Part shown: positions 1 through 64,000 of the stretch, in pieces | Numbering within the stretch: position 1 is the first letter of the stretch | Layout: each line of letters starts with the position of its first letter | Assembly (NCBI GenBank): GCA_028820505.1 | Contig: JAPPIT010000134.1 | Location: 1-64,000 of the forward strand | Length of the DNA: 64,000 nucleotides | Reading direction: 5' to 3' | Source of the DNA: Defluviicoccus sp. | GTDB lineage: Bacteria > Pseudomonadota > Alphaproteobacteria > MPNO01 | Translations under genes and position numbers: made by a program | Notes under the pieces: generated by a model | The model's database searches: none | Told to the model about the DNA's origin: nothing | The model's input: the letters and a program-made list of their open reading frames with translations, nothing else

Positions 1-21
1 TCAAACCGACAAAAATCGCCA

Positions 22-48
22 GTCTCCTACCCGGTTAGACCGGGAGAC
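22..48 (-). terminator. Possible intrinsic terminator of fhs
   Basis: Just past the fhs stop there is an inverted repeat, CCCGGT-TAG-ACCGGG, extended by an outer GTCT/AGAC pairing across a 4-nt bulge. Read on the minus strand it is followed about ten bases later by TTTTT. The hairpin is clear, but the T-run is not directly adjacent, so efficiency is uncertain. Confidence 0.45.
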
Positions 49-92
49 AACAGCAGTCCGGATCGCGTGAGGCTCATCGCCGCGACCGGACC

Positions 93-1787
93 TCAGAACA
101 GCCCCTCGATCTCGCCCCGGTCGTTGACCGTGATGTTGTTGGCCGCGGGAACGCGAGGCAGGCCCGGCATGGTCATGATGTCGCCGCAGATCGCGACCAG
201 GAAGCCCGCGCCGTTGGCGAGCCTGACCTCGCGCACCTGGAGATCGTGGCCCTCCGGCGCGCCGCGCAGCGCGGGATCCGCCGAGAAGCTGAGCGGCGTC
301 TTCGCCATGCACACCGGAAGCGCGCCGTAGCCGTCGTTCTGATATCCCTCGATCTGGCGCCGGACCCGGTCGGGCGCGCCGACCGTGCCGGCCTTGTAGA
401 TATTGCGCGCAATGGTCTCGATCTTGTCCCAGAGCGGCATCTCGTCGGGGTAGAGGAAGCGGAACCCCTCGTTCGGGGTTTCGGCCGCGGCGACGACCTT
501 TTCCGCAAGCGCCACCGCGCCGGCGCTTCCTTCGCCCCAATGGGTGCAATCCACCGCCTCCACCCCGTAACCGGCGCACGCTTCGGTGACCACCGCCACC
601 TCGTCCGCGGTGTCGGCGTTGAAGTGGTTGAGCGCGACGACGACAGGGACCCCGAAGCCCTGGATGTTCTCGATGTGGCGCTTGAGATTGGCGACGCCCT
701 CGCGAACCGCGGCGACGTTCTCGGCGCCGAGCGCGTCGCGGGCGACCCCGCCATGCATCTTGAGCGCGCGGATCGTGGCGACCAGAACGACCGCGTCGGG
801 CTCGAACCCCGCCTTGCGGCACTTGATGTCGATGAACTTCTCGCCGCCGAGATCGGAGCCGAAACCGGCCTCGGTCACCGTGTAGTCGGCGAGCTTGAGC
901 GCCGTCCGCGTCGCGGTCACGGAATTGCAGCCATGGGCGATGTTGGCGAACGGCCCGCCGTGCACGAAGGCGGGAGTCTTCTCCAGCGTCTGCACCATGT
1001 TGGGCAGGATCGCCTCCTTCAGGAGCGCGGTCATGGGTCCCGGGCCCATCAGGTCTCGCGCGAAAACCGGCTCCCGGCCGCGGGTCTCGGCGACGATGAT
1101 GTTGCCGAGGCGCTCCTTGAGGTCGGCCAGGCTCTCCGCCAGGCAGAAGACCGCCATGACCTCGGACGCGACCGTGATGTCGAAACCGTCCTCGCGCGGG
1201 AAACCGTTGGCGACGCCGCCGAGCGAGCCGACGATGGAGCGCAGCGCGCGGTCGTTGAGGTCGACGACCCGCCGCCACGAGATCCGGCGTGCGTCGATGC
1301 CGAGCGCGTTGCCCCAGTAGATATGGTTGTCGAGCAGGGCCGACAGCAGGTTGTGGGCCGACCCGATGGCGTGGAAGTCGCCGGTGAAGTGGAGGTTGAT
1401 GTCCTCCATCGGCACCACCTGGGCGTAGCCGCCGCCGGCGGCGCCGCCCTTGACGCCGAAACACGGGCCGAGGCTGGGTTCGCGCAGGCAGATCACCGTC
1501 CGCCTGCCGATCGCGTTCAGCGCGTCGCCGAGACCGACCGTGGTCGTGGTCTTGCCTTCGCCGGCGGGCGTCGGCGTCATCCCGGTGACCAGGATCAGCT
1601 TCCCGTCGGGCTTGCCGGCCAGGGTATCGATGTAATCCAGCGAGACCTTCGCCTTGTGCGGCCCGAAGCGGTAGACCGTCTCGTCCGGAATGTCGAGCGA
1701 GCCGGTGATGTCGGTAATGTCCGCGAGCGTCGCCGCGCGCGCGATCTCGAGGTCCGATTTGACCTCGCTGCCCATGTTGTTGCTCAT
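93..1787 (-). CDS. fhs: Formate-tetrahydrofolate ligase
   Basis: ATP-dependent ligase that joins formate to tetrahydrofolate, giving 10-formyl-THF for one-carbon metabolism in the cytoplasm. The 564-aa product matches the usual family length of about 555-560. It has the P-loop [13 protein letters not shown], the [14 protein letters not shown] signature and the second signature [12 protein letters not shown]. The ORF track extends it to 2435, but the ATG at 1787 ([10 protein letters not shown]) is preceded by GGGAGG, and the extension runs antisense through the neighbouring gene, so I use 1787. It is a single-gene unit diverging from the RidA-like gene, with a possible terminator downstream. 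No formate dehydrogenase is in the window. The identification is secure. Confidence 0.97.
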
Positions 1788-1928
1788 CGTGCCTCCCGAT
1801 CCTGCGGCCCGGATTTTAGGGACGCGCGGCGGCGCGCAAAAGTCCGGACGGGAAATTCGGGCCCCGCCGGTCTCCGTCTGGCAGAATGGCCCTCGACGTC
1901 TGCGGGACGGATAGCCGGAGGAGCGGAC

Positions 1929-2405
1929 ATGGCGGGACGGATCGAGGCGCGGCTGGCGGAGCTCGGCATCGTGCTGCCGGAGGCGGGGGCGCCGAAGGCG
2001 GCGAAGATCCTGACCGCCAAGATCTCGGGCGACTGGATGTACGTGTCGGGCGCGGTCCCGAGGCTCGACGGCGAGATCCGCTATGTCGGCAAGGTGGGAC
2101 GCGAGTTCTCGCTGGAAGAGGGGCAGGCGGCGGCGCGCCTCAGCGCGCTCAACATGCTCGCCCATGCGCGCAAGGCGCTCGACGGCGACCTCGACCGGGT
2201 GCGCGACATCGTCAACGTGCGCGGCTTCATCAACATCGATCCCGACTTCACCCGGATCGCCGAGACCCTCAACGGCGCGTCCGAGGTGCTGATCGAGATT
2301 TTCGGCGATCGCGGGCGCCACGCCCGGACCGCCGTAGGGGTCGCCGGCATGCCGTTCGGCGTTGCGATCGAGGTCGAGGCGCAGATGCGCATCGATCCGC
2401 CCTGA
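1929..2405 (+). CDS. RidA/YjgF-family protein
   Basis: A 158-aa member of the Rid superfamily, cytoplasmic homotrimeric proteins; the archetype hydrolyses reactive imines and enamines. This is one of the longer Rid subgroups, with a start like [14 protein letters not shown], a central [18 protein letters not shown] segment and a C-terminal [19 protein letters not shown] that resembles the family signature around the conserved Arg and Glu. The ATG at 1929 has GGAGG about 8 bases upstream; the longer track ORF is antisense to fhs. The cupin gene follows 64 bp later on the same strand. The substrate cannot be inferred, and deaminase activity should not be assumed for this subgroup. Confidence 0.88.
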
Positions 2406-2469
2406 CCGCTTGCAAGCGCGGCCCGGCTGGGCCACGATCCGTCAGCCGACGGTCGAGGGAGGTCCCGCA

Positions 2470-3018
2470 ATGCAGCGCGTCAAGCACGAGATCCCGAGCG
2501 CGTACCGGAACATGACGATCGACGAGCTGGCGGAACGCCAGGTGGTGCGCTACGGCGAGCTGGAGCCCGACTGGGACGCCTTCGCGGACTCGCAGATCGA
2601 GGGCCGCCGCCGGGCGCAGTATCGCCTGATCGGGGTCGGCGGGTCCGGCAAGCCCGACCCCCACGCGCTGCCCGCGGGCGGTTTCACGCTCTCGATGCTG
2701 ATCGTTCCGCCGGGCCAGGGCGGTTCCGCCCATACCCATGAGGTGGAGGAGGCGTTCGTCGTCCTGGAGGGCGAGCTCACCGTGTTCTTTCAGGACGAGA
2801 CCGGCCGCCAGGCGAGGAATACGCTGGGGCAGTACGAGGTCGCGCTGTGCCCGGCCGGCATCCCGCACGGCTTCGTCAACGAGGGCGACAAGGATGCGCT
2901 GATCCAGATCATGATCGGCAGCGGGGAGCCGGGTCCGATCGGCTTCGTCGACGACGACATCTACCGCGAGGAAGTCGACCGGCTGACCTCGCGCGGCCGG
3001 ATGGCGGCGGCGGAGTAG
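2470..3018 (+). CDS. Cupin-domain protein
   Basis: A 182-aa single-domain cupin. Motif 1 reads GGSAHTHEVEEAFVVLEG, supplying the usual His, His and Glu metal ligands, and motif 2 contains PAGIPHGFVNEG with the fourth His. About 60 residues precede the barrel. The ATG at 2470 has GGGAGG upstream. Cupins of this type bind a divalent metal and may be dioxygenases, isomerases or small-molecule binding proteins; nothing here picks among these. It is co-directional with the RidA-like gene and probably cotranscribed. It ends 4 bp before the stop of the opposing coiled-coil gene. Confidence 0.85.
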   Translation: MQRVKHEIPSAYRNMTIDELAERQVVRYGELEPDWDAFADSQIEGRRRAQYRLIGVGGSGKPDPHALPAGGFTLSMLIVPPGQGGSAHTHEVEEAFVVLEGELTVFFQDETGRQARNTLGQYEVALCPAGIPHGFVNEGDKDALIQIMIGSGEPGPIGFVDDDIYREEVDRLTSRGRMAAAE

Positions 3019-3022
3019 GGTC

Positions 3023-3505
3023 TTATTCCGCCGCCGGAACGTCGGCCGGCGGCTCCCTGCGGACGAATCCCTCGAACAGTCCTTCGAGCCGCGCCATGCG
3101 TTCGCGGATCTCCGCTAATTCTCCGGCAATGCTTGCGCGGGTCTCCGCCAATTCTCCGATAAAGCGCTCGCGGGTCTCCGCAATCTTTCCGGCGAGGCTC
3201 CCGCGGGTCTCCGCGATCTCTCCGGCGAGGCTCCCGCGGATCTCCGCGATCTCTTCGGAGAGGCTCCCGCGGATCTCCGCGATCTCTTCGGAGAGGCTCC
3301 CGCGGGTTTCCACAACCTCTCCGGCAAGGCTCCCGTGGTCTTTCGCCAGACCGTCAACCTTGCTCTCAAGGCGGTCGATTCTCTTGTCCAGACGTTGTTC
3401 CATGCCCGTCATGGTGCGCCAGAGGAACGCCACAATGGCGACCCCGACCCCCAGCATGGTGATGATCTCGGGACTCATGGAGCGAATATGTTCGACACGC
3501 CCCAT
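3023..3505 (-). CDS. Small membrane-anchored coiled-coil protein with 11-residue repeats
   Basis: Unrecognised 160-aa protein. One hydrophobic segment (about residues 13-29, IITMLGVGVAIVAFLW) is followed by a charged stretch with LESKVDGL and then seven consecutive 11-residue units of the type RGSLSEEIAEI (residues 57-133). The C terminus is short and Pro-rich. The most likely topology is a bitopic inner-membrane anchor carrying a long rod. Hendecad periodicity predicts a coiled coil that is nearly straight or slightly right-handed. The start could also be the Met at 3478 (MSPEII); neither has a strong ribosome binding site. The nearly identical repeats suggest recent expansion. Function is unknown. 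Confidence 0.7.
   Translation of the reverse strand: MGRVEHIRSMSPEIITMLGVGVAIVAFLWRTMTGMEQRLDKRIDRLESKVDGLAKDHGSLAGEVVETRGSLSEEIAEIRGSLSEEIAEIRGSLAGEIAETRGSLAGKIAETRERFIGELAETRASIAGELAEIRERMARLEGLFEGFVRREPPADVPAAE
3107..3337 (-). repeat. Seven tandem 33-bp coding repeats
   Basis: Seven in-frame 33-bp units encode the hendecads of the coiled-coil protein. Two central units are identical at protein level (RGSLSEEIAEI) and nearly so at DNA level, while outer units are more diverged (RERFIGELAET, RASIAGELAEI). This centre-out pattern fits expansion by slippage or unequal recombination. There are no spacers, so it is not a CRISPR array. Confidence 0.85.
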
Positions 3506-3562
3506 GCTTTCAAGAAATAACCTGATTCTCTACCTCAAATAGCAGACACCGTGCGCGACGGC

Positions 3563-4771
3563 TCACTCGTAGTCCGCGTGGGCGCGGGTTCTGCCGGCGC
3601 CGTCTTCGGCGATCATGGCGGGCGTCGCCACCTGCCCGGCTGGCGGGCCCTGGAGGCCGAAGAAGCGGCGCATGCGCTCGTAGACGATCTCGTGGCGGAG
3701 CGCCGCATCCAAGCCCCTGAACATCTCGTAGAAGATCGGCGAGGGATCGGGCCAAGTGCCCTGCGGGTGGGGGTAATCGGCGCCGAAGACCAGGATATCG
3801 CGCAGCACGTTGTCCTCGTGCGTGATCCCCTGGGCGGCGATCGCGTCCTCCTCGAAGGTGACCAGCATCTGGCGCCGGACGTAGAAGCTCGGGAGCTCCT
3901 CGAGCCCGGTATCGCGGAACAGGCCGGGGCGCTCTTCGGCCTGCCGGTCCATCCAGTAGACCAGGAACGGCACCCAGCCGGCCCGGCATTCGGCGAACAG
4001 CAGCTTGAGCCCCGGATGGCGCTGCAGCGCGCCGCAATAGACGATGTCGGCGAGCGGGCGCGACAGCGAGAACGGGGCGCAGGAGAAATAGGCCATCCGC
4101 TCGCCGCGATCCGCCGGCGGGATGGTCGTCTTGACGTGGCCGCCGATATGGCAGGCGCACACCGTCCCGGTCTCCTCGAAGGCGGCCCAGACGGGCTCCC
4201 AGCATTCGTGGAACATGCCGTGCGGCCCGTCGAAGGGGACGAACTCGGCTGCCTTGCAGCCGAGCGCGGCGAGCCTCCGGATCTCGCCGGGCACGGATCC
4301 CGGATCGAACACCGGCAGGATCGGCAGGATCATCAGCCGGTCCGGGTGGCGCGCGTTGAGCTCCATCACCCAGTCGTTGTAGACGCGGTGGACCTCGTGG
4401 CGCAGCGCCGGATCGTCGATATCCCACTTGCGGGTGGAGCCGAATCCGACATAGCCGTAGACGCTGCCGTGATCCATGTGCTCCAGCAGGAGGTCGGGAT
4501 CGGACGGCGGCAGGCTGCCGTCCGGGATACGCGCGCCGGAGCGTCCGAAGAACTGGTCGAGCAAAACGCGGTTGTCGGGGCCGTCGGCGGTGCCGCCGTC
4601 GCGCCCGCCGGCGATCCTGCCTTCCCAACTCCAGAGCCGCGCGCCCTCGTGCTCGACCACCTTGGGCGCGTTCTCCCTGAACTTCGCCGCGACCCGGTCC
4701 TGCCACAGCCGGGCCGGGATCCAGCGCTGGTCGAGATGGTTGTCGGCCGAGTTGTACTTGTAGAGCGTCAC
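3563..4771 (-). CDS. Amidohydrolase-2 family metal-dependent hydrolase
   Basis: A 402-aa TIM-barrel amidohydrolase of the ACMSD-like amidohydrolase-2 group, whose members decarboxylate or hydrolyse carboxylated substrates using a divalent metal. Visible elements are the N-terminal SADNHLD, a central CHIGGH with the metal-ligand type His, and the C-terminal FGADYPHPQGTWPDP carrying the conserved Asp and His. The GTG start at 4771 has GGAGGG upstream and overlaps the TRAP permease stop by 4 nt (GTGA), so the genes are translationally coupled. The 999-aa track ORF is an artefact of an open frame through the permease gene. The context suggests it acts on the compound imported by the TRAP system. 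Confidence 0.88.
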   Translation of the reverse strand: MTLYKYNSADNHLDQRWIPARLWQDRVAAKFRENAPKVVEHEGARLWSWEGRIAGGRDGGTADGPDNRVLLDQFFGRSGARIPDGSLPPSDPDLLLEHMDHGSVYGYVGFGSTRKWDIDDPALRHEVHRVYNDWVMELNARHPDRLMILPILPVFDPGSVPGEIRRLAALGCKAAEFVPFDGPHGMFHECWEPVWAAFEETGTVCACHIGGHVKTTIPPADRGERMAYFSCAPFSLSRPLADIVYCGALQRHPGLKLLFAECRAGWVPFLVYWMDRQAEERPGLFRDTGLEELPSFYVRRQMLVTFEEDAIAAQGITHEDNVLRDILVFGADYPHPQGTWPDPSPIFYEMFRGLDAALRHEIVYERMRRFFGLQGPPAGQVATPAMIAEDGAGRTRAHADYE

Positions 4772-6738
4772 AGGACCGCCCTCCTGCGGCGCGCGAGATA
4801 GTCCTTGCCCACGATCAGCCCGCCGAGCGCGAGCCCGACCGCGTTGAGCCAGAGGCCATAGGGGATCGCGTGGGCGGGCAGCAGGAGCAGGATGCCGGCG
4901 GCGAAAACAAGCAGCCTCTCCACGGCGCCGAGGCGGGAGAACATGAAGCCGATCAGCCCGCAGGAAGCAATCCAGACGCCGATCATCGCGGTGGCGGCGG
5001 CGGAGACGATCTCGAACGTCGTGCCCTGGCCGATCAGCGCCGGCGACAGCACGAACACGAAGGGAATCACGTAGGCGATCCAGCCGAGCCGGACCGCCGT
5101 CGCCCCGGTCTCCATCGGCTTCGCGCCGGATAACGATGCCGCCGCGAAGGCGGCGATCGCAACGGGCGGTGTAATCATCGACATCAGCCCGAAATAGAGC
5201 ACGAACATGTGCGCCGCGATCGGGTGGACGCCGAGCTTGATCAGCGACGGTGCAATCATCGTCGCCAGCAGCAGGTAGATCGCCGAAGTCGGCATACCCA
5301 TGCCGAGCAGGATCGAGACGATCGCCGTCAGCACCAGCAGCAGGAACAGGCTGTCCTCGCCCACCGCCGCCAGGATCAGCGTCAGCGCCTGGCCGAGCCC
5401 GGTGCGGTCGAGGATGGCGATGATGATGCCGGCCATCGCGCCGATGACCACGATGTCGGCGGAGGCGCGGCCGCAGTCGGCGATCGAGTCCCAGAGCTGT
5501 TTCCGCGTGATCCGGTGCCGCTTGTAGCCGAAGACGATGCTGACCACCGCCACCGATATCGCCGCCCAGAACGCCGCCTCCTGGGCCGGTAGGTTGAGGC
5601 TGAACAGCGCGTACACCAGCACCACGTAGGGAAGGGTGAAGAACCAGCCCTCCTTGAGCACACGGAGGAACGGCGGGATCCGGTCCTTCGGCAGCGGCGC
5701 GATGTCGTTCTTGGCCGCTTCCAGATCGACCTGCACGAACACCGCGAGATAGTAGAGGACCGAGGGGATCAGCGCGGCGAGGATGATCTCGGTGTATTCG
5801 AGCTCCAGCAGCTCGGCCATCAGGAAGGCGGCAGCGCCCATGATCGGCGGCATGATCTGTCCGCCGGTCGATGCCACCGCCTCGATCGCGCCGGCGCTCT
5901 TGCGGTCGTAGCCCGCCTGGCGCATCAGCGGGATGGTGATCACGCCGGTCGAAGCGACGTTGGAAACCGCCGAGCCCGAGATCGAGCCGAACAGCCCCGA
6001 GGCGACGACGGCGATCTTGGCCGAGCCGCCGCGCGAGCGCCCCATGATGGCGGCGGCGAGGTCGGTGAACCATTCCGACGCCCCGGTATGGAGCAGGAGC
6101 TGCCCCATCCAGATGAACAGCACCACCGTCAGCACGATGATCTTGAGAGGCAGGCCGAGCAGCGCGACGTTGGTCACGCCGAGCTCGGCGATCAGCCGGT
6201 AGCTGTCCTGTTCGTAGCCCTTGAGCATGCCGGGGGCGAGATGTCCCACGAAGGCGTAGGCGAGGAACACCGAGAGCACCGCGGTCAGGCTCCAGCCGGC
6301 GGTGCGTCTCAGCGCCTCCCACATCAGCGGGATCAGCACGACGCTGATCCAGAACATCTTGCCGCGCATGGCGAACGGGTTGAGCTCGATGTCGCCGTAG
6401 ATCCATATGAGATAGGCCGACGCGCCGAGGCCGAGCACGGCGCATACCGCGTCGTACCAGGGAACCGACGGCCGGTCCCGCCCGCCGGCGAACGGAAAGC
6501 GGATGAAGACGATGGCGAGGGTGAGCCCGAAACAAGCCACCAGCGCCTGTTCGTCGAACCACTGGAAACCCACCCTGAGCCAGAACTCGATCGCCCAGGT
6601 CAGTGCGATCACCGTGATGACCGCGCCGAGAACCCGGGTCGACATCGTGACGAAGCGGCCCTCGCGGCGCGCGGAGAGGAGCTGCGTGCCCCTGTCCTTC
6701 CGACCTCCGGCGTCCGTTCCGGTCGACTGCTCGGCCAT
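4768..6738 (-). CDS. TRAP transporter fused permease (DctQM-type, TAXI system)
   Basis: A 656-aa polytopic inner-membrane protein in which the small and large TRAP permease subunits are fused, as is usual in TAXI-type TRAP transporters. Many hydrophobic helices are visible, with the TRAP large-subunit motif SGSAVSNVASTGVITIPLM and the later GMGMPTSAIYLLLA and MSMITPPVAIAAF loops. It would drive Na+- or H+-coupled uptake of an organic acid delivered by the periplasmic receptor encoded just upstream. I chose ATG 6738 (MAEQSTG) because the earlier Met lacks a ribosome binding site; this start is moderately supported. It lies in an operon with the TAXI receptor and amidohydrolase. Confidence 0.93.
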   Translation of the reverse strand: MAEQSTGTDAGGRKDRGTQLLSARREGRFVTMSTRVLGAVITVIALTWAIEFWLRVGFQWFDEQALVACFGLTLAIVFIRFPFAGGRDRPSVPWYDAVCAVLGLGASAYLIWIYGDIELNPFAMRGKMFWISVVLIPLMWEALRRTAGWSLTAVLSVFLAYAFVGHLAPGMLKGYEQDSYRLIAELGVTNVALLGLPLKIIVLTVVLFIWMGQLLLHTGASEWFTDLAAAIMGRSRGGSAKIAVVASGLFGSISGSAVSNVASTGVITIPLMRQAGYDRKSAGAIEAVASTGGQIMPPIMGAAAFLMAELLELEYTEIILAALIPSVLYYLAVFVQVDLEAAKNDIAPLPKDRIPPFLRVLKEGWFFTLPYVVLVYALFSLNLPAQEAAFWAAISVAVVSIVFGYKRHRITRKQLWDSIADCGRASADIVVIGAMAGIIIAILDRTGLGQALTLILAAVGEDSLFLLLVLTAIVSILLGMGMPTSAIYLLLATMIAPSLIKLGVHPIAAHMFVLYFGLMSMITPPVAIAAFAAASLSGAKPMETGATAVRLGWIAYVIPFVFVLSPALIGQGTTFEIVSAAATAMIGVWIASCGLIGFMFSRLGAVERLLVFAAGILLLLPAHAIPYGLWLNAVGLALGGLIVGKDYLARRRRAVL

Positions 6739-6825
6739 CTCGCTCGGAAAACCCCGCCGCCGGACGGACGCCCGCACCCCTGGAGGAGCGCGGGCGTTTC
6801 CGGCGGTTCTATGCGGCCAGCCGGA

Positions 6826-7788
6826 TCAGCCGGCGGGCCAGAGACCGACTTCCTTGTAGTACTTCACGGCAGCCGGGTGATAGGGGTAGCCGTGCTGCTT
6901 GGCGAGGCGCTTGTCGGCGCTGAAGGTCCGCCACAGCGGCCCGCCTTCCTTGAGCTGCTTCTCCTGGGTGTGCATCACCTTTGTGACCTTGTAGACGATG
7001 TCGTCCGACACGCCCTTGTGGGTCCACAGCAGGAAGTCGTAGCCCACGAACACGGTGGGCTCGAGCACCCCGGTCAGCCCCTTGGCCGGCTGGACGACGG
7101 TCCATTCGCTCTTCGGGAACCACTTGTGCATCCCCTTGAGCGCCTCGGGCGTGTTGGGGTAGGAGATGTGCCGCACCCCGCCGTCGATCTTGGCATCCAT
7201 CTGCTTGACGAAGCCGGACCCGACCGCGGCGATCGCCCAGTCGAGCTTGCCCGCCATGAAGGCGCGCCAGTGCTGCACCAGCCCGACCTGCGGCACCGGC
7301 TTGATGTCGTCCGGCGTGAGCCCGACGGTCGCAAGCGATCCGTTGAAGATATGGACGAACAGCGGCGCGCCCTTGAAGCCGACCGGCATCCTGAGCCCCT
7401 TGAGCTGCGCGATCGAGGTGATGCCCGATTTCTTGGGAACCACCGCGCTCACCCGGAACTTCATGATGGTCGAGACCAGGCGCAGGTTATCGTGCTTGTC
7501 CTTCGAAAGGCCCCAGCCTTCCTTCGCCATGGTGTATTGCGGGATGTTGGAGATCCCGAATTCGAGCTCGCCCGCGTTGACCACGGGGATGTATTGCTGG
7601 GTGCCGCCCATGGTTTGCTTGCGCATCTGGACGCCCGGCGCGTGCTCGGACACGGCCTTCGAGATGGTCGCGGTGATCTGCGACACCGCGCCCGCCTTGG
7701 TGGCGCCGATGCCGACCGTCTGTGCCGAGGCGGCGCTCGCCAGGGCGGCCGCGGCGATTGCCCCGAGGGTTGTGTGAATCCAACGCAT
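6826..7788 (-). CDS. TAXI-family TRAP transporter solute-binding protein
   Basis: A 320-aa periplasmic receptor. A Sec signal peptide covers the first 22 residues (hydrophobic AIAAAALASAASA, then cleavage before QTVGIG). The mature part has the TAXI features: an early IGATKAGAVSQITATISKAV, MGGTQQYIPVVNAGELEFGI, and the C-terminal half with FVGYDFLLWTHKGV. It hands its ligand to the fused permease downstream, 87 bp away. The ligand is unknown; TAXI receptors bind amino acids, dicarboxylates and related acids. It heads a three-gene operon and diverges from the TauD-type dioxygenase gene. Confidence 0.93.
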   Translation of the reverse strand: MRWIHTTLGAIAAAALASAASAQTVGIGATKAGAVSQITATISKAVSEHAPGVQMRKQTMGGTQQYIPVVNAGELEFGISNIPQYTMAKEGWGLSKDKHDNLRLVSTIMKFRVSAVVPKKSGITSIAQLKGLRMPVGFKGAPLFVHIFNGSLATVGLTPDDIKPVPQVGLVQHWRAFMAGKLDWAIAAVGSGFVKQMDAKIDGGVRHISYPNTPEALKGMHKWFPKSEWTVVQPAKGLTGVLEPTVFVGYDFLLWTHKGVSDDIVYKVTKVMHTQEKQLKEGGPLWRTFSADKRLAKQHGYPYHPAAVKYYKEVGLWPAG

Positions 7789-7898
7789 GCTGTCGCTCCC
7801 GTCAGTGTTCTCCGATCGATCGGGCGATCATAGCCATGCGCCCCTTTGGAACAAGCCGCGCCGCTGGTATAGGCTGGGGCCGCAACCGGGAGGCGGAA

Positions 7899-8729
7899 AT
7901 GGACGGCCATCGCGGCACGCCCTACCGGACCATCGAGGTCAGCCCCTACAGCCCCCATGTCGGCGCCGAGATCGGCGGTATCGACCTCACCCGGCCGCTG
8001 CCGGCGGAGCAGCTCGCCGAGCTCCGCCGCGCCTTCACGGATCATCTGGTGCTGTTCTTCCGCGACCAGGAGATCGGCTTCGACGACCATGCGCGGCTCG
8101 CCGAATATTTCGGGACCATCGGCCGGCATGTCGGAGTCCGCACCCACAGCGAGCCGTCGGAGGACGACCGCGTCCGCCGCTTCCATTTCGACGAGTATTC
8201 GGAGGAAGTCTCGGGCAATGTCTGGCACACCGACCAGTCCTGCGCGCCGGTCCCGCCGCTCGCCAGCATCCTCTACAACCACACGCTCCCGCCGGACGGC
8301 GGCGGCGATACCCTGTTCGCCAGCATGTATGCCGCCTACGACGCGCTGTCGGACCGCATGAAGACCTGTCTCGAGGGGCTGACCGCGCTCCACGACGGCG
8401 TCCGCGTGTTCGGCGAGGGGACGCCGCGCGCGACCCATCCTGTCGTGGTGCGCCATCCGGACAGCGGGCGCAAGCTGCTCTACGTCAACGAGTCCTTCAC
8501 CGTCCGGATCAACGAACTCCCGGCCGCCGAGAGCCGGCACCTGCTCGCCTTCCTGGTCGAGCACTGCACCCAGCCCGAATGGACCTGCCGCTTCCGCTGG
8601 CGCCCGCACTCGATCGCGATGTGGGACAACCGCTGCGCTCAGCACCGCGCGATCTCCGACTACCTCCCCAACGTGCGCTCGGGCTACCGCGTGCAGATCG
8701 ACGGGATTGCGGCGCCGGTGGCGGGGTAG
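7899..8729 (+). CDS. TauD/TfdA-family Fe(II)/2-oxoglutarate dioxygenase
   Basis: A 276-aa cytoplasmic oxygenase that couples 2-oxoglutarate decarboxylation to substrate hydroxylation. The facial triad is visible as HTD in VWHTDQSCAPVPP and the distal His in WDNRCAQHRAISDY, with an Arg for 2-oxoglutarate in the following GYRVQ. The N terminus SPYSPHVGAEIGGIDLTRPL is typical. The ATG at 7899 has GGGAGG upstream. The substrate is not predictable; family members attack taurine, 2,4-D, alkyl sulfates and other carboxylates or sulfonates. It diverges from the TAXI operon and ends exactly where the convergent brnA gene ends. Confidence 0.92.
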   Translation: MDGHRGTPYRTIEVSPYSPHVGAEIGGIDLTRPLPAEQLAELRRAFTDHLVLFFRDQEIGFDDHARLAEYFGTIGRHVGVRTHSEPSEDDRVRRFHFDEYSEEVSGNVWHTDQSCAPVPPLASILYNHTLPPDGGGDTLFASMYAAYDALSDRMKTCLEGLTALHDGVRVFGEGTPRATHPVVVRHPDSGRKLLYVNESFTVRINELPAAESRHLLAFLVEHCTQPEWTCRFRWRPHSIAMWDNRCAQHRAISDYLPNVRSGYRVQIDGIAAPVAG

Positions 8730-8990
8730 CTATCTCAGGGCCTCCCGGCTCGCGATCCAGTCGCGCAGCGCCGCGTCGATCCGCGTTTGCCAGCCGCGTC
8801 CGCCCGCCTTGAAGTGATCGATCACGTCCGGCGACAGGCGGATGGTGGTCGACACCTTGGGCCGGGCCGCGGGCGGACGGCCGCGGCGAACGGGCGCCCG
8901 GGCGAACTTGTCGGGCCAGCCGTCCCGAGAGAGATCGGGCGCGTCATCGGGGTCCGAGTCGCGGGGCGTAGAGCCGTCGTTCCCGTTCAT
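8730..8990 (-). CDS. brnA: BrnA-type antitoxin
   Basis: An 86-aa antitoxin-like protein. After a charged N-terminal arm (DLSRDGWPDKFARA) it has the ribbon-helix-helix-like core GRPPAARPKVSTTIRLSPD, then GRGWQTRIDAALRDWI, typical of BrnA. BrnA dimers bind and neutralise the BrnT ribonuclease and repress their own operon. Its start lies 47 bp inside the end of the brnT frame, as expected for brnTA. Because the toxin frame is broken, this copy may be a solo antitoxin. It converges tail-to-tail with the dioxygenase gene without any spacer. Confidence 0.88.
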   Translation of the reverse strand: MNGNDGSTPRDSDPDDAPDLSRDGWPDKFARAPVRRGRPPAARPKVSTTIRLSPDVIDHFKAGGRGWQTRIDAALRDWIASREALR

Positions 8991-9221
8991 TGGCTCTCCT
9001 CATGCTTATGACCCGTTGCGCACCGTCGCGCGGCGTCCAGACCAGCACCACCATCGCTTCGTCGAGAAATCCGATGGCGATGAAGCGATCTTCCCGATAG
9101 TCCCACCGATCGTCTTCCACGGTCAGAGTCGCGCCATCGAACACTTCTCCCGCCCGGGCCATGTCCAGCCCCTGCGTTCGAGAGTGGCCGACCGCTTAGC
9201 CGGGTCGTACTCGATCAGCAC
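8944..9221 (-). pseudogene. brnT: brnT-like toxin gene with a one-base frameshift
   Basis: Only a 72-aa ORF starting at 9162 is listed, but BrnT toxins are about 90 aa and begin with a strand such as xIEYDPAKR. Reading further upstream, another frame supplies exactly this: GTG at 9221, then VLIEYDPAKRSATLERRG. The two frames would join as ...RRGLDMARAGEVFDG if the CCCC run at 9169-9172 (GGGG on the coding strand) had one more base. The rest, LTVEDDRWDYREDRFIAIG and VWTPRDGAQRVISMRRA, is normal BrnT. So either the toxin is inactivated by a single-base deletion or there is a homopolymer error in the assembly. The upstream GTG has no clear ribosome binding site. Confidence 0.75.
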
Positions 9222-9277
9222 GAATTTATGTTACTACATTAAACGGTTCAAGCCCGACCGGACCGACCCGAAAATCC

Positions 9278-10285
9278 CTAGACCCGCCCCACCGCATGCG
9301 GCAGCGGCAGCCTGAGCCCCGCGCCGATGTCGAGCGCCTTCCGGTAGACATAGTGAGCGACGCCGATGTCCTGGCTGACGAGGCCGACGGTGTGGATCAG
9401 GTTGCGCTCGTCCGGGCTTTCCCTGCCTCTGGCCTTCCCCGCCACGAGGTCCGAGATCTCGCCGTGCATGGCCTCGCGCGAGAACAGGCCGTCGGCGATC
9501 GTCTTGCGGAACTCGGGGGTCAGCATGTTGATGTCGAAATCGTCGATCACGATCTTGTCCATCGCGGGCCAGCCGGCCGGGTCCATCTCGCGCCTTGCCA
9601 GCGAAACGAAAGTGGCGCCGGGCTTGAGCCATTCGGCACGGCTCACGATCTCCTTCGACGTTGTGCCGCCGACCGCGATGTCGGCGCCGCGCACGACCGC
9701 CTCGATCGAGTCGACAGGGGTTACGGGCACGCCGAGCGCGGCGGACCATTTTTCGGCGAAGGCCTCGCGGGTCACCGGGCTTCGCGAGGTGCAGCGTATT
9801 TCCTCGAAATCGTAGAGCTCGGCGAGACATTGCAGCGCCGTCGTCCCCATCGTGCCGACGCCCACCAGCCCGAGCACGCGGGGATCCGGGTTCGCCATCC
9901 ACTTGCAGGCAAGGACGGCCGCGGCGGTGGAACGGATCGCGTAGGTCCAGTGCTCCTCGACGATGGCGAGCGCGACCGAGGTGACGGGGTCGCTCAGGAC
10001 GATGTAGCGGGTTGCGTCCAGCGTGCCGACGGTCGAGCGCTCGGCATCCTCGTAATAGGCGTAGAGCCGAACCCCCGAGATCGGGATTTCGGACAAGAGC
10101 GCGCCCTTGACGTGCCAGTGATGGTGGAACCGGTCGTCGTCGAGTCGGAAGGCGGGCGGGTCGGTCCAGCTCACCGTGCCCTCGGCGTGCATGCGGTAGA
10201 CATCCTCGCACACCGCCATCGCCTCGGCGGGGCTCAGGAGATCGAGCGTCTCCGCGTGCGAGAGGAAGAGGAGTTCGTCGGTCAT
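9278..10285 (-). CDS. Ornithine cyclodeaminase / mu-crystallin family protein
   Basis: A 335-aa NAD(P)-binding protein of the ornithine cyclodeaminase/mu-crystallin fold. A substrate-domain half comes first (LFLSHAETLDLLSPAEAMAV), then the Rossmann domain with GLVGVGTMGTTALQCL and a following IRCTSRSP. Members include ornithine cyclodeaminase, alanine dehydrogenase and ketimine reductases; the exact reaction cannot be assigned from motifs here. The ATG at 10285 overlaps the stop of the hydantoinase B gene by 4 nt (ATGA), so the two are coupled, suggesting a shared route for a cyclic amide, imine or amino-acid derivative. Confidence 0.88.
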   Translation of the reverse strand: MTDELLFLSHAETLDLLSPAEAMAVCEDVYRMHAEGTVSWTDPPAFRLDDDRFHHHWHVKGALLSEIPISGVRLYAYYEDAERSTVGTLDATRYIVLSDPVTSVALAIVEEHWTYAIRSTAAAVLACKWMANPDPRVLGLVGVGTMGTTALQCLAELYDFEEIRCTSRSPVTREAFAEKWSAALGVPVTPVDSIEAVVRGADIAVGGTTSKEIVSRAEWLKPGATFVSLARREMDPAGWPAMDKIVIDDFDINMLTPEFRKTIADGLFSREAMHGEISDLVAGKARGRESPDERNLIHTVGLVSQDIGVAHYVYRKALDIGAGLRLPLPHAVGRV

Positions 10286-12060
10286 TGCGCCTGTGCCTCC
10301 GCGCTTTCCAGCGTCGCCATCGCGGCGCGAATCCGTTCGGTCGCCTCCGCGTCGAGCTCCAGCGTCTCGAGGTCGATCGCCACGCCGTAGAGGGCGCGCG
10401 CCGCCTCGGGCGAGACATAGCCCTGGCGCACGTCGTCCAGCACTTTCCGGGCCGGACGTTCGAGCGGCGATCCGAACCCGCCGCCGCCGCCCGAATTGAC
10501 GATGAAGGCGTCGCCGGCCTCGATCCGCTTCCAGAACAGCTTGGCGTTGGGGAATTCCGGCCCGGCTTCGCCGTTCACCCGGAGCCCGATGCGGTTGCCG
10601 CGCCCGGCGCGCCCGCCCTGCAGCCCCCAGGGCTCGCAATTGGCGCGGTCGGCCTGGCTGTTGAAGTTGAGCGGCGAGCGCGCCCGCACCACGTATTCGA
10701 TGCCGAGCCCGCCCCGATGGCGCCCCGCCCCGCCGGAATCGGGGATCAGCGCGTGGCGCTCGATCACGATCGGGTAGTTCACCTCCATCAGCTCGGACGG
10801 GCTGTTGTGGGTGTCGCCGTCGTTGAGGCAGACCGTCGCCGGCATGCCGTCCTCGTTGTGCTTGGCGCCCCAGCCGCCGCCGGTCGGCCCGATCGCGCCG
10901 ATGAACAGCTTGTTGCCGCGCGGGTCGATGCCGTTCATCCGCCCCATCACTAGGTCGGCGTGATGGCCGGCCGCGACACGCTCCGGGATGGCGGGCGCCA
11001 GCGCCTTGAACACCGCGTCCACGATGGTCATCGGGAAGGTCATCCAGCTCCGCATCGCCGCCGGGCGCTCCGCGCTCACGATCCGGCCGGGCGGGATGAT
11101 CGTCGTGAGCGGGCGGAAGCTGCCGTCGTTGATCGGGTAATCGGTGGGCGAGGCGATGCACTTGAAGGCCACCTGGGAGCAGGCGTAGGCCGTGGTGATG
11201 CCGGAATTGTAGAACCCCTTCACCTGGCGCGAGACGTCGGTCAGGTCGATGGTCATCTCCTCGCCCGCGACCTCGACGCGGACGACGATGGGGATTTCCT
11301 TGCCGACATCGATCCCGTCGTCGTCCATGAAGGCCTCGGCCTCGTAGACCCCGTCCGGGATCGAGCGCGTGCGTTCGCGCGCGGCCGTCTCCGACTGGTC
11401 CATGATGCGCCCGATCGCGCCCAGCACCGCATCCCTGCCGTAGCGTCCGATCAGCGCGAGGAAGCCGCGCTCGCCGGTACGGACGGCGGTCAGCTGGGCG
11501 CGGAGGTCGCCGAGCGCGCGTTCCGGCATCCGGACGTTCATCGCGACGATGTCGATCAGGTCCCGGTTGAGCTCGCCGGCCCGCTGCAATTTCAGGATGG
11601 GGACCTGCAGCCCCTCGGCGTAGATGTCGGTGGTGATGCCCTGCAGCGTGCCGCCGATATCGAGCCAGTGCGCCATGCAGCAGGAGAACCCGACCAGCTC
11701 CCCCTCGTGGTAGATCGGCAGGCTCAGCGTGATGTGGTTGAGGTGGCTGCCGGTGACATAGGCGTCGTTGGTCACCAGGATGTCGCCGGGCTCGATCCCG
11801 TCGGTGCCGAAATGCGCGAGCTTGGCGCGGAGAGTCTCGGCCATGCCCCGGATGAACATGGGAAGCCCGAGCCCGATCGAGACCGTCTCGCCCTTCGCGG
11901 TGAACAGCCCGACGGTGAAGTCGAGCGCCTCGTAGATGATCATGTTGTAGGCGGTGCGCATGAGGTTGGTCTTCATTTCCTCGGTCACCGCCATGACCCC
12001 GTTGCGCACCAGCTCGGTGGTCACGGGATCGCTCCGGGGATCTGCGCCGTTCTCCGCCAT
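10282..12060 (-). CDS. Hydantoinase B / oxoprolinase family protein
   Basis: A 592-aa HyuB-type subunit, the partner of HyuA in ATP-dependent N-methylhydantoinase, 5-oxoprolinase and acetone carboxylase relatives. The early DPVTTELVRNGVMAVTEEMK, the EPGDILVTNDAYVTGSHLNH segment, GGGWGAKHNEDG and the C-terminal [15 protein letters not shown] are characteristic. No HyuA gene is adjacent in this window: upstream lies the divergent vapBC module. The ornithine-cyclodeaminase-like gene is coupled downstream. It may therefore act with a HyuA encoded elsewhere. Subfamily specificity is not determined. Confidence 0.92.
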   Translation of the reverse strand: MAENGADPRSDPVTTELVRNGVMAVTEEMKTNLMRTAYNMIIYEALDFTVGLFTAKGETVSIGLGLPMFIRGMAETLRAKLAHFGTDGIEPGDILVTNDAYVTGSHLNHITLSLPIYHEGELVGFSCCMAHWLDIGGTLQGITTDIYAEGLQVPILKLQRAGELNRDLIDIVAMNVRMPERALGDLRAQLTAVRTGERGFLALIGRYGRDAVLGAIGRIMDQSETAARERTRSIPDGVYEAEAFMDDDGIDVGKEIPIVVRVEVAGEEMTIDLTDVSRQVKGFYNSGITTAYACSQVAFKCIASPTDYPINDGSFRPLTTIIPPGRIVSAERPAAMRSWMTFPMTIVDAVFKALAPAIPERVAAGHHADLVMGRMNGIDPRGNKLFIGAIGPTGGGWGAKHNEDGMPATVCLNDGDTHNSPSELMEVNYPIVIERHALIPDSGGAGRHRGGLGIEYVVRARSPLNFNSQADRANCEPWGLQGGRAGRGNRIGLRVNGEAGPEFPNAKLFWKRIEAGDAFIVNSGGGGGFGSPLERPARKVLDDVRQGYVSPEAARALYGVAIDLETLELDAEATERIRAAMATLESAEAQAQ

Positions 12061-12151
12061 GGCGCGAGATTAACCCGCGCGGTCCCCTCCCTCAATTTGC
12101 CGAACCGTTTCCGATCGCGGCCCGGTTGCGAGCCCGGCGCGGCGATGATAT

Positions 12152-12168
12152 ATACCAATGAGAGGTAT
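12152..12168 (+). promoter_or_regulatory. Candidate VapB operator
   Basis: A short inverted repeat, ATACC-N7-GGTAT, overlaps an AT-rich GATATATACC stretch just upstream of vapB. Type II antitoxins usually bind such palindromes over their own promoter. Arms are only 5 bp, so this is a suggestion. Confidence 0.35.
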
Positions 12169-12187
12169 CAAGACGAGGGCTCCGGCC

Positions 12188-12436
12188 ATGACCATGACCG
12201 CCAAGCTGTTCTGGAACGGGAGATCCCAAGCCGTGCGGCTCCCCAAGGAGTTCCGCATGCCCGGCAAGGAGGTCCGGATTCGCCGCCAGGGCACGGCGGT
12301 CGTGCTCGAGCCGATCGCGGACGGCTGGGAGTGGCTCGATGACGTCGTCGGAAAGGCCGAGGATTTTTTCCCCGACGGCCGCAACCAACCGGAGATGCCG
12401 CCGCCTCGGCCGGGGCTGGACGAACTGTTCTGTTGA
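12188..12436 (+). CDS. vapB: VapB-type antitoxin (AbrB-fold)
   Basis: An 82-aa antitoxin with an N-terminal swapped-hairpin AbrB/MazE-type DNA-binding domain: TAKLFWNGRSQAVRLPKEFR, then EVRIRRQGTAVVLEP. The acidic, Pro-rich C terminus (GRNQPEMPPPRPGLDELF) would wrap the toxin. I chose the ATG at 12188 because GAGGG precedes it; the Met at 12158 lies within the presumed promoter palindrome. The next gene starts in the stop codon (TGATG), so translation is coupled. The product should repress the operon and neutralise VapC. Confidence 0.88.
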   Translation: MTMTAKLFWNGRSQAVRLPKEFRMPGKEVRIRRQGTAVVLEPIADGWEWLDDVVGKAEDFFPDGRNQPEMPPPRPGLDELFC

Positions 12437-12837
12437 TGCGCTATCTCTTCGACACCAATACCTGCATCGCCCTGATAAACGACACGTCACCGTCGCTGCT
12501 GACCCGGCTTCGCCGGCACCGGCCCGAAGAGATCGGCGTGCCCTCTCCCGTGACCTTCGAGCTCTACTTCGGCGCGTTCAAGAGCCGCGGGCCGAAGCTC
12601 AACCTGGCTGTCATTGACCGCATGGCGTTCGAAATCGTCCCCTTCGACGCGGCCGACGCGCGTGCGGCCGGCGCGATCCGCCGCGATCTGGAGGCCCGCG
12701 GGCTGCCGATCGGCCCCTATGACGTGCTGATCGCCGGCCAGGCCCGGGCGCGCGATCTGGTGCTGGTCACCGCCAACAGGCGCGAATTCGAACGGGTGGA
12801 CGGGCTGACGTTAGAGGATTGGTCCACCCCCTTGTAG
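12436..12837 (+). CDS. vapC: VapC-type PIN-domain ribonuclease toxin
   Basis: A 133-aa PIN-domain endoribonuclease. The acidic metal-binding residues can be seen in YLFDTNTCIALI (first Asp), VTFELYFGA (Glu), and PYDVLIAGQARA (Asp), followed by LVTANRREFERV. VapC toxins typically cut initiator tRNA or other structured RNAs, using Mg2+ or Mn2+. The ATG at 12436 overlaps the vapB stop by one base; the track start at 12433 is the overlapping TTG. The gene appears intact, unlike the nearby brnT. About 100 bp separate it from the selenoprotein operon. Confidence 0.92.
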   Translation: MRYLFDTNTCIALINDTSPSLLTRLRRHRPEEIGVPSPVTFELYFGAFKSRGPKLNLAVIDRMAFEIVPFDAADARAAGAIRRDLEARGLPIGPYDVLIAGQARARDLVLVTANRREFERVDGLTLEDWSTPL

Positions 12838-12934
12838 GAGGGCTGATCGGCCGTCCCCCGACCCGCCAACTTGCCGGTTGGCCGGCGGCGGGCGAACGGC
12901 GATAATCCAGCGTCGCATTTCGAGGGACCGCGCC

Positions 12935-13579
12935 ATGTCCAATATCCGCATGCTCGACATCGAGGAGCTCAAGGCGAGCAAGCTCCGCCCGCTGGTCAAC
13001 AAGGCGCTGCGCCACCGCGCGCCCGACCCCGCCTTCCACGCGATGCTGGGCCACAGCCCGGACATCGCGCGCTCGATGTATCTCGCTTGGGGCGCGGTGT
13101 TCAACACCGGGCGGATCGACCACAAGCTGAAGGAGATCATCCGCGTCCAGCTCTCGCGGATGGCCGCGTGCCGATATTGAGGCAACGTCCGGTCTGCTTC
13201 GGCGAAGCAGCAGGGATTGACGGAAGAGACCATCGACGAGGGCATCGAGGCCCACGCGTCGAGCGACCGCTTCACGCCCGCGGAGAAGATCGCGCTCCGC
13301 TATTCGGAGCTGATGGGGACCGCGCCGGAGAAGGTCGACGCCGCTCTCTACGACGAGCTCGCCGAACACTATTCGGTGGAGGAGATCGTCGAGCTCGGCG
13401 CCTTCGTCGGCTTCAACGTGGGCTACCACACCTTCTTCGGGACGCTCGACTTCTACCCGATGTTCACCCCGGACGGCCGGCTGGTCGACCAGGAGGAATC
13501 GCGGCGGATCTACGGCGAGACCCCGATCTCGCTCAACAAGGGCACGATCGAGCGCGCGACGGCGGAAGCCGCCGAATGA
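12935..13579 (+). CDS. Predicted selenocysteine-containing CMD/AhpD-like protein (CxxU)
   Basis: The ORF track shows two ORFs (12878-13180 and 13217-13579), but both lie in the same frame and are separated only by TGA at 13178. Reading that TGA as selenocysteine gives one 214-aa carboxymuconolactone decarboxylase/AhpD-like protein. The join reads KEIIRVQLSRMAACRY-U-GNVRSASAKQQG. This matches the AhpD redox signature E-x11-C-x2-C with Sec as the second residue; the His usual four positions on is Arg. The helices after the TGA (LTEETIDEG, DRFTPAEKIALRYSELM, VEEIVELGAFVGF) are fully conserved-looking and align with the next gene, so the downstream half is under coding constraint. A SECIS-like hairpin follows the TGA. 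Start ATG 12935 has GAGGG upstream. CMD/AhpD proteins act as peroxidases, disulfide reductases or decarboxylases; CxxU would favour a redox role. The alternative is a recent Cys (TGC/TGT) to TGA nonsense mutation. Confidence 0.75.
13178..13217 (+). promoter_or_regulatory. TGA (Sec) codon and candidate bacterial SECIS hairpin
   Basis: The in-frame TGA at 13178-13180 is followed by CTGCTTC-GGC-GAAGCAG (13194-13210), a perfect 7-bp stem with a 3-nt loop starting with G. The loop begins after 20 intervening nucleotides. A lower stem GTCC/GGAT (13187-13190 with 13214-13217) forms below a 3x3 internal loop. As I recall the bacterial SECIS criteria (loop 3-14 nt, G in its first two positions, 16-37 nt from the UGA), all are met. 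Confidence 0.72.
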
Positions 13580-14127
13580 GCGGCGCGCGCGCGACTTTGC
13601 CGCCGGTCCCCCGCGCGCAGATCGACGATCCCGAGCTCCGGGCGCTGATCGCGCGCTCGGAGGAGACCGGCGTCGGGGACTCGCGTTTCGTCCGGCTGAT
13701 GGCACACGTGCCGGGCTATGCCGAGGCGCTGCACGATGCGCTCGACCGCTCGCTGATGGAAGGCGAGGTCGACCACGGGCTCAAGGAGATCGTGCGCATC
13801 CAGCTCGCGCGCCTCGCGGGCGATCCCTACTTCGCCGGCTTCCGGTCGAAGCGCGCGCTGGAAGACGGGCTTACCGAGGAACGGATCGAGGCGGGCTGCG
13901 GCGACTTCGAGACCGACGACCGCTTCACGCCGGCCGAGAAATGGGCGCTCCGATACGGCTGGCTGATGTACCGCGCGCCGGAGAAGGTCGACAAGACGTT
14001 CTACGACGAAGGCAAGACGCATTACTCCGAAGCCCAGATCGTCGAGCTGGGCGCCTTCATCGCCTTCCATTACGGCATGCAGATTTTCTTGGGCACACTG
14101 GACCTGCCCGCTGAAGAAGGTGGCTGA
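13576..14127 (+). CDS. CMD/AhpD-like paralogue lacking the redox pair
   Basis: A 183-aa homologue of the preceding selenoprotein. The segment HGLKEIVRIQLARLAGDPYF aligns without gaps to the selenoprotein's HKLKEIIRVQLSRMAACRYU, placing Asp opposite Cys and Phe opposite Sec. Downstream GLTEERIEAG and DRFTPAEKWALRYGWLM also match. It keeps the E-x11 part of the signature but cannot use a Cys/Sec couple. Its ATG overlaps the previous stop (ATGA), arguing for coupled, near-stoichiometric synthesis. CMD proteins oligomerise, so a mixed complex of an active and a structural subunit is plausible; this is inference. The gene overlaps the Mo-hydroxylase start by 8 nt. Confidence 0.85.
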   Translation: MSGARATLPPVPRAQIDDPELRALIARSEETGVGDSRFVRLMAHVPGYAEALHDALDRSLMEGEVDHGLKEIVRIQLARLAGDPYFAGFRSKRALEDGLTEERIEAGCGDFETDDRFTPAEKWALRYGWLMYRAPEKVDKTFYDEGKTHYSEAQIVELGAFIAFHYGMQIFLGTLDLPAEEGG

Positions 14128-16429
14128 CACGCGGATCGAGGATCCGCCGCTCCTGCGCGGGCAGGCGCGCTTCGTCGACGACATCCACCTGCCGGGAACC
14201 CTGCACGCGGCGTTCGTCCGCAGCCCGGTCGCTCGTGCGTCGATTTCGGGGATCGAAAAGCGCGCGGCGGAGGCGGCGCCGGGCGTCCATACCGTCTGGA
14301 CGCTCGACGATCTCCGTCCCCATCTCGCGGCCGAACGCCTCGTTGTCGGCCTGCCGAGCCCGGCCTACCGCCAGCAGCGCGACCGCCCGTTGCTGGCCGA
14401 CGGCGAGGTCGTCCATGTCGGCGAGGCGGTGGTGGTGGTCGTCGCCGAATCGCGCTATACGGCGGAGGACGCGGCGGCGCTGGTCGAGGTGGCCTACGAG
14501 CCGTTGCCCGCCGTCGCCGACTGCCGCGATGCGCTGGCGCCGGGCGCGCCGACGGTCCATCGCGGCGCCGACCGCAACCTGCTCGCCGAGCTGACCATGG
14601 CGTTCGGCGATGTCGAGGCCGCCTTCGCCGGGGCCGACCGCGTGTTCGCCGCGAACCTTTCGGTCCATCGCGGCGGCGGGCATTCGATCGAGGGGCGCGG
14701 CGCGCTCGCCCGCCACGACCCGGTCGACGACCTGCTCACGCTTTGGAGCTCGACCCAGACCCCGCATGCCGGGCGCAACCTGATCGCGCGCATGCTGGCT
14801 CGCGAGACGCGGCGCGTCCGCTTGATCGCGCCCTCGGTCGGCGGCGGGTTCGGGCCCAAGCTGGTCACCTACCCCGAGGAGGTCGCCGTCGCGCTCGCCG
14901 CCCTCCTGCTCGGCCGACCGGTCAAGTGGATCGAGGACCGGCGCGAGCATTTCGTGGCCAGCACCCAGGAGCGCGACCAGCACTGGGAGGTCGAGGCCGC
15001 GTTCGATGCCGACGGAACGATCCGGGGCGTGCGCGGGACGATGGTGCACGACCACGGCGCCTATACCGCGCGCGGCGCGAACCTGCCCTACGAGTCCGCG
15101 CTCACCGTCACGCTGCCCTACGACGTCCCGGCCTACCGGCTGATCGCCCGCGCGGCGCTGACCAACAAGGTGCCGGTCACTCCGGTCCGGGGCGCCGGCC
15201 ACCCGCAGGCGGTGTTCGCCATGGAACGCCTGCTGGACAAGGCGGCGGAGGGGCTCGGCATCGACCGGGTGGCGATCCGCGAACGCAACCTGATCGGCCC
15301 CGGGCGCATGCCGTGCACCCGTCCGCTGGAGAGCCGGGGCGGGCGCAAGGTGGTGCTCGACTCAGGCGATTATCCTGGCTGCATGCGGGCCGCGCTGGAT
15401 GCCGCGGACTGGGACGGGTTCGCGATCCGGCGACGGGAGGCCGGGGCGCGAGGCCGGGCGCTCGGCATCGGACTTGCCAACTTCGTCAAGGGAACCGGGC
15501 GCGGGCCGTTCGAATCCGCTTCCGTCGCCATCGACCCGTCGGGAACGGTGTCGGTCGCCTCCGGCGCCGCCGCGATGGGGCAGGGGATCGAGACCATGCT
15601 CGCCGACATCGTCGCCAGGGCGCTCGGCTGCGACCGCGAACTCGTGCACGTGACGGCGGGCGACACGGCAGCGGTCGCGCTCGGCATCGGCGGGTTCAAC
15701 AGCCGCCAGGCGGTGACCGCCGGGAGCTCGGCCTACAACGCGGCGCGCAAGGTCCGCGACAAGGCGCTTGCCGTCGCCGCCCGTCATCTTGAGGCGGCGG
15801 AAGAGGACCTGGAGATCGCGGGCGGCGAAGTCCGGGTACGCGGCGCGCCGGAACTTTGCGTGGGTCTCGGCCGGCTCGCCGAGACGGTGGCAGGCACGCC
15901 GGGGGTGACCCTGCCGGAGGGGATCGCGCCCGGGCTCGCGGCGGAAGAGAACACCGTGCTCGACGACATGCCGTTCGCCAACGGCACCGCCGTCGCCGAG
16001 ATCGAGATCGACCGCGAGACCGGATCCGCGGCGCTTACCCGGCTGGTCGTCGCGCATGACTGCGGACGCATCGTCAACCCCGCGATCGTCGAGGGCCAGA
16101 TCGTCGGCGGCGCGGCGCATGCCGTCGGCAACGCGCTTTACGAATGGATGGGCTTCGACGGCGATGCGCAGCCGCTCACCACCACGCTGGCCGACTATCT
16201 GCTGCCGGGCTCGCTCGACGTGCCGAGGATCGATACGGTGCACATGGAATCGCCCAGCCCGCTCAACCCGATCGGGGTCAAGGGGGTGGGCGAGTGCGGC
16301 ACCGTGCCGACCGCCGCCGCCATCGCCGCGGCGATCGAGGACGCGCTCGGCCTCCCCGGCGGCACGATAGACCGGACGCCGCTTTCCCCGGCCGACATCG
16401 GGACGCTCGCGCATGACCATACGCTTTGA
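14120..16429 (+). CDS. Xanthine dehydrogenase-family molybdopterin-binding (large) subunit
   Basis: A 769-aa catalytic subunit of the xanthine oxidase/CO dehydrogenase-like family. The N-terminal a/b hammerhead domain starts at LRGQARFVDDIHLPGTLHAA. The molybdopterin-binding part includes VGGGFGPKLVTYPEE, FVKGTGRGPFES and GVGECGTVP, with the catalytic-type Glu at about residue 725. Where form II CO-dehydrogenase-like enzymes read AYRGAGR, this protein has TPVRGAGHPQA, so the substrate is not CO and is unknown. No 2Fe-2S or FAD subunit gene is adjacent, which is unusual. The GTG start at 14120 sits inside the end of the CMD paralogue and the XRE gene starts inside its own end, so these genes form one operon. 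Confidence 0.92.
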   Translation: MADTRIEDPPLLRGQARFVDDIHLPGTLHAAFVRSPVARASISGIEKRAAEAAPGVHTVWTLDDLRPHLAAERLVVGLPSPAYRQQRDRPLLADGEVVHVGEAVVVVVAESRYTAEDAAALVEVAYEPLPAVADCRDALAPGAPTVHRGADRNLLAELTMAFGDVEAAFAGADRVFAANLSVHRGGGHSIEGRGALARHDPVDDLLTLWSSTQTPHAGRNLIARMLARETRRVRLIAPSVGGGFGPKLVTYPEEVAVALAALLLGRPVKWIEDRREHFVASTQERDQHWEVEAAFDADGTIRGVRGTMVHDHGAYTARGANLPYESALTVTLPYDVPAYRLIARAALTNKVPVTPVRGAGHPQAVFAMERLLDKAAEGLGIDRVAIRERNLIGPGRMPCTRPLESRGGRKVVLDSGDYPGCMRAALDAADWDGFAIRRREAGARGRALGIGLANFVKGTGRGPFESASVAIDPSGTVSVASGAAAMGQGIETMLADIVARALGCDRELVHVTAGDTAAVALGIGGFNSRQAVTAGSSAYNAARKVRDKALAVAARHLEAAEEDLEIAGGEVRVRGAPELCVGLGRLAETVAGTPGVTLPEGIAPGLAAEENTVLDDMPFANGTAVAEIEIDRETGSAALTRLVVAHDCGRIVNPAIVEGQIVGGAAHAVGNALYEWMGFDGDAQPLTTTLADYLLPGSLDVPRIDTVHMESPSPLNPIGVKGVGECGTVPTAAAIAAAIEDALGLPGGTIDRTPLSPADIGTLAHDHTL

Positions 16430-17303
16430 GGAGATCGGCGAGCGGCTGCGCGCGTTCCGCCTCGGATCGGGGCTCAGCGCGGACGAGATCGCGAGCCGCA
16501 TCGGCATCTCGCGCACCGCGCTCTACCGTTTCGAGAAGGGCCGGGTGGCGAAGATCGAGACGCTGGAGAAGCTCGCCGAGCTGCTGGAGGTATCGCTCCC
16601 GACGCTGCTCGGCGTCGGCGTCGAATATATCGGCTCCGCGGTCAGCTTCTTCGAGCGGCTGCGCCAGATCGAAGCCGCAGCCGAGCATATCGTCGTGCTC
16701 GCCGGGCCGGTCTCGTTCCTGCTGTCGAGCGACGCCTTCGTCGACACGCTGGAAGAGGTGCTGGGCGAGAGCATCCCGGAAGGCGCCGACGGCCGCGCGC
16801 GCGGTCTCGACCAGGTGCGGGAGCTCATGGTCATCCTGCGCCGGCGCAAGGAGACATACCGCGAGCGCCGTCCCGGCGTGCTCAACCTGATCTCGGAAGC
16901 GGAGATGGGGCGGTTTCTGCGGAACGGGCTGGTCGGGCGGCTCGACCTGCCGTCGGCGGTTCGCAAGGACCGCCTCGTCCGGGCGCGCAAGGAGGCCGAG
17001 CATCTGGTGCGGCTGATGGAGGACGAGCCGATCGGGGTCCAGATCGGCCTGGTTCCCGCCACCCTGCCGCCGACCAGCTTCCAGATCTTCCGCCAGCCGG
17101 GCCGGCGGGTGCTCACACTGAGCCCGTTCCGTCTCGGCGAGCAGCCCAACATCCACGCCGGGGTGGCGATGATCACCTCGGCGCCGGAGGCGCTCGCCCT
17201 GCACGAGAAGACCGCGGCGGATCTGTGGCGCCGCGCTCGCAAGGGTGCCGTGGCGGCGACCGCGATGCGGGACCTGATCGCGCGTCACGCCGACACGGGC
17301 TGA
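16413..17303 (+). CDS. XRE-family transcriptional regulator with large C-terminal domain
   Basis: A 296-aa regulator. Residues 5-60 form a Cro/CI-type helix-turn-helix (GLSADEIASRIGISRTALYR, followed by FEKGRVAKIETLEKLAELLE). The remaining 230 residues are an unassigned, mostly helical domain beginning EYIGSAVSFFERLRQIEAAA. The region lacks a recognisable cupin or peptidase motif, so a small-molecule sensor is a guess. The start overlaps the molybdenum-hydroxylase stop by 17 nt, making it the last gene of the operon and its likely autoregulator. It ends 4 bp before the convergent PqiA-like gene. Confidence 0.88.
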   Translation: MTIRFEEIGERLRAFRLGSGLSADEIASRIGISRTALYRFEKGRVAKIETLEKLAELLEVSLPTLLGVGVEYIGSAVSFFERLRQIEAAAEHIVVLAGPVSFLLSSDAFVDTLEEVLGESIPEGADGRARGLDQVRELMVILRRRKETYRERRPGVLNLISEAEMGRFLRNGLVGRLDLPSAVRKDRLVRARKEAEHLVRLMEDEPIGVQIGLVPATLPPTSFQIFRQPGRRVLTLSPFRLGEQPNIHAGVAMITSAPEALALHEKTAADLWRRARKGAVAATAMRDLIARHADTG

Positions 17304-17307
17304 CGCG

Positions 17308-17694
17308 CTAGCGCCTCACCAGGCGGTAGGTGGCGATCGTCGACACGACGACTCCGGCGGCGAACAGCACCAGACCGGCATGGATATCGGCGGTGGTCAA
17401 CAGGCTCCCCTCCAGCGCGACCACGAGCAACGCGACGATGCACACGTCGAGCATCGACCATCGGGATATCGAGGCCGCCGCCCGCAGCAGCCGGTCGGGC
17501 AACGATCCGGGGCCCGCCGCCGCGAACCAGGCCCAGACCCCGACCGCGACCTTTCCCAACGGCAGCACTACCGAGAACAGGAAGACGAGCACGAACAGTC
17601 CGTAACGCCCGTCCGACCAGAATCCGAGTATTCCGTCGATAATCGAGTAGGTCTCGCCGAATAGGACGAGGCGAGTCACCGAGACCGCCGGCAT
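17308..17694 (-). CDS. PqiA-like membrane protein, start uncertain
   Basis: A 128-aa (from ATG 17694) membrane protein of the paraquat-inducible protein A family, with helices at YGLFVLVFLFSVVLPLGKVA, a SMLDVCIVALLVVALEG segment typical of the family, and a last helix AGLVLFAAGVVVSTIA. The family normally starts with another helix. In frame upstream of 17694 such a helix is encoded (RIAGLLLAASLPLLIAGLV), back to the TGA of the preceding gene, yet no ATG, GTG or TTG lies there; CTG at 17763 is the only common alternative. The true product is therefore probably about 151 aa. Its role (envelope lipid transport in relatives) is inferred. Confidence 0.78.
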   Translation of the reverse strand: MPAVSVTRLVLFGETYSIIDGILGFWSDGRYGLFVLVFLFSVVLPLGKVAVGVWAWFAAAGPGSLPDRLLRAAASISRWSMLDVCIVALLVVALEGSLLTTADIHAGLVLFAAGVVVSTIATYRLVRR

Positions 17695-17778
17695 GACCAG
17701 CCCGGCAATGAGAAGCGGCAGGGAGGCCGCGAGCAGCAGTCCGGCAATACGGTCTCGGGGCAGGGCCGCGGGCCGCGC

Positions 17779-18066
17779 TCAGCCGCGCGGCTCGAAGTGG
17801 AAGACCTCCGGCGGTTTCGCGAGACAGTCGCGGAACTTCGACCCGAAGGTCTTGTAATCCTCGCTCTCGCGGAAGGTGAAATGGTCCTCGATCCGGTCCC
17901 ATTCGACCGCGATCATGTAGGCGAGCTCGGGCTCGACCCGCTTGCCCCAGCGCAGCCCCTGGCAGCCCGGCTGGCGGCGCAGGATATCGGAACCCTCCGC
18001 GAAACCCTCGAGGAAAGCGGCCTCGTCCTCGGGCTTGACGTAGATCGTGGCGATCTCGACGACCAT
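17779..18066 (-). CDS. Antibiotic biosynthesis monooxygenase (ABM) fold protein
   Basis: A 95-aa single ABM/dimeric alpha-beta-barrel protein: VVEIATIYVKPEDEAAFLEG, then the QPGCQGLRWGKRVEPE strand and VEWDRIEDHFTFRESEDY. Members are dimeric and range from quinol monooxygenases to stress proteins, often without cofactor; no specific activity can be assigned. ATG 18066 follows GGGAGGG. It lies 14 bp downstream of asd and may be cotranscribed with it, although the link is probably positional. Confidence 0.85.
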   Translation of the reverse strand: MVVEIATIYVKPEDEAAFLEGFAEGSDILRRQPGCQGLRWGKRVEPELAYMIAVEWDRIEDHFTFRESEDYKTFGSKFRDCLAKPPEVFHFEPRG

Positions 18067-18080
18067 TCTTCCCTCCCCGT

Positions 18081-19106
18081 TCAGGCCGCTGGCAGCATCC
18101 GGCGCGACTCGGTGACCAGCTCCGCGATCTGAACCGCATTGAGCGCCGCCCCCTTGCGGAGATTGTCGGCGACGACCCAGAAGCTCAACCCGTTCTCCAC
18201 CGTGGGGTCCTTTCGGATCCGGCTGACATAGACCTGGTCCTCGCCGGCGCATTCGGTCGGGGTCACGTAACCCTCGTCGGCGCGGTGGTCGACGACGGCG
18301 ACACCCGGCATCTCCGACAGCGCCTCGCGCGCCTCCTCGACTGAAATCGGCCGTTCGAACTCGGCGTTGACGGCCTCGCCGTGGCCGATGAAGACTGGCA
18401 CGCGCACGCAGGTCGCGGCGACCCGGATGTCGGGGTCGAGGATCTTCCGCGTCTCGACCGCCATCTTCCACTCCTCCTTGGTCTCCCCGTCCTCCATGAA
18501 GACGTCGATATGGGGAATGACGTTGAAGGCGATCTGCTTGGTGAATTCCTCGTTGGCGATCGGCTCGTTCACGTAGATGCCGCGGGTCTGGTTGAACAGC
18601 TCGTCCATCGCCGTCCTGCCGGCGCCCGAGACCGACTGGTAGGTCGCGACGACGACGCGCCTGACCCGGGCCAGATCGTGCAGCGGCTTGAGCGCCAGCA
18701 CCATCTGAATGGTGGAGCAGTTCGGATTGGCGACGATGTTCCGCTTGTTCCCGGCGAGGGCGTGCGCGTTGACCTCGGGCACGACGAGCGGCACGTCCGG
18801 CTCCATGCGGAACCGCGAGGTGTTGTCGATCACCACGCAGCCCGCCTTGGCGGCGCGCGGCGCATGCACGGCGGAGACCTTCGCGCCCGGCGAAAAAAGC
18901 GCAACGTCGAAACCGGCAAAGTCGAAGTCGGCGAGGTTCCGGACCCGCAGCACCTCGTCCTCGCCGAACGAGACCTCGCGCCCGACCGACTGCTCGGAGG
19001 CGAGCGCCGCCACGTCGTCGACGGGAAAGGCGCGCTCGTCCAGGCATTGCAGAATCTCGCGCCCGACCGCGCCGGTCGCGCCGGCCACGGCAATCTTGTA
19101 ACCCAT
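18081..19106 (-). CDS. asd: Aspartate-semialdehyde dehydrogenase
   Basis: A 341-aa NADP-dependent enzyme reducing aspartyl phosphate to aspartate semialdehyde for lysine/diaminopimelate, methionine and threonine synthesis. The nucleotide-binding start VAGATGAVGREILQCLDE, the catalytic Cys in VANPNCSTIQMVLALKPL, the SVSGAGRTAMDEL motif and GEAVNAEFERP are all present. Start 19106 (MGYKIAV) gives the family length of about 340; the 16-residue extension in the track lacks support. In many alphaproteobacteria asd lies close to leuB, and here leuCDB is about 3.3 kb away, with a TRAP operon in between. Confidence 0.96.
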   Translation of the reverse strand: MGYKIAVAGATGAVGREILQCLDERAFPVDDVAALASEQSVGREVSFGEDEVLRVRNLADFDFAGFDVALFSPGAKVSAVHAPRAAKAGCVVIDNTSRFRMEPDVPLVVPEVNAHALAGNKRNIVANPNCSTIQMVLALKPLHDLARVRRVVVATYQSVSGAGRTAMDELFNQTRGIYVNEPIANEEFTKQIAFNVIPHIDVFMEDGETKEEWKMAVETRKILDPDIRVAATCVRVPVFIGHGEAVNAEFERPISVEEAREALSEMPGVAVVDHRADEGYVTPTECAGEDQVYVSRIRKDPTVENGLSFWVVADNLRKGAALNAVQIAELVTESRRMLPAA

Positions 19107-19184
19107 GGAAAAAGCCCTCTCTCCGCCCGCGGAGGGTCCCGCCGGGCGGGGCACCTGGCCCTGTGTGGCGCCGAAGCGCCGCTC

Positions 19185-19406
19185 TTAGCTGTCCGACTTG
19201 GCCTCGGGTTTGACCTTGGCCGGATCGGTCTCGGGCTCGACCGGCTTGATCTCGGGCGCCGTGGTCGACGGCTGGCTATTGAGCGCCGTCGTGATCGGCG
19301 CGGGCTTCTCGGCCGAGACCATCTTGCTGTACATGCAGGCAAGCGCCGAGGTCGAGTACGCGGCGGCGAACGCCGCGGCGGCGACAATCGCGAGGGTCTT
19401 TTTCAT
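19185..19406 (-). CDS. Small secreted protein
   Basis: A 73-aa protein with a clear Sec signal peptide (MKKTLAIVAAAAFAAAYSTS then ALA) followed by CMYSKMVSAEK and a Pro/Glu/Lys-rich tail (PEIKPVEPETDPAKVKPEAK). The Cys after ALA is not in a canonical lipobox, so it is either a weak lipoprotein or a secreted protein with one Cys. ATG 19406 has GAGGTG upstream. The composition is low-complexity. No family was recognised and the function is unknown. It stands alone between asd and the divergent TRAP operon. Confidence 0.7.
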   Translation of the reverse strand: MKKTLAIVAAAAFAAAYSTSALACMYSKMVSAEKPAPITTALNSQPSTTAPEIKPVEPETDPAKVKPEAKSDS

Positions 19407-19494
19407 CAACACGCACCTCAGCAGAGGGTTGCAGTCCAGCGCAGGATAGCGCGCATCCGGTCCGGCGGCAACGGGCGGAAACGCGGCCCTTCAG

Positions 19495-19525
19495 TTGACG
19501 CTCACCCGGCGCGGTGGAACAATCT
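19495..19525 (+). promoter_or_regulatory. Possible promoter of the DctPQM operon
   Basis: TTGACG at 19495 is followed after 18 bases by ACAATC (or CAATCT after 19), about 30 bases before the dctP start. The -35 is a good match, the -10 only fair. No operator was seen. Confidence 0.35.
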
Positions 19526-19556
19526 TTGCCGTTTTCCGGGAAGGAAGGATTCGGCG

Positions 19557-20534
19557 ATGAAGTTGAGGATTTGGGCGGTTGCGATCGGGCTCGGGGGGCT
19601 GGTTGCGGCGAACGGCGCGCTCGCCGCGCAGCAGTGGAACATGGCGACGGCCTATCCGGACCCGTTCTTCCACACCAAGAACATCCACCAGTTCGTGAAC
19701 GACATCGCCGAGGCGAGCAAGGGCGATCTGAAGATTACCGTGCACAGCGCCCAGTCGCTCTACAAGCTGCCGGAAATCCACCGCGCGGTGCAGAGCGGCC
19801 AGATCCAGATGGGCGAGACCATCGTCTCGCTGCTGGCCAACGAGGACCGCGTCTACGAGGTCGACTCGCTGCTCTTCTTCGCGGAAAGCTACGACCAGGC
19901 CAAGCGGCTGTGGCAGGTCTCCAGGCCCTTCATCGCGAGCCGGCTGGCCAAGAAGGGGCTTACCCTCCTGTATTCGGTACCTTGGCCGCCCCAGGGCTTC
20001 TACGCAAAGATGGAGCTGAAGTCGGCCGACGACTTCAAGGGCCTCAAGTTCCGCGCCTACAACGCGACCATCTCGCGCTACGCCGCCGCCGTCGGCGCGG
20101 TGCCGACGACGGTGCAGCTGGTCGACATCCCGCAGGCCTTCTCCACCGGGATCGTCGACGCGATGATCACCTCGGCGACCACCGGCGTGCTGACCAAGTC
20201 CTGGGACTACCTCAGCCACTACCACGACACCCGCGCCGGACTCGGCAAGAACATGGTCATCGTGAACACCCGCGCCTTCAAGCGGCTCGGCGAGGCAACC
20301 CGCAAAGCGGTGCTCGACGCGGCGGCACGGGCCGAGCCGAGGGGCTGGGAGATGAGCGCCAACGAGACCGCCAAGATGACCGCGAAGCTCGCGGAGAAGC
20401 TCACCGTGGTGCCGCCCAAGCCCGGGCTGATGAAGGGGCTGCGCGCGGCCGGCGCCAGGATGGTCGTGGACTGGCTGTCCAAGGCCGGGCCGGACGGCAA
20501 GAAGATCCTCGACGCCTACCGCGCCTCCAACTGA
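19557..20534 (+). CDS. dctP: TRAP transporter solute-binding protein, DctP family
   Basis: A 325-aa periplasmic receptor with signal peptide MKLRIWAVAIGLGGLVAANG then ALA. The mature protein shows DctP landmarks: WNMATAYPDPFFHTKNI, a QIQMGETIVSLLANED segment, LKFRAYNATISRYAAAVGAV containing the Arg that usually pairs with the ligand carboxylate, and GIVDAMITSATTGV. The ATG at 19557 is 29 bases after the presumed promoter; the track extension is antisense to asd. It heads the operon with the small and large permease genes. The ligand is unknown, most probably a carboxylate. Confidence 0.95.
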   Translation: MKLRIWAVAIGLGGLVAANGALAAQQWNMATAYPDPFFHTKNIHQFVNDIAEASKGDLKITVHSAQSLYKLPEIHRAVQSGQIQMGETIVSLLANEDRVYEVDSLLFFAESYDQAKRLWQVSRPFIASRLAKKGLTLLYSVPWPPQGFYAKMELKSADDFKGLKFRAYNATISRYAAAVGAVPTTVQLVDIPQAFSTGIVDAMITSATTGVLTKSWDYLSHYHDTRAGLGKNMVIVNTRAFKRLGEATRKAVLDAAARAEPRGWEMSANETAKMTAKLAEKLTVVPPKPGLMKGLRAAGARMVVDWLSKAGPDGKKILDAYRASN

Positions 20535-20556
20535 GCGCCGGCCCGCGCATCGAGAT

Positions 20557-21093
20557 GTGAGACGCCTTCTCGACGGGCTCTATCGCGGCTGCGGTGTCCT
20601 TTCGGCCGCGTTCATCGTCTGCATCGCGCTCGCCATCCTGGCCGAGATCATCGGCCGGATGCTGGGCGTGCTGATCCCCGCTGCCACCGAGTTCGCCGGC
20701 TACTGCCTCGCCTCGGCGATCTTCCTCGGCCTCGCCTACACGCTGACCAGCGGCGAGCACATCCGCGTCTCGATCCTGCTGCTCCGGGTGCCGCCGCGGA
20801 TGCGCCATGCGCTGGAGCTGTTCTGCCTCGCGCTGGGAACCGCGCTCAGCATCTACTTCGCCTGGCATTTCTGCGCCTTTGCCTACGAGACCTTCGTGTT
20901 CGGGGAGGTAGGCCAGGGGTTGATCAAGACGCCGCTCTGGATCCCGCAATCCGGCCTCGCGCTGGGTCTCGTGGTGCTGGCGATCGCCTTCGTCGACGAA
21001 CTGGCCGTGATGCTGAGCGGGCGGACGCCGCAATACGCGGACCGGGACGGCGACGAGGCCGCCCGGGCGCTCAAGATCGGCGACGAGAGCTAG
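20557..21093 (+). CDS. dctQ: TRAP transporter small permease subunit
   Basis: A 178-aa four-helix DctQ-type protein. Helices are visible at VLSAAFIVCIALAILAEIIG, AGYCLASAIFLGLAYTL, LELFCLALGTALSIYFAWHF and SGLALGLVVLAIAFVDELAV, with the family-typical polar TSGEHIRVSILLLRVPP between helices 2 and 3. The start is GTG at 20557, 22 bp after dctP. It partners the large subunit downstream in the inner membrane. The subunits are separate, unlike the fused permease of the TAXI system at 4768-6738. Confidence 0.93.
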   Translation: MRRLLDGLYRGCGVLSAAFIVCIALAILAEIIGRMLGVLIPAATEFAGYCLASAIFLGLAYTLTSGEHIRVSILLLRVPPRMRHALELFCLALGTALSIYFAWHFCAFAYETFVFGEVGQGLIKTPLWIPQSGLALGLVVLAIAFVDELAVMLSGRTPQYADRDGDEAARALKIGDES

Positions 21094-21097
21094 GGCG

Positions 21098-22402
21098 GTG
21101 GACATCCTCTCGATCGCGCTGGTGCTCACGTTCGTCCTCTTGCTGCTACTCGGCTCAGGGCTCTGGGTCGCGCTGTCGCTGGTCGGGGTCTCGGTGTTCG
21201 CGATGATGACGTTTACCACCGCGCCGGCGGGCTCGGTGCTGGCGACCACGACCTGGGGCTCGACCACCCCGTTCTCGCTGATCGCGCTGCCGCTGTTCGT
21301 CTGGATGGGCGAGATACTGTTCCGCACGCGGCTGTCGGAGGACATGTTCAGGGGCATCGCGCCCTGGGTGACGCGGCTGCCCGGCCGGCTCTTGCACGTC
21401 AACGTGGTCGCCTGCGGCATCTTCGCCGCGATATCCGGATCCTCGGCGGCGACCGCGGTGACCATCGGGCGCATGTCGATCCCCGAGTTGCACAAGCGCG
21501 GCTATGACGAGCGTATGTCGATCGGGACGCTGGCGGGCTCGGGCACGCTGGGCTTCCTGATCCCGCCATCGATCATCCTGATCGTCTACGGCGTCGCCGC
21601 GGAGCTCTCGATCGCCCGGCTGTTCATCGCCGGCGTCCTGCCGGGCGTGATGCTGATGGCGCTGTTCATGGGCTTCATCATGCTGTGGGCGCTGGTCCAC
21701 CCGGGCCGCATCCCGAAGAGCGACGAGCGGTTCACAATCTGGCGCAAGATCTACGAATCCCGCCGCCTCCTGCCCACCATCCTCTTGATCGTCGCCGTGC
21801 TGGGCTCGATCTATCTCGGCATCGCGACCCCGGTCGAGGCCGCCGTCGTCGGCGTGCTCGGCTCGCTCGCGCTCGCCTGGGGCACCGGCGGGCTCAACCG
21901 GCGCGTGCTTGCCGACAGCCTGATGGGGGCGACGCGGACCACCTGCATGATTAGCTTCATCTTCGTCGGCGCGTCGTTCCTCACCATCGCCATGGGCTTC
22001 ACCGGAATTCCCCGCTCGCTGGCGGCGTGGATCGGCGAGATGGAGCTTGGCCGCTACGGGCTGATCGCGGCGCTTACCGTATTCTTCATCGTTCTCGGCT
22101 GCTTCCTCGACGGCATCTCGGTGGTGCTGCTCACCACCTCGATCATCCTGCCGATGATCCAGGCCGCGGGGATCGACCCGATATGGTTCGGCATCTATCT
22201 CGTGCTGGTGGTCGAGATGTCGCAGGTCACCCCGCCGGTCGGGTTCAATCTGTTCGTCCTGCAGGGGCTCACCGGGCGCAACATCCTGCAGATCGCCCGC
22301 GCGGCGTTCCCCTTCTTCATCCTGCTGCAGATCGGGGTGGTGCTGCTGGTGGTCTTCCCGGAGATCGCCACCTACCTGCCGCAGCAGATGACGAAAAACT
22401 AG
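21098..22402 (+). CDS. dctM: TRAP transporter large permease subunit
   Basis: A 434-aa polytopic DctM protein that forms the Na+-coupled transport channel. Landmarks include [19 protein letters not shown] (selectivity loop), [39 protein letters not shown] and [17 protein letters not shown]. The start is GTG at 21098, only 4 bp after dctQ. The stop overlaps the convergent leuB stop (TAG over CTA), so no terminator can lie between them. Length is normal for the family. Confidence 0.95.
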
Positions 22403-23511
22403 GCTGCCAGCGCATCCAGCGCCGCGGTGACCGCCTCGCCCATCCCTGTGGTGGAGACGAGGTTCATCCCGGGCTGCATGATGTCGCCGGTGCGCAGGCC
22501 CTGGGCGAGCGCGTTCTCGACCGCCTTTTCGACCAGCACCGCGTCCTCCTCCATGTCGAAGGAGTAGCGCAGCATCATCGCGAAGCTGAGGAGGGTGGCG
22601 AGCGGGTTGGCCTTGTTCTCGCCCGCGATGTCGGGCGCCGAGCCGTGGATCGGCTCGTAGAGCGCACGCCGCCGCCCCGAGGCGTCCGCCGGTCCGAGCG
22701 AGGCCGAGGGCAGCATGCCGAGCGAGCCGGTCAGCATCGAGGCCACGTCGGACAGCATATCGCCGAACAAATTGTCGGTGACGATCACGTCGAACTGCTT
22801 GGGCGCGCGGACCAGCTGCATGCCGCAATTGTCGGCCAGCATGTGAGAGAGCTCGACATCGGCGTATTCGGCTCCGTGCAGCCGGGTGACCTCCTCGCGC
22901 CACAGGAGGCCGCTCTCCATCACGTTCGCCTTCTCGACAGAGCAGACGCGGTTGTCCCGCTTGCGCGCCAGATCGAACGCGACCCGGGCGACGCGGACGA
23001 TCTCGGACGTCGTGTAGACCTGCGTGTTGACGCCGCGGCGCTCGCCGTTCGCCAAGTCCTCGATGCCTCGCGGCTCGCCGAAATAGACCCCGCCGGTCAG
23101 CTCGCGCACGATCAGGATGTCGAGACCGGCGACCAGGTCGGTCTTCAGCGTCGAGGCCTCGGCCAGCGCATCGAAGACCAGCGCCGGGCGCAGATTGGCG
23201 AACAGCTCGAGATCCTTGCGCAGGCGGAGGAGCCCGGCCTCAGGCCGTATCTCGAACGGGACATCGGCCCATTTGGGCCCGCCGCAGGCGCCGAGCAAGA
23301 CCGCATCGGCGCCCATCGCGGCGTCCATGGTCGCGTCCGAGATGGGCCCGCCCTCGGCGTCGATCGCCGCGCCGCCGACCAGCGCCTCGTCGATGTCGAA
23401 GCTCACATGGCGGCGCCGGTCCATCCAGCCGATGACCCGGCGCACCTCCCCCATCACCTCGGGGCCGATACCGTCGCCGGCGAGAATCAGCAGCTTCTTG
23501 TTGGCGGCCAT
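22399..23511 (-). CDS. leuB: 3-isopropylmalate dehydrogenase
   Basis: A 370-aa NAD-dependent beta-decarboxylating dehydrogenase oxidising 3-isopropylmalate to 2-oxoisocaproate in leucine synthesis. [20 protein letters not shown] starts the Rossmann-like fold; [13 protein letters not shown] and [14 protein letters not shown]-like segments (here [18 protein letters not shown]) and [18 protein letters not shown] supply substrate and cofactor residues. It is the last gene of leuCDB, 6 bp after leuD. Length and motifs are complete. Confidence 0.97.
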
Positions 23512-23517
23512 CGCGGA

Positions 23518-24123
23518 TCAGGCCCAGGGCTGGGCGGCCTTGCGCGCCTCCTCGAAGGCGCCGATCCTGTCGTCCTTCTGCAGGGTCAGCGCGATGTCGT
23601 CGAGCCCGTTGAGCAGGCAGTGCTTCTTGAACGGGTCGATGTCGAAATCGATGACCTCCCCGTCCGGGCGGACGATCTGCTGCTTCTCCAGATCGACCGA
23701 GAGGCGCGCGTTGCCGCCCTTCTCGGCGTCCTCCATCAGCCTGTCGACCGTCTCCTGCGGGAGCGCGATCAGCAGCATGCCGTTCTTGGACGCGTTGTTG
23801 TTGAAGATGTCGGCGAAGCTCGGCGCGATGACGCAGCGGATGCCGAAATCGATCAGCGCCCAGGGCGCGTGCTCGCGCGACGAGCCGCACCCGAAATTGT
23901 CGCCCGCGACCAGGATCCTCGCCTCCCGGTAGGCCGGCTTGTTGAGGATGAACTCGGGCTTTTCCGAGCCGTCCTCGTTGTAGCGCAGCTCGTTGAACAG
24001 GTTCTTGCCGAGCCCGGTCTTCTTGATCGTCTTCAGGAACCGCGCCGGGATGATCCGGTCGGTATCGACATTGACCATCGGAAACGGCGCCGCGATGCCC
24101 TGAAGGGTGTTGAATTTCTCCAT
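23518..24123 (-). CDS. leuD: 3-isopropylmalate dehydratase, small subunit
   Basis: A 201-aa small subunit that with LeuC isomerises 2-isopropylmalate to 3-isopropylmalate. The start [20 protein letters not shown] and [12 protein letters not shown], followed by [20 protein letters not shown] (the swivelling-domain signature), identify it. It lies 13 bp downstream of leuC and 6 bp upstream of leuB, so the three genes form one operon. The length is typical. Confidence 0.97.
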
Positions 24124-24136
24124 CGCTCGCGCCTCC

Positions 24137-25543
24137 CTAGAGAAGTTGCCGGTGGTCGCTCAGACGGCCGTTGACCGCGGCCGCGGCGGCCATCGCGGGG
24201 CTCATCAGATGGGTGCGCCCGCCGGGTCCCTGACGACCCTCGAAATTGCGGTTCGACGTAGACGCCGAACGCTCGCCCGGCTGCAGCATGTCGCCGTTCA
24301 TTGCGATGCACATGGAGCAGCCCGGCTCGCGCCAGTCGAACCCGGCCTCCTTGAAGACCGCGTCGAGCCCCTCCTCCTCGGCCTGGTGCTTCACCAGCCC
24401 GGAGCCCGGCACCACCATCGCGTGGACGCCGGCGGCGATGCTGCGCCCCCGGGCCACCGCGGCCGCGGCGCGCAGATCCTCGATCCGCGAGTTGGTGCAT
24501 GAGCCGATGAAAACCCGGTCGACCCGGATGTCGGTCAGCGCCTGCCCGGCTTCGAGGCCCATATAGTCGATCGCGCGCTCCAGCGAACGCCTGCGGTTGC
24601 CGTCGTCTTCCCCCGACGGGTCGGGCACCGAGCCCGATATCGGCAGCACCATCTCCGGGCTGGTCCCCCACGTAACCTGGGGCTCGATGCTGTCCGCGGC
24701 GATCGTGACCTCCTTGTCGTACTCGGCGCCCGGGTCGGAGGGCAGCGTTCGCCAATACGCCTCGGCCTGCTCCCACGCCGCCCCCTTGGGTGCCATGGGA
24801 CGGCCCTTGACGTAGTCGAAGGTCGCCTGGTCGGGGGCGACGAGGCCGGCCCGTGCCCCGCCCTCGATGGTCATGTTGCAGAGCGTCATGCGGCCTTCCA
24901 TCGACAGATCCTCGACCGCCTTGCCGGCGTACTCGATAACGCAGCCGGTGCCGCCGGCGGTGCCGATCGCGCCGATGATGGCGAGCGCAAGGTCCTTCGC
25001 GACCACACCCTGCGGCAGCGCGCCGTCGACCGTGACCCGCATGTTCTTCGCCGGGCGCTGGATCAGCGACTGGGTGGCGAGCACGTGCTCGACCTCGGAG
25101 GTGCCGATGCCGAAGGCGAGGCAGCCGAAGGCGCCGTGCGTCGAAGTGTGGGAATCGCCGCAGGCCATGGTGAGTCCGGGCAGGGTGAAGCCCTGCTCCG
25201 GGCCGATCACGTGCACGATCCCCTGGCGGATGTCGTTGAGCTCGATATAGGGCAGGCCGAACGCTTCGGCGTTCTCCTTGAGGAGATCGATCTGGATGCG
25301 CGACTCCTCGTTCTCGATCGGCAGGGAGCGGTCGGTGGTGGGAACGTTATGGTCGGGGACGAGAAGCTGGGCTTCGGGCCGGCGTACCTTGCGCCCCGCC
25401 TCGCGCAGCCCCTCGAAAGCCTGGGCGCTGGTGATCTCGTGGATGATCTGCCGGTCGATATAGAGCAGGCACGTGCCGTCCTCCTGGACGTCCACCACGT
25501 GGCTTTCCCAGATCTTGTCGAACAATGTCTTCGGTTGCGCCAT
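24137..25543 (-). CDS. leuC: 3-isopropylmalate dehydratase, large subunit
   Basis: A 468-aa aconitase-family subunit carrying the catalytic [4Fe-4S] cluster. Cluster ligands are visible as the Cys in [18 protein letters not shown] and the pair in [29 protein letters not shown] carries active-site His residues. It starts the leuCDB operon, 77 bp downstream of rplS; whether leuCDB has its own promoter is unclear. leuA is not in the window. Confidence 0.97.
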
Positions 25544-25615
25544 CGAGCGCCTCCCTCGATTGGTGCGGGCCCGGAGCCCGGTCGGTCTGCGAACCCGGAG
25601 AGTTTCGTCGGCGGT

Positions 25616-26059
25616 CTACTCTTCGTCGGACGCGGCGGCCCCGGTCTCGGCGGGCACCTCCGTTCCGGGCACGGCCTCCGCTTGCCCGGCGACTTGCCGG
25701 CGATCGACCTTTTCGGCGATTCGGGCGCGCTTGCCGCGGCGGCTTCGGAGGTAATAAAGCTTGGCACGCCGGACCCTGCCCCGGCGGACGACCTCGATCC
25801 GGTCGATGCGGGGCGAATAGAGCGGGAAGACGCGTTCCACGCCCTCCCCGTAGGAGATCTTGCGCACCGTGAAAGCGGAACTGACCCCGCTGGACGTGCG
25901 CGCGATCACCACGCCTTCATAAACCTGGATCCGCTCACGCGTGCCTTCGACGACCTTGAAGTGGACGCGTACCGTGTCGCCCGGCGCGAACGCCGGAATA
26001 GGACGTTCCGAGGTCAGCTTTTCGATCTGTTCGGCTTCGATCTGCTCAATCACGTTCAT
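25616..26059 (-). CDS. rplS: 50S ribosomal protein L19
   Basis: A 147-aa L19 at the 30S-50S interface. The core ([20 protein letters not shown], then [20 protein letters not shown] and [20 protein letters not shown]) is canonical. The C terminus carries an alphaproteobacterial acidic extension ([16 protein letters not shown]). ATG 26059 follows AAGGGG and lies inside the end of trmD (14-nt overlap). It is the last gene of the ffh-rpsP-rimM-trmD-rplS cluster. Confidence 0.97.
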
Positions 26060-26780
26060 CGTCGTCCCCTTCCGTCGTCCGCCGGTAGCGCCGCCACAGA
26101 TCCGGCCGGCGTTCCCGCGTCGCGCGTTCCGCTTCGGCACGGCGCCATTCGCGGACCCGCTCGTGATGCCCGCTCAACAGCACGTCGGGCACCCTCCGCC
26201 CCCGCCATTCCTGCGGGCGCGTGTAATGCGGGTACTCGAGCAGGCCGTCGGCGAAGCTCTCCTCGGCCAGAGACTCCGCCTGACCGACCACGCCCGGCAA
26301 CAGCCGCACGCAGGCATCGATCAGCGCGATCGCCGCCGCCTCGCCTCCCGACAGCACGAAATCGCCGAGGCTGAGCTCCTCGATTTCGTGCGCCTCGAGC
26401 ACCCTTTCGTCGACGCCCTCGAAACGGCCGCACAACAGGCTCATTCCCGGCCCGGAGGCCAGCGCGCGAACCCGCGCCTGATCGAGCAGCCGTCCGCGCG
26501 GGCTGAGATAGATCAGCGGCGTGCCGGCGTGGGAGACTGCCGCCAGGGCATCCCCGACCACGTCCGGCCGCATCACCATCCCCGCGCCCCCACCGAAGGG
26601 GGTGTCGTCGACGGAGCCGTGTTTATCGCGCGCAAAGCCCCTGATGTCCACCGTTTCGAGACTCCAGAGTCCGTCCCTGAGCGCCCGTCCGGCGAGCGAG
26701 TGTCCGACCGGTCCGGGAAACATCCCGGGGAAGAGGGTGAGGACGCGGACCGCGAAGGGCGTTCTCTCATCGACGCTCAT
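26046..26780 (-). CDS. trmD: tRNA (guanine-N1)-methyltransferase
   Basis: A 244-aa SPOUT-class enzyme that methylates G37 of tRNAs reading CNN codons, preventing +1 frameshifting. The trefoil-knot elements [11 protein letters not shown] and [13 protein letters not shown], and [20 protein letters not shown], are all present, as is the [11 protein letters not shown] loop. It overlaps rimM upstream and rplS downstream by 14 nt each. Family length is normal. Confidence 0.97.
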
Positions 26781-27417
26781 CGTCCTTCTCTTCCTGCGCC
26801 GCGTCGTCGTCCCCGGCGCCGGGCTGTTCCGGCGGATCGATCACGACGCATCCCGCCGGGATGTCGATCTCGGGCACGTGCTCCCTGGTGAAAGGCACGA
26901 GGATCGTCTCCTCCCCGCCGCCGGGGTCGACTTCCAGCACCGCGGCGTCGCCCGCCGGCAGGATCGCCGCGATCTCGCCGCACCGGTTGCCTGCACCGTC
27001 GACCGCCGAAAGCCCCAACAGGTCGGCATGGTAGTACTCGTCCTCTTCCTCGGGCTCGGGAAGCCGGGCCCGGTCGACATAAAGCCGCTCTCCCCGCAAC
27101 GCCTCCGCGGCATCGCGCCCGTCGATACCCTCGACCGAGCCGATCAGCAGACCGCGCGCGCGTCCGTGGAGCGTGAGGGCGAAAACTCTCTCTCCCCTTT
27201 CGTCCTCGAGCGGTCCGTAGGCCGCGATGTCCTCGGGTCTCTGGGTAAAGCTCTTGATGCGGACATCGCCGCGTACGCCATGCGCCCCGGCTACGGCACC
27301 GACGCATACGCGCCCGCGCCGGGCCGCGCCTTCGACGGCAAGCGTGGAGACCTCGGCGGCGCGGCCGCGCGTGGCCGGTTCAGGCTTCGGCCGACCCTTC
27401 GTCACCCGCGCCGGCAT
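26767..27417 (-). CDS. rimM: Ribosome maturation factor RimM
   Basis: A 216-aa 16S maturation factor that binds S19 during 30S head assembly. A 35-residue basic extension precedes the RimM N domain ([20 protein letters not shown]). The PRC-barrel C domain contains [18 protein letters not shown]. The last residues are acidic and Lys-rich. It overlaps rpsP by 38 nt and trmD by 14 nt. A start further in would remove the extension, so the exact N terminus is uncertain. Confidence 0.95.
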
Positions 27418-27757
27418 CGCCCGCCGCTTCCTCGGCTGCCTTCATCCGTTCCTGCGCCTTCTTCCTGGGGCGGCTCTTGATCGGGTTGTCGCGCTGCGGC
27501 GGCATCGGGATGATCTCGGCCCGGCCGAGGAACTTCGCCACCCGGTCGCTGGGCCTCGCGCCCCGGTCGAGCCAGTGGCGGATACGCTCCTCCTTGAGCA
27601 CCACGCGGTCCGGGTGGTCGCTGCCGAGGATAGGGTTGTAGGTGCCGAGCCGCTCGATGAAGCGGCCATCCCGCGGGCTTCGCGAGTCGGCGACGACGAT
27701 CCGGTAGAACGGGCGCTTCTTCGCGCCGCCGCGCGCAAGTCTGATCTTGAGGGCCAT
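27380..27757 (-). CDS. rpsP: 30S ribosomal protein S16
   Basis: A 125-aa S16. [20 protein letters not shown] and [20 protein letters not shown] are the family signature. It carries the longer alphaproteobacterial C-terminal tail with basic and then acidic residues ([20 protein letters not shown]). It lies 18 bp downstream of ffh and overlaps rimM. The product is an assembly protein of the 30S body. Confidence 0.97.
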
Positions 27758-27775
27758 CTTTCTCCTTTCCCGAAA

Positions 27776-29128
27776 CTATCCCGGCGGCATCATCGGCGGC
27801 ATTCCGCCGCGCATGAGGCCTTTCTTGCCGAGCCTGTTCATCTTTTTCATCATCCGGTTCATTTCCTGGAACTGCTTCATCAGCCGGTTGACGTCCTGGA
27901 CGGTGACGCCCGAACCGGCCGCGATGCGCCGCTTGCGCGAGGCCTTGATGATTTCGGGCCGCCGCCGCTCGGTCGGCGTCATCGAGGAGATGATCGCCTC
28001 CTGGCGCACCAGGACCGCCTCGTCGACATTGGCGTTGGCGAGCTGCTTCTGCGCCCTGCCGATACCGGGCAGCAGCTGCGTGATCCCGCCGAGGCCGCCC
28101 ATCATGCGGATCTGGCGCAGCTGCTTGGCCAGATCGTCGAAATCGAACTGGCCCTTCTGCATCTTGCGGGCGAGCTTTTCGGCTTCCTCCTCGGCGATGG
28201 TCTCCTGCGCCTTCTCCACCAGGCTGACGACATCGCCCATGCCGAGGATGCGGGACGCGATGCGGTCGGGGTGAAAGGGCTCGAGCGCATCGAGACCTTC
28301 GCCGGTGCCGAGCAGCTTGATCGGGCAGCCGGTCGCCGCCCGCATCGACAGTGCGGCGCCGCCGCGGGAATCGCCGTCGATCCGGGTCAGGATTATGCCG
28401 GTGAGGCCGAGGCGCTCGTGGAACGCCGTCGCGGTGGCAACGGCGTCCTGGCCGGTCATGGCGTCGGCGACCAGGAGGGTCTCCCTCGGCGATGCCGCAT
28501 CCGAGACCGCCGCCGCCTCGTCCATCAACGCGTCGTCGACGGCGAGCCGGCCCGCGGTATCGAGCACGACCACGTCGAACCCTTCCTTGCGCGCGGTATC
28601 CATCGCGCGGTCCGCGATCATGCGGGGGGTCTGCAACGGGATGACGGGAAGCGTGGCGACCCCGGCCTGGGTTCCCAGAACGGCGAGCTGCTCCTGTGCC
28701 GCGGGACGCCGGACGTCGAGCGAGGCCATCAGGACCTTCCTGCGGTCCTGGCGCTGGATCCGCTGGCCGAGCTTCGCCGTGGTGGTCGTCTTGCCGGAGC
28801 CCTGGAGCCCGACCATCATCACCGCGACCGGAGGGGCCGCCGCGAGGTCGATATCGGCGGAGCTTGCGCCGAGCATCTCAACCAGCCGGTCGTTGACGAT
28901 CTTCACCACCATCTGGCCGGGGTTGATCGAGCGCAGCACCTCCTGGCCGACCGCCTCGGCGCCGACCGCCTCGACGAAGTCCTTGACCACGGGAAGGGCG
29001 ACATCGGCCTCCAGCAGGGCGATGCGGATCTCCCGCATCGCGGCGGCGACGTCCCCCTCGGACAGCGCGCCGCGCCGTTTGAGGCGGTCGAATACGTCCT
29101 CGAACCTGGTCCTCAGACCGTCGAACAT
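27776..29128 (-). CDS. ffh: Signal recognition particle protein Ffh
   Basis: A 450-aa SRP54 GTPase that targets nascent membrane proteins with 4.5S RNA. The N-terminal helical domain is followed by the NG GTPase: VGLQGSGKTTTTAKLG (G1), VVLDTAGRLAVDDALMDE (G3) and TRIDGDSRGGAALS (G4). The Met-rich M domain ends the protein (MNRMMKKMNRLGKKGLMRGG). It is the first gene of the cluster that continues with rpsP. The 107 bp upstream probably hold the promoter, but I could not pick one convincingly. Confidence 0.97.
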   Translation of the reverse strand: MFDGLRTRFEDVFDRLKRRGALSEGDVAAAMREIRIALLEADVALPVVKDFVEAVGAEAVGQEVLRSINPGQMVVKIVNDRLVEMLGASSADIDLAAAPPVAVMMVGLQGSGKTTTTAKLGQRIQRQDRRKVLMASLDVRRPAAQEQLAVLGTQAGVATLPVIPLQTPRMIADRAMDTARKEGFDVVVLDTAGRLAVDDALMDEAAAVSDAASPRETLLVADAMTGQDAVATATAFHERLGLTGIILTRIDGDSRGGAALSMRAATGCPIKLLGTGEGLDALEPFHPDRIASRILGMGDVVSLVEKAQETIAEEEAEKLARKMQKGQFDFDDLAKQLRQIRMMGGLGGITQLLPGIGRAQKQLANANVDEAVLVRQEAIISSMTPTERRRPEIIKASRKRRIAAGSGVTVQDVNRLMKQFQEMNRMMKKMNRLGKKGLMRGGMPPMMPPG

Positions 29129-29235
29129 CGGTGCAATCCCCGGCCCAACGGGTCACGCGCCAGTGCGCGCATCGCGCGGACTGGCGGACACCCTGGGGCG
29201 CTGATCTCATCACCCGAACGCTGGGACGGCGCAAT

Positions 29236-30144
29236 CTAGGGACGGCGCGGGGGGCCGTCAACCGGCCGCGGCGCGGCGGTGCCGGCCGCTCTCGTCAGCA
29301 AGCCGCCGAGCTCGTCCGTCGCCGCGCGCGCGATCAGCCGCACCAACCTCGGCCACTCCGCGATCAGCGTCTCGCTGACGACTTCGTTCTCCTGAACCAT
29401 CGAACCGATCCGCGCGCCGGACGCATCGTCGAGACGCCAGTCGACTCTGAGCCGGCGCCGCCCGGCCGTAACGGGCCCGAGCGAGACCTTCGCGGTGAGC
29501 CGGGGACCGGCTCGACGGTCCGGCAGGATCTCGATCCGTGCCGCACGCATGGCGTCGACGGTCGCACGTCGCAGCGTTTCTCCGTCGATCCCCGGCGGCG
29601 CGACGACAGCACCGACACGAACCTCGGGCGGCGCACGCCCCGACGCCTGCGGCACGGGACGCAGGAGACCCGCGATTCCGTCCGCGGACTCGGCCGCGAG
29701 CCGTTCTGCCAATGCAGGGGCCGCGACTTCCCAGTCCCGCCGCGACGGTTCGGCGGAGACCCAGTGCCTGCCGAGCCCGAGCCCGTCGCTGCCGATCACC
29801 CACCATTCGATCCCGACCTTGAGCCGGTCGCCGTTGAGCGGCCGCGCTTCCGCCGCGCCGTAGGCGAGGGCACCCGATCCGCGGTTCGACGACACGGCAG
29901 CCGGAACCCCGCGGCGGCCGAGCGCCTCGACGAGAGCGGGGACGAACGATGTCGCGAGCGCGGACGGCATGCCGGAGACCGGACGCAGCGCGATGCCGTA
30001 AGCGTCCTCGGCGGGGCGGAAGGAGACGCCCCCGCCGCGCTCGGTGGGCGCGAAGGGCCGCGGCGGCGGCTGGCAGGCGGCCAAGAAAGCGAGCGCGGCC
30101 GCTAGGGCGGCACCTGCCCGCGCGCCGCGTCTCGCCCCGCTCAC
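29236..30144 (-). CDS. Predicted lipoprotein of unknown function
   Basis: A 302-aa protein starting at GTG 30144 with a lipoprotein signal: Arg-rich n-region, hydrophobic AGAALAAALAFLAAC ending in the lipobox LAAC. The mature protein has two similar-looking halves of beta/alpha character (KVGIEWWVIGSDGLGLGRHW and RLRVDWRLDDASGARIGSMV), suggesting an internal repeat. No family was recognised. GTG 30144 overlaps the stop of a 21-codon ORF (GTGA), which is why I prefer it to the 30216 start, whose extension lies in another gene. It is probably anchored in an envelope membrane. Confidence 0.75.
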   Translation of the reverse strand: MSGARRGARAGAALAAALAFLAACQPPPRPFAPTERGGGVSFRPAEDAYGIALRPVSGMPSALATSFVPALVEALGRRGVPAAVSSNRGSGALAYGAAEARPLNGDRLKVGIEWWVIGSDGLGLGRHWVSAEPSRRDWEVAAPALAERLAAESADGIAGLLRPVPQASGRAPPEVRVGAVVAPPGIDGETLRRATVDAMRAARIEILPDRRAGPRLTAKVSLGPVTAGRRRLRVDWRLDDASGARIGSMVQENEVVSETLIAEWPRLVRLIARAATDELGGLLTRAAGTAAPRPVDGPPRRP

Positions 30145-30206
30145 ATGGCGCACGTCGCCAGCAGTCCCAACACGAGGATAAATGCGAAGACGATCAGATG
30201 GGGCAT
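30141..30206 (-). CDS. 21-aa hydrophobic mini-protein
   Basis: A small ORF missed by the ORF track: ATG 30206 to TGA 30141, 21 residues starting MPHLIVFAFILVLGLL and ending ATCAM. Almost the whole peptide could span the membrane, and it contains one Cys. It has a ribosome binding site (GTGAGGGTGA before ATG), lies 6 bp after the pgeF stop and overlaps the lipoprotein GTG by 4 nt. It may be a genuine membrane peptide or only a leader that couples translation of the lipoprotein. Confidence 0.5.
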   Translation of the reverse strand: MPHLIVFAFILVLGLLATCAM

Positions 30207-30212
30207 TCACCC

Positions 30213-30986
30213 TCACTCCATCAGGGCGATCGCCGACAATGCCCGGCCATAGCCGGCCTTTCCGCGCAGGCAGGCGCGACGGTAACTGAAATAGAGCTCC
30301 TCTTCCGCACAGGTATCGGCTCCCGCGACGGTAACTCGCGCGACACCGAGCGCGGCGAGCCTCGCCCCGACATAGCTTTCAAGGTCGAAACGGGGGCGCT
30401 CGCCCGGCAGCGGCCGCGTGAACCAGCGCGCGTTGTCCTCGTCGTCGGCTTCGAACCGGTCGCGGAACTCAGACCCGACCTCGTAGGACGCTTGCCCGAT
30501 GCAGGGCCCGACGGCGGCGACGATACGCGCGCGTTCCGCACCGAGCGCTTCCATCGCCGAGACCGCCGCGCCGAGCACGCCGTCGAGCGCGCCGCGCCAG
30601 CCGGCATGGGCGGCGCCGACGACCCGGGCCCCGGGGTCGGCGAACAGGACCGGCGCGCAATCGGCCGTCAGGATGCCGAGCGCTATACCGGGAACGGCGG
30701 TCGCCAGCGCGTCTCCCAGCCGGCGCGGAGCGCACCGCGCATCGAGGACGATCGCGTTCGTGCCGTGCACCTGACGGGCCGTGTAGAGCGCTTCCGCGGG
30801 CAGCTCGAGCGCCGCCATCGCGCGTGCGCGGTTCTCGATCACCGCGTCGGGTTCGTCGGCCGAGCCGGGCCCGCAGTTGAGAGACGCGTAATCGCCCTCC
30901 GACACCCCGCCGGCGCGGCCGAAAAAACCGTGGCGGATGCCGGCAATTGCCGCCAGGGCCTCGCTCGTCGCGAACGGCGCCGTCAC
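30213..30986 (-). CDS. pgeF: Peptidoglycan editing factor PgeF (YfiH/laccase-domain family)
   Basis: A 257-aa Cu-oxidase_4 (DUF152) protein. Relatives correct mis-incorporated L-Ser in peptidoglycan stem peptides or act as purine nucleoside phosphorylase/adenosine deaminase. Active-site elements are the His in YTARQVHGTNAIV, the Cys in LGILTADCAPVLFADP and the His in VVGAAHAGWRGALDGV. It overlaps the midA stop by 4 nt (ATGA), so it belongs to the lgt-midA-pgeF operon. Which of the proposed activities dominates is unsettled for this family. Confidence 0.92.
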   Translation of the reverse strand: MTAPFATSEALAAIAGIRHGFFGRAGGVSEGDYASLNCGPGSADEPDAVIENRARAMAALELPAEALYTARQVHGTNAIVLDARCAPRRLGDALATAVPGIALGILTADCAPVLFADPGARVVGAAHAGWRGALDGVLGAAVSAMEALGAERARIVAAVGPCIGQASYEVGSEFRDRFEADDEDNARWFTRPLPGERPRFDLESYVGARLAALGVARVTVAGADTCAEEELYFSYRRACLRGKAGYGRALSAIALME

Positions 30987-32062
30987 AACGGGAGGCCTTC
31001 GAAACCCGCCGGTGCGGGCATCGCGGGGTCCGTCAGCGCCAGCACCTTGAACAACTCCCCCATCGCCTCCCCATCCGTCAGCCGGCGGCAGGCCGCACGG
31101 ATCGATGTGTGTCGCTCCGGGGAAGCCGTCTCGATCAGCCGGTCCCTGCGGACGCCGATCCCGAGACGTTCGAGAAACCGCCCCTGCGACACCGGACCGT
31201 GGCCGACCGCGCCCGCCGCGCGCGCCGCCGCCGCGCAGGCCGCGAAATCGACATGCGCGCTCAGATCGGCCTCCCCCGGCGCGGCCAGCGGATCGGCGTA
31301 GCGATGCCGGGCCACCGCTTGCAGGGTCTCTCCGGTCCCGGGACAGCTATAGCCGTAATCGACGATCAGCGCGGCACCCCGCCCGGCCGCGAGCCGCCCT
31401 GCTATTTCGCCCACCAGGGCCATTGCCTCCGGGCTCGTCTCCCGGATCTCCCCGTCCGCCGCGCCCGTTCCGACCGCCCACGACGGATCCGCCACGCACG
31501 GACCGTCGACGAAGCGGAAACCGGCACCGTCGAGGTCGACGGCGCGGCGACGCCAGAGGCCACCGCGCGCGACATATTGCTCGACCGGAAGCGCATCGAG
31601 GAATTCGTTCGCGATCAGGAGAAGCGGACCGTTCGGCACGGTCGAGAAGGTCCGGTGCCAGGACGCAGGGGTTTCGCCGAGCGCGGCCTCCTGCATGCGG
31701 GCGAGCGCCGGGCTGGTTTCGACCAGATGGATGTGGATCGCCTCGCGGAAGCCGGGGACGCCCCGCGTGGCGCGCAGCAGATCGGCTAGCAGCGTGCCCC
31801 GCCCGGGGCCGAGCTCGACCAGCAGGACCCGCCCGGGCGATCTCATCTTCCGCCAGACGTCGGCGCACCAGGCGCCGATCAGCTCTCCGAAGACCTGGCT
31901 GATCTCGGGCGCGGTGATGAAGTCGCCCCGCTTGCCCAAGGGGTCGCGGCGGGCGTAGTAGCCATGTTCCGGATCGCCGTTCGCCGCCGCCATGAACTCG
32001 GCGACGGGAATCGGCCCGCAACGCGCGATCCGCTCCCGCAGCTTGACGCCGAGCGGGGTCAT
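30983..32062 (-). CDS. MidA/NDUFAF7-like SAM-dependent methyltransferase
   Basis: A 359-aa class I methyltransferase of the DUF185/MidA family; the mitochondrial member NDUFAF7 methylates an Arg of complex I subunit NDUFS2. The N terminus MTPLGVKLRERIARCGPIPV and YYARRDPLGKRGDFITAPEI are typical, followed by the SAM-binding VLLVELGPGRGTLLADLLR. The ATG at 32062 overlaps the lgt stop (ATGA). The 722-aa track ORF is an artefact of an open frame through lgt. The bacterial substrate is not established. Confidence 0.9.
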   Translation of the reverse strand: MTPLGVKLRERIARCGPIPVAEFMAAANGDPEHGYYARRDPLGKRGDFITAPEISQVFGELIGAWCADVWRKMRSPGRVLLVELGPGRGTLLADLLRATRGVPGFREAIHIHLVETSPALARMQEAALGETPASWHRTFSTVPNGPLLLIANEFLDALPVEQYVARGGLWRRRAVDLDGAGFRFVDGPCVADPSWAVGTGAADGEIRETSPEAMALVGEIAGRLAAGRGAALIVDYGYSCPGTGETLQAVARHRYADPLAAPGEADLSAHVDFAACAAAARAAGAVGHGPVSQGRFLERLGIGVRRDRLIETASPERHTSIRAACRRLTDGEAMGELFKVLALTDPAMPAPAGFEGLPL

Positions 32063-32847
32063 CGCGCCCGTGCCCGCCGGATCAGCCAGATCCCGGCAAT
32101 CAGGACCGGGATCGACAGAAGCTGGCCCATCGTCGCCCCGCCGGCCAGGAAACCGAGATGGGCGTCGGGCTGGCGGAACAATTCCGCGACGCCGCGGGCA
32201 ATCGCGTAGCCGGCGAGGAAGACGCCGCCGACCAGACCCGTCCTCTCCAGCCCGCGCATGGCAAACACGACGACCGCGCAGACCGCGAACAGGACCAACC
32301 CTTCGAGCGCCGCCTCGTAGAGCTGGCTCGGGTGTCTCGGCTCGGGACCCGCGCCGGGGAAGACCATGCCCCATGGAACCGTCGTCGGCCTCCCGTAGAG
32401 CTCCCCGTTGACGAAGTTGGCGAGCCGCCCGAAGAACAATCCGATAGGGGCGGCCGCGCTCACCAGATCGCCGAGGGCGAGCCACGGGATGCCGCGCCGC
32501 CGAGCGAACAGCGCCGCCGCGATCACGACCCCGCACAGCCCGCCGTGGAACGACATGCCGCCCTGCCACAGCGCGAAGGCGGCGAGCGGGTCCTGCAGAT
32601 AGTCGCCGGGCCGGTAGAAGAGGACGTAACCCAGGCGGCCGCCGAGCACGATGCCGAGCGTCGCCCACAGCACGAAGTCGTCGATGTCGCGCGCCGCGAT
32701 CCCGTCGGCCAACCGCCGGGCGAGGACGATCATGTAACGCCAGCCGACGAGGATCCCGGCGACGTAGGCCAGCGCGTACCAGCGGATGGCGAGCGGTCCG
32801 ATCTCGACGGCGACCGGGTCGATGGCGGGAAAGGCGATGGCAAACAT
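32059..32847 (-). CDS. lgt: Prolipoprotein diacylglyceryl transferase
   Basis: A 262-aa inner-membrane enzyme that attaches diacylglycerol to the lipobox Cys of prolipoproteins. Seven hydrophobic helices are discernible. Essential-type residues lie in GGMSFHGGLCG and FFGRLANFVNGELYGRPT, and HPSQLYEAALEG is family-typical. It starts the lgt-midA-pgeF-mini-ORF-lipoprotein set, and so serves the lipoprotein two genes away as well as Pal in the same window. The length is normal. Confidence 0.96.
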   Translation of the reverse strand: MFAIAFPAIDPVAVEIGPLAIRWYALAYVAGILVGWRYMIVLARRLADGIAARDIDDFVLWATLGIVLGGRLGYVLFYRPGDYLQDPLAAFALWQGGMSFHGGLCGVVIAAALFARRRGIPWLALGDLVSAAAPIGLFFGRLANFVNGELYGRPTTVPWGMVFPGAGPEPRHPSQLYEAALEGLVLFAVCAVVVFAMRGLERTGLVGGVFLAGYAIARGVAELFRQPDAHLGFLAGGATMGQLLSIPVLIAGIWLIRRARAR

Positions 32848-32859
32848 CGTTGGCTCGAC

Positions 32860-33054
32860 CTACAGACAGGGATCGCCGCGCGCGGGAAAATCCCGCGCAT
32901 GGTGCGCGATTCCCACCTCGACCGACAGGAAGGAGGTGTCGAAACCCGCCGTGCCCAGCCGGTCGCGGACGGCGATCCCCCGATTCCTCGGCGCCTCCGG
33001 CCCCGCAATCGGGTTGGAGCCCACGAAACCGGCCCCGCCGGTCACCAGGATCAT
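32860..33054 (-). pseudogene. N-terminal remnant of an NAD-dependent sugar epimerase
   Basis: A 64-aa ORF begins MILVTGGAGFVGSN, the glycine-rich NAD-binding strand of extended SDR sugar epimerases (HldD/GalE-like), with a plausible GAGG ribosome binding site upstream. After about 35 residues (NRGIAVRDRLGT) the similarity to an epimerase stops, and the frame ends 12 bp before lgt. A complete enzyme would need about 300 residues. The likely reading is a deletion remnant; a short functional protein is less likely. Confidence 0.55.
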
Positions 33055-33225
33055 CGCCGCAACCTCGGGAAGCGCTGCACTGCGTTAGGAATAGGAAGGG
33101 CCGGGCCTGGCCGCAAGCGCTGGGTGCGGGAACGAGAGACAGCACGGTCAAACCTTTGAAGCCGAACCCAAGCGGCTTGCGGCCCGAACCTTGCCGGGAT
33201 CGCCCGATTGCGGCAGATTTCCCGC

Positions 33226-33528
33226 ATGCAGTCGAATAACCGCATATTCGAAGATGCCGCGCGGCTGGCCGAGGGGGCGATGGGGACCGCCGTCGCCTTC
33301 AAGCGCGAGATGGAGGCGCTGGTGCGGGCCCAGTTGGAGCGCATCCTGTCAGGCATGGATCTCGTGAAGCGCGACGAGTTCGAGGCCGCGCGCGAGATGG
33401 CCGTCAATGCGCGCACCGAGCAGGAAAAGCTCGCCGAACGGGTCGCGGCGCTGGAAGCAGCCCTGGCCGAAAAGACGAAGCCTGCGGGAACGGGGAAAAC
33501 CCGAAGCGCGCGCCGCGGAACGGCCTAG
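33226..33528 (+). CDS. ubiK: UbiK-family accessory factor (BMFP/YqiC)
   Basis: A 100-aa helical protein: residues 1-40 (NNRIFEDAARLAEGAMGTAV and AFKREMEALVRAQLERILSG) form the BMFP core, followed by a trimeric coiled-coil region with VAALEAALAEKTKP and a basic tail. Relatives assist ubiquinone synthesis or membrane fusion. ATG 33226 (MQSNNR) fits the family start. It diverges from the lgt operon, as is common in alphaproteobacteria. Assignment rests on the D-A-R-L and E-x-L-V-R-x-Q-L pattern. Confidence 0.85.
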   Translation: MQSNNRIFEDAARLAEGAMGTAVAFKREMEALVRAQLERILSGMDLVKRDEFEAAREMAVNARTEQEKLAERVAALEAALAEKTKPAGTGKTRSARRGTA

Positions 33529-33590
33529 GACCGCTCGCCTTCCATGCCCGGGCGGGATTGTCCTTGCACGGCCCATGCGCGGCTGTCATC

Positions 33591-33632
33591 CTACATATTG
33601 TAGTTGTTCACTATCGAACCACCAGATATATG
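33591..33632 (+). promoter_or_regulatory. Possible promoter with palindrome upstream of the ybjN-like gene
   Basis: The palindrome CTACA-TAT-TGTAG (33591-33603) abuts TTGTTC (33604), followed after 17 bases by TATATG (33627). This is a plausible sigma-70 promoter with an operator-like repeat against its -35, in an AT-rich island that is unusual for this window. The transcription start would be about 20 bases before the ATG. Confidence 0.35.
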
Positions 33633-33659
33633 TGTCTGGGACCGCGTTGGCAGGCGGGG

Positions 33660-34157
33660 ATGGAAATCGAGCCGTTGGACGATATCGAAGCCAACCCGCT
33701 CGACCTGATGGAAGAGGTGGCGAGCGGCTACGATTGCCGCATCGACCGTTCCGGGCCGCGCGATCTCGCACTCGGCATCGAAGGGCACTGGTGCAGCTAC
33801 CGGGTGTTCCTCACCTGGCATCCGGACGCGCGGGCGCTCCTCCATGCCTGCGCGTTCGAGCTCCGGGTGCCGGAGAGCCGCCGCGCCGATGTCGCCGAGC
33901 TGCTGGCGCTGGTCAACGAACGGCTGATCATCGGGCATTTCGACCTGTGGCTGGACGACGGGCTGGTGGTCTTCCGGCACGCGCTCATGCTGCGCGGCAT
34001 TTCGTCCGCCAGCGTCGAACAGCTCGAAGACCTGATGGACATCTCCCACAACGAGTGCGAGCGCTTTTACCCCGCTTTCCATCTCGTGATCTGGGGCGGG
34101 AAAGACCCCGCGGGAGCGGTCGAGGCTGCTATGCTGGAGACCTGCGGAGAAGCCTGA
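33660..34157 (+). CDS. YbjN-domain protein
   Basis: A 165-aa protein of the YbjN fold, related to type III secretion chaperones. The acidic start MEIEPLDDIEANPLDLMEEV is followed by a beta sheet with CSYRVFLTWHPDARALLHAC and the long helix NERLIIGHFDLWLDDGLVVF, typical of the family. ATG 33660 follows GGCGGGG. It lies 15 bp upstream of proC and is probably cotranscribed. Its molecular role is unknown; in E. coli, YbjN affects motility and stress phenotypes. Confidence 0.82.
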   Translation: MEIEPLDDIEANPLDLMEEVASGYDCRIDRSGPRDLALGIEGHWCSYRVFLTWHPDARALLHACAFELRVPESRRADVAELLALVNERLIIGHFDLWLDDGLVVFRHALMLRGISSASVEQLEDLMDISHNECERFYPAFHLVIWGGKDPAGAVEAAMLETCGEA

Positions 34158-34172
34158 TCGGGGAGACGGGCG

Positions 34173-34982
34173 TTGGGCGATCGTCTGCTTCTGGTGGGAT
34201 GCGGCAAGATGGGCGGCGCCATGCTCTCCGGTTGGATCGAGCGCGGCGCGGATCCGGGCGATATCACCGTAATCGAACCGCACGCCGCGTCCGCGGCGGC
34301 GGCGCGCGACGCTCATGGCGTCCGGGTGCTGGAAACCGCCTCGAATCTTCCGGATGAATCGCCCGCGGTCGTCGTGTTCGCCGTGAAGCCGCAGACCCTG
34401 CCGGACATGGCGTCCGACTACGCGCCGGTCGCGGCGCGCGGCGCGGTGGCGCTGTCGATCGCGGCCGGGCGTCCCATCGCTTTCTTCGAGGGAGCGCTCG
34501 GCGCCGACGCGGCGGTCGTCCGGTCGATGCCGAATACCCCCGCGGCGGTGGGGCGCGGCATCACCGCGGCTTGCGCCAACCCTAACGTCAGCGACGCCCA
34601 GCGGGCGCTGTGCCAACGCCTGCTGACGGCTATCGGCGAGGTGGTCTGGGTGGAGGACGAGTCGCTGATCGACGCGGTCACCGCGGTTTCCGGCAGCGGG
34701 CCGGCCTACGTCTTCCTGCTGATCGAATGCATGACGGAGGCCGGGATCGCGGAAGGCCTTTCACCCGACATCGCGGCAAGGCTCGCACGCGCGACGGTGG
34801 CGGGTTCGGGCGAGCTGGCACGACTGTCGGATGAGGACGCCGCGCAGCTCCGCATCAACGTCACCAGCCCGGGCGGCACGACCGAAGCGGCGCTCGGCAT
34901 ATTGATGGCGGATGATGGGATGGCGGCCCTGATGAAGCGCGCGATTGCGGCCGCCGCGCGGCGCTCGCGCGAACTCGCCTGA
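34173..34982 (+). CDS. proC: Pyrroline-5-carboxylate reductase
   Basis: A 269-aa NADPH-dependent reductase making L-proline from pyrroline-5-carboxylate. The dinucleotide-binding start LLLVGCGKMGGAMLSGW, VVFAVKPQTLPDM, RSMPNTPAAVGRGITAAC and the C-terminal SGSGPAYVFLLIECMTEAGI and NVTSPGGTTEAAL are canonical. The start is TTG at 34173, after GGGGAGACGG; no ATG or GTG in frame would preserve the nucleotide-binding strand. It is probably cotranscribed with the ybjN-like gene. Confidence 0.96.
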   Translation: MGDRLLLVGCGKMGGAMLSGWIERGADPGDITVIEPHAASAAAARDAHGVRVLETASNLPDESPAVVVFAVKPQTLPDMASDYAPVAARGAVALSIAAGRPIAFFEGALGADAAVVRSMPNTPAAVGRGITAACANPNVSDAQRALCQRLLTAIGEVVWVEDESLIDAVTAVSGSGPAYVFLLIECMTEAGIAEGLSPDIAARLARATVAGSGELARLSDEDAAQLRINVTSPGGTTEAALGILMADDGMAALMKRAIAAAARRSRELA

Positions 34983-35001
34983 CGCTCCGACTGCGATTTC
35001 C

Positions 35002-35808
35002 CTAAGACGGGTAGTCGAACGGCGCGACCGTGTGGCCGTGCCAGGTGGGGCCGTGGCCGCTCCCGATGCCGGGCGCGTTGGCGATCGCCGCCTGGACGAA
35101 GGCCTGCGCGCGCGCGCAGGCCGACCGGAGCGGGAGACCCTGGCCCAGCCCCGTGGCGATCGCGGAGGCGAGCGTGCACCCCGTCCCATGCGTATGGACC
35201 GTCTCGACGCGATCGGCGGACAGCGTCTCGACGCCGGACCCGGCGATCAGCAGGTCCTCGATCCGGGCGCCGGGAAGGTGTCCGCCCTTGAGGTAGACCG
35301 CCTCGCATCCCATGCCGATCAGGCGCGCGCCCGCCCGTTCCATGGACGCGCGGTCGGCGATATCGATTCCGGTCAGCGCTTCGGCCTCCGGGATATTCGG
35401 CGTCAGCACGCTCGCCATCGGCAGCAGCCGGGCGCTAAGCGCACCGACGGCATCGGGTTCGAGGAGCGCCGCCCCGCCCTTCGCCACCATGACCGGATCG
35501 ACGACCAGGGGCACGCCGTCGAGGTCCGCGAGTGCCGCGGCGACCGCCTCGATCGTCGCCGCGTCGTGCAGCATCCCGGTCTTGACGCAATCGACGCCGA
35601 TATCGTCGATCACGACCCGCATTTGCTGCTGGACGAAGGCGGGGTCGATCGGCACGACGCCGTGCACGCCGCGCGTGTCCTGGGCGGTGAGCGCCGTGAT
35701 CGCGGTCGCCGCGTAGCCGCCGAGCGCGGTCACCGTCTTGATGTCCGCCTGGATTCCCGCCCCGCCGCCGGAGTCGGAGCCGGCAACGATCAGAATCCGG
35801 GCCGGCAT
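35002..35808 (-). CDS. thiD: Hydroxymethylpyrimidine kinase / phosphomethylpyrimidine kinase
   Basis: A 268-aa ribokinase-fold enzyme phosphorylating HMP and HMP-P for thiamine synthesis. ARILIVAGSDSGGGAGIQAD holds the substrate loop, and THGTGCTLASAIATGLGQG holds the anion hole and catalytic Asp region (here GTGCTLASA). I use ATG 35808; a TTG at 35826 overlapping the glmM stop is possible. It is the last gene of the long minus-strand block ending with folP and glmM. thiE lies 18.5 kb away, so the thiamine genes are dispersed. Confidence 0.95.
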   Translation of the reverse strand: MPARILIVAGSDSGGGAGIQADIKTVTALGGYAATAITALTAQDTRGVHGVVPIDPAFVQQQMRVVIDDIGVDCVKTGMLHDAATIEAVAAALADLDGVPLVVDPVMVAKGGAALLEPDAVGALSARLLPMASVLTPNIPEAEALTGIDIADRASMERAGARLIGMGCEAVYLKGGHLPGARIEDLLIAGSGVETLSADRVETVHTHGTGCTLASAIATGLGQGLPLRSACARAQAFVQAAIANAPGIGSGHGPTWHGHTVAPFDYPS

Positions 35809-35815
35809 CGGATCT

Positions 35816-37162
35816 TCAGGCCGCAACCCGCTCGATGGCGTCGACGAGCTTCGAGACCACGTCGGCGATCAGCGTCTCGTCGCGCCCCTCGGCCATCACG
35901 CGGATCAGCGGTTCCGTACCGGACTTGCGGATCAGCACGCGCCCGTCCCGGCCGAGCCGGGATTCCGCGTCCCTGACGGCACTCTGGACCGACTCGTTGT
36001 CGAGCGGGAACTGGCCCGCGAAGGGGACGTTCCGGAGGAGCTGAGGCAGCGGCGTGAACACGCGTCCCACCTCGCTGACCTTGCGCCCCGACCGGACCGC
36101 CACCGCCAGCACCTCCAGCGCCGCGATCAGGCCGTCGCCGGTGGTGCTGTAGTCGTTGAGGATGATGTGGCCCGACTGCTCGCCGCCCACGTTGAAGCCG
36201 TGACGGCGCATGTGCTCGACGACATAGCGGTCGCCGACGCGGGTCCTTTCCACGGTGAGCCCGTTTCCCCTGGCGTGGATCTCCAGGCCCAGATTGGACA
36301 TGACGGTCGCGACGAGTCCGCCGCCCTTCAGCCGTCCGGTCTCCTGCCACGAGCACGCGATCGCCGCCATCAGCTGGTCGCCGTCGAGCAGCGCCCCTTC
36401 TTCGTCGGCGATCAGCACCCGATCCGCATCGCCGTCGAGCGCAATCCCGATATCGGCGCCGTGACGGCGCACGGCCTCCTGCATGGCGGCGGTATCCGTG
36501 CTGCCGCATTCCCGGTTTATGTTGAAACCGTCGGGCTCCACGCCCATCGGGATCACCTCGGCGCCGAGCTCCCAGAGCGCGGTCGGCGCGACCTTGTATC
36601 CGGCGCCGTTGGCGCAGTCGACCACCGCCTTGAGCCCGTCGAGCCGGCTCCCCCGGGGGAAAGTGTTCTTGACGAACTCGATATAGCGCCCCTGGGCGTC
36701 GTCCAGCCGCTGGGCGCGGCCCAGCGCGGCGGAAGCAGCCTGGTACCTGCCGAGATCGGAATCGATCAGCGCCTCAATCTCGGCTTCCGCATCGTCGGAC
36801 AGCTTGTAACCGTCCGGACCGAAGAGTTTGATCCCGTTGTCGCGATAGCCGTTGTGAGAGGCCGAGATCATCACCCCGATGTCGGCCCGCAGGCTGCGCG
36901 TCAGCATCGCGATCGCCGGCGTCGGCATCGGTCCGACCATGATCACGTCCATACCCATGGCGATGAACCCGGCCGTCAGGGCGGGCTCCAGCATGTAGCC
37001 GGAAAGCCGCGTATCCTTCCCGATCACCGCCCGGTGGCGGTGGTCGCCGCGGGTGAACAGGGCACCCGCCGCCATGCCGACACGAAGCGCGGTCTGCGCC
37101 GTCATCGGCTCGGCGTTCGCCAGGCCGCGAATGCCATCGGTGCCGAACAGTTGACGTGTCAT
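35816..37162 (-). CDS. glmM: Phosphoglucosamine mutase
   Basis: A 448-aa mutase converting glucosamine-6-P to glucosamine-1-P for UDP-GlcNAc. [20 protein letters not shown] begins the protein, the phosphoserine loop is [17 protein letters not shown], the Mg-binding loop is [17 protein letters not shown], and the phosphate-binding loop [15 protein letters not shown] is near the end. Start 37162 gives the family length (about 445). It lies downstream of ftsH-folP, a standard bacterial arrangement. Confidence 0.97.
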
Positions 37163-37244
37163 GGCCGCTCGCAAAACTTCGCGCACACATTTTCCCGATC
37201 CCCACGGCCCGCAATCGGCGCCCCGCGGATCCGAAAACTCCGGG

Positions 37245-38413
37245 TCAAGTTACGCCGAGCCCTCCGATCCGCGCAAGAACGGCAAGCGCCTGCCTTGTTT
37301 CGGCGACGTCGTGCACCCGGAACAGTTGCACGCCCTGAAGCGCCGCCGCCGTGGCCGCGGCAAGCGAGCCGGCCAGCCGGGCCTTGGGAGGCTCGCCCCG
37401 GGACATCCGCCCGATGAAGCTCTTGCGCGAGGCTCCGAGCACCACCGGGCAACCGGTTGTGTGAAGCAGGCCGATCTCGGCCAGGATGGCCGAATTGTGC
37501 CCGTCGTCCTTGCCGAACCCGATCCCGGGATCGACCGCCAGCGAACCCCTCGCGATGCCCGCCGCGACGCACGCCGCGACCCGCGAGTCGAGAAACCGAA
37601 AGACCTCGTATGGCGCATCCGAATAGACGGGCGCGTCCTGCATGGTCTCGGGTGTACCCTGCATATGCATCAGGATCGCGCAGGCACGCCGCGTGGCCAC
37701 GGTCTCGAGGGAAGCTTCGTCGAAGGAAAGGGCGCTCACGTCGTTGACCGCGAACGCCCCCGCCTCGAGCGCGGCGCGCATGACCTCGGGGCGGCGGGTA
37801 TCGGCCGAGACCGGGATACCGTCCGCGGCCAGCGCCCCGATCACCGGCAAGACGCGGTCGCGCTCGATCGCCGCCGTGACGGGCGCGGCGCCCGGACGCG
37901 TCGATTCGCCGCCGACGTCGATCAGGTCGGCACCGGCCTCGACCAGCCGCCGGCCGGCCGCGACCGCGTCTTCGGTCGCGACGCTGTCCCCGCCGTCGGA
38001 AAAGCTGTCGGGGGTCGCGTTGACGACCCCGATCAGTCGCGCCCGATCGAGCGACAGCCCGGCGAATGGCGGGCGGGGTCGAGCGATCTTCTCCAGTCGG
38101 GCGGCGACCGCGCCGCCGAGCGCCGCCTCATCACTGGCCGCCCAATCCTCGATCTCCGCAAGCGGAACGGGCCCCGCCCGCACCAGCCGCCGCCCGTCCG
38201 CCAGCATCGCGACGCAGGCGGAAAAAGCGACCGGCCCGCCGGCCAGCGGCCTCGCGCGGCTGGCCTCGACCGCACGTGCGGCGGCCTGGCCGGTCAGCAA
38301 CCCGGTGGGCACCAGCGTGAGGCAGCCCGCCGGATCGGACGGCAAGGAAAAGCCCCGGGGCAGGCCGGGGCTCCATTCGACGGTAAAGGGAAGCGGTGGC
38401 GATGCGTGCGTCG

Positions 38414-38417
<4 letters not shown>
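37245..38417 (-). CDS. folP: Dihydropteroate synthase
   Basis: A 390-aa enzyme joining p-aminobenzoate to hydroxymethyl-dihydropterin diphosphate. The DHPS TIM barrel starts at about residue 125 with [18 protein letters not shown], then [31 protein letters not shown] and [19 protein letters not shown] roughly 120-residue N-terminal extension of unassigned function precedes the barrel, as in several alphaproteobacterial FolP proteins. The GTG start at 38417 overlaps the ftsH stop (GTGA). The 535-aa track ORF adds antisense sequence. Confidence 0.95.
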
Positions 38418-40357
<1,940 letters not shown>

Positions 40358-40380
40358 GCCCAGTTTCCCGAATGGCGCAG

Positions 40381-40461
40381 GCGCGGACGGAACTCCGTGT
40401 TCCGCGCCCGCGGATCGTCCCGCAAACGGACAGAGTGAATAGATAATGCGACAATCGCATT
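40381..40461 (-). promoter_or_regulatory. tilS-ftsH intergenic region with two hairpins
   Basis: The 102-bp gap contains AATGCGA-CAA-TCGCATT (40445-40461), a perfect 7-bp hairpin overlapping the tilS stop, and GCGCGG-ACGG-AACT-CCGT-GTT-CCGCGC (40381-40407), a 10-bp stem with a 3-nt bulge. They may attenuate read-through or shape the ftsH leader. No T-run follows, so neither is a clear terminator. I see no convincing promoter. Confidence 0.4.
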
Positions 40462-41797
40462 AAACAACCGCAAACTCGGTCGCCGCAAGCGCCTTCGACG
40501 GGGCGAAGGCCATGCTCGCAACAACGGGTTTTTCGATCGCCCGCGTTTCTCGCTGCCAGGAAAGATGGGGCACTTCGAGCACGCCCTCGCCATCGTACAC
40601 CGCCGGGAGGGCGCGGCATGCTTCGTCCGGCATCGGGAGCGCACATTCGAAAGTGCCGCGCACGGTGCGCCAGCCCGCGGCGCCGAGAGCACGTAGATGC
40701 AATGCATCCGCGCCTTTAGCGGCGGGCGCGAACGAAATCCGGAACCGGCCGTCCCACAGCGTCTTGCCTCCGGCAACCGCGGGCACGGTCTCCCGGATCG
40801 TTCCGGCCTCGCGGACGAACAGGATCGTCTCGCCCGACGGCCTGATAGCGCAACCGGCCAGCGTACGAGACTGCATGACGCCTGTTCCCCGCAGGCCGTC
40901 CAGGAGCGGTTCGAGCCTGGCGCGCCGGGGCGCGTAGCGGCGGCCGCCGATACAGCCGAGGATACGTTCCAGCGCGCGCCGCGAGAGATCCACAGGCGCG
41001 GCGGCGAGCGTCCGCCTGTCCACCAGGGCGTAGCCGGCGGGAAAGACCGTCGTACAGCGTGCCAGCAGCGCCGCGGTCTCCCGTTCGAGCGTTTCGCGCG
41101 CGGCGGCGACCCGGCTGGCGGTGGCGGCGAGGCGAGCCGGGGTCAGCCCTTCGCGCAGGAGCACGGCGGCGGAACGCCGCAGCCGGGCACGGGCGAACGC
41201 GGGGTCGGCGTTGGCGGGGTCCTCGATCCACCCTTGCCCGAGCGAAACGAGCGTTGCCCGCAGGCGCGACCGGCCTACCCGAAGCAGCGGCCGGAGAATG
41301 CGGCCCCAGGACGTTTCCAGGACCGGCGGCATGGCGGCGAGCCCGTCCAGGCCGCTCCCCGCGGCAAGGCGGAGGAGCACCGTCTCCGCCTGATCGTCTC
41401 GGTGGTGCGCGGTCACGAGATGGAGAACGCCGTTTTCCGAGCACCATTCGCCGAGCAGCCGGTACCGCGCCTCCCGCGCCGCCGCCTGTATCCCGGCTTT
41501 CGGCTTGGCGCCCTCCCAGCTCAGCCGGACACAGGCTATGCCGCGCGCGGCAAGCCACTCCAGGGTACGGCTAGCCGCCCGGTCCGATCCGTCGCTCAGC
41601 CCGTGATCCACGACCAGCGCGGTCACGGTCCCGCCGCGCCGGGCCGCCCAGGGCGCGGCCAGGAGCGCGAGGGCGCGGCTGTCCTGTCCGCCCGAAACGG
41701 CGATCGCGACGGATGGGTTGGGTTCGAACGGGCCGAGAGGGTCGACCAGGCGCGCGAACGCCGCGGCGTCCAGCGCATCGTCGCCGGGCGCGCCCAT
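40460..41797 (-). CDS. tilS: tRNA(Ile)-lysidine synthetase
   Basis: A 445-aa enzyme converting C34 of tRNA-Ile(CAU) to lysidine, allowing AUA decoding. The N-type ATP pyrophosphatase loop is VAIAVSGGQDSRALALLAAP, followed by LVTAHHRDDQAETVLLRLAA and GSGLDGLAAMPP, both family signatures. The C-terminal half is less conserved. It lies 6 bp after cpoB and upstream of ftsH. The length is typical. Confidence 0.96.
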   Translation of the reverse strand: MGAPGDDALDAAAFARLVDPLGPFEPNPSVAIAVSGGQDSRALALLAAPWAARRGGTVTALVVDHGLSDGSDRAASRTLEWLAARGIACVRLSWEGAKPKAGIQAAAREARYRLLGEWCSENGVLHLVTAHHRDDQAETVLLRLAAGSGLDGLAAMPPVLETSWGRILRPLLRVGRSRLRATLVSLGQGWIEDPANADPAFARARLRRSAAVLLREGLTPARLAATASRVAAARETLERETAALLARCTTVFPAGYALVDRRTLAAAPVDLSRRALERILGCIGGRRYAPRRARLEPLLDGLRGTGVMQSRTLAGCAIRPSGETILFVREAGTIRETVPAVAGGKTLWDGRFRISFAPAAKGADALHLRALGAAGWRTVRGTFECALPMPDEACRALPAVYDGEGVLEVPHLSWQRETRAIEKPVVASMAFAPSKALAATEFAVV

Positions 41798-41803
41798 GCG
41801 AGG

Positions 41804-42715
41804 CTAGCTGCATTTGAGGCGCTTCTGCTGCCTCGAAACGCGCTTTTTCAGTGTCGGGTTGGCCTTGGGAAACTCGTCGAGCAGGCGCGCCAGCGCCGTG
41901 CATGCCTCCCGCTTCTTGCCGAGCTGACGGAGCGATACGCCGAGATTGTAGAGGCTGTCGGGTGCCTTGGGCCCGCGGGGGAACTTCTTGTAGCCGTCAG
42001 CGAAGGCGAAGGAGGCGTTCTGGTAGTCCTTGCGCACCAGATATGTCCGGCCGAGCCAAAAATAGGCGTTACCGGTCAACGCGTGTTTCGGGTGTTTGTC
42101 GATGAAGGTGCGGAACGCGGCGCCCGCCTTGGTATAGTCCGCTTCCTTCAGAGTCAGGGAAAGCGCGTAATCGTATTGTTCCTTGGCGCTGCCGGCGGGA
42201 AGGACGGGTGCCGGCTTGACCGCTGCCGCGGCGCTTCCCCGCTTCAGGGTCCCGAGAGGGCGGGGCGGAGCGTCGGGCGCCGTGGTTCCACCGATGATCG
42301 ATGCGTTTTCCGTTCCCGATGTCCCGGAGGCGTCGGCCGCCGCGGACGCCGGCACCCCGCGTTCGAGCGCTTGTAACCGGAGTTCGAGATCGGCAGCGAG
42401 CTTCTCGACCCGCTCCGCGTCGCGGCGGCGCTCGTTCTCGAGGGTTTCGATTCGCCGCTCCAGGCCGCGAATCAGCGCCTCGAATTCGTTCAGCCGAACC
42501 TCTGCGTTGGCCGCGGCGGCGTCGGCCGATCCCGACACCGCGCCGCGGGAGACGGAACGCTGCAGCGTCTGGACTTCGCGCTGAAGCCGCTCCAGCCTGT
42601 CGGTCAGCTCGTAGAATTCCGTCGACTGGCTCGCCGCGGGCATGGGAACGGCTGCGATTCCCAGCGCAACCAGCACGTATACCGGAATCGGCAGCCTCGC
42701 CTGGAATTGTTTCAT
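41804..42715 (-). CDS. cpoB: Cell division coordinator CpoB / YbgF
   Basis: A 303-aa periplasmic protein linking Tol-Pal energy state to septal peptidoglycan synthesis. A signal peptide (IPVYVLVALGIAAVPMPAAS) precedes a coiled-coil (LTDRLERLQREVQTLQRSV and an EALIRGLERRIETLENERRR stretch). The C-terminal TPR domain begins at SAKEQYDYALSLTLKEADY and includes GNAYFWLGRTYLVRKDYQNA. The last residues are Lys-rich and end in Cys-Ser. It closes the tolQRAB-pal-cpoB set. Confidence 0.93.
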   Translation of the reverse strand: MKQFQARLPIPVYVLVALGIAAVPMPAASQSTEFYELTDRLERLQREVQTLQRSVSRGAVSGSADAAAANAEVRLNEFEALIRGLERRIETLENERRRDAERVEKLAADLELRLQALERGVPASAAADASGTSGTENASIIGGTTAPDAPPRPLGTLKRGSAAAAVKPAPVLPAGSAKEQYDYALSLTLKEADYTKAGAAFRTFIDKHPKHALTGNAYFWLGRTYLVRKDYQNASFAFADGYKKFPRGPKAPDSLYNLGVSLRQLGKKREACTALARLLDEFPKANPTLKKRVSRQQKRLKCS

Positions 42716-42808
42716 CGGGCCCTAACCCTTCCGTCCGGTCGCCCCCCGGGCCGTCGGACGCGCACCAGAATGGACCCGGATTATGGCGAATTTTCGGCGC
42801 CGGCCGGA

Positions 42809-43363
42809 TCAGTTGGACGGGCGTAGCGTCGATTCGTCGATCTGCGTGACGCCGCGTCGGTTCTGGGCCCAGGCCTCTTCGGTGGAACCGGGGTCGACCG
42901 GACGTTCCTTGCCGTAGCTGACCGTCCGGATCCGGCCCGGGTCGATGCCGAGCGCGATCAGGTAGTTGCGCACGCTGATCGCGCGGCGCTCGCCGAGCGC
43001 CAGATTGTATTCCCGCGTCCCCCGTTCGTCGGCATGGCCCGCAATGGTGACGGCGATCGCGCTGTGCCGGTTGAGCCACTCCGCCTGCGCGTCCAGGACG
43101 CCGCGCGCCTCGTTGGTCAAATCGAAGCGGTCGAATCCGAAATGGACGCGGTCGCCGACATTGACGACGAAGTCCTCCTGAGATCCGGGTGGGATGGCCG
43201 GCTGAGTCGGCAGATCCCTCTGCGTCACGGCGCCCTGGCCGCTCGTTGTCGTCTGCGGGCCCTGGTTCCCGGTCGTGGACGTGGAAGCCTGCTCGTTCGG
43301 AGTCGAACTGCACCCCCACATAAGGGCCGCAGCGACGGCGACCGTGAGAATCCTGAAACGCAT
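42809..43363 (-). CDS. pal: Peptidoglycan-associated lipoprotein
   Basis: A 184-aa outer-membrane lipoprotein. Signal and lipobox: MRFRILTVAVAAALMWGCSS, with Cys at residue 18. After a Ser/Thr/Gln-rich linker, the OmpA-like domain binds diaminopimelate in peptidoglycan, with GFDRFDLTNEARGVLDAQAE, ITIAGHADERGTREYNLALG-type core (here VTIAGHADERGTREY) and GERRAISVRNYLIALG. ATG 43363 has AAGGAG. A 140-bp gap separates it from tolB and contains a possible TTGTAT-N17-CATATT promoter on this strand. Confidence 0.96.
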   Translation of the reverse strand: MRFRILTVAVAAALMWGCSSTPNEQASTSTTGNQGPQTTTSGQGAVTQRDLPTQPAIPPGSQEDFVVNVGDRVHFGFDRFDLTNEARGVLDAQAEWLNRHSAIAVTIAGHADERGTREYNLALGERRAISVRNYLIALGIDPGRIRTVSYGKERPVDPGSTEEAWAQNRRGVTQIDESTLRPSN

Positions 43364-43503
43364 GTAGATGCTCCTTCGAGAGTCAGATGCCCGCCGCGGC
43401 CCGGCGACGGCGTCATTCGACCGCCGCAATATGCCGCCCGGGCGGATGGAATACAACAAACGCAAAGGGCACGGCCGCCCTAGACGACCGGCAACCCCAC
43501 GCC

Positions 43504-44853
43504 TCAGCGCTTCAACGGCGACCATGCAGGGTCCGACGCGTCCCGCGGCGTGGTGATCTCGCGCTCGTTGTACCCGGTAAGGTCGATCGAATAGAGCTTC
43601 GGCCCCGGCTTCTTCTGTCCGGGCCGCGCCCGCGGCTGGCGGAAATACATCAGGACCCGCCCGTTCGGCGCCCAGGTCGGCGCCTCCACCAGGAAGTCGG
43701 TCACCAGAATGCGTTCCCCCGTGCCGTCGGGACGCATCACGCCGATCGAGAACTGGCCGCGATTGATCTTGGTGAAGGCGATCAGATCGCCGCGCGGCGA
43801 CCAGACCGGCGTCGCGTAACGCCCCTCGCCGAAGCTCACGCGCCGCGCGTTCCCCTTTTCCATGTCCATCACGTAAATCTGCTGCTGTCCGCTCCGGTCG
43901 GAGTTGAACACCAGACGCTCGCCGTCGGGCGAAACCGAGGGCGAGGTGTCGATCGCCGGATGATTGGTGAGCCTGCGCACGTTCCCGGTCCGCAGGTCCA
44001 TCGCGTAGATCTCCGAGTTGCCGTTGCGCGCCATGCTCATGACCAGCGTGGTCCCGTCGGGCGAGAAGCGGGGCGCGAACGTCATGCCGGGAAAGTCGCC
44101 GAGAATCTCCTGCTGGCCGGTGTCGATGTTGTAGAGGTAGACGCGCGGCCTGTCGTCGACGAAGGACAGGAAAGTGATCTCCTGTTCCGTCGGGGAGAAC
44201 CGCGGCGTCAGCACGAGATGCTCGCCTCCCGTCAAATAGCGGTGATTGGCGCCGTCCTGATCCATGATCGCGAGCCGTTTGATCCGCCGTGCGGCGGGCC
44301 CCGATTCATCCACATAGACGACGCGGGTATCGAAATAGCCGCTCTCCCCGGTTACGCGCTGGTAGATCTTGTCGGCGATGCGGTGCGCGACCACACGCCA
44401 GTTGTCCGGCGCCGTCCGAAAGCGCGTGCCGATCATCTGCTGCTGGCCAAAGACGTCCCACAGCCTGAACTCGACCGTAAGCCGGCCGTTGGGCGAAATC
44501 TCCGCCCTGCCGTTGACCAGCGCCTGGGCGTTGATCAGCCGCCAGTCGCCGAAGCGCGGTTGAACGCCGATATCGGCGGGAGACTGGATAAACGCCTTCT
44601 TGTCGATGGGGCGGAACAGCCCCGAGCGCGCAAGATCGGCCGACACGACCTCGGCGACCTGCCTGCCGTAGTTCGCGCTCCTGTCATCGGGACCCTGGAA
44701 ATCGGGGATCGCGATCGGCATGGGCTGGACCTGTCCGCGGGTGATGTCCACCTTCAACTCGGCGTTGGCGGACGTCGCCGCCGCCGAGACGGCAAGGGCC
44801 AGTGCGGCGAGCGCGATCCGGCGCGGCAGGCCGCTGAAACGGGCGTTCTTCAT
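43504..44853 (-). CDS. tolB: Tol-Pal system protein TolB
   Basis: A 449-aa periplasmic beta-propeller with an N-terminal domain. The signal peptide is [19 protein letters not shown]; then [20 protein letters not shown]. The propeller shows repeated blades: [60 protein letters not shown] and [20 protein letters not shown]. It binds Pal and cycles under TolA control. Its start overlaps the tolA stop (4 nt). Confidence 0.97.
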
Positions 44854-45812
44854 CGCAGCAACTCCCTGGTATCGAAATTGAACGAAATCGCGCGCCAGGT
44901 CTCATAGGAATCGAGCGGCAGGCGCAGCGGTTGGCAGCGCGGGTTCTTCAACGCCCGGAGGGCGCTTTCCGCATAGGCGCGGAAGACAGGGTCGGAGGAC
45001 AATCTCCCCTTGTCGACAATTCTGGGGCGGCCGATCAACGTCCCGTCGGGGTTGAGCCGGATCCCGATCTCGACCTTGATCTTGTGTGCGTCCTTGATGC
45101 CGATGGGCGGGTTCCAGCATTTCCAAACCTGCTCGCGAATCTGCCGTACCAGCTCGGAAATCAGCCGTCTCTGACGCAAGCTGTCCTGCGGGCGGGGTAC
45201 GGGGCGCGGCGACGGTCGGGCCTGTTCGCGGCGCGGCGCGGGCGCTGCGGTCTTGCGCTCGCGCTCCAGATCCCGGAGCAGTGTGTCGAACGCAGTGGGC
45301 GGCGGTTTCGGCTTGCGCTTCGGTACCGGAACCGCCTTGGCGAGCTGGGGCGGGGCCGGTTTGGGTTTTGCTTGGGGCGGCGGCGGTTTTTCGACCTTCT
45401 TGGGCTTGGGCTTGGGCTTGGGCTTGGGTTTCGGCTCCGGCTTGGGCTCGGGAATGGGCTCCGGTTTCGGTTCGGGCTTGGGTTCCGGCTTCGGCGCCGG
45501 CGGAGGTTCGAGCTCGGGTTTGGGTTCGGGAGCGGGCTCGGGTTTCGGCGGGGGTTCCGGCTCCGGAGGCGGGGGCGGCTTCGGCGGTTCGGGTTTCGGC
45601 GGTTCCGGTTCGGGCTTTTCGACGGGGGGCGGGGGATTGTCGGGTTTCGTCGGCTTCGGCTCGGGTTCGAGTTCGGCCGCCTCGGCGACGACGGTCACCG
45701 CAATGACCGCCTCGGCGGGCGGCGGCGGGTCGAAGAGCGCGGGCAATCCCAGCACGGCGAACGCCAGCACCCCCGCGTGAAGTCCGGTGGAAAGCGAAAT
45801 TCCCGCGCGCAA
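44850..45812 (-). CDS. tolA: TolA-like energy-transducing protein
   Basis: A 320-aa inner-membrane protein bridging the periplasm. One N-terminal helix ([17 protein letters not shown]) is followed by an unusually Pro-rich rod, about residues 45-175, made of [11 protein letters not shown] and KPKPKPKPK runs instead of the Ala-rich helix of E. coli TolA. The C-terminal globular domain ([40 protein letters not shown]) matches the TolA/TonB-like terminus of alphaproteobacteria. It lies between tolR and tolB. The polyproline rod would be extended and stiff. Confidence 0.93.
45399..45428 (-). repeat. Hexanucleotide repeat (CTTGGG)5 inside tolA
   Basis: Five perfect CTTGGG units encode Lys-Pro repeats of the TolA rod. 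Length changes in multiples of six would keep the frame and alter rod length. It lies within a longer degenerate Pro-Lys-Glu repeat region, roughly 45290-45690. Confidence 0.8.
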
Positions 45813-45815
45813 GGG

Positions 45816-46292
45816 TCAGCGCTCCGCCCGGCCCGGGGACCCGACTTCGTCGCCCCCGGGCATCCGGGTGATCAGGGCGACACGCTCGAATCCCGCCAGG
45901 TTGACCGAGCCCATGACCCGCATCACCACGCCGTAGGCGACCGCCTTGTCGCCGCGCACGAAAATGCGCGTGTCCTTCTTGTTCTCTGTTATCGCGGTAA
46001 GGCGCGGGATCAGCCGCGGCAATTCGATCTCGGTGTCCTGAATGTAGATCTTGCCGTCGGCGCGCACCGTGATCACCAGGGGCTCGTCCTGACCGACCAT
46101 GCGGGACGCGGCGGTCTTGGGAAGGTCGACCGGAACGCCGACGGTGAGCAGCGGCGCGGTGATCATGAAGACCACCAGGAGAACCAGCATCACGTCGACG
46201 AAAGGCGTGACGTTGATTTCGCTCATCGGGCGGTACCGCGCCGCCCGCCGCGACTGGCGCGTTCCGGAGCCGTTGCCGACGGGGATCGCCAC
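45816..46292 (-). CDS. tolR: TolR (ExbD-family proton-channel subunit)
   Basis: A 158-aa protein with a cytoplasmic Arg-rich start (RRAARYRPMSEINVTPFVDV), one helix VMLVLLVVFMITAPLLTVGV carrying the protonatable Asp in PFVDVML, and the periplasmic ExbD/TolR domain (TDIFVRG-like, here TRIFVRGDKAVAYGVVMRVM). With TolQ it forms the proton-driven motor acting on TolA. Gaps of 3 bp separate it from tolQ and tolA. Confidence 0.96.
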   Translation of the reverse strand: MAIPVGNGSGTRQSRRAARYRPMSEINVTPFVDVMLVLLVVFMITAPLLTVGVPVDLPKTAASRMVGQDEPLVITVRADGKIYIQDTEIELPRLIPRLTAITENKKDTRIFVRGDKAVAYGVVMRVMGSVNLAGFERVALITRMPGGDEVGSPGRAER

Positions 46293-46295
46293 CGG

Positions 46296-47027
46296 TCAAT
46301 CCTTCGCGTCGGCCTGGCGCGACAGGATGGCGGAAAACTCGCCGGAGAAGGATTCGAGCCGGGCGGCGTAGCGCGAGATGTCGTTGTTGAGCTTGTTGTA
46401 GCCGATCACCGCCGGGATCGCGGCGATCAGGCCGAGCGCGGTGGCGAAGAGCGCCTCGGCGATGCCGGGAGCGACCACGGCGAGCGACGTGTTCTTGGTC
46501 AGCGCGATCGCCTGGAAACTGTTCATGATGCCCCAGACGGTGCCGAACAGGCCGATGAACGGCGCGGTGGAACCGACCGAAGCCAGGAAGGTCATGTAAC
46601 GTTCGAGATGGTGCAGCTCGCGGGCGAGCGCGATCTCCATCACGCGGTCGATGCGCCCGGTCAGCGTCAGCCGCGAGTCCCCTCCCAGCGCGCCGCGCTC
46701 GGTCGACCGCCGCCATTCGCGCATCGCGGCGACGAAGATGGCGGACATCGGATCCTCGGGGCGCTGGCCGACACGCTCGTACAGGTCGTCGAGCGACCCG
46801 CCGGACCAGAACCGGTCCTCGAATTCGCTCGCCTGCCGTTCGAGGCGGCGCATCCGCAAGACCTTTTCGAAGATCACCGCCCAGCACCAGAACGACGCCG
46901 CGATCAGCAGGATCATCACGACCTGGACGACGATATCGGCCTGGAGAAACAGCCCCCAGATCGAGAGGTCGCCGGCGAACGAGCCGGCAAGGTCTGCGGA
47001 TTCAAGAAACGGCATGATCGGACTCAC
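46296..47027 (-). CDS. tolQ: TolQ (MotA/TolQ/ExbB proton-channel subunit)
   Basis: A 243-aa inner-membrane protein. Helix 1 is VVQVVMILLIAASFWCWAVI; helices 2 and 3 lie around ASVGSTAPFIGLFGTVWGIM and GIAEALFATALGLIAAIPAV, with the conserved Thr and Gly-Pro features of TolQ/ExbB. The track start is GTG at 47027, overlapping ybgC by 26 nt; ATG 47015 (MPFLESADL) is an equally reasonable start. It drives TolA with TolR. Confidence 0.96.
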   Translation of the reverse strand: MSPIMPFLESADLAGSFAGDLSIWGLFLQADIVVQVVMILLIAASFWCWAVIFEKVLRMRRLERQASEFEDRFWSGGSLDDLYERVGQRPEDPMSAIFVAAMREWRRSTERGALGGDSRLTLTGRIDRVMEIALARELHHLERYMTFLASVGSTAPFIGLFGTVWGIMNSFQAIALTKNTSLAVVAPGIAEALFATALGLIAAIPAVIGYNKLNNDISRYAARLESFSGEFSAILSRQADAKD

Positions 47028-47499
47028 TGGATCTCTGCGGTGGAACGGTGCCGGCGAACCCGTCGAGCGCCGAACGGAGCGGCGCGGGAATCCGCGCCGG
47101 CCGGCCGGCCTCGTCGACGCAGGCGAGCCGCAGGCCGATTCGCGCCAATACGTCGCCGCAACGGTGGACAGCCTGGCGCATCCGGAGGCTCGCTCCGCCG
47201 ACTTCGAGCAGGCTCGACCGGATCTCCAGCACGTCGTCGAGCCGGGCAGGAGCGAGATATTCGATGGCGCACTCGCGCACGGTGAGGACCGACCGGTCGT
47301 TCCGTATCATCGCGGCGTGGTCGGCGCCCAGGAGACGCATCATTTCGGTCCGCGCGCGTTCGGCCATGCGAAGATAGCTCGCGTAGTAGACGATGCCCGC
47401 GGCGTCGGTGTCCTCGAAATAAACGCGCAGGCGGTAAACGTGCTCGACCCCGTCGAGAACCCCGGTTGCCGGCCCCGCCGCCGTTCCGGCATCAACCAT
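47002..47499 (-). CDS. ybgC: YbgC-family acyl-CoA thioesterase
   Basis: A 165-aa hot-dog-fold thioesterase. The catalytic motif is [20 protein letters not shown] (Asp in DTDAAG). It normally heads tol-pal clusters and hydrolyses short-chain or acyl-ACP thioesters; its link to Tol-Pal is genomic and not mechanistically clear. The start overlaps ruvB by 8 nt and the end overlaps tolQ. Confidence 0.95.
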
Positions 47500-48547
47500 C
47501 GTCCGGATCCTCGCCGCCGCGGAGCAGGTCGAACTGGGCCTCGTCGCGTTTCGGCGGCGCCACGCCCAGATGGCGGAACGCCCCGTCGGCGAGCATCCGC
47601 CCGCGCGCGGTACGCCGCACCAGCCCCTGCTGGATCAGAAAAGGCTCGATCACCTCTTCTATCGCGTCGCGCTGCTCGGAGAGCGCCGCCGCAAGGGTTT
47701 CGACCCCGACCGGGCCGCCACCGTAATTGCTCGCGATGCAGTCGAGATAGCGGCGGTCCATCAGATCGAGACCGAGACGGTCGACGTCGAGCTTGGCGAG
47801 TCCGTTGTCGGCGAGGTCCGCATCGATTTCGTCGACCCCGTCGACGGCGGCGAAATCGCGCAGCCGGCGAAGCAGGCGGCCGGCGATCCTGGGCGTTCCG
47901 CGCGAGCGGCGGGCGATCTCCGCGGCGCCGTCTCCGGTGATCGCGATGCCGAGCACCCGGGCGCCGCGCCTGACCACCTCCTCGAGCTCGGCGTCGGTGT
48001 AGAAATCGAGCCGCAGCGGGATGCCGAACCGGTCGCGGAGCGGGTTCGAAACCAGACCGGCCCGCGTCGTCGCCCCGATCAGGGTGAAGCGCTGCAAGTC
48101 GATCCGAACCGACCGCGCCGCAGGCCCCGCCCCGATGATCAGGTCGAGCTGGAAATCCTCCATCGCGGGGTAAAGGACCTCCTCGACCGCCGGGTTGAGG
48201 CGGTGGATCTCGTCGATGAAGAGAACGTCCTGGTGCTCCAGATTGGTCAGCACGGCGGCGAGATCGCCGGCCCGGGCGAGCACCGGCCCGGAGGTCGCCC
48301 GGAATCCGACGCCGAGCTCGCGGGCCACGATCTGGGCCAGCGTGGTCTTGCCGAGGCCGGGCGGGCCGTGCAGCAGCACATGATCGAGGGCCTCCCCGCG
48401 CGAGCGGGCCGCGCCGATGAAGACCGAAAGGTTCAGGCGCAACCGCTCCTGGCCGATGAACTCGTCCAGCCGGCGCGGGCGGAGGACGGCTTCCCCGGCA
48501 TCTCGGTCCAGGTCGTGGGCGGCCGCCGTCTGCCGCTCCGCGGTCAT
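47492..48547 (-). CDS. ruvB: Holliday junction branch migration helicase RuvB
   Basis: A 351-aa AAA+ motor. [20 protein letters not shown] begins the ATPase; [20 protein letters not shown] is Walker [21 protein letters not shown] is Walker B, and [20 protein letters not shown] holds sensor 1. The winged-helix C terminus ends with [17 protein letters not shown]. The ATG at 48547 overlaps the ruvA stop (ATGA). Length is normal. Confidence 0.97.
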
Positions 48548-49149
48548 GACGAGAGCTCCTTGAGCCCGGCCCGGATCAGGGTTTCCACCCCGACCTCCGA
48601 ACCGAGCGCCCGGGCCGCGTCGCTGACCGCGCCGAAGGCCTCGCCCCGGCGATAACCGAGATTGACCAGGGCGGACACCGCGTCGTCGAGCGCGTCGGGA
48701 TCGCTTGCCGGGCCGCCGTCCCCAATTCGGGCAAACGACTCGCGCGCGGGAACCGCCTTGTCCTTCAGCTCGGCCACTATTCTCGCGGCGAGCTTGGGGC
48801 CGACGCCGGGCGCCTGGGTCAGCATTTTCCCGTCGCCCGAGATCAGCGCGTCGGACAGCCTGTCCGCACTCAGCGCCGACAGGATCGCGAGCGCCACCCG
48901 GGTGCCGACGCCCTGCACGGTGGTCAGCAGCCGGAACCAGTCGCGTTCGGCCAGGCTCTCGAAGCCGTAGAGGTGAATGTGGTCTTCGCGCACATGGGTC
49001 TCGACATGGAGACTTGCCGTTTCTCCCGCAGCCGGCAGCGCGCCCAGCGTGCGGGCGGAGCAATAGACCAGGTAACCGACCCCGGCGACGTCGATCACCA
49101 CCGAGCCTTCGGCCGTCGAATCGATGCGGCCGGTGAGCCTTGCGATCAC
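48544..49149 (-). CDS. ruvA: Holliday junction DNA-binding protein RuvA
   Basis: A 201-aa tetrameric protein that binds four-way junctions and loads Ruv[21 protein letters not shown] is the OB-fold start; the helix-hairpin-helix motifs are [20 protein letters not shown] and [20 protein letters not shown]. The C-terminal domain ([20 protein letters not shown]) contacts RuvB. It overlaps ruvC and ruvB by 4 nt each. Confidence 0.97.
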
Positions 49150-49670
49150 CGCCGCGGCTCCATCGCGAAGGCGGCGACGCGGCCTTGCGTGGCGCGGTGA
49201 TGGGCATGGCAGATCGCCACCGCCAGGGCATCGCTCGCATCGGAAGACGAAACCCCGCCTATCGCAAGGAGAGCGCAGACCATCGCGGCGATCTGGTTCT
49301 TGTCGGCGTGACCGGCGCCGACGATGGATTTCTTGACGAGGTTCGCCGGGTATTCGGCGACCGGCAGGCCTGCTTCCGCGGGAACGAGCAGGACCACGCC
49401 GCGGGCCTGGCCGAGGCGGAGCGCCGACGCCGGGTTGCGGTTGACGAAGGTCTCTTCCACCGCCGCCTCGTCCGGCCGGTAGGTGTCGATCACCCGTGCG
49501 AGCGCGGCGCGAAGGGCGGCGAGGCGCGCCGCCAGGGAGCCTTCCGCCGGCGGCCGCACGGTCCCGTCGGCGATATGCCTCAGACGGTTGCCGTCCGCCT
49601 CGATCACGCCCCAGCCTGTCGCGCGCAGTCCGGGATCGAGGCCGAGAAGCCGGATCGGGGTATCGCTCAA
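49146..49670 (-). CDS. ruvC: Crossover junction endonuclease RuvC
   Basis: A 174-aa RNase H-fold resolvase. Catalytic acidic residues are visible in [40 protein letters not shown] and [17 protein letters not shown]. It acts with RuvAB to cut Holliday junctions. The start overlaps the yebC stop (ATGA), so yebC-ruvC-ruvA-ruvB are all translationally coupled. Confidence 0.97.
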
Positions 49671-50416
49671 CCGGTCAATCTCGCCATGACATCGTCGGGG
49701 ACGCTGAAATTGGCCGCCACCGACTGCACATCGTCGTTTTCCTCCAGCGCCTCCAGCAGTCTGAACAGCTTTTCGGCGCCGACCTCGTCGACGTCGACAG
49801 TGCTCGACGGGCGCCAGGCCAGCTCGGCCGCCTCAGCCGTCGCGAACCGCGCCTCGAGCGCTTCGCGGACATCGTTGAGATCCTCGGGCGCGCACAGCAC
49901 TTCGTGGCCGTCCTCCGTGGACTCGAGGTCGGCCGCGCCCGCCTCCAGGGCCGCCTCGAAGACCTCGTCGGCCGAAGCCGTCTCCGGCGGGTAGCGGACG
50001 GCGCCGACGCGCTCGAACATGAAGGAGACGCTGTTCGTCTCGCCCAGATTGCCGCCGTGCTTGGCGAATGCCGCGCGGATTTCGGCGGCGGTCCGGTTGC
50101 GGTTGTCGGTCAGGGCCTCGGCGATGATCGCGACGCCTCCCGGACCGTAGCCCTCGTAGCGGATCTCGTCGTACTGCTCGCCGTCCTCCGCCCCGGAACC
50201 GCGTCGGATCGCGCGCTCGATGGTCTCCCCGCCCATATTGGCGGCCTTGGCGGCCGCGACCGCGGAGCGGAGCCGGGGGTTCTGCTCGGGATCGGGCAGC
50301 CCGGAACGGGCGGCCACGGTCAGCTCGCGGATCAGGCGGGTGAACAGCCTCGAACGCTTGGCGTCCTGGGCGCTCTTGCGGTGCATGATGTTCTTGAATT
50401 TGGAGTGGCCGGCCAT
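49667..50416 (-). CDS. yebC: YebC/PmpR-family protein (TACO1-like)
   Basis: A 249-aa member of the YebC family, described as transcription regulators and, more recently, as translation factors relieving stalls at proline stretches. [20 protein letters not shown] and [20 protein letters not shown] are signature segments; [20 protein letters not shown] is highly conserved. It heads the ruvCAB operon. The window also contains efp with epmA/epmB and a very Pro-rich TolA. Confidence 0.96.
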
Positions 50417-50585
50417 GCAACCCCTGTGCGCCAGAAACGAAAAGCGTCGTGCCCGGGATCGAACAGCTCGAACCCTATCGCAGCCGCGGATAGAGTGGAA
50501 CGCGCCACGAACGACCGCTCCTTGTCGCGGATCAATGTGGCGATATTTTGACTAACCGTAAGTTATTGCAGGCAAAAGCAATATG

Positions 50586-50597
50586 GGGGCGATCCCC
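50586..50597 (-). terminator. Weak hairpin after ymdB
   Basis: Directly after the ymdB stop the minus strand reads GGGG-ATCG-CCCC, then CATATTGCTTTT. The stem is only 4 bp and the T-run short, so this is at best a weak terminator. The remaining 180 bp up to yebC is AT-richer than average and should hold the yebC promoter, which I could not define. Confidence 0.25.
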
Positions 50598-51413
50598 TCA
50601 CGGGCCGGGCGTGGACGCGCTCAGCCGCCCGCCGATTCGCACCGGCTCGATACGTACCGCCAATCCGGTGGAATCGTCGAGCTCCGCGAACGTGGCGCAC
50701 AGGGTGGCCGGTCCGTCGGCCGCCTCCAGCCTTGCGGTCGGCATCTTGCGGACGAAGCGCTCCACCGAGGTCGCCTTCTTCATCCCGATCACCGAGTCGT
50801 AATCCCCGCACATGCCGATATCGGTCTGATAGGCGGTGCCGCCGGGGAGTATCTGCGCATCGGCGGTGGGCACATGGGTGTGGGTCCCGACGACGATCGA
50901 CACCCGGCCGTCGAGAAAGTGCCCGAGCGCCATCTTCTCGCTGGTCGCCTCGCCGTGGAAATCGACCACGATGGCGGAGACCGTGCGCATCAACCCGTCC
51001 TCGGCCAGCCTGCGCGCGGCGAAGGCGAACGGGTCGTCGAGCGGGTCCATGAACAGCCTGCCCATCGCGTGCAGCACGAGCACCTTGCGGCCGCGCCGGT
51101 CGGGGAACACGCCCCAGCCCCGGCCCGGCGTCGCCTGCGGGTAGTTGTCGGGCCGCAGCAGGCGTTTCTCCCGGTCGAAATGGGGGACGATCTCGCGCTG
51201 GTCGAAGACGTGGTTGCCGGTCGTAATCACGTCCGCACCGGCCTCGAACAGCCGGTCGCAGATCTTGGGCGTGATGCCGAACCCACCGGCCGCGTTCTCG
51301 CCGTTGACGATCGCGAAATCGATGTCGAGCCGCTCGCGCAGTCCGGGCAACTCCTCGCACACGATTTGGCGGCCGGACCGCCCCACGACATCGCCGCAGA
51401 TCAACAGCCGCAT
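50598..51413 (-). CDS. YmdB-family metallophosphoesterase
   Basis: A 271-aa phosphodiesterase of the YmdB family, dinuclear-metal enzymes active on 2',3'-cyclic nucleotides in relatives. Metal-ligand motifs are LLICGDVVGRSGRQIVCEEL (GDVVG), FAIVNGENAAGGFGIT (NGEN), ITTGNHVFDQREI (GNH) and VVGTHTHVPTADAQ. It lies 10 bp downstream of ygfA, completing a zapA-6S RNA-ygfA-ymdB order. Its physiological role in alphaproteobacteria is not established. Confidence 0.93.
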   Translation of the reverse strand: MRLLICGDVVGRSGRQIVCEELPGLRERLDIDFAIVNGENAAGGFGITPKICDRLFEAGADVITTGNHVFDQREIVPHFDREKRLLRPDNYPQATPGRGWGVFPDRRGRKVLVLHAMGRLFMDPLDDPFAFAARRLAEDGLMRTVSAIVVDFHGEATSEKMALGHFLDGRVSIVVGTHTHVPTADAQILPGGTAYQTDIGMCGDYDSVIGMKKATSVERFVRKMPTARLEAADGPATLCATFAELDDSTGLAVRIEPVRIGGRLSASTPGP

Positions 51414-51423
51414 CGCCCGCCCC

Positions 51424-52005
51424 TCATGCCGTCTCCGTGCAATCGACGATCCTCTTGTCGCTCACCACCCAATCGACCCGGATGTCTCCGGGACCGGCGG
51501 GCACGCCGGGCCGGATCTGGACATCGTAGCCGATCCCGACCGCCACGACTTCGCCCGCGCGTCGGAGAGCCGCGATCGTGCGGTCGTAATATCCGCCGCC
51601 ATAGCCGAGCCGCCGGCCGGCGGGATCGACCGCCAGCAGCGGCGCGACCACGATAGCCGGGATCAGGGGCTCCGCCGTCGCCGCCGGCTCGCGCAACCCG
51701 AACGCGGCCTCGATCAGCGCATCGCCGGGCCGCCAGCGGCGGAAGACCAGCGGGCGGTCGCGCCCGACGACGGCCGGCAGCGCACAGGTCGCGCCGCCGT
51801 CCGCGAGCGCGTGCAGCAGCGGACGGGAATCGAGCTCGTCGCGCACCGGCCAGTAGGCGGAAACCGTCGTTCCCCGGAGCCGGTCGCCGAAACGGGAAAG
51901 AAACCGGTCGCGCACCGCGGTCGCGGCCCGGGTCCGGTCCGCTATCCGGCCGCGCGCCGCCGCCATCTCCGCGCGCAGCCGTTTCTTGGCATCGTAGAGG
52001 GTCAC
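51424..52005 (-). CDS. ygfA: 5-formyltetrahydrofolate cyclo-ligase
   Basis: A 193-aa enzyme making 5,10-methenyl-THF from 5-formyl-THF with ATP. The YDAKKRLRAEMAAARGRIAD start and the ATP-binding GRRLGYGGGYYDRTIAALRR identify it. I use GTG 52005 (VTLYDAKKRLR), because the upstream sequence folds as a structured RNA. The ribosome binding site there is weak. In proteobacteria this gene often lies downstream of the 6S RNA gene, as predicted here. It complements fhs in folate one-carbon metabolism. Confidence 0.9.
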   Translation of the reverse strand: MTLYDAKKRLRAEMAAARGRIADRTRAATAVRDRFLSRFGDRLRGTTVSAYWPVRDELDSRPLLHALADGGATCALPAVVGRDRPLVFRRWRPGDALIEAAFGLREPAATAEPLIPAIVVAPLLAVDPAGRRLGYGGGYYDRTIAALRRAGEVVAVGIGYDVQIRPGVPAGPGDIRVDWVVSDKRIVDCTETA

Positions 52006-52039
52006 GCCGCCGCCGGTCGAAAGAACGGAGCGGACGACG

Positions 52040-52190
52040 CCGCGCCGGCCGTCCCGCCATGCATGTCCTCTGCGGCCTGCAACACGCAGGTGGGCGCCGT
52101 ATGCCACGGCCACGACCGCGGCAGGAACAGCTCCCGAGAGGACTGTATTGGCCCCAGGGACAAATGGCTTCGCGCACCGCGCAGCGCCGC
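52040..52190 (-). ncRNA. ssrS: Predicted 6S RNA
   Basis: Between zapA and ygfA, the classic location of 6S RNA, the minus strand folds into one long rod. From outside in: GCGC/GCGC, GCC/GGC, GTCCC/GGGAC, GCCA/TGGC, an internal loop, GTCCTCT/AGAGGAC, CGG/CCG, CCTGC/GCAGG, GTGG/CCAC and CCGT/ACGG closing GGCAT. Such a rod with a central bubble mimics an open promoter and binds RNA polymerase. Pairing spans 52042-52175. The 5' end near 52190 is inferred from the promoter; the 3' end is approximate. I did not recognise the primary sequence. Confidence 0.62.
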
Positions 52191-52198
52191 CCGCGCGA

Positions 52199-52227
52199 TA
52201 TTTAGGACCGCGCGACCTCCTCGGCAA
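52199..52227 (-). promoter_or_regulatory. Candidate promoter of the 6S RNA
   Basis: On the minus strand TTGCCG, 17 bases, TAAATA lie inside the zapA 3' end, the -10 overlapping its stop. Transcription would start around 52191, just before the predicted RNA. Confidence 0.45.
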
Positions 52228-52549
52228 TGGTCTCGATGCGGACCGCGGCGTCCTGGATGCGGGCGGCGACCGACTTGCGGGCGTCTTCGATCGCGGATTT
52301 CGGCTCGTCCTGCTCGGGCGTCGCGAGGCCGGCCTCCGACAGCGCGGCGTAGGCTTCCGCCAGCTCGTCGGCGATCATGAGGCAGGTCATCACGAGCAGC
52401 CGGTTGTCGCCGATCTGGCCCAGGGACGACACAAGGGTCTCGACCCGGTCGTCGATATAGGCGGCAAGCTCGGAAAGGCGCTCTTCCTCGCCAGCCTCGC
52501 AGGCAACCAGGTAATTGCGCCCGTTGATGGTGACATCGACCTCGGGCAT
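52202..52549 (-). CDS. zapA: Cell division protein ZapA
   Basis: A 115-aa FtsZ-associated protein. The N-terminal domain reads EVDVTINGRNYLVACEAGEE and LSELAAYIDDRVETLVSSLG, followed by the coiled-coil helix NRLLVMTCLMIADELAEAYA. It cross-links FtsZ protofilaments at mid-cell. It lies 16 bp downstream of the DUF4164-like coiled-coil gene and upstream of the 6S RNA and ygfA. Confidence 0.94.
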   Translation of the reverse strand: MPEVDVTINGRNYLVACEAGEEERLSELAAYIDDRVETLVSSLGQIGDNRLLVMTCLMIADELAEAYAALSEAGLATPEQDEPKSAIEDARKSVAARIQDAAVRIETIAEEVARS

Positions 52550-52565
52550 CGCGGCGAACCTTCCG

Positions 52566-52781
52566 TTACCGGGCCGGAATCAGCGCGCGCAGCCGGGCGA
52601 TGGCCGCGTCGAGCCGGTCGGAGACGGCTCGCGTCTCCCCTTCGAGCCGCTCGTAGCGGGCGCGGGCTTCGTCGCGCTCGGCTTCCAGCTCGGGCCGGGG
52701 ATCGGACCGGTCGCGCAGGACCTCTTCCAACCTCGTCAGAGCGGTTTCGAGCTGGTCCTGTGCGTCGTCGAGGCGTGGCAT
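52566..52781 (-). CDS. DUF4164-like small coiled-coil protein
   Basis: A 71-aa, almost entirely helical protein: DDAQDQLETALTRLEEVLRD, then ERDEARARYERLEGETRAVS and DRLDAAIARLRALIPAR. Genes of this type commonly precede zapA in alphaproteobacteria and resemble ZapB in size and coiled-coil nature, so a division role is likely but inferred. It starts the zapA transcription unit and diverges from the following plus-strand gene. Confidence 0.8.
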   Translation of the reverse strand: MPRLDDAQDQLETALTRLEEVLRDRSDPRPELEAERDEARARYERLEGETRAVSDRLDAAIARLRALIPAR

Positions 52782-52905
52782 GAAGAACCCGCGGACTGTA
52801 TTCGGCCCGGCAACCGCCGCGCACCATACGCGGGCGGCCGGAAAGGCGTCAAATCGGTCGGGCTGAACCGTTGATCCCCGCCCCTCCTCCCGCCAGTGTT
52901 GCGCG

Positions 52906-53328
52906 ATGGCCGAAACACCGCCCGCAGTCGTCGTTCACGGCCTCGACCACGCGTTGGCGGCGGCCCGCGCGGCGGAGGCGCTGGGCTGCGCGGTTCGCAT
53001 TCGGAGCGGACCGGCCGCGGCGGGCTATGCGGGCGCGGCCTGGTTCGCCGAGCTCGTCCGGGCCGCCCGGCAGGCTCACCCCGATGTCCGCATCGACGCG
53101 GTTCTCGACTGCGGCGATTCCCCCGGGCTGGCGCTTGCGGCATTCCGCCGGTCGGTGGAAACGGTCCTCTTCACCGGGCCCGCGGCGTTGCGCGGGAAGC
53201 TGGAAGCGCTCGCTGCGGCGTCCGGCGCGCGCCTCGAGAGCGAAGCCGCGCCGGCCCTCGATCTTGCCCGGGAGGAGGAACCGGAAACCGCCTGCCGGGC
53301 CTGGCTCGCCGCCGCCCGCGCATGCTGA
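52906..53328 (+). CDS. Conserved hypothetical protein
   Basis: A 140-aa protein with alternating hydrophobic strands and Ala-rich helices (VVVHGLDHALAAARAAEALG, VRIDAVLDCGDSPGLALAAF, VETVLFTGPAALRGKLEALA), suggesting a small alpha/beta (Rossmann-like) fold. It carries no catalytic motif I can name. It lies 90 bp upstream of the aldolase gene on the same strand. Base composition and codon use fit neighbouring genes, so it is probably real. The function is unknown. Confidence 0.7.
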   Translation: MAETPPAVVVHGLDHALAAARAAEALGCAVRIRSGPAAAGYAGAAWFAELVRAARQAHPDVRIDAVLDCGDSPGLALAAFRRSVETVLFTGPAALRGKLEALAAASGARLESEAAPALDLAREEEPETACRAWLAAARAC

Positions 53329-53418
53329 TTCGTCCCTGGATGCTGGCACGCCCGCGGGGTTTGCGTTAGGTATGGTGCAAGTCCCGTCGATGCCCTGGAA
53401 ATCGGAAAGGGGTCCGGA

Positions 53419-54375
53419 ATGAGGGTGACGCAAAAGGTCAGGAAGATCCTTGCCGGTTACGAGAGCGACAACCCGGGAACCAAGGCGAACCTCGCCCGCA
53501 TCCTGATGAACGGCAAGCTCGGCGGGACCGGCAAGATGGTGATCCTGCCGGTGGATCAGGGTTTCGAGCACGGCCCAGCGCGCAGCTTCGCTCCCAACCC
53601 CGACGCCTACGACCCGCACTACCACTTCCAACTCGCGGTCGATGCCGGGCTCAACGCCTACGCGGCGCCGCTCGGCATGATCGAGGCGGGCGCCGACAGC
53701 TTCGCCGGCGCGGTGCCGACGATCCTCAAGGTCAACAGCGCCAACAGCCTGGCCACGGACAAGAACCAGGCCGTGCACGGGGGCGTCGGCGATGCGTTGC
53801 GGCTCGGCTGCTCGGCGATCGGCTTCACGATCTACCCGGGCTCCGAGGACCAGTACGAGATGATGGAGGAGATCCGCGAGCTCGCCGAGGAAGCCAAGTC
53901 CGTCGGGCTCGCCGTGGTCATCTGGTCGTACCCGCGCGGCGGCCTGCTGTCGAAGGAGGGCGAGACGGCGATGGACATTTGCGCCTACGCCGCCCACATC
54001 GCCTGCCTGATGGGCGCCCATATCGTCAAGGTGAAGCCGCCGACGGACGCGCTGTTCCTCGACGCCGCCAAGGGGGTCTACGAAAAGCAGCGCATCGACA
54101 CCGGCACGCTGTCGGCGCGCATCGCCCACGTCGTGCAGTCCTGCTTCAACGGGCGCCGGCTGGTGGTCTTCTCGGGCGGCGAGGCCAAGGACCTCGAAGG
54201 CATCCACCGGGAGGTGAGGGCGATCCGCGACGGCGGCGGCAGCGGCTCGATCATCGGCCGCAACACCTTCCAGCGGCCGCGCGAGGAGGCGCTGGCGATG
54301 CTCGACGGCATCGTCGGGATCTACCGGGGCAGGGCCAATCCGAACCTGCAAGCTGTATCTGATCACGCCGCCTGA
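53419..54375 (+). CDS. fba: Class I fructose-bisphosphate aldolase (DhnA/FbaB type)
   Basis: A 318-aa Schiff-base aldolase cleaving fructose-1,6-bisphosphate. MVILPVDQGFEHGPARSF, VVIWSYPRGGLLSKEGETAM, the Lys-bearing AHIVKVKPPTDALF and the phosphate-binding GGSGSIIGRNTFQRPREEA motifs are visible. The ATG at 53419 follows AAAGGGGTCCGGA. Its last 15 or so codons (RANPNLQAVSDHAA) overlap in another frame the beginning of thiE (RTCKLYLITPP), an unusual junction discussed under thiE. Confidence 0.95.
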   Translation: MRVTQKVRKILAGYESDNPGTKANLARILMNGKLGGTGKMVILPVDQGFEHGPARSFAPNPDAYDPHYHFQLAVDAGLNAYAAPLGMIEAGADSFAGAVPTILKVNSANSLATDKNQAVHGGVGDALRLGCSAIGFTIYPGSEDQYEMMEEIRELAEEAKSVGLAVVIWSYPRGGLLSKEGETAMDICAYAAHIACLMGAHIVKVKPPTDALFLDAAKGVYEKQRIDTGTLSARIAHVVQSCFNGRRLVVFSGGEAKDLEGIHREVRAIRDGGGSGSIIGRNTFQRPREEALAMLDGIVGIYRGRANPNLQAVSDHAA

Positions 54376-54985
54376 CCTCGGCCCCGCCGGCGCGCGGGGC
54401 TTCGCGGATAGCCTGGCCGCGACGCTCGACGCGGGCGAGGTCGACTGCGTCCAGCTCCGGCTGAAAGGGACCGCGGACGACGATATCCGGCGCGCGGCGG
54501 AAGAGCTCGCCCCGGTTGCGCAATCCCGCGACGTCGCCTTCGTGATGAACGACCGCCCCGACCTCGCCGTCGAGACGGGGTGCGACGGAGTCCATGTCGG
54601 CGCCGACGACGCGCCCTATGCGGAAGCGCGGCGCATCGTCGGCGGGGACGCAATCGTGGGCGTCACTTGCAAGGCGTCCTATCACCTGGCCATGGAGGCG
54701 GCGGAGGCGGGCGCCGATTACGTGGCCTTCGGCGCCTACTTCCCGACCGCGACCAAGGAGACGGCGACGCGGGCGCCGCTCGATCTCCTCGGCACCTGGC
54801 AGTCGGTCGCCACCGTCCCCTGCGTGGCGATCGGCGGGATCACGGCGGAAAATTGCGGACCGATCGCCGCCGCGGGCGCGGATTTTCTCGCCGTCTCGTC
54901 CGGCATCTGGGCGCATCCGGGCGGGCCGGCAGAAGCGGTCCGCGCCTATAACGCGGCGATCCGGACGGCGCTTGCCGGCGCCTAG
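54353..54985 (+). CDS. thiE: Thiamine phosphate synthase, start codon not canonical
   Basis: Joins HMP-PP and thiazole phosphate to thiamine phosphate. The ORF track starts at GTG 54542 (147 aa), but that omits the first beta strands. In the same frame upstream the expected ThiE N terminus is encoded: CKLYLITPPDL, then VDCVQLRLKGTADDDI with the diphosphate-binding residues. The frame is open back to a TGA at 54215, yet has no ATG, GTG or TTG; CTG at 54353 or 54359 would give the usual length of about 210 aa. Later motifs (VMNDRPDLAVETGCDGVHVG, TCKASYHLAMEAAEAGADYV, VAIGGITAENCGPIAAAGAD) are intact. A one-base indel at the fba end is the alternative. Confidence 0.85.
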   Translation: MYLITPPDLGPAGARGFADSLAATLDAGEVDCVQLRLKGTADDDIRRAAEELAPVAQSRDVAFVMNDRPDLAVETGCDGVHVGADDAPYAEARRIVGGDAIVGVTCKASYHLAMEAAEAGADYVAFGAYFPTATKETATRAPLDLLGTWQSVATVPCVAIGGITAENCGPIAAAGADFLAVSSGIWAHPGGPAEAVRAYNAAIRTALAGA

Positions 54986-56028
54986 CCCGGTCCGGCCACG
55001 GGCGCCCAGAGCACGTCCTCGATCCGCGCCGCGCCGGTCGCCAGCATCGCCAGCCGGTCGACGCCGAGCGCGATCCCCGCGCAATCGGGAAGACCCGTCT
55101 CGAGCGCCGCCAGGAAATCCTCGTCGATGGGATAGGCGCTGCCGTGGAGTTCCGACCTGAGCGCGCGGTCGGCCTCGAAGCGGGCGCGCTGCTCCGCCGG
55201 ATCGGTGAGCTCGCCATAGCCGTTGGCCAGTTCCAGACCGCATGCGAACACCTCGAAGCGTTCCGCGAAACGGCGGTCCGGGCCAAGCCGCGCCAACGCC
55301 GCTATCGAGGCCGGATAGTCGTACAGGATCGCAGGCGCGCCCACGCCCAGATGCGGCTCCACCCTGGCGAGGAAAATGCGGAAGAACACGTCGTCCCACC
55401 GGTCCCTGGGCCCGGTCCAGACCCCGACCGACCGCGCTGCCTCGATCAGCGGTGCCGGGTCCGGCGCGTCGTCCATGGTCGCCGCCAGGTCGACGCCCGC
55501 ATGTTTTTCGAAAGCCTCGCACACGCCGATCCGGGTCCAGCGCGCGCGGGGGTCGGCGCTTTTCTCCGCCCTCTCGAAACGCTCCACCCCCGCGGCCTCG
55601 GCAGCGGCGGCAAGGAGTTCCTCGCAATCCGTCCACAGATCCCGATAGTTCGCGCCCGTCCGGTACCATTCCAGCATGGCGAACTCCGGATGGTGGGCGG
55701 GCGAGCGCTCCTCGTTGCGATAGCAGCGGGCGATCTGGAAGATCTTCTCCTCGCCCGCCGCCAGAAGCTTCTTCATCGCGAACTCGGGTGAGGTGTGCAG
55801 GTACATCCGCGTTACCGGCCCGTCGCGGAAGGGCTCGGCAAGCGCGGTTTCAAAGGCGTTGAGATGGGGTTCGAGACCGGGCGAGACCTGGAGCGCCGGG
55901 GTCTCCACTTCGACGAAGCCGCGGTCGTCGAAGAAGCGCCTTATCGCGGCGACGATCCGCGCGCGCGCGAGAAGGTTGGGACGCCGCTCGGCGTAGCGGT
56001 CGGGACGCCACCAGGGCGCTTCAGCCAT
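54982..56028 (-). CDS. epmA: EF-P-lysine lysyltransferase EpmA (PoxA/GenX)
   Basis: A 348-aa class II lysyl-tRNA synthetase paralogue without the tRNA-binding domain; it attaches (R)-beta-lysine to EF-P. Motif 2 is CYRNEERSPAHHPEFAMLEW and motif 3 is GIALGVDRLAMLATGAARIE. Start MAEAPWWRPDRYAERRPNLL gives family length. It is divergent from epmB-efp, so all genes for EF-P beta-lysylation sit together. Its stop overlaps the convergent thiE stop by 4 bp. Confidence 0.94.
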   Translation of the reverse strand: MAEAPWWRPDRYAERRPNLLARARIVAAIRRFFDDRGFVEVETPALQVSPGLEPHLNAFETALAEPFRDGPVTRMYLHTSPEFAMKKLLAAGEEKIFQIARCYRNEERSPAHHPEFAMLEWYRTGANYRDLWTDCEELLAAAAEAAGVERFERAEKSADPRARWTRIGVCEAFEKHAGVDLAATMDDAPDPAPLIEAARSVGVWTGPRDRWDDVFFRIFLARVEPHLGVGAPAILYDYPASIAALARLGPDRRFAERFEVFACGLELANGYGELTDPAEQRARFEADRALRSELHGSAYPIDEDFLAALETGLPDCAGIALGVDRLAMLATGAARIEDVLWAPVAGPG

Positions 56029-56087
56029 GGCGTTTCGCGGATGCCAGCATCGCGCGATAATGCCCGTTCCGGCGGAGCGGGGTAAGG

Positions 56088-57116
56088 GTGGCGGACGGAA
56101 CCTTGCGGAGCGGCCGCGCGTTGAACGCGGCCGGATTGATCGCGGCGGGCCGGGTGCGGGAAGCCGAATCCGTCGCCCGGCGCTACGCGGTGGCGGTTAC
56201 CCCGCAGATCGCGAAGCTGATCGAGCCGGAGGCGGCGGACGACCCCGTCGCACGCCAGTATCTGCCCGATGCGCGCGAGCTGACGCGTACGCCGGAAGAG
56301 CGCGACGATCCCATCGGGGATGACGCGCATTCGCCGCTGCCGGGCCTCGTTCATCGCTACCCGGACCGGGTGCTGCTGATGCCGACGACGGCGTGCCCGG
56401 TCTATTGCCGGTTCTGCTTCCGCCGCGAGCGCGTGGGCCACGGCGCGACGGCGATGACGGCCGGGGAGATCGACGACGCCCTCGCCTATATCGCGGACCG
56501 CCCGGCGATCAGGGAAGCGATCCTGACCGGCGGCGATCCGATGATCCTGTCCCCGCGCCGCCTCGGCGACATCCTGCGGCGCGTCGCGGCGATAGAGAAC
56601 GTCGAGGTGCTGCGCATCCACAGCCGCGTCCCGGTGGCCGATCCGGGGCGGATCGACGGATCGACGGTCGCCGCGCTGCGCCAGCGCGTTCCGGTCTACG
56701 TGGCGATCCATTGCAACCACCCGCGCGAGATCGACCGGGAGGCCGCGCGCGCCTTCGCCGCCCTGGCGGATGCGGGGGTTCCGCTGCTCGCCCAGACGGT
56801 GCTGCTGAAGGGGGTCAACGACGACGCGGACACCCTGGAGTCGCTGTTCCGCGCCCTGGTCCGCCACCGCGTGCGGCCCTACTACCTGCATCATCCCGAC
56901 CTCGCGCCGGGAACGGCGCATTTCAGGCTGTCGATCGAGGAAGGGCAGGCGCTCGTGCGCGCCCTGCGCGGCCGGATATCGGGACTGTGCCAGCCGACCT
57001 ACGTGATCGACATTCCCGGCGGGCACGGCAAGGTTCCGGTCGGCCCGTCTTTCCGCGGGGAGAACGGGGCGCTTATGGGCTGGCAAGGGTCCGTCCATCG
57101 GGGTCCCGCGGGCTAG
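56088..57116 (+). CDS. epmB: EF-P beta-lysylation protein EpmB (lysine 2,3-aminomutase family)
   Basis: A 342-aa radical-SAM, PLP-dependent aminomutase converting (S)-alpha-lysine to (R)-beta-lysine. The cluster motif is TACPVYCRFCFRRERVG (CxxxCxxC); EAILTGGDPMILSPRRLGDI and LLKGVNDDADTLESLFRALV are family-typical, and the C terminus HHPDLAPGTAHFRLSIEEGQ supports it. The GTG start at 56088 follows GGGGTAAGG. It lies 67 bp upstream of efp and is divergent from epmA. Confidence 0.93.
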   Translation: MADGTLRSGRALNAAGLIAAGRVREAESVARRYAVAVTPQIAKLIEPEAADDPVARQYLPDARELTRTPEERDDPIGDDAHSPLPGLVHRYPDRVLLMPTTACPVYCRFCFRRERVGHGATAMTAGEIDDALAYIADRPAIREAILTGGDPMILSPRRLGDILRRVAAIENVEVLRIHSRVPVADPGRIDGSTVAALRQRVPVYVAIHCNHPREIDREAARAFAALADAGVPLLAQTVLLKGVNDDADTLESLFRALVRHRVRPYYLHHPDLAPGTAHFRLSIEEGQALVRALRGRISGLCQPTYVIDIPGGHGKVPVGPSFRGENGALMGWQGSVHRGPAG

Positions 57117-57183
57117 CCCTTCAATTGCCTCTCAACCGGCGAGTTGATAGGTTCCGGCCTCCCCTGGCGGCGCGGCGAGTCCC

Positions 57184-57750
57184 ATGAAGGTCAACGCGAA
57201 CACGATCCGGCCCGGTCACGTGATCGAGCACGACGGCAAGCAGTGGAGCGTGCTCAAGATCCAGATCCTGCAACCCGGCAAGGGCGGCGCGTTCGTCCAG
57301 GTCGAGATGCGCGACGTGATGACCGGCATCAAGAGCAACGAGCGGTTCCGCACCCAGGAATCGGTCGAGAAGCTCATGGTGGACGAGAAATCCTGCACCT
57401 ATCTCTACCGCGCCGACGATGCGGTGGCGCTGATGGACGCCGAGACCTATGAGCAGTTCGAGCTTCCGGTCGACATGATCGGCGGCCCGGCGGCCTATCT
57501 GCAAGACGGGATGACGATCACGCTCGACCTGATCGAGGGGAATCCGGTCGCGGCCCGGCTGCCGCAACAGGTGACGATGACGGTCACCGAGGCGGAACCG
57601 GTGGTCAAGGGTCAGACCGCGTCCTCTTCCTACAAGCCGGCGACCCTGGAGAACGGCGAGCGGGTGATGGTGCCGCCCCATATCGAGGCCGGCACGAGAA
57701 TCGTCGTCAGCACCGAGGACGGCAGCTACGTCGAGCGCGCCAAGGACTGA
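57184..57750 (+). CDS. efp: Elongation factor P
   Basis: A 188-aa three-domain tRNA mimic that rescues ribosomes stalled at polyproline. The modified residue should be Lys33 in LQPGKGGAFVQVEMRD, consistent with EpmA/EpmB encoded next door. Other conserved parts are SCTYLYRADDAVALMDAETY and GEQVMVPPHIEAGTRI-like text (here GERVMVPPHIEAGTRIVV). The Pro-rich TolA in this window is an obvious EF-P client. epmC, the Lys hydroxylase gene, is not nearby. Confidence 0.98.
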   Translation: MKVNANTIRPGHVIEHDGKQWSVLKIQILQPGKGGAFVQVEMRDVMTGIKSNERFRTQESVEKLMVDEKSCTYLYRADDAVALMDAETYEQFELPVDMIGGPAAYLQDGMTITLDLIEGNPVAARLPQQVTMTVTEAEPVVKGQTASSSYKPATLENGERVMVPPHIEAGTRIVVSTEDGSYVERAKD

Positions 57751-57774
57751 CCGGAGGGGAACGGAACCCGGCCC

Positions 57775-58635
57775 ATGCCGTCGGCGACGATCAATGTGAT
57801 GGAGGCCGCCGCGCGCAAGGCGGCGCGCGGGCTGATCCGCGATTTCGGCGAGGTTGAGAACCTGCAGGTCTCGCGCAAGGGCCCGGCGGATTTCGTCACC
57901 GAGGCGGACCGCCGGGCGGAGCGGATCCTGCGGGCGGAGCTCACCAAGGCGCGGCCGGAGTTCGGTTTCCTGATGGAAGAATCGGGCGCGACGGAAGGCG
58001 AGGACACGCGGCGGCGCTGGATCGTCGACCCGCTGGACGGAACCACGAACTTCTTGCACGGCATCCCCCATTTCGCGATTTCGATCGGGCTCGAGGAGGA
58101 CGGCGCCATGGTCGCGGGCGTGGTCTACGAGCCGCTGCGCGACGAGCTCTTCTGGGCCGAGAAGGGAGTCGGGTGCTATCTCAACCGGCGTCGCCTCAGG
58201 GTGTCGTCGCGCCGCCGAATGTCGGACGCTGTGCTCGCCACCGGCATTCCTTTCAAGGGCCGGGCGGGCAAGCACGCCTTCCTCGCCACTGTCGAGACGG
58301 CGATCGACAACACCGCCGGCATCAGGCGCCTGGGCTCCGCCGCCCTCGACCTCGCCTACGTCGCGGCGGGGCGTTATGACGGGTTCTGGGAGTTCGGGCT
58401 CTCGCCGTGGGACGTCGCCGCCGGAATCGTGCTGGTGCGCGAGGCCGGCGGTTTCGTGACCGACATCTCCGGCCGGCCGGCGGCCATCGACGGAGCGTCC
58501 ATCGTGGCCGCCAACGACCGCCTGCACGCTCCCGTCCGGCAAATGCTGCGGGACGGCCTCGAGGAATCCGATGGGGACAATGCCCGGAAACCGCGTTTGC
58601 GCGAAACCGCGGCTCCGGATATCCGGGCTCAGTAG
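57775..58635 (+). CDS. suhB: Inositol monophosphatase family protein
   Basis: A 286-aa Mg2+-dependent phosphatase of the SuhB/IMPase family. Metal-binding motifs are FGFLMEESGATEGED (Glu), WIVDPLDGTTNFLHGIPHF (DPLDGT) and WDVAAGIVLVREAGGFVTDI. ATG 57775 lies 24 bp after efp, so it probably belongs to epmB-efp-suhB. The C terminus is extended by about 25 residues beyond the usual 260-265. Alphaproteobacterial SuhB may act on inositol phosphate or related sugar phosphates, or in rRNA processing. Confidence 0.94.
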   Translation: MPSATINVMEAAARKAARGLIRDFGEVENLQVSRKGPADFVTEADRRAERILRAELTKARPEFGFLMEESGATEGEDTRRRWIVDPLDGTTNFLHGIPHFAISIGLEEDGAMVAGVVYEPLRDELFWAEKGVGCYLNRRRLRVSSRRRMSDAVLATGIPFKGRAGKHAFLATVETAIDNTAGIRRLGSAALDLAYVAAGRYDGFWEFGLSPWDVAAGIVLVREAGGFVTDISGRPAAIDGASIVAANDRLHAPVRQMLRDGLEESDGDNARKPRLRETAAPDIRAQ

Positions 58636-58998
58636 CGAACCGACCCACCCATCCGATGTCGCGGGCGCCCGACGTAGTGCGCCGCTCCCTTCACCGGTCG
58701 CGCAAATGCCGCAATTTCGCCCTTTTGTGTCGCTAAAGCTCGTTCCGGTCGAGTGCGGAAGTGCAGCCTGCCCACCCCAGCATATGACCTTCACTAGGAC
58801 ACTCGGGCGATCCTTCGATTCTGGGAGCATCGATGCGCGACGGAACAATGCGGTGCGAGAATCGGCCGGGTATGTCGTTCATCCCCCGATCTCGCTCTCG
58901 CGAGCCAAGGGGCATAGACTTCGCGCGGCGGACGCTGATAGGAGCGGTCCGGACAAACGCCGCGCGGATTGCCGTGCGATGCGGAAGGACCGCGTGAG
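58636..58998 (+). other. 363-bp intergenic region with a hairpin leader
   Basis: No supported gene. The 143-aa track ORF has unlikely composition and no family resemblance. Near the 3' end is a 9-bp perfect inverted repeat, CGCGCGGCG (58922-58930) and CGCCGCGCG (58958-58966), enclosing 27 nt, about 30 bp before the MotA/TolQ-like start. It could form a leader hairpin. I found no convincing promoter. Confidence 0.5.
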
Positions 58999-60141
58999 AT
59001 GACGAGTCCCAGACGCTACCTGACCAGGATGATCGCGTTCGTGCTCGCCGTGGCGGCGGTGGCGGGGGCGCTCTACGCACCCTTGCTGGACGCGTTCCAC
59101 GCGAACCCGGCGCTCAACGGGCTGATCGTCGGCGTGCTCGTGCTCGGCATCGCCTACAGCTTCCGCCAGGTGATAACGCTCCGGCGCGAAGTGAACTGGA
59201 TCGTCAACGTCCGCACGGGCCGGCCCGGGATCTCGGTCCAGGCCGCGCCCCGGCTGCTTGCCCCGCTGGCGGCGATCCTGGGCGAGCAGACCCGCCGCTT
59301 CCGCCTGTCGGCGCTTGCGCTCCGCTCCCTCCTGGACGGCATATCGGCGCGGCTCGACGAACAGCGCGACATTGCGCGCTATACCATCGGGCTGCTCATC
59401 TTCCTCGGACTGCTCGGGACGTTCTGGGGTCTGTTGCAGACCATCGACTCGGTCGGCGGCGTGATCGCCGGCCTCAGCGTCGGCGGCGACGCCGATCTGA
59501 ACGCGGTCTTCACGAACCTGAAGGCCGGGCTCCAGGCGCCGCTGGCCGGCATGGGAACCGCTTTTTCGTCCTCGCTCTTCGGCCTTGCCGGCTCGCTCGT
59601 GCTGGGCTTTCTGGAGCTCCAGGCGAGCCAGGCGCAGAACCGCTTCTTCAACGACCTCGAAGACTGGCTCGCCGGGCAGACCCGCCTTTCCAGCGGCGGC
59701 GGGGCGGGGATCGATCAGGACCAGGCGGTTCCGGCCTATGTGCAGGCGTTGCTCGAACAGACCGCCGACAGTCTCGAAAGCCTTCAACGCACCATCGCCC
59801 GGGGCGAGGAAAGCCGCATCTCGGCCAACCAGTCGATGGCGGCGCTGGCCGAAAACCTTTCCGCGCTGACCGACCAGATGCGCGCGGAGCAGGCGCTCAT
59901 GGAGCAGCTCGCGGAAGGCCAGCTGGAGCTCAGACCGGTTCTGGCCAAGCTGGCCGAAGCCCGGCCGGGCGCAAACTTCGACGACAACCTGCAGCAGCAC
60001 ATTCGCAACATCGACGTTCACCTGGCGCAGCTCATGGAGCAGTTGGCGTCCGGTCGGTCGGAAATGGTGCAGGAGCTGAGAACCGAAATCCGTGTGCTGT
60101 CGCGCACGATCGCCGCGATCGGGCGGAGTCAGCAGGAATAG
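58999..60141 (+). CDS. MotA/TolQ/ExbB-like membrane protein
   Basis: A 380-aa inner-membrane protein. Two helices lie near the N terminus (MIAFVLAVAAVAGALYAPLL; LNGLIVGVLVLGIAYSF); two more follow at IGLLIFLGLLGTFWGLLQTI and LAGMGTAFSSSLFGLAGSLV, resembling the proton-channel helices of MotA/TolQ. A long cytoplasmic coiled-coil tail follows (ESLQRTIARGEESRISANQS onward). I chose ATG 58999 with GGAAGGA upstream. It pairs with the next gene. It is not flagellar by context, as no other motility gene is near. Confidence 0.85.
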   Translation: MTSPRRYLTRMIAFVLAVAAVAGALYAPLLDAFHANPALNGLIVGVLVLGIAYSFRQVITLRREVNWIVNVRTGRPGISVQAAPRLLAPLAAILGEQTRRFRLSALALRSLLDGISARLDEQRDIARYTIGLLIFLGLLGTFWGLLQTIDSVGGVIAGLSVGGDADLNAVFTNLKAGLQAPLAGMGTAFSSSLFGLAGSLVLGFLELQASQAQNRFFNDLEDWLAGQTRLSSGGGAGIDQDQAVPAYVQALLEQTADSLESLQRTIARGEESRISANQSMAALAENLSALTDQMRAEQALMEQLAEGQLELRPVLAKLAEARPGANFDDNLQQHIRNIDVHLAQLMEQLASGRSEMVQELRTEIRVLSRTIAAIGRSQQE

Positions 60142-60162
60142 GACCGCGGGAAGGGCCGGATA

Positions 60163-61545
60163 ATGGCCGTCGGCAGGACCAGGCAGCACTCGGGGGCCGA
60201 CATCTGGCCGGGATTCGTGGATGCGCTCGCGGCGCTGCTCATCATCGTCATCTTCCTGTTGATGGTGTTCACCCTCGCCCAGTATTTCCTGAGCGACATC
60301 CTCACCGGCCGGGACCGGGCGCTCGACAGGCTCAACCGCCAGGTCGCGCAGCTGACGGAGATGCTGTCCCTCGAGCAGGCCGAAAACACGGAGCTCGAAG
60401 CCTCGGTCTCCAGGCTCACCCTTCAACTCGGCGAGCTGACGTCCGAGCGCGACAGGCTGTCGGGCCAGCTGGCGGAGCTCCTGCCCGAACGCGACATGCT
60501 GACCAACGAGGTCGCCGCGCTCACCGCCGAGCGCGACGCGCTCAAGGCCGCCTCCGCCAAGACCGCCGCCGAGCTCGAGGACGCCTACAAAACGATCGGC
60601 GCGGACAAGGAAAAGATCGAGCTCCAGCTGCGCCGCCTCGCGAGCCTGGAGCGCGACATCGCCGCGCTGCGCGAAGTGCGCGACACACTGGAAAGGAGAG
60701 TCGCCGGTCTCGAAGATTCGCTCCAGTCGCGCGACCGCGAACTCGGCGCGTTGCGCGACCGGTCGAAGGAGCTTGCCGCCGAGCTTGCCTCGTCCCAAGA
60801 GCGGACCCGGCTCGCCCAGATCGAGATCGACGACCGCGACGTCAGGCTGCGCGACCTAGGCGCGCGGGCGACCAAGGTCGAGGACGAGCTGACCGCCGAA
60901 CAGACCGTCTCGGCGGAAGCGCGGGAGCAGGTCCGCATCCTCAATCTCCAGATCGCCGCGCTACGCCAGCAGCTCGCGCGCATCGAAGCGGCGCTCGAGG
61001 TGTCGGAAGAGAAGGCGAAGGAACAGAACATCCAGATCGTCAACCTGTCCAAGCGCCTCAATGCCGCCCTCGCCAGCAAGGTGCAGGAGCTCGCGAATTT
61101 CCGCTCCGAGTTCTTCGGCCGGCTCAGGAAGGCGCTCGGCAATCGCAGCGACGTCCGCATCGTGGGCGACCGCTTCGTCTTCCAGTCGGAGGTGCTGTTC
61201 CCCTCGGGCGAGGCCAGGCTCCAGCCCGGCGGGCGCGTGCAGATCGACAAGCTGGCCAGCACGATCAGGGAGATCGCCGGGAAGATACCCGACGATATCG
61301 ACTGGGTGCTCAGGGTCGACGGCCACACCGACCGGCTGCCCATCAGCACGCCCGCCTTCCCGTCGAACTGGGAGCTCTCCACGGCGCGCGCGATCGCGGT
61401 GGTCAAGTACCTGATCGAGCGCGGCGTTCCGGCGACCCGGCTCGCCGCGACCGGGTTCGGCGAGTTTCAGCCGATCGACAGGGGCAGCACGATCGCCGCC
61501 TTCAAACGCAACCGGCGCATCGAATTCAAGCTGACCCAGCGCTGA
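60163..61545 (+). CDS. OmpA/MotB-like peptidoglycan-binding protein with coiled coil
   Basis: A 460-aa protein with one N-terminal helix (FVDALAALLIIVIFLLMVFT) carrying an Asp as in MotB/ExbD, a very long coiled coil of about 250 residues (QVAQLTEMLSLEQAENTELE, LTSERDRLSGQLAELLPERD and similar), and a C-terminal OmpA-like domain: FVFQSEVLFPSGEARLQPGG, LRVDGHTDRLPISTPAFPSN, ELSTARAIAVVKYLIERGVP and [11 protein letters not shown]. With the upstream gene it resembles a proton-driven motor anchored to peptidoglycan. The architecture is common in Rhodospirillales; its function is not known. It ends 20 bp inside the convergent ABC gene. Confidence 0.88.
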   Translation: MAVGRTRQHSGADIWPGFVDALAALLIIVIFLLMVFTLAQYFLSDILTGRDRALDRLNRQVAQLTEMLSLEQAENTELEASVSRLTLQLGELTSERDRLSGQLAELLPERDMLTNEVAALTAERDALKAASAKTAAELEDAYKTIGADKEKIELQLRRLASLERDIAALREVRDTLERRVAGLEDSLQSRDRELGALRDRSKELAAELASSQERTRLAQIEIDDRDVRLRDLGARATKVEDELTAEQTVSAEAREQVRILNLQIAALRQQLARIEAALEVSEEKAKEQNIQIVNLSKRLNAALASKVQELANFRSEFFGRLRKALGNRSDVRIVGDRFVFQSEVLFPSGEARLQPGGRVQIDKLASTIREIAGKIPDDIDWVLRVDGHTDRLPISTPAFPSNWELSTARAIAVVKYLIERGVPATRLAATGFGEFQPIDRGSTIAAFKRNRRIEFKLTQR

Positions 61546-63346
61546 GCGGAGCGAAATCGGCGGCCGGCGCTTCGCCGAACTGGAGCGCGGCGAGTCGGGC
61601 GTAGAGGGCGCTCGTCCGGATCAATTCGACATGGCTGCCGATGGCGTCGATCCGCCCTTCGTCGAGAACGACGATCCGGTCGGCGGCCTGCACCGTCGCC
61701 AGCCGGTGCGCGATCACGAGCGTGGTCCTCCCGGCCATAAGCCGGGCGAGCGCGTCCTGGACCAGCCGCTCGCTCTCGGAATCGAGCGCGCTCGTCGCCT
61801 CGTCGAGGAGCAGGATCGCGGGATCGCGCAGCAGCGCCCGGGCGATCGCAATGCGTTGCCGCTGTCCGCCGGACAGGCGCACCCCCTTCTCGCCGAGGAA
61901 GGTGTCGAAACCGTCCGGCAGCGCATCGAGGAACTCCACCGCGGCCGCCGCTTCCGCGGCCGCCCGAACCTCGTCGGCGGTCGCGCCGGGCCGGCCGTAG
62001 CGGATGTTTTCCCAGGCATCGGCGGAAAAGACGAAGGGTTCCTGCGCGACCAACCCGATCCGCGCGCGGAGCTCCGCCGGTTCGGCCTCGCGCAGATCGA
62101 CGCCGTCGACCCGCACCTGCCCCTCCGCCGGGTCGTAAAAGCGGAGCAAGAGCTCGAAAACGGTGGACTTGCCCGCGCCCGAGGGGCCCACCAGCGCGAC
62201 CCGCTCGCCCGCCGCGACCTCGAAGCTCACCCCGTCCAGCGCGGGGTTGTCGGGACGCGACGGGTAATGGAACCGGACCTCTTCGAAGTCGACAGTGCCC
62301 AAGGCCGGTTCCGGAAGGCGAACGGGCACGGCCGGCGCGGAGATCTGGGAATCGATGCGCAGGAGTTCGAGGAGGCGCTCGGTCGCCCCGGCGGCGCGCT
62401 GCAGATCGCCGATCACCTCGCTCACCGCGCCGACCGAGCCGGCCACCACGACCGCGTAGAAGACGAAGGCCGACAATTCGCCCGGCGAAATCCGCCCGCC
62501 CATCACGTCGTGCCCGCCGATCCACAGGATCACGCCGACCGCGCTGAACACCGTGACCATCACGAACGCGGTCAGCCACCCGCGCGCCATGTTGCGCCGG
62601 AGCGCGGTTGCAAGCGCCTCGTCGACCCGCGCCCCGAAGCGCCTCGTGTCGACGGGCTCGTGGCCGAACGCCTGCACGGTGCGGATCGCGTTGAGCGTCT
62701 CTTCGCCATGCGCCGAGATGTCGGCCACCCGGTCCTGGCTGGCGCGCGACAGGCGCCGGACGCGCCGGCCGAAGAAAACGATGGGAAGCACCACCACCGG
62801 CACGATCAGGAACACCAGGCCGGCAAGCCTCGGGCTGGTGACGAACAGGAGCACCGTGCCGCCGAGAAACAGCAGCACGTTCCTCAGCGCCACCGAGACC
62901 GAGGAGCCGACCACCACCTGGAGGAGCGTGGTGTCGGTGGTAAGCCGCGACAGCACCTCGCCGACGCGCGCGGACTCGAAGAAGGACGCGCTGAGGGCGA
63001 GCATGCGCTCGAAGACCGCGCGCCGCATGTCGGCCACCACCCTCTCGCCGACCCAGGCGACGAGGTAGAACCGCCCGAAGGTCGCGGCCGCCAGAAGGGC
63101 GATGACGACGAAGAGCCCCGCGAGCGCCCGGTCGAGCAGGGCACCGTCGCCGGCGCCGAAGCCCTCGTCGATCAGCGCGCGCAGCCCCTGTCCGAGGACG
63201 AGAACCGAGCCCGCGGCCACGATCAGCGCCAGACCGGCGCCGGCGATCCGCATCCGGTACGGCGCGAGCCACGGGATCAGCGCGCGCAGGCTGCGGACAT
63301 TGCCGCGGGCGCGCTCTTCCGGGCTGTAGGTTTCACGCTGGGCCAG
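61526..63346 (-). CDS. ABC exporter, fused transmembrane and ATPase domains (MsbA/LmrA-like)
   Basis: A half-transporter of about 606 aa. Six helices (for example [40 protein letters not shown]) precede the ATPase: Walker [21 protein letters not shown], signature [20 protein letters not shown], Walker [21 protein letters not shown]. The ORF track begins at 63487, inside rpmE on the other strand, which is unlikely. The expected start, [12 protein letters not shown], is encoded by CTG-GCC-CAG with GGGAGA upstream, where relatives have ATG; I therefore mark CTG 63346. The substrate may be a lipid or drug. Confidence 0.9.
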
Positions 63347-63418
63347 AATCCGTCTCCCGGGCCGGATGCGCCGGCCCGATCGTTCCGCCTCCGGCCCCGT
63401 CCCCGGGGACCGGGAGGC

Positions 63419-63447
63419 TTGTAAATCCAGACGCCTTCCGATATATA
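63419..63447 (+). promoter_or_regulatory. Promoter of rpmE
   Basis: TTGTAA, 17 bases, TATATA, ending 26 bases before the rpmE ATG, is the best sigma-70-like promoter in the window, in an AT-rich patch. It lies inside the spurious 5' extension of the opposing ABC gene. Confidence 0.6.
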
Positions 63448-63473
63448 CCCGCCGCCCCGCCGGAGACGCGACG

Positions 63474-63698
63474 ATGAAGAAGGACATCCACCCGGACTAC
63501 CACGAAATCAACGTGGTGATGACCGACGGCACGACCTACACGACCCGGTCGACCTACGGCAAGGCCGGGGACACAGTAAAGCTCGACATCGACCCCAAGA
63601 CCCACCCGGCCTGGACCGGCGGACAGCAACGCCTGGTCGATACCGGCGGCCAAGTGGCGAAATTCAACAAGCGGTTCAAGGATCTCGGCATCGGCTGA
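63474..63698 (+). CDS. rpmE: 50S ribosomal protein L31
   Basis: A 74-aa L31: [20 protein letters not shown], then [20 protein letters not shown] and [11 protein letters not shown]. It lacks the CxxC zinc pair found in C+ forms, so it is the zinc-independent alphaproteobacterial long form. ATG 63474 follows GGAGACGCGACG. The longer track ORF starts in the intergenic region and is rejected. It diverges from the ABC exporter and converges on the hydrolase gene. Confidence 0.97.
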
Positions 63699-63727
63699 GC
63701 CACCGACGCTTCCCGAACGCGGCGTCC

Positions 63728-64000
63728 TCACCGGCCGTGGGCGGGCGAACCGACAGGCAGAACCGCATCGAAAAAGTCCAGAAGCTGCCGGTCGATCCGG
63801 GACAGGAACGCGCGGCGATCGAACCCCTTGGGATCTCGCGCCGGAGCGCCTATTTCGCCGGTTATCTCTGCGGGGAAGGGCGATATGAAGGAGAAATGAT
63901 GGGCCTCCGGATGCACCGCCAGGTGCGCCCTGTTTCCCATCAGCCTCGCGATGTTTTCGGCATGCCACGGCCTGCGCAGGACCCGGTCCGCGCCGAGACG
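63728..64000 (-). CDS. Alpha/beta-hydrolase C-terminal fragment (runs off the window)
   Basis: At least 90 codons of the C terminus of a larger gene that continues beyond 64000. Readable text, including sequence upstream of the track ORF, is WHAENIARLMGNRAHLAVHP and PEAHHFSFISPFPAEITGE. The HPEAHHFSF segment resembles the catalytic-His strand of dienelactone-hydrolase-like alpha/beta hydrolases. The nucleophile and acid lie outside the window, so this assignment is tentative. Confidence 0.6.
   Translation of the reverse strand, partial: RLGADRVLRRPWHAENIARLMGNRAHLAVHPEAHHFSFISPFPAEITGEIGAPARDPKGFDRRAFLSRIDRQLLDFFDAVLPVGSPAHGR

Follow-up and report, generated by a model that had tools for sequence, protein, structure and literature searches.

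Relation to known selenoproteins and SECIS elements

CMD-like selenoproteins with a CxxU motif have been known since 2005 and appear in current catalogues (PMC1088965, PMC2398784, PMC13188914). In a published model of the bacterial SECIS element, an upper stem of 4–16 bp is capped by a loop of 3–9 nt with a G in one of the first two loop positions, the loop lies 16–37 nt from the UGA, and the minimum free energy is at most −7.5 kcal/mol (PMC13188914). We analysed a 64,000-nt stretch of DNA (the window), which is contig C131 of a 5.49-Mb genome; the nearest named relatives were Defluviicoccus metagenome-assembled genomes (MAGs), with 97% protein identity. A gene of the window (12935–13579, + strand) contained one in-frame TGA (13178–13180), and its product, 214 aa long if this TGA is read through, scored 39.9 bits against PF02627 (carboxymuconolactone decarboxylase/AhpD-like; cut-off 23), a match that makes its fold clear.

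This product had the same PF02627 domain and the same Sec position in CxxU as the CMD-like selenoproteins (PMC1088965, PMC13188914) and AhpD-like 2 (PMC2398784). The subfamily to which it belongs scored far below the cut-off of every NCBIfam model; the best match, NF053654 (GroundWater_YciW (seleno)protein), gave 66 bits against a cut-off of 310, and membership was rejected. AhpD-type proteins carry a His after the motif, whereas the subfamily described here has an Arg (CxxU-xxx-R). It was also always accompanied by a Sec-less partner gene, and no Cys orthologue of the Sec gene was found; the published CMD-like set may include it. The CMD-like CxxU type of selenoprotein is thus known already, and the new details are that no Cys orthologue was found and that the Sec-less partner is obligate, overlapping and once fused.

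An in-frame TGA at a redox motif

The TGA at 13178–13180 (+ strand) occupied codon 82, the second Cys position of a CxxC motif (C79-R-Y-U82), where a Cys homologue has CEFC. Codon 79 (TGC, 13169–13171, + strand), encoding the resolving Cys of this CRYU motif, was an invariant column in alignment A1. Homologues were fetched with query patterns avoiding the Sec segment, and TGA was found at the Sec codon in 47/47 of the resulting loci, as well as in all further whole-genome copies, which came from one alphaproteobacterial order. A draw of 399 Pseudomonadota genomes gave no further copy outside the source genome itself at 1e-18.

Under the standard code the open reading frame ends at 13180, as it would in a pseudogene or in a protein truncated at the TGA with only a remnant frame downstream. 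Such decay is hardly credible here, as the frame was uninterrupted and conserved before the TGA as well as after it, up to the C terminus, and all homologues, from several phyla, had TGA at the same codon and never TAA, TAG or a frameshift.

Predicted structure downstream of the TGA

An earlier note on the window had described a perfect 7-bp stem with a 3-nt loop beginning with G downstream of the TGA. This stem-loop (13194–13210, + strand) was recovered by folding and by comparative evidence, CTGCTTC (13194–13200) pairing with GAAGCAG (13204–13210) around the apical loop GGC (13201–13203, + strand). The stem had been placed 20 nt after the TGA; it begins at 13 nt, and the loop is what begins at 20 nt. 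The predicted fold of 13178–13220 (43 nt) was this hairpin, with −13.8 kcal/mol, or −7.6 kcal/mol for the upper hairpin alone. Both energies, the 7-bp stem, the 3-nt loop and the 20-nt spacing were within the limits of the bacterial model, and the G in both first positions of the loop matched it too, GGC being invariant in 34 distinct sequences. When the window was searched with Rfam, no SECIS was matched; the only match was a 6S RNA at 52033–52190 (− strand).

With the SECIS of the E. coli fdhF type, the hairpin shared its place within the coding sequence, immediately 3′ of the UGA, and a small loop with an early G. The upper stem of the E. coli fdhF element has a bulged U, whereas here the stem was perfect and carried the 3-nt GGC loop; a bulged U was found neither in the stem of this gene nor in the consensus. 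As the stem lacks a bulged U like that of E. coli fdhF, recognition probably rests on the loop.

A lower stem, GTCC/GGAT (13187–13190 with 13214–13217; 13187–13217 overall, + strand), had been claimed as well. It was predicted in this sequence but was not conserved, since its two middle pairs were unpaired in 18/68 cells and the consensus fold of the homologues lacked it; it is probably non-functional as such.

Comparison with shuffled controls, which the earlier note had proposed, did not reveal stability above chance: although the hairpin was the predicted fold, 38/200 dinucleotide shuffles folded equally well (z −0.80). As thermodynamic z-scores fail to separate the hairpin from shuffles, they were left out as evidence. 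The probability of the hairpin was 0.98 for 13178–13222 but 0.06, the hairpin being outcompeted, when the folded segment comprised 60 nt before the TGA and 120 nt starting at it; other folds compete with it in some longer contexts. When codons were resampled synonymously at local usage, with the protein unchanged, a SECIS-type hairpin of this stability had P ~0.001 (~0.1%), and shuffling the gene's own synonymous codons gave an equally stable one at P ~0.02. The hairpin used codons that are rare here (TCT, 0/88 Ser; GCT, 7/292 Ala). The evidence from conservation is far stronger than either of these codon-null P values.

Conservation of the hairpin and its codons

Removal of sequences at least 90% identical left a non-redundant set of 39 genes. 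Every TGA-containing homologue had the hairpin, with at most one mismatch; such a stem mismatch occurred in 2/39 non-redundant homologues (L040 and L043). Its 11-nt core, CTTCGGCGAAG (13197–13207, + strand; columns 20–30 of alignment A2), was invariant letter for letter in 34 distinct sequences. Among 78 conserved degenerate codons of the 39 genes, zero synonymous change was seen only at codons 88–91 (GCT TCG GCG AAG); codon entropy in the remaining ones averaged 1.38 bits and was never below 0.68, and GC3 elsewhere in these genes ranged from 0.23 to 0.95. Fixation was confined to 88–91, as codons 83–86 just upstream and codons 94–95 varied synonymously.

The outer pair 18–32, which joins position 3 of codon 87 to position 2 of codon 92, covaried (U-A in 18 sequences, U-G in 10 and C-G in 6) and was never broken. 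It was the single covarying pair, and the other six of the seven stem pairs varied little or not at all; the inner four gave no covariation signal because they are invariant. With one covarying pair, the case leans on synonymous invariance rather than on covariation.

If the hairpin were incidental, the segment GNVRSASAK would be fixed by protein function and its GC-rich sequence would fold by chance. Amino acids 83–91 were indeed nearly invariant in the Sec set, and the folding energy lay inside the shuffle range. Protein constraint, however, leaves synonymous sites free, yet codons 88–91 were fixed over the whole GC3 range given above, and no close homologue was found that has the same protein segment with other codons for 88–91. 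Together with the recoding null and with the loss of ASAK from Cys homologues and the partner (below), this makes an incidental hairpin very improbable.

The same 11-nt core was shared by MAGs (L017–L063) labelled Alphaproteobacteria, Nitrospinota, SAR324 and Acidimicrobiia, labels that may be wrong. This suggests horizontal transfer of the Sec gene and its partner as a pair.

Homologues without the TGA and other TGA genes

A hairpin missing from other TGA-containing homologues, or equally stable in Cys homologues, had been named in advance as evidence against a SECIS. Neither was observed: in addition to the conservation described above, no comparable hairpin was present in 10 Cys homologues, of which 3 were close (CEFC/CEYC-GNQRS) and 7 more distant. 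It was also absent from 23 Sec-less paralogue segments, and the adjacent paralogue lacked it, as had been judged by eye. The Cys homologues and paralogues also diverge in protein sequence, so this control lends support but does not settle the matter.

Residues ASAK (88–91) were kept only among TGA-containing homologues and not in Cys homologues or the partner. As this retention coincides with the RNA element, the RNA may be the main, stronger constraint on these residues. In this refined form the proposed double constraint on the segment holds, the amino-acid constraint not being fully separable from that of the RNA.

Two further TGA-containing AhpD-like genes were seen. In another genome (G027), a related gene with the motif CNLU had its own hairpin (TTGCTCT and AGAGCAA around GGC), which differed from that of the window in having an independent stem and agreed with it in stem length (7 bp), GGC loop and spacing. 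A second gene in the source genome itself (G000; C146:3829–4143, L079, − strand), with the motif CPFU, had a hairpin of CGCTGC and GCAGCG around CGGGA, with the loop 17 nt from the TGA, and is probably another selenoprotein gene.

Selenocysteine-decoding machinery

The complete machinery was present in the source genome: selA and selB were adjacent on contig C102, which also carried tRNA-Sec(UCA), and selD was on contig C56. In the closely searched alphaproteobacterial order, the Sec gene was found in 18/24 genomes; selB was present in all 18 of these, and none of the 4 selB-lacking genomes had the Sec gene. At L043/L106 the Sec gene adjoined selA-selB in divergent orientation, and at several other loci sel genes lay on the same contig as the Sec gene, within ~10 kb.

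A reassigned code, in which TGA is decoded as Cys or Trp, was also considered, and Cys at this codon would complete a canonical CxxC. It is extremely improbable, as TGA also served as the true stop of both the Sec gene (13577–13579, + strand) and the partner (14125–14127), the Sec pathway was complete, and a putative SECIS stood at the proper position.

The SECIS-like reading of the earlier note is supported by this machinery and by the comparative evidence, and the hairpin very probably serves a genuine selenoprotein gene, with Sec at residue 82, as its bacterial SECIS element. As the ribosome nears the UGA at 13178–13180, SelB with Sec-tRNA(Sec) and GTP would bind the GGC-capped mRNA stem-loop and deliver Sec at residue 82 of the CMD/AhpD-like protein, and the product would carry the CxxU redox pair C79/U82.

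A Sec-less partner gene

Directly downstream was a Sec-less CMD paralogue of 183 aa (13576–14127, + strand), whose ATG overlapped the Sec gene's stop codon (ATGA, 13576–13579). At the motif it lacked both Cys and Sec, and it scored 22.3 bits against PF02627, just under the cut-off of 23. Such a partner followed directly in 44/46 Sec copies with room for it. The exceptions were a SAR324 MAG (L047:4001–5281), in which the Sec protein and the partner were fused in one chain, and a tandem duplication (L058:3992–5902), in which two Sec copies flanked one partner gene.

The overlap of the partner's start with the stop makes coupling likely, and the hairpin might accordingly be read as another kind of mRNA signal, for instance one acting on the partner gene through pausing or coupling. 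Such a role is highly implausible, as the hairpin lay ~370 nt upstream of the overlap, was spaced from the TGA as a SECIS would be, and matched the SECIS model.

A MazE-like antitoxin and PIN-domain toxin pair (PF04014, PF01850) lay directly upstream of the Sec gene, at 12158–12837. Downstream, a gene for a molybdopterin-binding aldehyde oxidase/xanthine dehydrogenase subunit (14120–16429) began with a GTG overlapping the end of the partner; a gene of this type was found in that position and on that strand only at Defluviicoccus loci. Apart from the partner, the neighbours varied by lineage and included aminotransferase III, FAA hydrolase, SDR, MFS, creatininase, CoA transferase and the MoCo oxidase subunit. 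Because they differ among lineages, no substrate was inferred.

Possible function and implications

The Sec and Sec-less proteins may act together as a hetero-oligomeric thiol/selenol oxidoreductase, a reading that is less firm than SelB binding and Sec insertion. The debrominase Bmp8 (PDB 6OHI) has a CMD domain by sequence, with one Cys aligning with U82 and another with C79; it is distant (profile E 5e-11) and Cys-based, and its reaction may differ. On the strength of this distant likeness, selenol-dependent reductive dehalogenation might be offered as an example of what the enzyme does. The wider picture, a CMD selenoenzyme in which Sec is irreplaceable by Cys, Sec and Sec-less subunits are obligate to each other, and the RNA dictates residues 88–91, is speculative and on balance unlikely.

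The TGA is near certain as a Sec codon, and a standard-code reading would truncate the Sec gene and its homologues. The hairpin would be an unusually clean example in which synonymous codons of a coding region are held fixed by an RNA signal. Together these genes point to a two-gene selenoenzyme, as yet uncharacterised, that occurs mostly in metagenome-assembled genomes and for which no Cys orthologue was found.
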